In this document: positions 1 to 21,266 of the stretch, piece after piece
Layout: each line of letters starts with the position of its first letter
How positions within the stretch are numbered: the stretch's first letter is position 1
Source of the DNA: a virus
Length of the DNA stretch: 21,266 nt
Virus record (IMG/VR): IMGVR_UViG_3300029309_000141
Coordinates: 12,115-33,380 of that record
Direction: 5' to 3' (one strand)
Translations under genes and position numbers: made by a program
Notes under the pieces: model-generated
Databases searched by the model: none
What the model was told of the DNA's origin: nothing
What the model saw: the letters and a program-made list of their open reading frames with translations, nothing else

Positions 1-10
1 TTATTTTGTG

Positions 11-217
11 ATGGAAAAGAAATCTTGTAAATGCGCAGAAACAATTAAGCAGCTCAAAAAAGATCGGGATCGATTGGCTGAGGAGAATAGTAATATTTTA
101 ACAATTAGTAGCTCACACAAAGAATTAAACGGGGAGCTGCAAGTAAAATTAACAGCGGCTGAAAAAAAAATAAAAGATTTTGAAGAAAATTACATAAGGA
201 TTGATGGCAAGGAATAA
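11..217 (+). CDS. small coiled-coil hypothetical protein
   Basis: This encodes a 68-residue highly charged protein that I do not recognise. From about residue 8 to 60 it is almost entirely Lys/Glu/Asp/Gln/Leu in heptad-like spacing, which suggests one long helix or coiled coil. A CKC pair sits near the N terminus. The ATG at 11 directly follows a GTG at 8 that could also start it, and the frame is open to the window edge, so a longer 5' end cannot be excluded. Its 3' end overlaps the next gene by 14 nt, which implies co-translation. A structural or regulatory partner role is possible but unsupported. Confidence 0.5.
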   Translation: MEKKSCKCAETIKQLKKDRDRLAEENSNILTISSSHKELNGELQVKLTAAEKKIKDFEENYIRIDGKE

Positions 218-581
218 TTATTACAATCGAGGAGATCACTACTCAGAATGGCACAGATCTTTAAAAAATGATTTAGGCTATATTGATATTGATAGCGTTG
301 GTATCTGCTTAAAATGCAAAGCTCCGTTGTACTTGGCGGAGACTACATTTGATGTTGGACAAGCCTGGAAAGCAACAACCACAACTGAGGCACTAGCCAG
401 GATGGCTAATCTACCTAGTTTTTTAATTTTTTATAAAGTTGAAGACAATGCTGTCGTTAGTTTTAGAGTTAAGCAGCTCACGCCAGAAAAAGATAAAAAA
501 GAAGTATTGATCGAGCCTAGAGCTTGGGTTCAAGCAATGGAGCTGCTGCAAGATCGACATAACCTGGTGTGTAAAAAATGA
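204..581 (+). CDS. hypothetical protein, possible degenerate PD-(D/E)XK nuclease fold
   Basis: This is a 125-residue protein with AAGGA just upstream of the ATG at 204; a TTG at 201 is the alternative start. Visible features are WHR at residues 16-18, an IDID strand at 27-30, a CLKC pair at 35-38, a strand PLYLAET at 41-47 and an alanine-rich helix followed by PSFLIFY at 71-77. The order Asp in a strand, then Glu in a strand, then a helix resembles the PD-(D/E)XK nuclease core found in some small phage proteins. However, the lysine expected two residues after Glu46 is Thr here, so an active nuclease is doubtful. It overlaps the preceding and following genes. Function is unassigned. Confidence 0.5.
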   Translation: MARNNYYNRGDHYSEWHRSLKNDLGYIDIDSVGICLKCKAPLYLAETTFDVGQAWKATTTTEALARMANLPSFLIFYKVEDNAVVSFRVKQLTPEKDKKEVLIEPRAWVQAMELLQDRHNLVCKK

Positions 582-1162
582 GCTTATATTTTGTCGGCGA
601 TCTAAATGTTATGTATGATAAAAGGCTCACGCCATCCGATAAATTGGTTTATTTTTGCTTAGTTGGGTTCATGAATGTTAAAGACGGCAAATGCTATCCA
701 AGATATGCCACAATTAAGGAGCGCACGGGTATTAGTATTAGCTCAATCCAGAGATCCATTAAACACCTTGCCAGACACAACCTAATTACAATTAAGCGGC
801 TTGCCTCTACTAATTTATATTATCTAGGAAGACAAAAAATATTACAAGAAACTATTAAAAAACGAGTGATAGGTAAATTTGACATATCCGATAGGTCAAA
901 TAGAGGTGTATTAATAAAACCATCTTATATAACTAATAGATCTAGTAAGTATAATAAAACATCCTCCCCCCACACTGATAAACATTCTATAAGCTATAAA
1001 GGAGAGACTTTCGAATTATATGGTAAAGAGGGTTTCTGGAATGAGTATTATTGTAAAAAGACGGGTCTGAAAATCCGAAAGCATAGTTTCCAGAATACTA
1101 TTGAGGAGGTAGAAACCTCAAAAAAAAAGTTTGAGGCTGCTGCCTCTCGGGTGGTGGCTTGA
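578..1162 (+). CDS. winged helix-turn-helix protein, replication-initiator-like
   Basis: This is a 194-residue putative DNA-binding protein. Residues 15-85 fit the HTH_36-type winged helix used by phage and plasmid replication initiators: LTPSDKLVYFCL (first helix), a CYPRYATIKERTG segment, then GISISSIQRSIKHLARHNLI as the recognition helix, and a wing (ITIKRL...LYYLG). The C-terminal half is basic and unrecognised. Expected roles in such families are origin binding or transcriptional control; which one applies here cannot be told, since no helicase or primase gene is in view. The ATG overlaps the upstream stop as ATGA, implying translational coupling. It is a candidate to bind the inverted repeats at 2439-2513 or 3106-3120 (inference). 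Confidence 0.7.
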   Translation: MSLYFVGDLNVMYDKRLTPSDKLVYFCLVGFMNVKDGKCYPRYATIKERTGISISSIQRSIKHLARHNLITIKRLASTNLYYLGRQKILQETIKKRVIGKFDISDRSNRGVLIKPSYITNRSSKYNKTSSPHTDKHSISYKGETFELYGKEGFWNEYYCKKTGLKIRKHSFQNTIEEVETSKKKFEAAASRVVA

Positions 1163-1566
1163 AGATAATAGCACATAAGATAGTTGAGGTGTTTTCGATA
1201 GCTGGGACCGCTGAAAGGCTTATGCCTACTATAACTAAACCTGGACAACCCAAAATGTTTGATCTTTTACAAATGAGCTACGATAAAAAGGATCTAGGCT
1301 ATTATGATAAAAAAGGCTTAAAATTAAGAGCTAACAGCAAACAGATCACTTGCTGGGAATTAGCCATAGATTTATTGCTAAAACTTGAAAAAATTGAAGA
1401 TAGACGGCTTGTCTGGGCTAGAGCAATGAGGTTCAATTGGTCGGCTTTAGGGAGGCAATTCGGTTGTCATAGGGTCACTATAAAAAGAAGATACAAAACA
1501 ATAATTTTGGATCTTGAATTTAAACTTGATAAAATAACAATAGACAGAATAGACAATTTAATTTAA
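1159..1566 (+). CDS. DUF6362-like helix-turn-helix protein
   Basis: This is a 135-residue protein whose C-terminal half carries a clear HTH. WELAIDLLLKLE is followed by DRRLVWARA, then NWSALGRQFGCHRVTIKRRY (residues about 92-111). This pattern resembles the DUF6362 family of small phage/prophage proteins, recalled from memory and not searched. The N-terminal stretch IVEVFSIAGTAERL also fits that family, so I keep the TTG start at 1159 (TTGA overlap with the previous stop). The ATG at 1222, preceded by AAAGG, is a plausible alternative. Families of this type sit near terminase genes and may bind packaging or regulatory DNA. The last 27 nt, coding IDRIDNLI and the stop, recur nearly unchanged at 19575-19601. 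Confidence 0.6.
   Translation: MKIIAHKIVEVFSIAGTAERLMPTITKPGQPKMFDLLQMSYDKKDLGYYDKKGLKLRANSKQITCWELAIDLLLKLEKIEDRRLVWARAMRFNWSALGRQFGCHRVTIKRRYKTIILDLEFKLDKITIDRIDNLI
1540..1566 (+). repeat. 27-nt near-repeat, copy A
   Basis: This stretch at the 3' end of the preceding gene matches 19575-19601 at 24 of 27 positions by eye. Both copies begin ATAGACAGAAT, end in TAA, and would encode IDRID(N/K)LI plus stop. Copy A is coding; copy B lies after a stop codon before the tail fibre gene. Confidence 0.6.
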
Positions 1567-1598
1567 GGAGATAAATAGGGTCAAAGTAATGTTTTTTT

Positions 1599-1856
1599 AT
1601 GGTTGGAAGACCCCTACACAAAATACAATGCGAGAGCTACACACGCAGCTCTAATTACACCAAGCAATGCAGATGCAAAGGATATTTTCAAAAGACTTCT
1701 GGCAAGTATCGCTGCAAGTTTCATGGAGGAGCATCAACGGGACCCAAATCAGAAAAGGGTAGATTGACGGCTTTAAGAAATCTGAATTGCTTTAAAAATT
1801 ATACGGATGAACAATTATTAAAATGGATCAAATTGAAAAGATATGCGAAAGACTAG
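1599..1856 (+). CDS. HGGxSTG-domain small protein, probable zinc-binding
   Basis: This is an 85-residue basic protein with the recognisable HGGASTGPKS motif at residues 42-51. It is preceded by Cys11, Cys24, Cys26 and Cys39, an arrangement suited to holding a zinc ion together with His42. The HGGxSTG family is common in phage and prophage regions next to terminase genes and has no firmly established biochemical role that I can state. An AAGGAG upstream (1565-1570) is too far from the ATG at 1599 to be a normal ribosome binding site, so the start rests on the conserved GRP-type N terminus. It overlaps the small terminase gene by 34 nt, which ties it to the packaging module. Confidence 0.65.
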   Translation: MVGRPLHKIQCESYTRSSNYTKQCRCKGYFQKTSGKYRCKFHGGASTGPKSEKGRLTALRNLNCFKNYTDEQLLKWIKLKRYAKD

Positions 1857-2269
1857 AATTAGGGGAACCTCTTTCTGTTATTTGTAAAGACAAAGACTTT
1901 CCAGATGTAAGCACAATTTATAAAAAGTGCAGAGCAGATGAACGGCTTAAAGAAAAAATAATGGCAGCTAGACAAACGGGTGTTTGGACTTTGCTCGATA
2001 AAATTGCAGAGGATATGCAAATACCAAAGACACCACAAGAAACACATTTCTTAAGGGAAAAATGGAGCCATATAAGATGGCTTGCAACAAAACTCGCAAG
2101 CACAACATTTGGCGACAAATCACAAGTACAACAAAAAATTGATAATCATTTAATAATTAGTTGGGGGGAGCCATCCAATGACAAAGAAGTTAAAACAATA
2201 CTGGATCAAGTACCAGGTTTGGATGTTAAAGAATTACCTGGAGCTGTCGGGAATAATCAAAAAGGATAA
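1823..2269 (+). CDS. putative terminase small subunit
   Basis: This is a 148-residue protein with the layout of Sf6-type small terminases. An N-terminal HTH region (ICERLELGEPLSVICKD, then a PDVSTIYKK recognition segment, residues about 7-35) is followed by a helical region with RQTGVWTLLDKIAEDM and WLATKLASTTFGDK, matching the family's typical WLAAKLxPxxYGDK-like ending of the core. The C-terminal 35 residues would contact the large subunit in this family. Small terminases form rings that recognise the packaging site and stimulate the large subunit's ATPase. The gene is separated from the large subunit gene by about 1.6 kb holding an independent transcription unit and small genes, which is unusual. 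Confidence 0.7.
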   Translation: MDQIEKICERLELGEPLSVICKDKDFPDVSTIYKKCRADERLKEKIMAARQTGVWTLLDKIAEDMQIPKTPQETHFLREKWSHIRWLATKLASTTFGDKSQVQQKIDNHLIISWGEPSNDKEVKTILDQVPGLDVKELPGAVGNNQKG

Positions 2270-2271
2270 CC

Positions 2272-2421
2272 ATGGCACTAACAACAAGACAAAAGACAAC
2301 ACTAAAAAAACATAGTAAGCATCATACAGCGAAACACATGGCGAGCATGCGGAAAAACATGAAAGCGGGAATGTCGTTCACAAAATCGCATAAAATCGCA
2401 ATGAAGAAAATCGGAAGATAA
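2272..2421 (+). CDS. small basic protein (49 aa), marine-phage type
   Basis: This short gene encodes 49 residues and starts at an ATG 3 nt after the small terminase stop, with AAAGGA at 2261-2266 as ribosome binding site. The product is rich in Lys, His and Met: an N-terminal KKHSKHH run, a MASMRKNMKAG segment at residues 23-33 and a conserved-looking SFTKSHKIAMKKIG ending. I recall similar tiny proteins with an SFxxAHxxAMKxxG ending from uncultured marine phage genomes. The charge suggests nucleic-acid binding or virion association, but function is unknown. Shares the NMKAG string with the 47-residue protein at 9473-9616. Confidence 0.6.
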   Translation: MALTTRQKTTLKKHSKHHTAKHMASMRKNMKAGMSFTKSHKIAMKKIGR

Positions 2422-2438
2422 ACAAGAACAAACAAAGA

Positions 2439-2513
2439 ACAAATAATATATTGCGTATTTGTCATTTATCTTGACACAATGTCAATGCTCATGTTAAGAA
2501 GAGCTAACTTAAC
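2439..2513 (+). promoter_or_regulatory. promoter/operator region with three inverted repeats
   Basis: Three inverted repeats lie in 75 bp ahead of the next gene: ACAAATA/TATTTGT (2439-2445/2456-2462), TTGACA-CAA-TGTCAA (2471-2485) and GTTAAG/CTTAAC (2493-2498/2508-2513). TTGACA at 2471-2476 is a perfect sigma70-type -35. A poor -10 (TAAGAA at 2495-2500, preceded by TG) follows at 18 bp. The -35 being one arm of a palindrome suggests repression by a dimeric protein (inference). An AAGGAG at 2514-2519 then serves the gene at 2528. Confidence 0.5.
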
Positions 2514-2527
2514 AAGGAGCAGAAAAA

Positions 2528-2962
2528 ATGGAAACAATACAAGCAAAAAATACAGAGCCAAGAGTTGAAAAATCTTGCGCTGTATTAGTTAAGAAAGCGT
2601 ATCAAGATCATTTAAAAGATTTTACAAAAGCTAAAAATTTTCTTGATATAGATAAGTCTGAAAGAAATAAGTTTGAAGAATTTTTATCAGATGATTATCA
2701 AGAGTTAAATCAATACGAAGATTTTTTTGACTATGTTAATCAAGCGGGTCTTTGTTTTGATAGAGTTAAAGGTGGCAGAGAAGTCTATTGGAGATGGCAG
2801 CTTTCCTGGGGTGGTCCAAGCGATGATTTTAGACTTTATGACAACGGAGATCTTGAATATTGGTATTTAGATTGGGGCGATGGTGCTTGCGTAAATGTTA
2901 AAGACGAGATCTTTCAAAATATAATGGAAAATTTTAAAGATCTTTCGCAGCCTTGCGACTAA
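2528..2962 (+). CDS. hypothetical acidic protein in its own transcription unit
   Basis: This is a 144-residue acidic protein that I cannot assign. The N-terminal half (residues 15-70) is helical and charged. The C-terminal half has an aromatic-rich beta-like region: VYWRWQLSWGGPSDDFRLY at 86-104 and EYWYLDWGDGA at 110-120, with WGGPSDDF and DWGDGA the most distinctive motifs. Similar WGGPSD/DWxDGA segments occur, to my recollection, in hypothetical proteins of phages and bacteria without known function. The ribosome binding site AAGGAG is 8 nt from the ATG. The gene is flanked by a promoter/operator region upstream and a strong terminator just downstream, so it is probably expressed separately from the packaging genes around it. 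Confidence 0.6.
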   Translation: METIQAKNTEPRVEKSCAVLVKKAYQDHLKDFTKAKNFLDIDKSERNKFEEFLSDDYQELNQYEDFFDYVNQAGLCFDRVKGGREVYWRWQLSWGGPSDDFRLYDNGDLEYWYLDWGDGACVNVKDEIFQNIMENFKDLSQPCD

Positions 2963-2984
2963 TAAAGTAATTAAAAAGTTATAG

Positions 2985-3016
2985 AGCTGAGGGAGGAAAC
3001 TCCCTTGGCTTTTTTT
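2985..3016 (+). terminator. intrinsic terminator with GAAA tetraloop
   Basis: An 11-bp stem (2985-2995 with 3000-3010, two G-T wobbles) closes a GAAA tetraloop at 2996-2999. A run of seven T (3010-3016) follows directly. It lies 22 nt after the stop of the gene at 2528-2962 and should end its transcript. Confidence 0.85.
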
Positions 3017-3105
3017 ATATCTTGCTTAAACCTGGTTTGAAGTTGGTATCTGGTTGGAAGAGCCACGCTCCTCACGCACGCAGCATGGAGTTCTACCTGG
3101 GTTGG

Positions 3106-3120
3106 TAGGTATGATACCTA
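3106..3120. promoter_or_regulatory. 15-nt palindrome, operator-like
   Basis: TAGGTATGATACCTA is perfectly symmetric around one central G and contains TATGAT, a five-of-six match to a -10 box, with no good -35 at 16-18 bp upstream. A dimeric repressor site or an RNA stem are both possible. Confidence 0.4.
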
Positions 3121-3255
3121 TCGACAAAGCCTATAAATAAAAGATTATTCTACAAAGTAGAGAGTAAACAGAGAGTTGACGAGGTAAAAAGCCTAGAAAA
3201 AAAGTAAAAATCAAGGCTTGCGTGACGGGTGTACCCGCTAAACATGGCGCATTTT

Positions 3256-3269
3256 TATATATATATATA
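3256..3269. repeat. (TA)7 simple repeat
   Basis: Seven TA units form an easily melted stretch 35 nt before the gene at 3304. A CA-rich segment (3282-3302) follows it. Confidence 0.8.
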
Positions 3270-3303
3270 CTTGGGAATTTAACACACATACACACAGACA
3301 CAG

Positions 3304-3576
3304 ATGAGAAAAGAACACAAAAGCAAAACTGGTGGATTGACTGCAAAAGGAAGAGCTTACTTTAAAAGAACTGAGGGATCTAATTTAAAACCCCCAGTAA
3401 AATCTGGAAAAAATCCAAGAAGGGTCAGCTTTGCTGCCAGATTTGCTGGCATGAAAGGCGCAATGAAAGATGACAAGGGTAAGCCTACAAGAAAAGCTCT
3501 GGCTCTCAAGAAGTGGGGATTTAGCTCGGTAGCCGCAGCAAGAAATTTTGTAAAAAATAATAAGAAGACAGCATAG
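3304..3576 (+). CDS. small basic protein, DUF6321-like
   Basis: This is a 90-residue very basic protein. GGLTAKGRAYFKRTEGSNLK at residues 10-29, RRVSFAARFAGMKG at 39-52 and GKPTRKALALKKWGF further on match the pattern I associate with DUF6321 proteins of marine phages (GGLTxxGRxxYNRxTGSNLKxPV, then SFCxRMxGMKG, then RKALxxWxC). Here the usual FCxRM cysteine is absent (SFAARFAGMKG). Role unknown; the charge suggests nucleic-acid or virion binding. The ATG lacks a Shine-Dalgarno and is preceded by a CA-rich leader, unlike most genes in the window; a stop at 3280-3282 leaves no other start. The next gene follows without a gap. Confidence 0.65.
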   Translation: MRKEHKSKTGGLTAKGRAYFKRTEGSNLKPPVKSGKNPRRVSFAARFAGMKGAMKDDKGKPTRKALALKKWGFSSVAAARNFVKNNKKTA

Positions 3577-3774
3577 ATGGCACACAATAAATATACAGAT
3601 AGTTTAATAACAGCTATGGTTTTTACCAACGAAGACACTAACGGATTGGTAATACACCTAAACGGATTTGAGGATGAGCAGCACGCTCATAAATTTTTAA
3701 AAAAAATAATGAACAAAAGCGGCATCGAATACAAATCTATTCGAGATATTTTTGATTTACCAACAATACACTAG
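3577..3774 (+). CDS. small hypothetical protein
   Basis: This is a 65-residue protein starting directly after the previous stop (TAG then ATG), so it probably depends on translational coupling; only a weak purine stretch precedes it. The sequence reads as an alpha/beta mini-domain: a strand SLITAMVF, a strand GLVIHLNGF, then a helix DEQHAHKFLKKIM and a C-terminal IFDLPTIH. No motif I recognise. Its stop TAG overlaps the AGGAGG that serves the next gene. Confidence 0.5.
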   Translation: MAHNKYTDSLITAMVFTNEDTNGLVIHLNGFEDEQHAHKFLKKIMNKSGIEYKSIRDIFDLPTIH

Positions 3775-3782
3775 GAGGATTA

Positions 3783-3878
3783 ATGAAACTGAAAGATCAC
3801 ATTCCACATATTGTTAAGGAACACAAAACAATCTGTGCAGTTGTAGCAGTAGTTATTATTGTATTAGCTATTTTATAA
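3783..3878 (+). CDS. 31-residue single-pass membrane peptide
   Basis: A perfect AGGAGG at 3773-3778, overlapping the upstream stop, lies 4 nt before the ATG. The 31-residue product has a short charged N terminus (KLKDHIPHIVKEHK) followed by an uninterrupted hydrophobic segment from residue 17 to the end (ICAVVAVVIIVLAIL), long enough for one membrane crossing. The stop overlaps the terminase ATG as TAATG. Tiny membrane proteins at this position are seen in marine podoviruses; holin, antiholin or terminase-associated membrane roles are all guesses. Confidence 0.6.
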   Translation: MKLKDHIPHIVKEHKTICAVVAVVIIVLAIL

Positions 3879-5155
3879 TGAAAGTTGAAATACCTTATAC
3901 ACCTAGACCATTGCAAGCAGAGCTGCATAATAGTTTAGACAAGTATAGATTTGCGGTGTTAAGCTGCCATAGAAGATTTGGCAAAACTGTCTGTATGCTC
4001 AACCACCTAATAAGAGCTGCTTTACAGAATAAGTTGAAAAATCCGAGGTATGCGTATATTGCGCCAACATATAAACAAGCTAAAGCAATTGCATTTGATT
4101 ATTTAAAAATGTTTGCTGGAGCTATACCAGGTACAACATTTAATGAAACAGAGCTTAGATGTGATTTACCAAATGGATCTAGGATAACTCTTTTATCTAG
4201 TGAGGCGGGGGATAGTCTAAGAGGATTATTTCTTGATGGAGTTTGCATAGATGAGACAGCGCAAATAGAACCAAAACTTTGGAATGAAATAATAAGACCC
4301 GCATTATCTGACAGAAAAGGTTTTTGTTATTTTATTGGTACTCCAGCGGGGATGGGTAATTTATTTTATGAATTATACCAATATGCTTTAGGAGATCCAA
4401 AGTGGATGACTTATATAGCTAAGGCAAGTGAAACTAATATTATTGACCAGGAAGAGTTGGATGCAGCCAAAGCTCAAATGGGAGATACAAAGTATCGACA
4501 AGAATTTGAGTGTGATTGGATTGCAAATATTGAGGGATCTATATTTGGAGACATAATTAAAAATTTAGAAGAGAGAAAACAATTAACTAGAATAACTTAT
4601 GATCCTAGCCTAGAGGTTCATACCGCATGGGATCTAGGAGTTGATGATAGTACAGCGATTGTTTTTTTTCAAAGACTAGGAAACTCTTTTTTAATAATTG
4701 ATTATTACGAAAACAGAAGAGAGGGATTACCTCACTATGTCCAAGTTATAAAAGATAAAGATTATATTTACGGAGAGCATTTTGCTCCCCACGATATAGA
4801 AGTCACAGAATTTTCAACGGGTAAGACTAGATTAGATGTAGCTTACCAATTGGGAGTTAGGTTTAGAATTTTACCTAAATTACCTTTAGAAGATGGTATC
4901 CATAGTACCAAGATGGTTTTACCTAGATGTTGGTTTGACATCGAGAATACAAAACCATTGATAGATGCTTTGAGACAATACCATCGAAAGTATAATGAAA
5001 AAATTAAAATGTTTTCTAATAAACCAGTTAAAGATTGGTCCAGCCACGCAGTTGATGCGATGAGGTATATGGCAATATCTGTAAATGATTTAGCGGAAAA
5101 AACAAAACCAAATCAAACTATAACACTAAACGAATATTCAATACACGGAGACTAA
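3878..5155 (+). CDS. terL: terminase large subunit
   Basis: This is a 425-residue DNA-packaging motor with both enzyme centres visible. The ATPase has Walker A as CHRRFGKT at residues 30-37, Walker B VCIDE at 122-126 (Asp125 and the catalytic Glu126), and the coupling motif GTPAG at 154-158. The C-terminal RNase H-like nuclease has its first Asp in AWDLG (Asp252), a second acidic site near PHDIEV (Asp306) and the final Asp393 in SHAVDAMRY. It translocates genome DNA through the portal into the prohead using ATP and cuts the DNA. Length is near the low end of the family (about 420-600). It starts at TAATG, coupled to the membrane peptide upstream; the portal lies two small genes downstream. 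Confidence 0.95.
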   Translation: MKVEIPYTPRPLQAELHNSLDKYRFAVLSCHRRFGKTVCMLNHLIRAALQNKLKNPRYAYIAPTYKQAKAIAFDYLKMFAGAIPGTTFNETELRCDLPNGSRITLLSSEAGDSLRGLFLDGVCIDETAQIEPKLWNEIIRPALSDRKGFCYFIGTPAGMGNLFYELYQYALGDPKWMTYIAKASETNIIDQEELDAAKAQMGDTKYRQEFECDWIANIEGSIFGDIIKNLEERKQLTRITYDPSLEVHTAWDLGVDDSTAIVFFQRLGNSFLIIDYYENRREGLPHYVQVIKDKDYIYGEHFAPHDIEVTEFSTGKTRLDVAYQLGVRFRILPKLPLEDGIHSTKMVLPRCWFDIENTKPLIDALRQYHRKYNEKIKMFSNKPVKDWSSHAVDAMRYMAISVNDLAEKTKPNQTITLNEYSIHGD

Positions 5156-5156
5156 C

Positions 5157-5384
5157 ATGGGATTTTTAAAACCAAAGATACCAGCGATGCCACCTATTCC
5201 ACCCGTTCAACCCGCTCCCGAGCCACCAAAATTTGATGATGCTGAAAGAGCAGAGGCAGAGGCAAGAAGAAGAGCAAAATTAAGAAATCAAAGAACTGGA
5301 AGATCATCAACTATTCTTACTGGAGCTGATGGCTTAGAAGATGACGATAGTAAGATAACAAAGAAAACTTTATTAGGAGGATAA
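5157..5384 (+). CDS. proline-rich RSSTILTG/LLGG protein, copy 1
   Basis: This is a 75-residue protein with a Pro-rich N-terminal third, a charged helix (DDAERAEAEARRRAKLR, residues 27-43), and the C-terminal block GRSSTILTGADGL ending TLLGG. It is paralogous to the next gene through that block. Proteins with an RxSTILTG...LLG ending are recurrent between terminase and portal or nearby in many phages; function unknown to me, with a head-tail connector or virion component plausible from position. The codons for LLGG contain AGGAGG (5375-5380), the ribosome binding site of the next gene, so the protein end and the translation signal share bases. Confidence 0.65.
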   Translation: MGFLKPKIPAMPPIPPVQPAPEPPKFDDAERAEAEARRRAKLRNQRTGRSSTILTGADGLEDDDSKITKKTLLGG

Positions 5385-5385
5385 T

Positions 5386-5607
5386 ATGGGAGGAGTAGCA
5401 AGAGTTATAAGACCACCAAAACCGCCTGCACCACCCGCTGTGCCAGCAGCACCAACGCCAACGAAACCAGAAGTTTCACAAGCATACGCTGCAACAACAA
5501 CTGACATGGGTAGAGGTAAAGGTAGATCTAGTACAATATTAACTGGAGCTAAAGGTTTAGGCGATAATAAATTAACAACATCCAAAAGAACTTTATTAGG
5601 AGGATAA
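5386..5607 (+). CDS. proline-rich RSSTILTG/LLGG protein, copy 2
   Basis: This is a 73-residue paralogue of the preceding gene. The N terminus differs (PPKPPAPPAVPAAPTPTKP at residues 10-28) and lacks the charged helix, but the C-terminal block GRSSTILTGAKGL and TLLGG is shared. Again the LLGG codons carry AGGAGG (5598-5603), 4 nt before the portal ATG. The Pro/Ala-rich N terminus is likely unstructured and the conserved C terminus probably docks on a shared partner (inference). One base separates its ATG from the preceding stop. Function unknown; position suggests a virion or head-tail junction role. Confidence 0.65.
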   Translation: MGGVARVIRPPKPPAPPAVPAAPTPTKPEVSQAYAATTTDMGRGKGRSSTILTGAKGLGDNKLTTSKRTLLGG

Positions 5608-7212
5608 ATGGCAATAGATAAAAAAGCCAAAGATATTTTAGATAAGTATCAGACGCTTAAAGCGCAAAGATCAACATGGGAAAGTCATTGGCAAGATATT
5701 GCAAATTTTTTCTTACCTAGAAAATCTAATATTACATTAAGAAGAACCAAAGGGGATAAGAGGCATGACCAAATATTTGATGGTACTGCCACACATTCTT
5801 TAGAATTATTATCTGCATCTTTAAATGGTATGTTGACCAACACAATATCTCCATGGTTTGTTTTAAAATATAGATCTCCAGAAATGAACCAAGACGATGA
5901 GGCTCTTGAGTGGTTAGAAAGTTGCTCAAATATTATGCAGCATGTATTTCAAAGATCTAATTTTCAGCAAGAAATTTTTGAATTATACCATGAGCTACTA
6001 GCATTCGGCACATCTGCAATGTTTATAACAGACGATATTAAAGATGATCTTAGATTTAAAACAATTCATATTTCAGAAATTTATATTACAGAAGATGATA
6101 GAGGTATGGTTGATTGTCTGGTTAGAAGATTTCAAATTAAAAATAGAAATATACCAGCTATGTATCCAGATGCACAGCTGCCACAAAGTTTAATTAGAAA
6201 AATTCAAGATGCTCCGCATGATGATACAAACATAATTCATTCAGTACATCCATCTGATATGCCAATGGGTTATGACAATAATTCTAATATGGATTTTGTT
6301 TCTTGTCATGTTCACGAGGATACTGGAATTATTTTAAGAGATAGTGGTTTTAAAGAATTTCCTTATGTGGTTCCTAGATATTTAAAATCTAGCAGCAATG
6401 AAATTTACGGAAGATCTCCAGCGATGAATGCGCTGCCAGATGTTAAGATGTTAAATACAATGTGCAAAACTACAATCAAAGCTGCACAAAAACAAATAGA
6501 CCCACCATTGATGGTTCCAGATGATGGCTTTGTATTACCAGTAAGAACTGTACCTGGAGGATTAAATTTTTACAGAGCTGGTACTAGAGAAAGAATAGAG
6601 CCATTAAATATTGGAGCTAACAATCCAATAGGAATACAAATGGAAGAGCAAAGAAGAAAAGCAATTAGAGAAAACTTTTTTGTAGATCAATTGATGATGA
6701 TCCAAGGTGTTAATATGACAGCTACAGAAGTTATGCAGCGTACTGAGGAAAAAATGAGATTACTTGGTCCAGTATTAGGCAGACTACAATCTGAACTATT
6801 ACAACCATTAATTACAAGATCTTTTAATTTGTTATTTAAAAATAATAAATTTCCTCCACCACCAGAAACTTTAGGAAACCAAGATGTAGAAATAGAATAT
6901 GTATCTCCTTTAGCTAAAGCTCAGAAAACACAAGAGCTATCATCTGTTATGAGAGGTATAGAAATATTTGGTTCATTACAAAATGTAGCTCCAGTATTTG
7001 ATTACTTAGATGTTGATGGTTTAGTAGATCACATTAAAGATGTATTAGGCTTACCAGCAAAAGTAATGAGATCTAAAGCTCAAGTACAAGAAATCCAGCA
7101 AGAAAAACAGCAACAACAAATCGAGCAAGCTGAATTACAGCAAGCTCAACAAGTAGCTGAGAGTGCTGGTAAAATAGCTCCAGCTTTGAAAGCGGGGTTA
7201 TTAAGTGAATGA
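5608..7212 (+). CDS. portal (head-to-tail connector) protein
   Basis: This is a 534-residue protein of the T7-like head-to-tail connector family, which forms the twelve-subunit ring through which DNA enters and leaves the capsid. Family signatures visible are WESHWQDIANFFLPRKS at 24-40, LLSASLNGMLTNTISPWFVL at 67-86, HELLAFGTSAMFI at 128-140, YGRSPAMNALPDVKMLN at 267-283, GVNMTATEVMQRTEE at 367-381 and YVSPLAKAQK at 431-440. The C-terminal tail (490-520) is glutamine-rich and probably helical. Length is as expected for the family. A perfect AGGAGG from the upstream gene's last codons precedes the ATG, and the 3' end overlaps the next gene by 8 nt. Confidence 0.93.
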   Translation: MAIDKKAKDILDKYQTLKAQRSTWESHWQDIANFFLPRKSNITLRRTKGDKRHDQIFDGTATHSLELLSASLNGMLTNTISPWFVLKYRSPEMNQDDEALEWLESCSNIMQHVFQRSNFQQEIFELYHELLAFGTSAMFITDDIKDDLRFKTIHISEIYITEDDRGMVDCLVRRFQIKNRNIPAMYPDAQLPQSLIRKIQDAPHDDTNIIHSVHPSDMPMGYDNNSNMDFVSCHVHEDTGIILRDSGFKEFPYVVPRYLKSSSNEIYGRSPAMNALPDVKMLNTMCKTTIKAAQKQIDPPLMVPDDGFVLPVRTVPGGLNFYRAGTRERIEPLNIGANNPIGIQMEEQRRKAIRENFFVDQLMMIQGVNMTATEVMQRTEEKMRLLGPVLGRLQSELLQPLITRSFNLLFKNNKFPPPPETLGNQDVEIEYVSPLAKAQKTQELSSVMRGIEIFGSLQNVAPVFDYLDVDGLVDHIKDVLGLPAKVMRSKAQVQEIQQEKQQQQIEQAELQQAQQVAESAGKIAPALKAGLLSE

Positions 7213-7417
7213 TAAAGATTTAAAACAATTATCAATAAACTACAAAACGACTTTTGGATCAGAGAGCGGTCAATTAGTGCTTGAAGATCTTAAAAAGAGA
7301 TGCAGCTTTGAGACTACAACCTTTGTACAAGGAGATAGTCACGATACTGCATTTAGAGAGGGACAAAGAGCAGTTGTCTTATTTATAAATAACATGCTCA
7401 ACAAAAAGGAGAAATAA
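7205..7417 (+). CDS. Bbp19-like small protein
   Basis: This is a 70-residue protein starting at GTG within the last codons of the portal gene. The pattern YKTTFGSESGQLVLEDLKKR (residues 13-32), then TTFVQGDSHDTAFREGQRAV near 38-57, agrees with the Bbp19-like phage domain (FGTxxGxxVLxDL ... F..gDpxxtAfreGxR), named for a Bordetella phage BPP-1 protein. The biochemical role is not established to my knowledge; its constant place between portal and scaffold suggests a head-assembly function. No other in-frame start with a better ribosome binding site is available. Followed by the scaffold gene after 2 nt. Confidence 0.75.
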   Translation: MNDKDLKQLSINYKTTFGSESGQLVLEDLKKRCSFETTTFVQGDSHDTAFREGQRAVVLFINNMLNKKEK

Positions 7418-7419
7418 CA

Positions 7420-8265
7420 ATGTCGAGTGAAAATCAAGAGGTAGCAACACCAGCAGCTCAAGAAACAACTGAGCAAAATGCGGTATTGTCTGGAGATACA
7501 AATACTCCAACACAAAATACTGATTGGAAAGCTAGTCTTTCTGATGAGATAAGAAACGAAAAATCTTTAGAGAACATTTCTGATATAGAAAGTTTAGCTA
7601 AAAGTTTTGTTCATGCGCAAAAATTAGTAGGTGCAGATAAAATTCCAGTACCTAATAAATTTGCAACAGAAGAAGATTGGAATAAAGTTTATGAAAAACT
7701 TGGAAGACCAAAATCTGCTGATGAATATAAGTTTAATTTACCACAAGATAAAACTGTTAATGAGGCAGCTTTAAAAGGTTTTGCAACTCAAGCTCATAAG
7801 CTAGGTCTATTACCTGGTCAAGCAGACGGGGTAGTAAAATTTTATAATGAAATGATTGGTGCTGAGTTGTCTGAGGCAAATACTATTGCTGAGGCAGCTA
7901 GAAATAAAGCTACTACTGAATTAAAAACAGAGTGGGGTCAAGCATACGATCAAAAACTAGCAGCGGCAAACAATGTAGTTGCATCTGTTTTTCCACAAGG
8001 GTTTATGAATATGAACATGGAAGATGGAACTAAGATTGGAGATAATCCAGCTGTTATAAAAGCATTTGCAATGTTGGCTGAAAAGATGGGAGAAGATAAA
8101 ATTGTTTCATCTGATGGACCAATGATGATGACACCTAAGCAGTTAGACAAAGAAATAAATAGTTTAACAGCTCCAGGATCAGCTTATTGGGATAAAAACC
8201 ATCCAGCTCACAAAGACGCTGTTGAAGAAGTTTTGGCTTTACGGGAACAAAAATCAACTGTATAG
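7420..8265 (+). CDS. capsid assembly (scaffolding) protein
   Basis: This is a 281-residue acidic protein placed directly upstream of the capsid gene. Residues 35-80 (DWKASLSDEIRNEKSLENI then SLAKSFVHAQKLVGADKIPVP) and 85-102 (DWNKVYEKLGRPKSADEY) are typical of podovirus scaffolds. The N-terminal 34 residues are low complexity (Thr/Gln/Ala) and the middle is helical. Scaffolds guide coat assembly around the portal and leave before or during packaging; the C terminus usually contacts the coat. Here it ends with VEEVLALREQKSTV, which is charged as expected. AAGGAG precedes the ATG by 8 nt. Confidence 0.88.
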   Translation: MSSENQEVATPAAQETTEQNAVLSGDTNTPTQNTDWKASLSDEIRNEKSLENISDIESLAKSFVHAQKLVGADKIPVPNKFATEEDWNKVYEKLGRPKSADEYKFNLPQDKTVNEAALKGFATQAHKLGLLPGQADGVVKFYNEMIGAELSEANTIAEAARNKATTELKTEWGQAYDQKLAAANNVVASVFPQGFMNMNMEDGTKIGDNPAVIKAFAMLAEKMGEDKIVSSDGPMMMTPKQLDKEINSLTAPGSAYWDKNHPAHKDAVEEVLALREQKSTV

Positions 8266-8407
8266 CTGAGATATTGGGATAATCATTTGACCCCAATTGA
8301 CTTTAGGAAAGACTAAGATCCATGAGATCTAAAACCGAGGAGCGACCCGCAAGGATAATCATCCGTTTTAACATAAACAACAACACTAACAATAGAGGGA
8401 GACAAAT
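8266..8407 (+). other. leader between scaffold and capsid genes
   Basis: This 142-bp gap holds a 10-nt direct repeat GGATAATCAT (8277-8286 and 8353-8362), a TTGGG/CCCAA inverted pair (8274-8278/8292-8296), and AAAAC/GTTTT (8331-8335/8365-8369) enclosing a small GGAT/ATCC stem. TTGACC (8287) and TTGACT (8297) resemble -35 boxes without good -10 partners. It probably is a structured 5' leader for high capsid expression. AGGGAG at 8396-8401 is the capsid ribosome binding site. Confidence 0.45.
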
Positions 8408-9280
8408 ATGTCAACTCAAATAACAACTGCATTTGTAGAACAATACTCTTCAAATGTAAGCATGCTTTCTCAACAAATGGGAAGTAAGCTAAGAGGTGCT
8501 GTGGATGTTGAAACTATCAGAGGAAAAAATGCGTTCTTCGATCAAATCGGAGCAACTGCAGCCGTAGCTAGAACAACTAGACACGGGAACACTCCTCAAG
8601 TCAATACACCACACAGCAGAAGACGAGTTAGCCTTTCAGACTTTGAATGGGCTGATTTAATAGATGATCTCGACAAAGTAAGAATGCTTGTTGATCCAAC
8701 TTCTTCATACGCTAAAGCAGCAGCTGCAGCTATGAACAGAACGATTGACGATCAGATAATTGCTGCGTTGGGAGGATCTGCAGATACTGGCGTTGCTGGT
8801 GGAACTGCGGTGGCTTTACCAAGCTCATCTAAATTCTCAACTGCACAACAAACAGACGGATTAACTATTGCTAAGTTATTAGAAACTAAGTTTTTCTTTG
8901 ACAACGGCAGCGTAGATCCATCTTTAAAAAGATACTTTGTTTGTGGTCCAAAACAGATCCAAGATCTATTAGCGACAACAGAAGTAAAATCTAGCGATTT
9001 TAATACTGTGAAAGCTCTTGCTCAAGGAGACATCAATTCGTTTTTAGGTTTCGAATTTATCATGTCAAACAGACTTGATACTGACGCTACTAATACAGAC
9101 GATAGATTATGTTTTGGTTTTACGGAAGATGCGATCAAGTTAGCGATCGGAGCTGATGTAAAGGCAAAGATAACAGAACGAGATGATAAAAGTTATGCCA
9201 CGCAGGTATATTATTCTATGGCAATTGGTGCTACTAGAATGGAAGAGGCAAAAGTCTTCCAAGTACCTTGTGATGAGTAA
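8408..9280 (+). CDS. major capsid protein
   Basis: This is a 290-residue coat protein that builds the icosahedral shell; an HK97-type fold is expected for the family but not visible directly. Recognisable segments are the N-terminal FVEQYSSNVSMLSQQMGSKL, the RRRVSLSDFEWADLIDDLDK block at about 76-95, followed by DPTSSYAKAAAAAMNRTIDD, and the C-terminal YYSMAIGATRMEEAKVFQ. This agrees with podovirus coat proteins annotated as Phage_capsid_2. Gene order (scaffold, coat, tail tubular A) supports it strongly. It has its own leader upstream and a hairpin downstream. Codon use is slightly richer in C-ending codons than its neighbours, as seen for a highly expressed gene (impression, not calculated). 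Confidence 0.92.
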   Translation: MSTQITTAFVEQYSSNVSMLSQQMGSKLRGAVDVETIRGKNAFFDQIGATAAVARTTRHGNTPQVNTPHSRRRVSLSDFEWADLIDDLDKVRMLVDPTSSYAKAAAAAMNRTIDDQIIAALGGSADTGVAGGTAVALPSSSKFSTAQQTDGLTIAKLLETKFFFDNGSVDPSLKRYFVCGPKQIQDLLATTEVKSSDFNTVKALAQGDINSFLGFEFIMSNRLDTDATNTDDRLCFGFTEDAIKLAIGADVKAKITERDDKSYATQVYYSMAIGATRMEEAKVFQVPCDE

Positions 9281-9295
9281 TAATCACTAATGATC

Positions 9296-9315
9296 GGAGG
9301 CGGGAAACCGCCTCC
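9296..9315 (+). terminator. GAAA-tetraloop hairpin after capsid gene
   Basis: GGAGGCGG-GAAA-CCGCCTCC forms a perfect 8-bp GC-rich stem 15 nt after the capsid stop. No T-run follows (the next bases are ATCTTAATC), so it may be a weak or partial terminator, or an RNA 3'-end stabiliser, rather than a full intrinsic terminator. Confidence 0.6.
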
Positions 9316-9345
9316 ATCTTAATCAACAACAATAGGAGAAACCTT

Positions 9346-9471
9346 ATGCCAATGGGTAAAGGAACATACGGGTCTAGCAAAGGCAGACCAAGTAAAAAGC
9401 TAAAAGGCAAACAAAACAGATTGCCAGCAGCTTTAAAAGCAAAAATAATAAAAAGTAAAAAGAGGAAATAA
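9346..9471 (+). CDS. small basic protein (41 aa)
   Basis: AGGAG at 9334-9338 precedes the ATG. The 41-residue product starts PMGKGTYGSSKGRPSKK and is almost wholly Lys/Arg/Gly/Ser. I recall closely similar PMGKGTYGS-starting peptides from marine phage genomes, next to capsid or tail genes. The charge suggests nucleic-acid binding or a minor virion role, but no function is known. It is followed after 1 nt by another small basic gene, so the two are surely co-translated. Confidence 0.65.
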   Translation: MPMGKGTYGSSKGRPSKKLKGKQNRLPAALKAKIIKSKKRK

Positions 9472-9472
9472 A

Positions 9473-9616
9473 ATGGCTAAAAGAAAAGGCTTATACGCAA
9501 ATATAAATGCTAGAAAAAGAAAAGGTATCTCAAGACCAAAATCTAAGAGTACCATTACTAAAAAAGCATACGCAAATATGAAAGCTGGATTTCCAAAAAA
9601 GAAAAGGAGAGCATAA
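9473..9616 (+). CDS. small basic protein (47 aa)
   Basis: The 47-residue product begins MAKRKGLYANINARKRKG, contains KKAYANMKAGFPKKKRR near its end, and is about 40% Lys/Arg. The KGLYANIxAxxxR start is a pattern I associate with tiny phage proteins of unknown function. A purine-rich AGAGGA within the previous gene's end acts as ribosome binding site. Its own last codons carry AGGAG (9605-9609) for the tail gene after it. Possibly a DNA- or capsid-binding peptide. Confidence 0.65.
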   Translation: MAKRKGLYANINARKRKGISRPKSKSTITKKAYANMKAGFPKKKRRA

Positions 9617-9619
9617 CAA

Positions 9620-10201
9620 ATGGCTAGTGTCGTTCAAATCTGTAATTCTGCGCTTAATCAATTAGGAGCTGCAAGTATTACATCACTTACTGATAATTCT
9701 AAAAATGCAAGACTTTGCAATGAGCGATACGCTACTGTTAGAGATGCGGTATTTAGATGCCATCCTTGGAATTCACTAATCAAGAGAAAACAATTGGCTC
9801 AAGATACTGCAACTCCAGCTTTTGGATTTAGTTTTCAATTTACCTTACCTAGTGATTGTTTAAGATTATTAGCAATAGATGCTTATAACGCAGATCACAA
9901 AGTAGAGGGTAGAAAAGTTTTATGCAATGAAAGTGCATTAAAAATAATTTATTGTTCTCAAGTCACAGATCCAAACGAAATGGATATACTACTTAGAGAA
10001 ACAATATCAGCAGCTCTAGCTGCAGATATAGCTTATGCAATAACAGCTAATCTCCAGGTAGGAAAACTGATGCAAGAAAAATACGAATACAAATTATCAC
10101 TTGCTAAACACTCAGACGCTAGCGAGGGATACAATGTAGATCCTAACAATGGACAAGTAGATCAAATCTTAACAGAAGATTTTATAACAAGTAGATTATA
10201 A
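9620..10201 (+). CDS. tail tubular protein A (T7 gp11-like)
   Basis: This is a 193-residue protein matching the T7 gp11 family, which forms the ring joining portal and tail nozzle. Signatures are ICNSALNQLGAASITSLTD at residues 7-25, ERYATVRDAVFRCHPWNSL at 35-53, FQFTLPSDCLRLL at 72-84, and a helical stretch near ISAALAADIAYAIT. Length is normal for the family. It is followed after 2 nt by tail tubular B, the usual partner. Confidence 0.9.
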   Translation: MASVVQICNSALNQLGAASITSLTDNSKNARLCNERYATVRDAVFRCHPWNSLIKRKQLAQDTATPAFGFSFQFTLPSDCLRLLAIDAYNADHKVEGRKVLCNESALKIIYCSQVTDPNEMDILLRETISAALAADIAYAITANLQVGKLMQEKYEYKLSLAKHSDASEGYNVDPNNGQVDQILTEDFITSRL

Positions 10202-10203
10202 TT

Positions 10204-12708
10204 ATGGGAAAACAGTTATTATCAATCCCTAGCTTTACAGCGGGGGAGATGAGCGACAGCATGCAAGGCAGAACAGATTTTGCGAAATACTTTTCAGCAG
10301 CTAGTCGTATTGAGAATTTTGTCGTATTACCCCATGGACCAATAACTAGACGACCAGGAACCTATTTTGTATCAGAAGTTAAAACAAGCGCAAACAAAAC
10401 AAGATTAATACCATTTACATTTTCTACAGAGCAAACTTATATTTTAGAATTTGGCAATCAATACATAAGATTTTATAAAGATAATGGTCAAATAACATCT
10501 GGTGGATCTGCTTTTGAAATATCATCTCCATATACAACAGCTCAATTATCAGATCTTAAATTTGCACAATCTGCAGATATTATGTACCTAACTCACGAAA
10601 GCCATCCAGTAAAAAAATTATCTCGTACTGGTCATACATCCTGGACACTAACTAATTGCAGCTTTACTGATGGACCATACTTAGATAGCAACACTACATC
10701 AACAACTGTCACTCCAAGCGGAACTTCTGGAAATATAACTATAACAGCGAGCAGCTCTATTTTTGTATCAACAGATGTAGATAGGTTAATTAATTTTTCT
10801 AACGGCAATGCAAAGATAACTGCATTTAGCTCTGGTACATCTGTTAGTGCAACAGTTAATAAAAATTTTGATAATACTAATGCAGTTGAAAATTGGAAGT
10901 TAGGAGCTTTTTCTACAACAACTGGTTTTCCAAGATGTGTTTCATTTTTTGAGCAGCGTCTAGTTTTTGCTGGTACTTCTACTCAACCACAAACAATGTT
11001 TTTTTCTAAATCTGGAGATTATGAAAATATGACTGGTGGTACTAATGATAATGATGCTATGGTTTATACAATTGCATCTAACCAAGTCAATGCAATCCAG
11101 GCTATGAAAGCTACAAGAACTTTAATTGTAATGACAACTGGTGGAGAGTACGCAGTATCTTCTGGAGCATCTCAAGATGCAATTACACCAACAAATATAA
11201 ATATTAGGAAACAATCTAATTATGGATCTGCTGGAGTAGATGCTTTGTCAATTGGAAATGCTACAATATTTTTACAAAGAGCAAAAAGAAAAATTAGAGA
11301 GCTTGCATATAATTTTGATACAGATGGTTATACAGCTCCAGACTTAACTATACTTGCAGATCATATTTCAGTTGGTGGATTTACTGATATGGCTTACCAA
11401 CAAGAACCATACTCTATTGTCTGGGCAGTAAGATCTGATGGTCAATTAGCTGGTCTTACATACAACAGATTAGAAAATGTTGTTGCCTGGCACAGACATA
11501 TATTCGGTGGAAAATCCGATACTGGTAAAGTTGTTAAGCAACAAAAAATTTCTTTTACAGCAAACTCTACAAATGTTTCAACATCTAACAATACAATTAC
11601 TTTAACTGGTCATGGTTTATCTACGGGAGATCAAGTTTATTATTTTGCTGGATCAAATGTAATAGGTGGATTATCTAATTCAAAAGTTTATTTTGTAATA
11701 GCTGTTGATGCTAATACAATAAAACTTGCAACATCTACATCTAATGCGTCTGGTGGTACTGCAATCTCATTAACCTCAGCTCCTGGATCCGATACTACAC
11801 AATTTATTTATCAAGGTGTAAATATAAATAATAATATTTTATTTATATCTAATCATGGATTTAAAACTGGAGATCATATTTTTTATGAAAACTCAGGTAC
11901 TACAATTTCTGGTCTTGCTAAAAATACAAAATACTTTGTAGAAAAAATAGATGATAATCAAATACAATTATTTAGTGATGAGCTTAGAGCATCTATCATT
12001 GATTTAACATCAGCACACAGCTCAGAACAGACAGATAAAATTTTAACTCATGCTAAAGTAGAAAGTGTTGCAACAATAGATGGCGATAGCGATGAAGATC
12101 AAGTTTATGTAATTATTAATAGATATATAAATGGAGCTACAAAAAGATATGTTGAATATTTTACTCCATTTGAATTTAATAAAGATCTTACAGCATTCCA
12201 TTATTTAGATAGTGGATTAACTTATACGGGTGGAGAAACTTCTACATTATCTGGACTATCTCATTTAGAGGGAGAAATAGTAAATATTATAGGAGAGGGA
12301 TCTGTACAAAATGCAAAAACAGTTTCATCGGGTAGCATAAATTTAGATGTAGCTATAGAAGAGGCACAAGTAGGATTGTTATATTCTTCTGACTTACAAA
12401 CAATGAGATTAGATGAGGGATTTACAGAAACTACACAAACTAAAACAGTTAGAGTTTTTGATCTATCTGTAAGATTTCAAGATACAGTTGGAGCTAGTGT
12501 TGGACCAACACCAGATAATTTAACTGTAATAGATTTTAGAGATAGTGGCGCAAGTATGGATTTACCCGTGCCATTATTTACTGGAGATAAACAAATAGAA
12601 TTTGATACTGGACACGGAGTTGAGGGATTAATTTATGTAAAGCAACCCCAGGCTCTACCGATGACTATCTTAGGTATATATCCTAGATTGGAGACAGAGA
12701 GTGTCTAA
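10204..12708 (+). CDS. tail tubular protein B (T7 gp12-like) with inserted repeat domains
   Basis: This is an 834-residue nozzle protein. The N terminus has family signatures: SFTAGEMSDSMQGRTDFAKY at 10-29, ENFVVLPHGPITRRPGTYFV at 37-56, RLIPFTF at 67-73. Further signatures are FPRCVSFFEQRLVFAGTSTQ at 242-261, and LENVVAWHRHIFGG at 423-436. Between that motif and VESVATIDGD (619-628), which are close together in relatives I know, lies about 180 residues containing two tandem repeats: NNTITLTGHGLSTGDQVYY (462-480) and NNILFISNHGFKTGDHIFY (543-561), each continuing with GL.N...YFV and D.N.I.L. These look like beta-rich modules exposed on the nozzle. No clear Shine-Dalgarno precedes the ATG, so translation may depend on coupling to tubular A. 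The 3' end overlaps the next gene by 8 nt. Confidence 0.88.
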   Translation: MGKQLLSIPSFTAGEMSDSMQGRTDFAKYFSAASRIENFVVLPHGPITRRPGTYFVSEVKTSANKTRLIPFTFSTEQTYILEFGNQYIRFYKDNGQITSGGSAFEISSPYTTAQLSDLKFAQSADIMYLTHESHPVKKLSRTGHTSWTLTNCSFTDGPYLDSNTTSTTVTPSGTSGNITITASSSIFVSTDVDRLINFSNGNAKITAFSSGTSVSATVNKNFDNTNAVENWKLGAFSTTTGFPRCVSFFEQRLVFAGTSTQPQTMFFSKSGDYENMTGGTNDNDAMVYTIASNQVNAIQAMKATRTLIVMTTGGEYAVSSGASQDAITPTNINIRKQSNYGSAGVDALSIGNATIFLQRAKRKIRELAYNFDTDGYTAPDLTILADHISVGGFTDMAYQQEPYSIVWAVRSDGQLAGLTYNRLENVVAWHRHIFGGKSDTGKVVKQQKISFTANSTNVSTSNNTITLTGHGLSTGDQVYYFAGSNVIGGLSNSKVYFVIAVDANTIKLATSTSNASGGTAISLTSAPGSDTTQFIYQGVNINNNILFISNHGFKTGDHIFYENSGTTISGLAKNTKYFVEKIDDNQIQLFSDELRASIIDLTSAHSSEQTDKILTHAKVESVATIDGDSDEDQVYVIINRYINGATKRYVEYFTPFEFNKDLTAFHYLDSGLTYTGGETSTLSGLSHLEGEIVNIIGEGSVQNAKTVSSGSINLDVAIEEAQVGLLYSSDLQTMRLDEGFTETTQTKTVRVFDLSVRFQDTVGASVGPTPDNLTVIDFRDSGASMDLPVPLFTGDKQIEFDTGHGVEGLIYVKQPQALPMTILGIYPRLETESV

Positions 12709-13153
12709 GGTTGTTATTGTACCATTTGAGAATAAACACGCTGAACAAATTTTACAAACTGGTTTAAACAGCAAATTATTAGAGCTTAAACCAGAACATA
12801 AAAAATATGCTTACTACTTAAAAGAAGTTGGTATGTCGTTCACGGGTTTAGTTAATGACAAACCCATAGCGGCTGGAGGTGTATTTACACTTTGGGATGG
12901 CGTTGCTGAGGGGTGGGTCTTAGCTACAAAAGATATTTATAAGTATCCAATTTTTTGCGCAAAGCATATAAAGAAAAGAACTGAGATGCTTATAAAAAAT
13001 AATAATATAAAAAGATTACAAACAAGCGTCAAAGCAGATTGTGAAATGGCAATCCGATTTGCTAAATGGCTAGGTCTAAATCCAGAGGGAGTTATGAAAA
13101 GTTATGGTCCCGATGGTGCAGACTTTATTAGATTTGCGAGGATAGAAAGATGA
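12701..13153 (+). CDS. gp13-like protein with GNAT acyltransferase fold
   Basis: This is a 150-residue protein starting at GTG with GGAG (12690-12693) seven nt upstream. The layout is GNAT-like: FENKHAEQIL near the start, strand SFTGLVNDKPIAAGGVFTLWDGVAEGWVL (46-74), a helix HIKKRTEMLIKNNNIKRLQTSVKADCEMAIRFAKWLG and a final GPDGADFIRF strand. T7 gp13, which is needed for virion maturation, occupies the same place between gp12 and gp14, and related phage proteins share this fold. The pyrophosphate-binding loop (Q/RxxGxG/A) is not evident, so enzymatic acetyl transfer is doubtful. It overlaps the next gene as ATGA. Confidence 0.72.
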   Translation: MSKVVIVPFENKHAEQILQTGLNSKLLELKPEHKKYAYYLKEVGMSFTGLVNDKPIAAGGVFTLWDGVAEGWVLATKDIYKYPIFCAKHIKKRTEMLIKNNNIKRLQTSVKADCEMAIRFAKWLGLNPEGVMKSYGPDGADFIRFARIER

Positions 13154-13590
13154 GTTTTTTTGGCGATATAATGGGAGGCAGAGCTGCACAAGCTGGAGCT
13201 AATTACAATGCGTCTTTAATTGAAAGAGATGCAAAAATAAAAGAGATGCAAGCCGACCAGGCTTACAAAGTTTATACTACTTACGATTTACCAAAATTTA
13301 ATCATCAAGCAGATCAGCTAGAGGGTACAATAAGAACTTCTTACGCTACATCTGGTGCAGAAATATCTGGTTCAGCTTTAGATGTTTTGTTTGAAAATTC
13401 TCTTAACATGGAAAGAGATAGAGATATGTTAAAATACAATGCAGAAGTAGCAAGAGATCAAACTTACAATGACGCTATTAATGCAAGAGCGGAGGCAGCT
13501 ATTGAAAGATTTAGAGGCAAGGTAGCTAAGAAAGCATCTTATTATGCAGCGGGTCAAAGTTTATTATCAACAGCTGCAATGTTTAGTTAG
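13150..13590 (+). CDS. internal virion protein, T7 gp14-like
   Basis: This is a 146-residue protein at the gp14 position. FFGDIMGGRAAQAGANYNA (residues 3-21) begins it, an Ala-rich amphipathic helix follows, then TSYATSGAEISGSALDVLFE at 63-82 (the ATSGVxxxGSxxDVL-type motif of this family), MLKYNAEVARDQ at 93-104, and a small-residue segment SYYAAGQSLLSTAAMF at the end. In T7, gp14 is ejected first and forms a pore in the outer membrane; the same is inferred here. It starts with ATGA overlap and is followed by the gp15-like gene after 7 nt. Confidence 0.78.
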   Translation: MSFFGDIMGGRAAQAGANYNASLIERDAKIKEMQADQAYKVYTTYDLPKFNHQADQLEGTIRTSYATSGAEISGSALDVLFENSLNMERDRDMLKYNAEVARDQTYNDAINARAEAAIERFRGKVAKKASYYAAGQSLLSTAAMFS

Positions 13591-13597
13591 GAGAAAT

Positions 13598-15796
13598 ATG
13601 GCTATAAAAATTTATCAATCACAAGTAAGACCCACAGAAGAAATAACTCAAACTACTTCAACATCTGGAATGAAGATAGATAGAGCTACGATGACAGCTA
13701 TACCAAATGCTTTTAAAGGCATGATGCAAGCTGGAGAAGAGCTTTATGTAAAATATGAAAAACAAAAAGCTGAGAATGCGGTTATTGAGGCAAGTAAAAA
13801 TATTGATAAAGACGATATAACTGAAAATATACATGGTGCTAAAATTACTAACAAAGAGGGATTAGCAACAAGAGTTAATAAATACAAAGAAAGCACAAAG
13901 CCAGATGAGGCTATGGCTGCTTACAAAGCAGATTGGCAAAAAACTTTAGATACAACACTCTTAAATCTCAAGGGACCATTCGCTAAAAAAATGTTCAAAA
14001 ATTATATGAACAAAAGATTTATTTCTGAGAGTGGAACAATCAGAGATAATACTTTTGTTAATTTTAGAAATGAAAGTAGATCTTTAAAATTAAAAGATTT
14101 AGATGCTATAAGTTATAAAATTGCTAATTCTCAAGTAGGATCAAGAGAATATGAAATGGCAGTTGCAGATAAAAATGCTTTTTTTGCTAATCAAAGTAAT
14201 ATTGATTTGTTTGGCGATAAATTTAAACAATTAGAATTTGATACCGCAAACAACATAGATGTTTTAACAATTACAAATCATCTAAGCAAAGATCCAATAC
14301 AAACTAAAAATAATTTTGATGCTGGAGTTTATAAAGGTTTAGATGCAGAAACAAAGATTAGAATAGGCAACAAAATAACTTTAGCTGCGCAACAAAAGGC
14401 TTTGGGTAATATTGAAAGCGATAGTGTAAGAGTATCTAATGGTTTGGCTCCAGAGCATGACAGCTCAGAGTATTTAAAAATTTTTGAGGGTTATGAGAAC
14501 TACGATGAAGTTAAAACCGCAATTGAGGTTCAAAGTTTTGTTTTTAAATCTATAAGACAAGTGCATGATGGCAAACAAGAAGATTTATCAACAATCAAAT
14601 TATATGAACTAACTGGATCTGGAGATGAAATTAAAGCAAAGACAGCAGCTAATGCTATTATTCAAAAAGCAATAACTGAAAGACAAACTGATATAAACAA
14701 TAATGATATTGTTGGATATATTAATAAAACAAATCCAGAGATAAATGCTCTTGAACAAAAAATATTAAGCACAACAGATATAGAAAAGAAAAAAGAATTA
14801 GTTGCAGAAAAAAAATTATTATTAGACCAAAAATTTATTGATTTAAACATACCTAAAAGCAAACAATTTTATATTAGTAATTCAGAAATAAAAGCAAGTG
14901 TTGCAACAATAACTTCATCTGACAAAACTTGGCAAGAGAAAAAAGCTACATTGTTAAGTCTTGGAGAAGTTTATGGCAAAGAACACATGCCACAAATCCT
15001 AAAACAAATGACGGATCAAAATTTACCAACCGCTTATGCAATTGCTATGAGTACCAATAGCGCAAAATTAAATGAAGATATTTTGCAAGGCTACAACATG
15101 AAAGATTTAGAAAAGGTTGCTTTAGCAGAATTACCAAAAAATATTTCTAAAAAAGATATAAACAGAAAAATATCAGAAAAAATTAATGACTTTGAAACAG
15201 TTATTGAAAGTCAACAATCTGGTTCTTTTGATGACATTGCATATAAAGCTCAACTGCAAGATACATTATATAGAGCTGTGCTTGTAAGAATAGACAGAGG
15301 AGATAATTATAATGATGCAATAAATTCTGTTACAAAAGAATTTTTATCTGATTATACAATAGCTCCAAGTAAAACATTTTTTGTTCCAGCTGATATTAAT
15401 GGAAAAAGAGTAAGTCAAATACAAGTATTCACTAAAACAGAGGCTATAGAATTAGCAGTAGAAGATAAACAAGGAACATACCTAGATGAATTTATGGGTA
15501 AAGATGGATATGCTCATTATGCAAGTAATACAGAAGTTAAAGGTTTATCTGGTTCAGATATTAAAATGAGAATTAAATCAGCAATGCAAAATGATAGTAA
15601 ATTTTTATTAAACGATACTTCAACGGGTGTTGTTTTACATTTTACTTGGTATGACGGGACTATGGTTCCAGTTGTAAATGCTAAAGGAGAAAAAGTAGAA
15701 TTTAGTTTTTTAGATACAAAATATGTATTCCCTGGAACTAATAAAGAAATGGTACTTGTAGAAGATTACGATCCATTTGCGGAGCCAGCTGCATAA
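13598..15796 (+). CDS. internal virion protein, T7 gp15-like
   Basis: This is a 732-residue protein, close to T7 gp15 (about 750 residues), and lies between the gp14- and gp16-like genes. I chose the ATG at 13598 because TAGGAG (13588-13593) sits 4 nt upstream; a frame extension to 13544 would overlap the previous gene and has no ribosome binding site. The body is charged, helical and without membrane segments. In T7, gp15 lines a tube in the ejection complex that carries DNA across the periplasm. The assignment rests on position, size and composition, since I see no diagnostic motif. It ends as TAATG with the next gene. Confidence 0.65.
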   Translation: MAIKIYQSQVRPTEEITQTTSTSGMKIDRATMTAIPNAFKGMMQAGEELYVKYEKQKAENAVIEASKNIDKDDITENIHGAKITNKEGLATRVNKYKESTKPDEAMAAYKADWQKTLDTTLLNLKGPFAKKMFKNYMNKRFISESGTIRDNTFVNFRNESRSLKLKDLDAISYKIANSQVGSREYEMAVADKNAFFANQSNIDLFGDKFKQLEFDTANNIDVLTITNHLSKDPIQTKNNFDAGVYKGLDAETKIRIGNKITLAAQQKALGNIESDSVRVSNGLAPEHDSSEYLKIFEGYENYDEVKTAIEVQSFVFKSIRQVHDGKQEDLSTIKLYELTGSGDEIKAKTAANAIIQKAITERQTDINNNDIVGYINKTNPEINALEQKILSTTDIEKKKELVAEKKLLLDQKFIDLNIPKSKQFYISNSEIKASVATITSSDKTWQEKKATLLSLGEVYGKEHMPQILKQMTDQNLPTAYAIAMSTNSAKLNEDILQGYNMKDLEKVALAELPKNISKKDINRKISEKINDFETVIESQQSGSFDDIAYKAQLQDTLYRAVLVRIDRGDNYNDAINSVTKEFLSDYTIAPSKTFFVPADINGKRVSQIQVFTKTEAIELAVEDKQGTYLDEFMGKDGYAHYASNTEVKGLSGSDIKMRIKSAMQNDSKFLLNDTSTGVVLHFTWYDGTMVPVVNAKGEKVEFSFLDTKYVFPGTNKEMVLVEDYDPFAEPAA

Positions 15797-17082
15797 TGAT
15801 TAATGTTGGATTTGGACAATTCGAAAAAACAAAAGATGAGATAGGATCTTCTTACGATAATATATCTACTGGTTTTTTTGAGGCACAAAAAGCTAATATT
15901 GTTAATACCTGGAACTACAATCCAAGTATGTCTTTATGGCGTAAGGGACAAGAGTTTGATGCTTATAATCAAGACAATACTTTAATAGGTAGAGATGAAT
16001 TAAATGAGAAATATGGTTATCTTGGTTTAAATTTTAAAGAAGATACAAGAAAGCATGTTGCAGATTATATTGTTGAACAAAAAGAAAAAGAAAGACAAAG
16101 ATCAGAAACAATATCTAAGGGACCACAAAACATATTTGCAAAAAGCTCATTCTTTTTAACTTCTCTTGGTACAAGTTTTTTAGATCCAATAAATATTGGA
16201 GCAGCTTTTATACCAGTTGTTGGTAAAGCTAGATTTGCCTCAATGGTTGCTAAGTCTGGAAAGAATATAGCAAGATTAAAAAGAGGATCTATTGAGGGTT
16301 TTGTTGGAAACTTAGCTGTTGAGCCTATTGTTTATGGAGTACACAGATCTCAGCAATCAGATTATGATGCTTACGATAGTTTTATAAATGTTGCTGCTGG
16401 TGGTTTAATAGGAGCAACTTTTCATACTGGTTTTGGAAAACTTGGAGATTTTATTGCTCAAAAAAGAGGCAAGCCAAATATATATCAAAAGTTAGCTGCA
16501 GCATCTCCAGAAAATCAACAAGCGTTATTAAAGTACACAATAGGAAAACATCTAAGAGGAGAAAAAGTAGATACTGGAGATTTAATTGTTAATAAAACTA
16601 AAATAGGAGATAAACAATTAAGTCAATTAGACGATCAAATATCAGAATTTAAAAAATTATATTCAGATGCAATTAAAAGAGGAGACAGAAAGTCTGCTAA
16701 AATATTTTTACAAAATATTAGAAATTTACAAAAAACTGAAAGACAATTGTTTGAGGCTAAGAAAAAAGCAAACGATCAAGCGGTAGAAAAAGAAAGAGCT
16801 ACATTTAAACAAAGAGATGAAACTGGAGCTATAACAAGAGAACAATTAAATGTAAGAGAAAAAGATACATCTCAGTTAGAAAATGAGGCAGAAACATTAA
16901 ATCAAAGACAAAAATTACATCAAAGACAATTAGATGTAAAAGATGAAGATTTAGACGAACTTGATATAGGTCTTGTTCAAGATAGAGCTGAGATACAAAA
17001 AATAGACAATAATATAAAAAATAAAACAAAAATTAGAGATGCTATTAGAGCTGGTGCTAATTGTGTTAAAAGAGGAACTTAA
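15796..17082 (+). CDS. internal virion protein, gp16-like N-terminal part
   Basis: This is a 428-residue protein. After a Trp-containing N terminus, residues 118-152 form a hydrophobic segment with FLTSLGTSFLDPINIGAAFIPVVGK-type sequence (119-143), followed by EGFVGNLAVEPIVY at 167-180 and VAAGGLIGATFHTGFG at 199-214, which resemble gp16-like internal virion proteins of marine podoviruses. Residues about 255-415 are highly charged coiled coil. No lytic transglycosylase domain, present at the T7 gp16 N terminus, is recognisable. With the next gene (828 residues) it adds up to 1256, close to T7 gp16 (about 1318), suggesting a split protein. Junctions on both sides are TAATG. Confidence 0.65.
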   Translation: MINVGFGQFEKTKDEIGSSYDNISTGFFEAQKANIVNTWNYNPSMSLWRKGQEFDAYNQDNTLIGRDELNEKYGYLGLNFKEDTRKHVADYIVEQKEKERQRSETISKGPQNIFAKSSFFLTSLGTSFLDPINIGAAFIPVVGKARFASMVAKSGKNIARLKRGSIEGFVGNLAVEPIVYGVHRSQQSDYDAYDSFINVAAGGLIGATFHTGFGKLGDFIAQKRGKPNIYQKLAAASPENQQALLKYTIGKHLRGEKVDTGDLIVNKTKIGDKQLSQLDDQISEFKKLYSDAIKRGDRKSAKIFLQNIRNLQKTERQLFEAKKKANDQAVEKERATFKQRDETGAITREQLNVREKDTSQLENEAETLNQRQKLHQRQLDVKDEDLDELDIGLVQDRAEIQKIDNNIKNKTKIRDAIRAGANCVKRGT

Positions 17083-19568
17083 TGGCTAAAAAAATACCTA
17101 CTGTAAAAACAATAAGTAAATGTTTTAAAGAAGTAAAAAGATTAACTGGAGATTTATTACCAGAAGAACAAATAAATCAAATATTAGATGAAGTTAAAAT
17201 ACAAGTTAATGAGGCTAAGTTTAGACAAAACCAAGAAAAAACAGAAAACTTAATTGCAGATAATGTTGCAAAAAAATTAGAATACGAACAAGCGTTAAAA
17301 AAAAGAAATTTAGCAGAAAACAATATTAAAGCCTTAGAGCTTGTTGAAAAAGTTAAAGATGCAGTAGATCTATCAGAGGGTAAATTAAAACCTAAACAAG
17401 CCTTACTAGGTGTTTTAGTTGGGATCCAGGAATTTTCTTTGGTTGCCAGAAACTCTATTGGTTCAAAACAAGATACTATTGAAGTTGTAGAATTAACAAG
17501 ATTTTATCAAGCTGTAAAAGATTTAGGCGATGATGTTTGGGACAATTTTACGAGCGGAGTTTTTGATTTAGAAATTAAAAAAGCAATGCTTGGCGAAACA
17601 GTTTTAAATGAACAAGCCTTACAAATTGCTAAAATATTAAAATCATTCCAAGAAGATTGGAGATTAAGACTAAATGATTTAGGAGCTAATATTGGCAAAC
17701 TTGATACTTGGCTAACAAGGCAAAGTCATAATACAGAAAAAATGGCTAATGCTAGCAAGGTATCAAAAATAGTTGCTGACAATAGAACTGCTTGGAGAGA
17801 ATTTATAAAATCAAGATTAGATCTTACAAGAACTTTTGAGAATGTAAGAGATCCAGAAAAAATCGATGAAATCTTAGATGGCATTTATGATAGCTTTATG
17901 GCAAACGATCATCTAAAACATGGCGGGACTAATAGCATATATGGTACTAAAAATGTCACTAACAGATTAAACGCATCAAGAGTTTTACATTTTAAAGACG
18001 CTACAGCTAGACATGAATACGACATAGCTTTTGGAGAGCCATCTTTAAAAGAAAGTGTGTTAGGTGTATTAAGTAATTCTGCAAGAAACATTGCTTTAAT
18101 GCAAGAACTTGGAACAAATCCTAAAGATACTTTTAACAAAGCGTTAGCTGTATTAAGAAAACAATACAAAAAAGATAACCCAGAATTTGCACGACAACTA
18201 AATTTTGAAAATTTTAGTAAAGAGTTTGCAGAGTTAGATGGTTCTATTAATGGTGCTGCAAATGAAATTGCTGCTAAAGTTGGTATGACTATTAGAGCTT
18301 TACAAACAATGGGTAAGTTAGGTTTTGCAGCTCCAACATCTATTGCAGATCTTGGTCAATATATGGCTACAACTAAATTCCAAGGTAGAGGTTTATTTAA
18401 TGGATTATTTGAGGCTTTAGGTGCTTTATTTAAAACACAAGATAAACAAGCTATGGAAGTCTTGGGTGTTATAAGTAATTCTATTCATTCATTCCAAGGC
18501 AATAAATATGGTTCAAGTAGTGATACCTGGGGGACTATGGGAAAACTACAAAATATGTTTTTTAAATACAATAGTTTGAACAGATGGATCTCAAGTTTAA
18601 AATCTGGAATGACAGTTGGTTTAGCTAGACACTATGGAATGCTAGCTGACACAAAATGGTTAGATCTTAAAACAAGAGAAAGAAATGTTTTAAAGCTCTA
18701 TGGTTTTGATGAGGGTAAATGGGACATGTTGCGTTCTATTAAAACTTTAGATGTAGAAAACAAAAGATATATGACAGCTGAGGATGTCAATAGCATATCA
18801 AACGATACAATAAAAAAATATATTGGCAAAGATTTAAGCGAAAGAGAAATTAGAAATTTTAAAAAAGATCTTGAAATGACTTGGCGTAATGTTTTGGTTG
18901 ATCAAGCTATGCACGGAACTCCAGAGCCAGATAGCTCAGTTAGAGCTTTTATGAACCAAGGATATAAAAAAGGTACAGCTGGAGGAGAAGTTTTAAGATT
19001 TATGGGTCAATTCAAATCTTTTCCTATAACAATTTGGAAAAAAATAATTGGCAGAGAATTAAAATCTTATGGACCCGATGACAGTAAATTTGCTCAAATA
19101 TCTGGTTTAACATCAATGATATTATTATCAGCTATGTTTGGTTATATTGCTATGTCTGTTAAAGATATGCTTAAAGGTAGATCTCCAAGAGATCCAAAAA
19201 GACCAGGTGTATTATTTCAAGCATTTGCTCAAGGTGGTGGGGTAGGTATATATGGAGATTTTATATTCCAAGAACTGCAGAATGAATATGGCGGAGGTAT
19301 GGCAGAGACTATATTGGGACCAACTTATGGAGATATAGAAAAAATTATAAGTATTGTTCAAAATGTAAATGATCCAAAAAAAGCTGGCAAAAAGTTTTTA
19401 CAATTTGCAGAGGGTAATATACCATTTTTAAATATGTACTATTCTAAGGCAGCTTATGACTATTTGATTGGCTATCAGTTAAAAGAATTTTTAGACCCAG
19501 GTTATTTTAGCAGAATATCTGAAAAACATGAAGATCAGAGGGGTCAAACTTACTATTATAAGCCATAA
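17082..19568 (+). CDS. internal virion protein, gp16-like C-terminal part
   Basis: This is an 828-residue protein with the C-terminal signature of gp16-like ejection proteins. VLRFMGQFKSFPITIWKK occurs at 637-654, a hydrophobic segment at 671-694 (SGLTSMILLSAMFGYIAMSV) leads into KDMLKGRSPRDP, then GGGVGIYGDFIF at 718-729, LGPTYGDIEKI at 745-755 and GNIPFLNMYYSKAAYDYL at 778-795. The N-terminal 100 residues are coiled coil. In T7, gp16 is ejected through the cell envelope and pulls in the leading DNA. The ATG overlaps the previous stop (TAATG) with AGAGGA upstream, so this is a real separate start rather than a frameshift. It is followed by a non-coding promoter-like region. Confidence 0.78.
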   Translation: MAKKIPTVKTISKCFKEVKRLTGDLLPEEQINQILDEVKIQVNEAKFRQNQEKTENLIADNVAKKLEYEQALKKRNLAENNIKALELVEKVKDAVDLSEGKLKPKQALLGVLVGIQEFSLVARNSIGSKQDTIEVVELTRFYQAVKDLGDDVWDNFTSGVFDLEIKKAMLGETVLNEQALQIAKILKSFQEDWRLRLNDLGANIGKLDTWLTRQSHNTEKMANASKVSKIVADNRTAWREFIKSRLDLTRTFENVRDPEKIDEILDGIYDSFMANDHLKHGGTNSIYGTKNVTNRLNASRVLHFKDATARHEYDIAFGEPSLKESVLGVLSNSARNIALMQELGTNPKDTFNKALAVLRKQYKKDNPEFARQLNFENFSKEFAELDGSINGAANEIAAKVGMTIRALQTMGKLGFAAPTSIADLGQYMATTKFQGRGLFNGLFEALGALFKTQDKQAMEVLGVISNSIHSFQGNKYGSSSDTWGTMGKLQNMFFKYNSLNRWISSLKSGMTVGLARHYGMLADTKWLDLKTRERNVLKLYGFDEGKWDMLRSIKTLDVENKRYMTAEDVNSISNDTIKKYIGKDLSEREIRNFKKDLEMTWRNVLVDQAMHGTPEPDSSVRAFMNQGYKKGTAGGEVLRFMGQFKSFPITIWKKIIGRELKSYGPDDSKFAQISGLTSMILLSAMFGYIAMSVKDMLKGRSPRDPKRPGVLFQAFAQGGGVGIYGDFIFQELQNEYGGGMAETILGPTYGDIEKIISIVQNVNDPKKAGKKFLQFAEGNIPFLNMYYSKAAYDYLIGYQLKEFLDPGYFSRISEKHEDQRGQTYYYKP

Positions 19569-19574
19569 ATAGTT

Positions 19575-19601
19575 ATAGACAGAATTGACAAATTAATCTA
19601 A
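19575..19601 (+). repeat. 27-nt near-repeat, copy B
   Basis: It matches 1540-1566 at 24 of 27 positions. It is in frame with the gp16-like gene, 6 nt past its stop, and would read IDRIDKLI then TAA, but has no start codon of its own. It contains TTGACA (19585-19590) and its final TAA begins the T7-like promoter motif. Confidence 0.6.
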
Positions 19602-19643
19602 TACGAAAAATATAGTAGGATTATAACGCCTACAAAAATTTTT
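19585..19643 (+). promoter_or_regulatory. tail fibre promoter candidate with 5' hairpin
   Basis: TAATACGA-AAAA-TATAG at 19599-19615 matches the two conserved halves of the T7 RNA polymerase promoter (TAATACGA-CTCAC-TATAG) with a spacer one base shorter. If G19615 were the first transcribed base, the RNA would begin with GTAGG, able to pair with CCTAC at 19629-19633, then A5T5 (19634-19643). A sigma70 reading is TTGACA (19585-19590) and TATAGT (19611-19616), but the 20-bp spacing is too long. Both readings point to transcription start near 19615-19625. Confidence 0.5.
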
Positions 19644-19668
19644 CCCAACAATTGAAAGAGTAAATACA

Positions 19669-21266
19669 ATGACAGTATCGAGTTTATCGGTAAAAAATTC
19701 TTATAATGCGGATAATACTACTACAAGTTTTGCCTACACTTTTCCTATTCATAGTGTAAATGAGCTTACAGTAATATTAAGAGCAGCAAACGGAACAGAA
19801 ACAATACAAACTATTACTACCCATTATTCTATTGTAGATAATGGATCAGCTGGTGGACAAGTAAATTTTGTATCAGCTCCAGCTACGGGTAATACAGTTG
19901 TCTTGTTAAGAGATACAAACTTAACACAAGAAACAGATTACATTGCTAATGATCCTTTTCCAGCTGAAACCCATGAGGCAGCTCTTGATAAAATTACTTT
20001 ACAACAACAAGAGCTACAAGAAGAATTAGATAGAGCAATTAAAATTTCAAGATCAAATGATATTGCATCATCTGAGATTGCACAAACTGCAGCCACAAGA
20101 GCTGGAAAATTATTAGCTTTTGATAGCAGCGGAAATTTAGAGGTAAGCCTAGATGCAAGCTCAATAGCAACTAATGCTACAGCTGCAGCTAATTCAGCTA
20201 CAGCAGCGGCAGCATCTCAAACTGCAGCAGAAACTGCTAAGACAGCAGCAGAAACTGCAAAAACTGCAGCGGAAAATTTATTAGATAATTTTGATGATAG
20301 ATTTTTAGGAGCTAAAACTTCAGATCCATCTGTTGATAATGATGGCGATGCTCTTGTAGATGGTGCGTTGTATTTTGATACCACAAATAATGTCATGAAA
20401 GTTTATGACTTATCTGGTACAGCTTGGAGACAAATTCAATTATCAACATCAGATCAAGCAAATGTAAATTTAGTTGCGGGTCAAATATCTCCAACAAATA
20501 ATATTTCTACAGTTGCCGCACAAAATACAAACATTACAACTTTAGCTGGATTAAATTCTGAAATAACTACTTTAGCTGGGATCTCTGGATTATCTAATTT
20601 AGCAAATAATTCTGCAGCTGTGACGAATGTAAATAATAATTTATCTTCTGTTCAAAATTTTGCAAATGTTTATAGAATAGCATCATCAGCTCCTACAAGC
20701 TCACTTGATGTTGGAGATCTATATTTTGATACTACTGCTAATGAATTAAAAGTTTATAAGTCTAGTGGTTGGTCTGCAGCTGGTTCTACTATTAATGGTA
20801 CTTCTGCAAGATTTAATTATACAGCTACAGCTGGTCAAACTACATTTAGTGGCTCGGATACAGCTGGAAATAATTTAGCTTATGATGCGGGATTTGCGGA
20901 TGTATATCTAAATGGCGTTAGGTTATCTGCAGCAGATGTTAATATTTCATCTGGAAATTCTGTAGTGCTTGCAAGTGGTGCAGCTGCAGGAGATATTTTA
21001 GATGTTGTTGGTTATGGAACATTTAATGTTGCATCTATAAATGCTGCAAATATTTCTAGTGGTACAATTAATAATAATCGATTACCATCTCCAACTTTAA
21101 TTGTAAAAGGAGATGGCTCAAGTATTGATGGAGCAATACAATTAAATTGCCATGTAAATACTCACGGAGTTAAAATTCAAGCACCTCCTCATTCTGCTGG
21201 AGCTACATATACTTTAACTTTACCAAATAATACTGGATCTAATGGTCAAGTTTTATCTACTAATGG
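19669..21266 (+). CDS. tail fibre protein (5' part, runs off the window)
   Basis: This is an open frame of 532 complete codons without a stop. Residues 1-130 fit the tail-attachment head of T7-type fibres: SYNADNTTTSFAYTFPIHSV at 11-30, then LLRDTNLTQETDYI at 79-92, FPAETHEAALDKITLQQQEL at 97-116. An Ala-rich repeat helix (168-203, with KTAAETAKTAAE) follows. Two GxLYFDTTxNxxKVY modules lie at 232-246 and 349-363, then an ADVYLNGVRLSAAD module (410-423), and NCHVNTHGVKIQAPPHSAGA (493-512), a beta block common in marine phage fibres. The receptor-binding tip lies beyond the window. No strong Shine-Dalgarno precedes the ATG; a GAAAGAG stretch lies about 10 nt upstream. Confidence 0.88.
   Translation, partial: MTVSSLSVKNSYNADNTTTSFAYTFPIHSVNELTVILRAANGTETIQTITTHYSIVDNGSAGGQVNFVSAPATGNTVVLLRDTNLTQETDYIANDPFPAETHEAALDKITLQQQELQEELDRAIKISRSNDIASSEIAQTAATRAGKLLAFDSSGNLEVSLDASSIATNATAAANSATAAAASQTAAETAKTAAETAKTAAENLLDNFDDRFLGAKTSDPSVDNDGDALVDGALYFDTTNNVMKVYDLSGTAWRQIQLSTSDQANVNLVAGQISPTNNISTVAAQNTNITTLAGLNSEITTLAGISGLSNLANNSAAVTNVNNNLSSVQNFANVYRIASSAPTSSLDVGDLYFDTTANELKVYKSSGWSAAGSTINGTSARFNYTATAGQTTFSGSDTAGNNLAYDAGFADVYLNGVRLSAADVNISSGNSVVLASGAAAGDILDVVGYGTFNVASINAANISSGTINNNRLPSPTLIVKGDGSSIDGAIQLNCHVNTHGVKIQAPPHSAGATYTLTLPNNTGSNGQVLSTN

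Follow-up and report, generated by a model that had tools for sequence, protein, structure and literature searches.

Q-type late promoters are known, and the Q families are mutually dissimilar in sequence. In phage lambda, the late promoter pR′ is followed by the terminator tR′, and its last hexamer (AACGAT) presumably begins at +1. In the lambda sequence (NC_001416), pR′ reads TTGACT-17-TAAATT-6-AACGAT. The Q protein of phage 21 is sigma-region-4-like and binds a 6-bp direct repeat, and the paused bubble in that phage spans +3 to +15 and has the open-complex form (PMC6606751). From this, the -10-like hexamer of phage 21 would lie at about +2, a distance of 36 bases from a -35 with ideal spacing. 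Phages of SAR11 bacteria rank with the most abundant marine phages. For the SAR11 phage Skadi, no phage polymerase and few sigma-70-type promoters near the replication genes were described (PMC10504331). Here, two copies of one element in a related phage are read, with a probability of about 0.6, as two Q-type late promoters for the host polymerase, one serving the late genes (site A) and one the tail fibre (site B), with the DUF6362 protein as the candidate antiterminator.

The window, which is the whole stretch of 21,266 nucleotides that was analyzed, corresponds to bases 12115–33380 of an IMG/VR record of 34.7 kb (G000), and sites A and B, with the genes and the terminator-like hairpin described next to them, lie on its + strand. 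Because runs of 10 N abut the window on both sides (L001:12105–12114 and L002:382–391), the record is a scaffold that may be missing bases at the ends of the window. The internal virion protein encoded in the record was 59% identical to that of Skadi and ~30% identical to those of other pelagiphages, and the record is therefore that of a pelagiphage-like podovirus; its host, judged from these sequences, is probably of SAR11 type. An integrase and repressor-like proteins are also encoded. A 750-amino acid ORF located amid the virion protein genes (13544–15796) was without a PHROG match and without a convincing Pfam match.

Site B (19576–19633) lies in a gap of 100 bases between the end of a virion protein gene (19568) and the ATG of the tail-fibre gene (19669–21266, continuing beyond the window end), and this gap very probably holds a promoter. 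The site consists of the -35-like hexamer TAGACA (19576–19581), a second repeat TTGACA (19585–19590) that begins nine bases after the first and is a candidate half-site for a Q-like factor, a candidate weak -10 TAATAC (19599–19604), a -10-like hexamer TATAGT (19611–19616) with a predicted start at ~19611, and a stem-loop GTAGG-N9-CCTAC (19615–19633) close to where the RNA is predicted to begin. The hexamers are arranged as TAGACA-17-TAnnnn-6-TAnnnT, with TAnnnT 35 bases away in sites A and B of many phages.

Relatives of site B were collected by exact and degenerate scans of IMG/VR and from a sample of the gaps that precede 80 related tail-fibre genes, which were picked by protein alone. One element was found in the relatives (TAGACA, 3 bases, T(T/A)GACA-like, 8 bases, TA...., 6 bases, TA...T, TAGG-N8/9-CCTA), beginning 7–10 bases past the stop codon of the upstream gene. 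The C-terminal sequences of the upstream genes vary between groups and the leaders vary too, with site B retained. Among 25 distinct versions, TAGACA was present in 24 and T(T/A)GAC at the second repeat in 18, with looser forms in the others. With positions numbered from 0 at the first T, TA was found at 23 in 25/25, the remaining letters of that hexamer being variable, and the hexamer at 35 was TATAGT, TAGTGT, TAGGGT or TATGCT; the search pattern for these versions included GACA and TAnnnT but not the TA at 23. In a neighboring clade (L075, L106, L119), TTGACATATTTGACC-N20-TATAAT occupies the equivalent position. The element was absent from the short gaps or overlaps of HTVC035P, HTVC100P, HTVC203P and Greip, and a blastn comparison of the site-B gap with named phages gave no matches. 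In Skadi-3 (L009:21057–21097), the sole strict match sits before the tail fibre, and its last hexamer extends into the ATG. A bacterial origin of the conserved 21-mer was rejected, as zero exact matches were obtained among genome contigs.

When whole records were searched for GACA-N5-GAC-N21-TAnnnT, the tail-fibre site was recovered together with, in several records, a second site ~18 kb away. In the record studied here, the strict pattern T(T/A)GACA-17-TA-10-TAnnnT had exactly two matches, site A and site B; under a Markov null the expectation was 0.11 matches per genome, and at least two arose in 1 of 200 simulations. Site A (1541–1581), 18 kb upstream of site B, is composed of TAGACA (1541–1546), a repeat TAGACA (1550–1555), TAAGGA (1564–1569) and TAGGGT (1576–1581). 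It overlaps the last codons of the DUF6362 ORF (1159–1566) and precedes the packaging and structural genes, with the Sf6-type terminase small subunit gene (1823–2269) early among them and the large subunit next. In a 69.7-kb IMG/VR record (G002; L006 and L086), two differing tail-fibre sites B and one site A were found, perhaps because two phages were fused during assembly or because the genome is an odd one.

Since the repeat at site A is coding, specifying (I/L/V)D(R/K)ID(N/K)LI-stop, part of its conservation is at the protein level. For a coding test, 80 loci were retrieved by protein homology and reduced to 35 distinct sites. The first Asp codon, within TAGACA, was GAC in 35/35 versions, compared with 22 of 240 Asp codons elsewhere in the same genes, and the residue preceding that Asp was spelled xTA in 33 of the 35. 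TA was present at +23 in every version, even where the stop codon falls one codon later. TAnnnT lay at 35 (31 versions) or 36 (4 versions) in 35/35, as eight different hexamers, and at any other offset in at most 6. Given the relatedness of the versions, these counts cannot be treated as independent, but the hexamers, the letters of the spacer and the encoded residues do differ from one version to another. Site A in these relatives has, as their codons and spacing indicate, been under selection at the nucleotide level. Its range of 35–36 covers both the lambda (35) and the phage 21 (36) distances.

A slightly relaxed pattern recovered pR′ in the lambda stretch, which served as the positive control. 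The pR′-type layout (-35, 17 bp, -10, and a -10-like hexamer ~12–13 bases after the -10) was found in two exact matches in the record, with the -10 itself weak, and the distance from the -35 to the -10-like hexamer is 35 in lambda pR′ and in sites A and B alike. The first half of the spacer repeat coincides with the -35 itself. DUF6362 stands before the packaging genes as lambda Q stands before pR′, which supports the reading as Q-type late promoters; this order of regulator and then late genes was found at site A (DUF6362, terS/terL), while only the tail fibre follows site B. Against this reading, the proposed -10 never ends in the usual T in the site A and site B versions. A plain sigma-70 promoter with 16–18 bp spacing was also considered and rejected: a consensus scan omitted site B, and match counts equaled the shuffled level.

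As Q-type late promoters, the two sites would be used as follows. Host RNA polymerase would start at ~1576 and ~19611, directed by the -35 TAGACA and, 17 bp on, the weak -10 TAnnnn, so that the second -10-like hexamer TAnnnT, a further 6 bp on, would form the very start of the transcript. The polymerase would be kept there in a pause by sigma bound to TAnnnT. The -35-like repeat lies in the spacer, where Q-type antiterminators bind, and would be the binding place of DUF6362, which would load on the paused polymerase and permit its passage through terminators into the packaging and structural genes (site A) and the tail-fibre genes (site B).

The DUF6362 gene, whose 3′ end overlaps site A, was assigned by a match to PF19889 (E 1.4e-12; 48.2 bits against a Pfam gathering cut-off of 31). 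An AlphaFold model built from 13 homologues had a pLDDT of 81.8, and a Foldseek search of the PDB with this model returned no significant match. When candidates were realigned using VIA-align, sigma region 4 (Z 7.7) and phage 21 Q (6p1c; Z 7.2, 121 residues) were both among the best, and the other 21 Q structures (6jny, 6p1b, 6p19 and 6p18) were lower than 6p1c. For helical proteins, Z below 8 may reflect just a common arrangement. Because Z was below 8, the match between the DUF6362 model and 21 Q is taken as a lead, consistent with where the gene lies, and does not prove membership of the family. No sequence link between DUF6362 and 21 Q was obtained by phmmer or by a profile search of PDB chains, and no relatives of DUF6362 were confirmed in bacterial genomes. 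Skadi has a strict site match and DUF6362 was not found there, which counts against the Q-type reading. In HTVC028P, the end of the DUF6362 gene reads GACA-N5-GACA and TATCCT stands at +35, but AG takes the place of TA at +23, and a downstream hairpin and T-run seen by eye were not confirmed by the terminator scan; this phage lends weak support. That DUF6362 is an unrecognized Q-like antiterminator family with its late promoter inside its own last codons, and that the second copy before the receptor-binding tail fibre gives the host-range genes their own antiterminated transcript, is put forward tentatively, with chances a little short of even.

The site-B hairpin had a predicted energy of -6.1 kcal/mol over 60 nt (z = -2.0). 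It is weak in the window, where the T tract starts five bases past the stem. Across relatives the retained stem is TAGG/CCTA, with a variable loop and little covariation; in L042 and L076, Ts lie close behind the stem or the stem is longer. At site A of L226, L228, L229, L231, L237, L246 and L249, a GGATA/TATCC-like stem with changing letters is located 3′ of TAnnnT, so that a hairpin close to the predicted RNA start may be general. The terminator scan detected a strong intrinsic-terminator-like hairpin with a T tract 3′ of site A (2983–3012) and no strong terminator directly after site B in this genome, the latter counting against the Q-type reading. A strong intrinsic terminator was seen between the predicted promoter of site B and the ATG of the tail fibre in L106, L119 and L081, and in the gap before the tail fibre in L124, L127 and L135, an arrangement parallel to tR′ behind pR′ and as if tail-fibre expression in these six relatives were dependent on antitermination. 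Terminators are the least secure part of the pR′-type model.

In the preliminary description, the gap before the tail fibre had been read as holding a T7-like promoter motif with a predicted RNA start at 19615. The letters were confirmed by direct reading, as TAATACGA (19599–19606), AAAA (19607–19610) and TATAG (19611–19615), as was the GTAGG (19615–19619)/CCTAC (19629–19633) stem inside the intergenic gap, and the T7 promoter phi17 also directly precedes a tail-fibre gene. The exact 17-mer TAATACGA-N4-TATAG occurs once in the window, and no further copy, at up to one mismatch, was found in the 34.7-kb record; base composition predicts 0.004 exact chance matches per window and 0.007 per record, but since both the pattern and the 4-base gap were picked post hoc, these values do not give a fair P value. 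The genuine T7 consensus, with a 5-base gap, had zero matches within 3 mismatches in the window. PF00940 searches for a single-subunit RNA polymerase gene gave none in the record, a scaffold that may miss a few bases, or in 22 related records, the element being present in 21 of them; the T7 positive control was detected at 9.9e-110. Phage RNA polymerase was likewise absent according to the authors of the Skadi study (PMC10504331). The motif was intact in only 5/25 distinct site-B versions: TAATACGA is replaced in relatives by TATAGAGA, TAATAGGA, TAAAGAGA and others, and TATAG forms the first letters of the hexamer TATAGT, which relatives spell TAGTGT, TAGGGT or TATGCT and the neighboring clade TATAAT. 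With no polymerase, the wrong gap length, one copy and this lack of conservation, transcription by a phage polymerase of the T7 class is largely refuted and now scarcely credible, and the resemblance is, as far as the sequence tells, an accident of an AT-rich stretch. What stands of the preliminary description is that a promoter very probably lies just ahead of the tail-fibre gene and that its RNA would begin with a stem-loop, and the host promoter that it named as an alternative is the reading now favored.

The main rival shares the host polymerase with the Q-type reading and differs in taking TAnnnT as the true -10. TATAGT (19611–19616) and TAGGGT (1576–1581) would then belong to activator-dependent host promoters with starts ~12 bases on, near 19623 and 1588, and the T(T/A)GAC repeats would bind a phage activator that offsets a poor, over-long 20-bp spacing from the -35. 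TAnnnT does contain all three key -10 letters in 35/35 site-A versions, and a perfect TATAAT hexamer occurs in L075, L106, L119 and two site-A versions; this account is nevertheless judged unlikely, as it gives no reason why TA at +23 is invariant or why the spacing of 17 + 6 is exactly that of lambda. Sites A and B are also direct repeats on either side of the structural module, and B persists although its neighbors differ, so that both could be a repeated boundary sequence, without promoter function, for exchange of the structural module or the tail fibre. Such a role does not predict the fixed TAnnnT spacing across eight hexamers or the GAC codon selection at A, and the similarity of A and B within a genome was barely above that across genomes (p = 0.054, from which no co-variation is claimed); it is considered improbable. 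An RNA element on a read-through transcript, with the conserved part of B being a 5′ stem-loop, a processing site or a weak terminator, would fit the kept TAGG/CCTA stem with its varying loop, the z of -2.0 and the Ts closely behind the stem in some relatives. It is very improbable, given that the elements upstream of the hairpin would be unexplained, that site A of the window is without such a hairpin and that covariation is slight.

The Q-type reading bears on how late genes are switched on in SAR11 phages without their own RNA polymerase, a question made testable by a promoter layout and a named candidate factor. If true, it would assign a role to DUF6362, a functionally uncharacterized Pfam domain. 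It also cautions that, in AT-rich phages, what looks like a T7 promoter can be part of a host-type promoter. In the literature collection searched, no paper describing antitermination in pelagiphages was found. Nor was there an earlier report of four features that appear to be new: the link to DUF6362, a promoter overlapping its regulator gene, the additional copy ahead of the tail fibre and the occurrence in pelagiphage-like viruses.

Compared with the described systems, the locus shares with T7 phi17 the TAATACGA and TATAG letters, the place before a tail-fibre gene and a hairpin near the 5′ end, and differs from it in having no detected phage polymerase, the wrong gap, a single copy and recognition letters that are not conserved. 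AlpA of Pseudomonas and the GafZ protein of the Caulobacter GTA act at host-polymerase promoters with the factor site between the -35 and -10 and terminators behind (PMC7969949, PMC11150451); the layout proposed here is alike. With phage 21 Q, the common features are a small protein with a sigma-region-4-like helix-turn-helix, for DUF6362 a prediction, and a -10-like hexamer preceded by a short direct repeat (PMC6606751), whereas the period is 9 here and 8 bp there, the letters are others, sequence similarity is not detectable and the fold match is weak. The exact phage 21 spacing was rejected, as the second half-site is 22 bases from the -10-like hexamer here and ~14 in phage 21 (calculated). 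The likeness of DUF6362 to lambda Q is one of gene position. The site differs from pR′ in overlapping the end of the regulator gene, in having a second copy before the tail fibre and in a -10 without the last T, and the two have in common the regulator gene directly upstream, the late genes downstream and an identical -35/17/-10/6/-10-like spacing.
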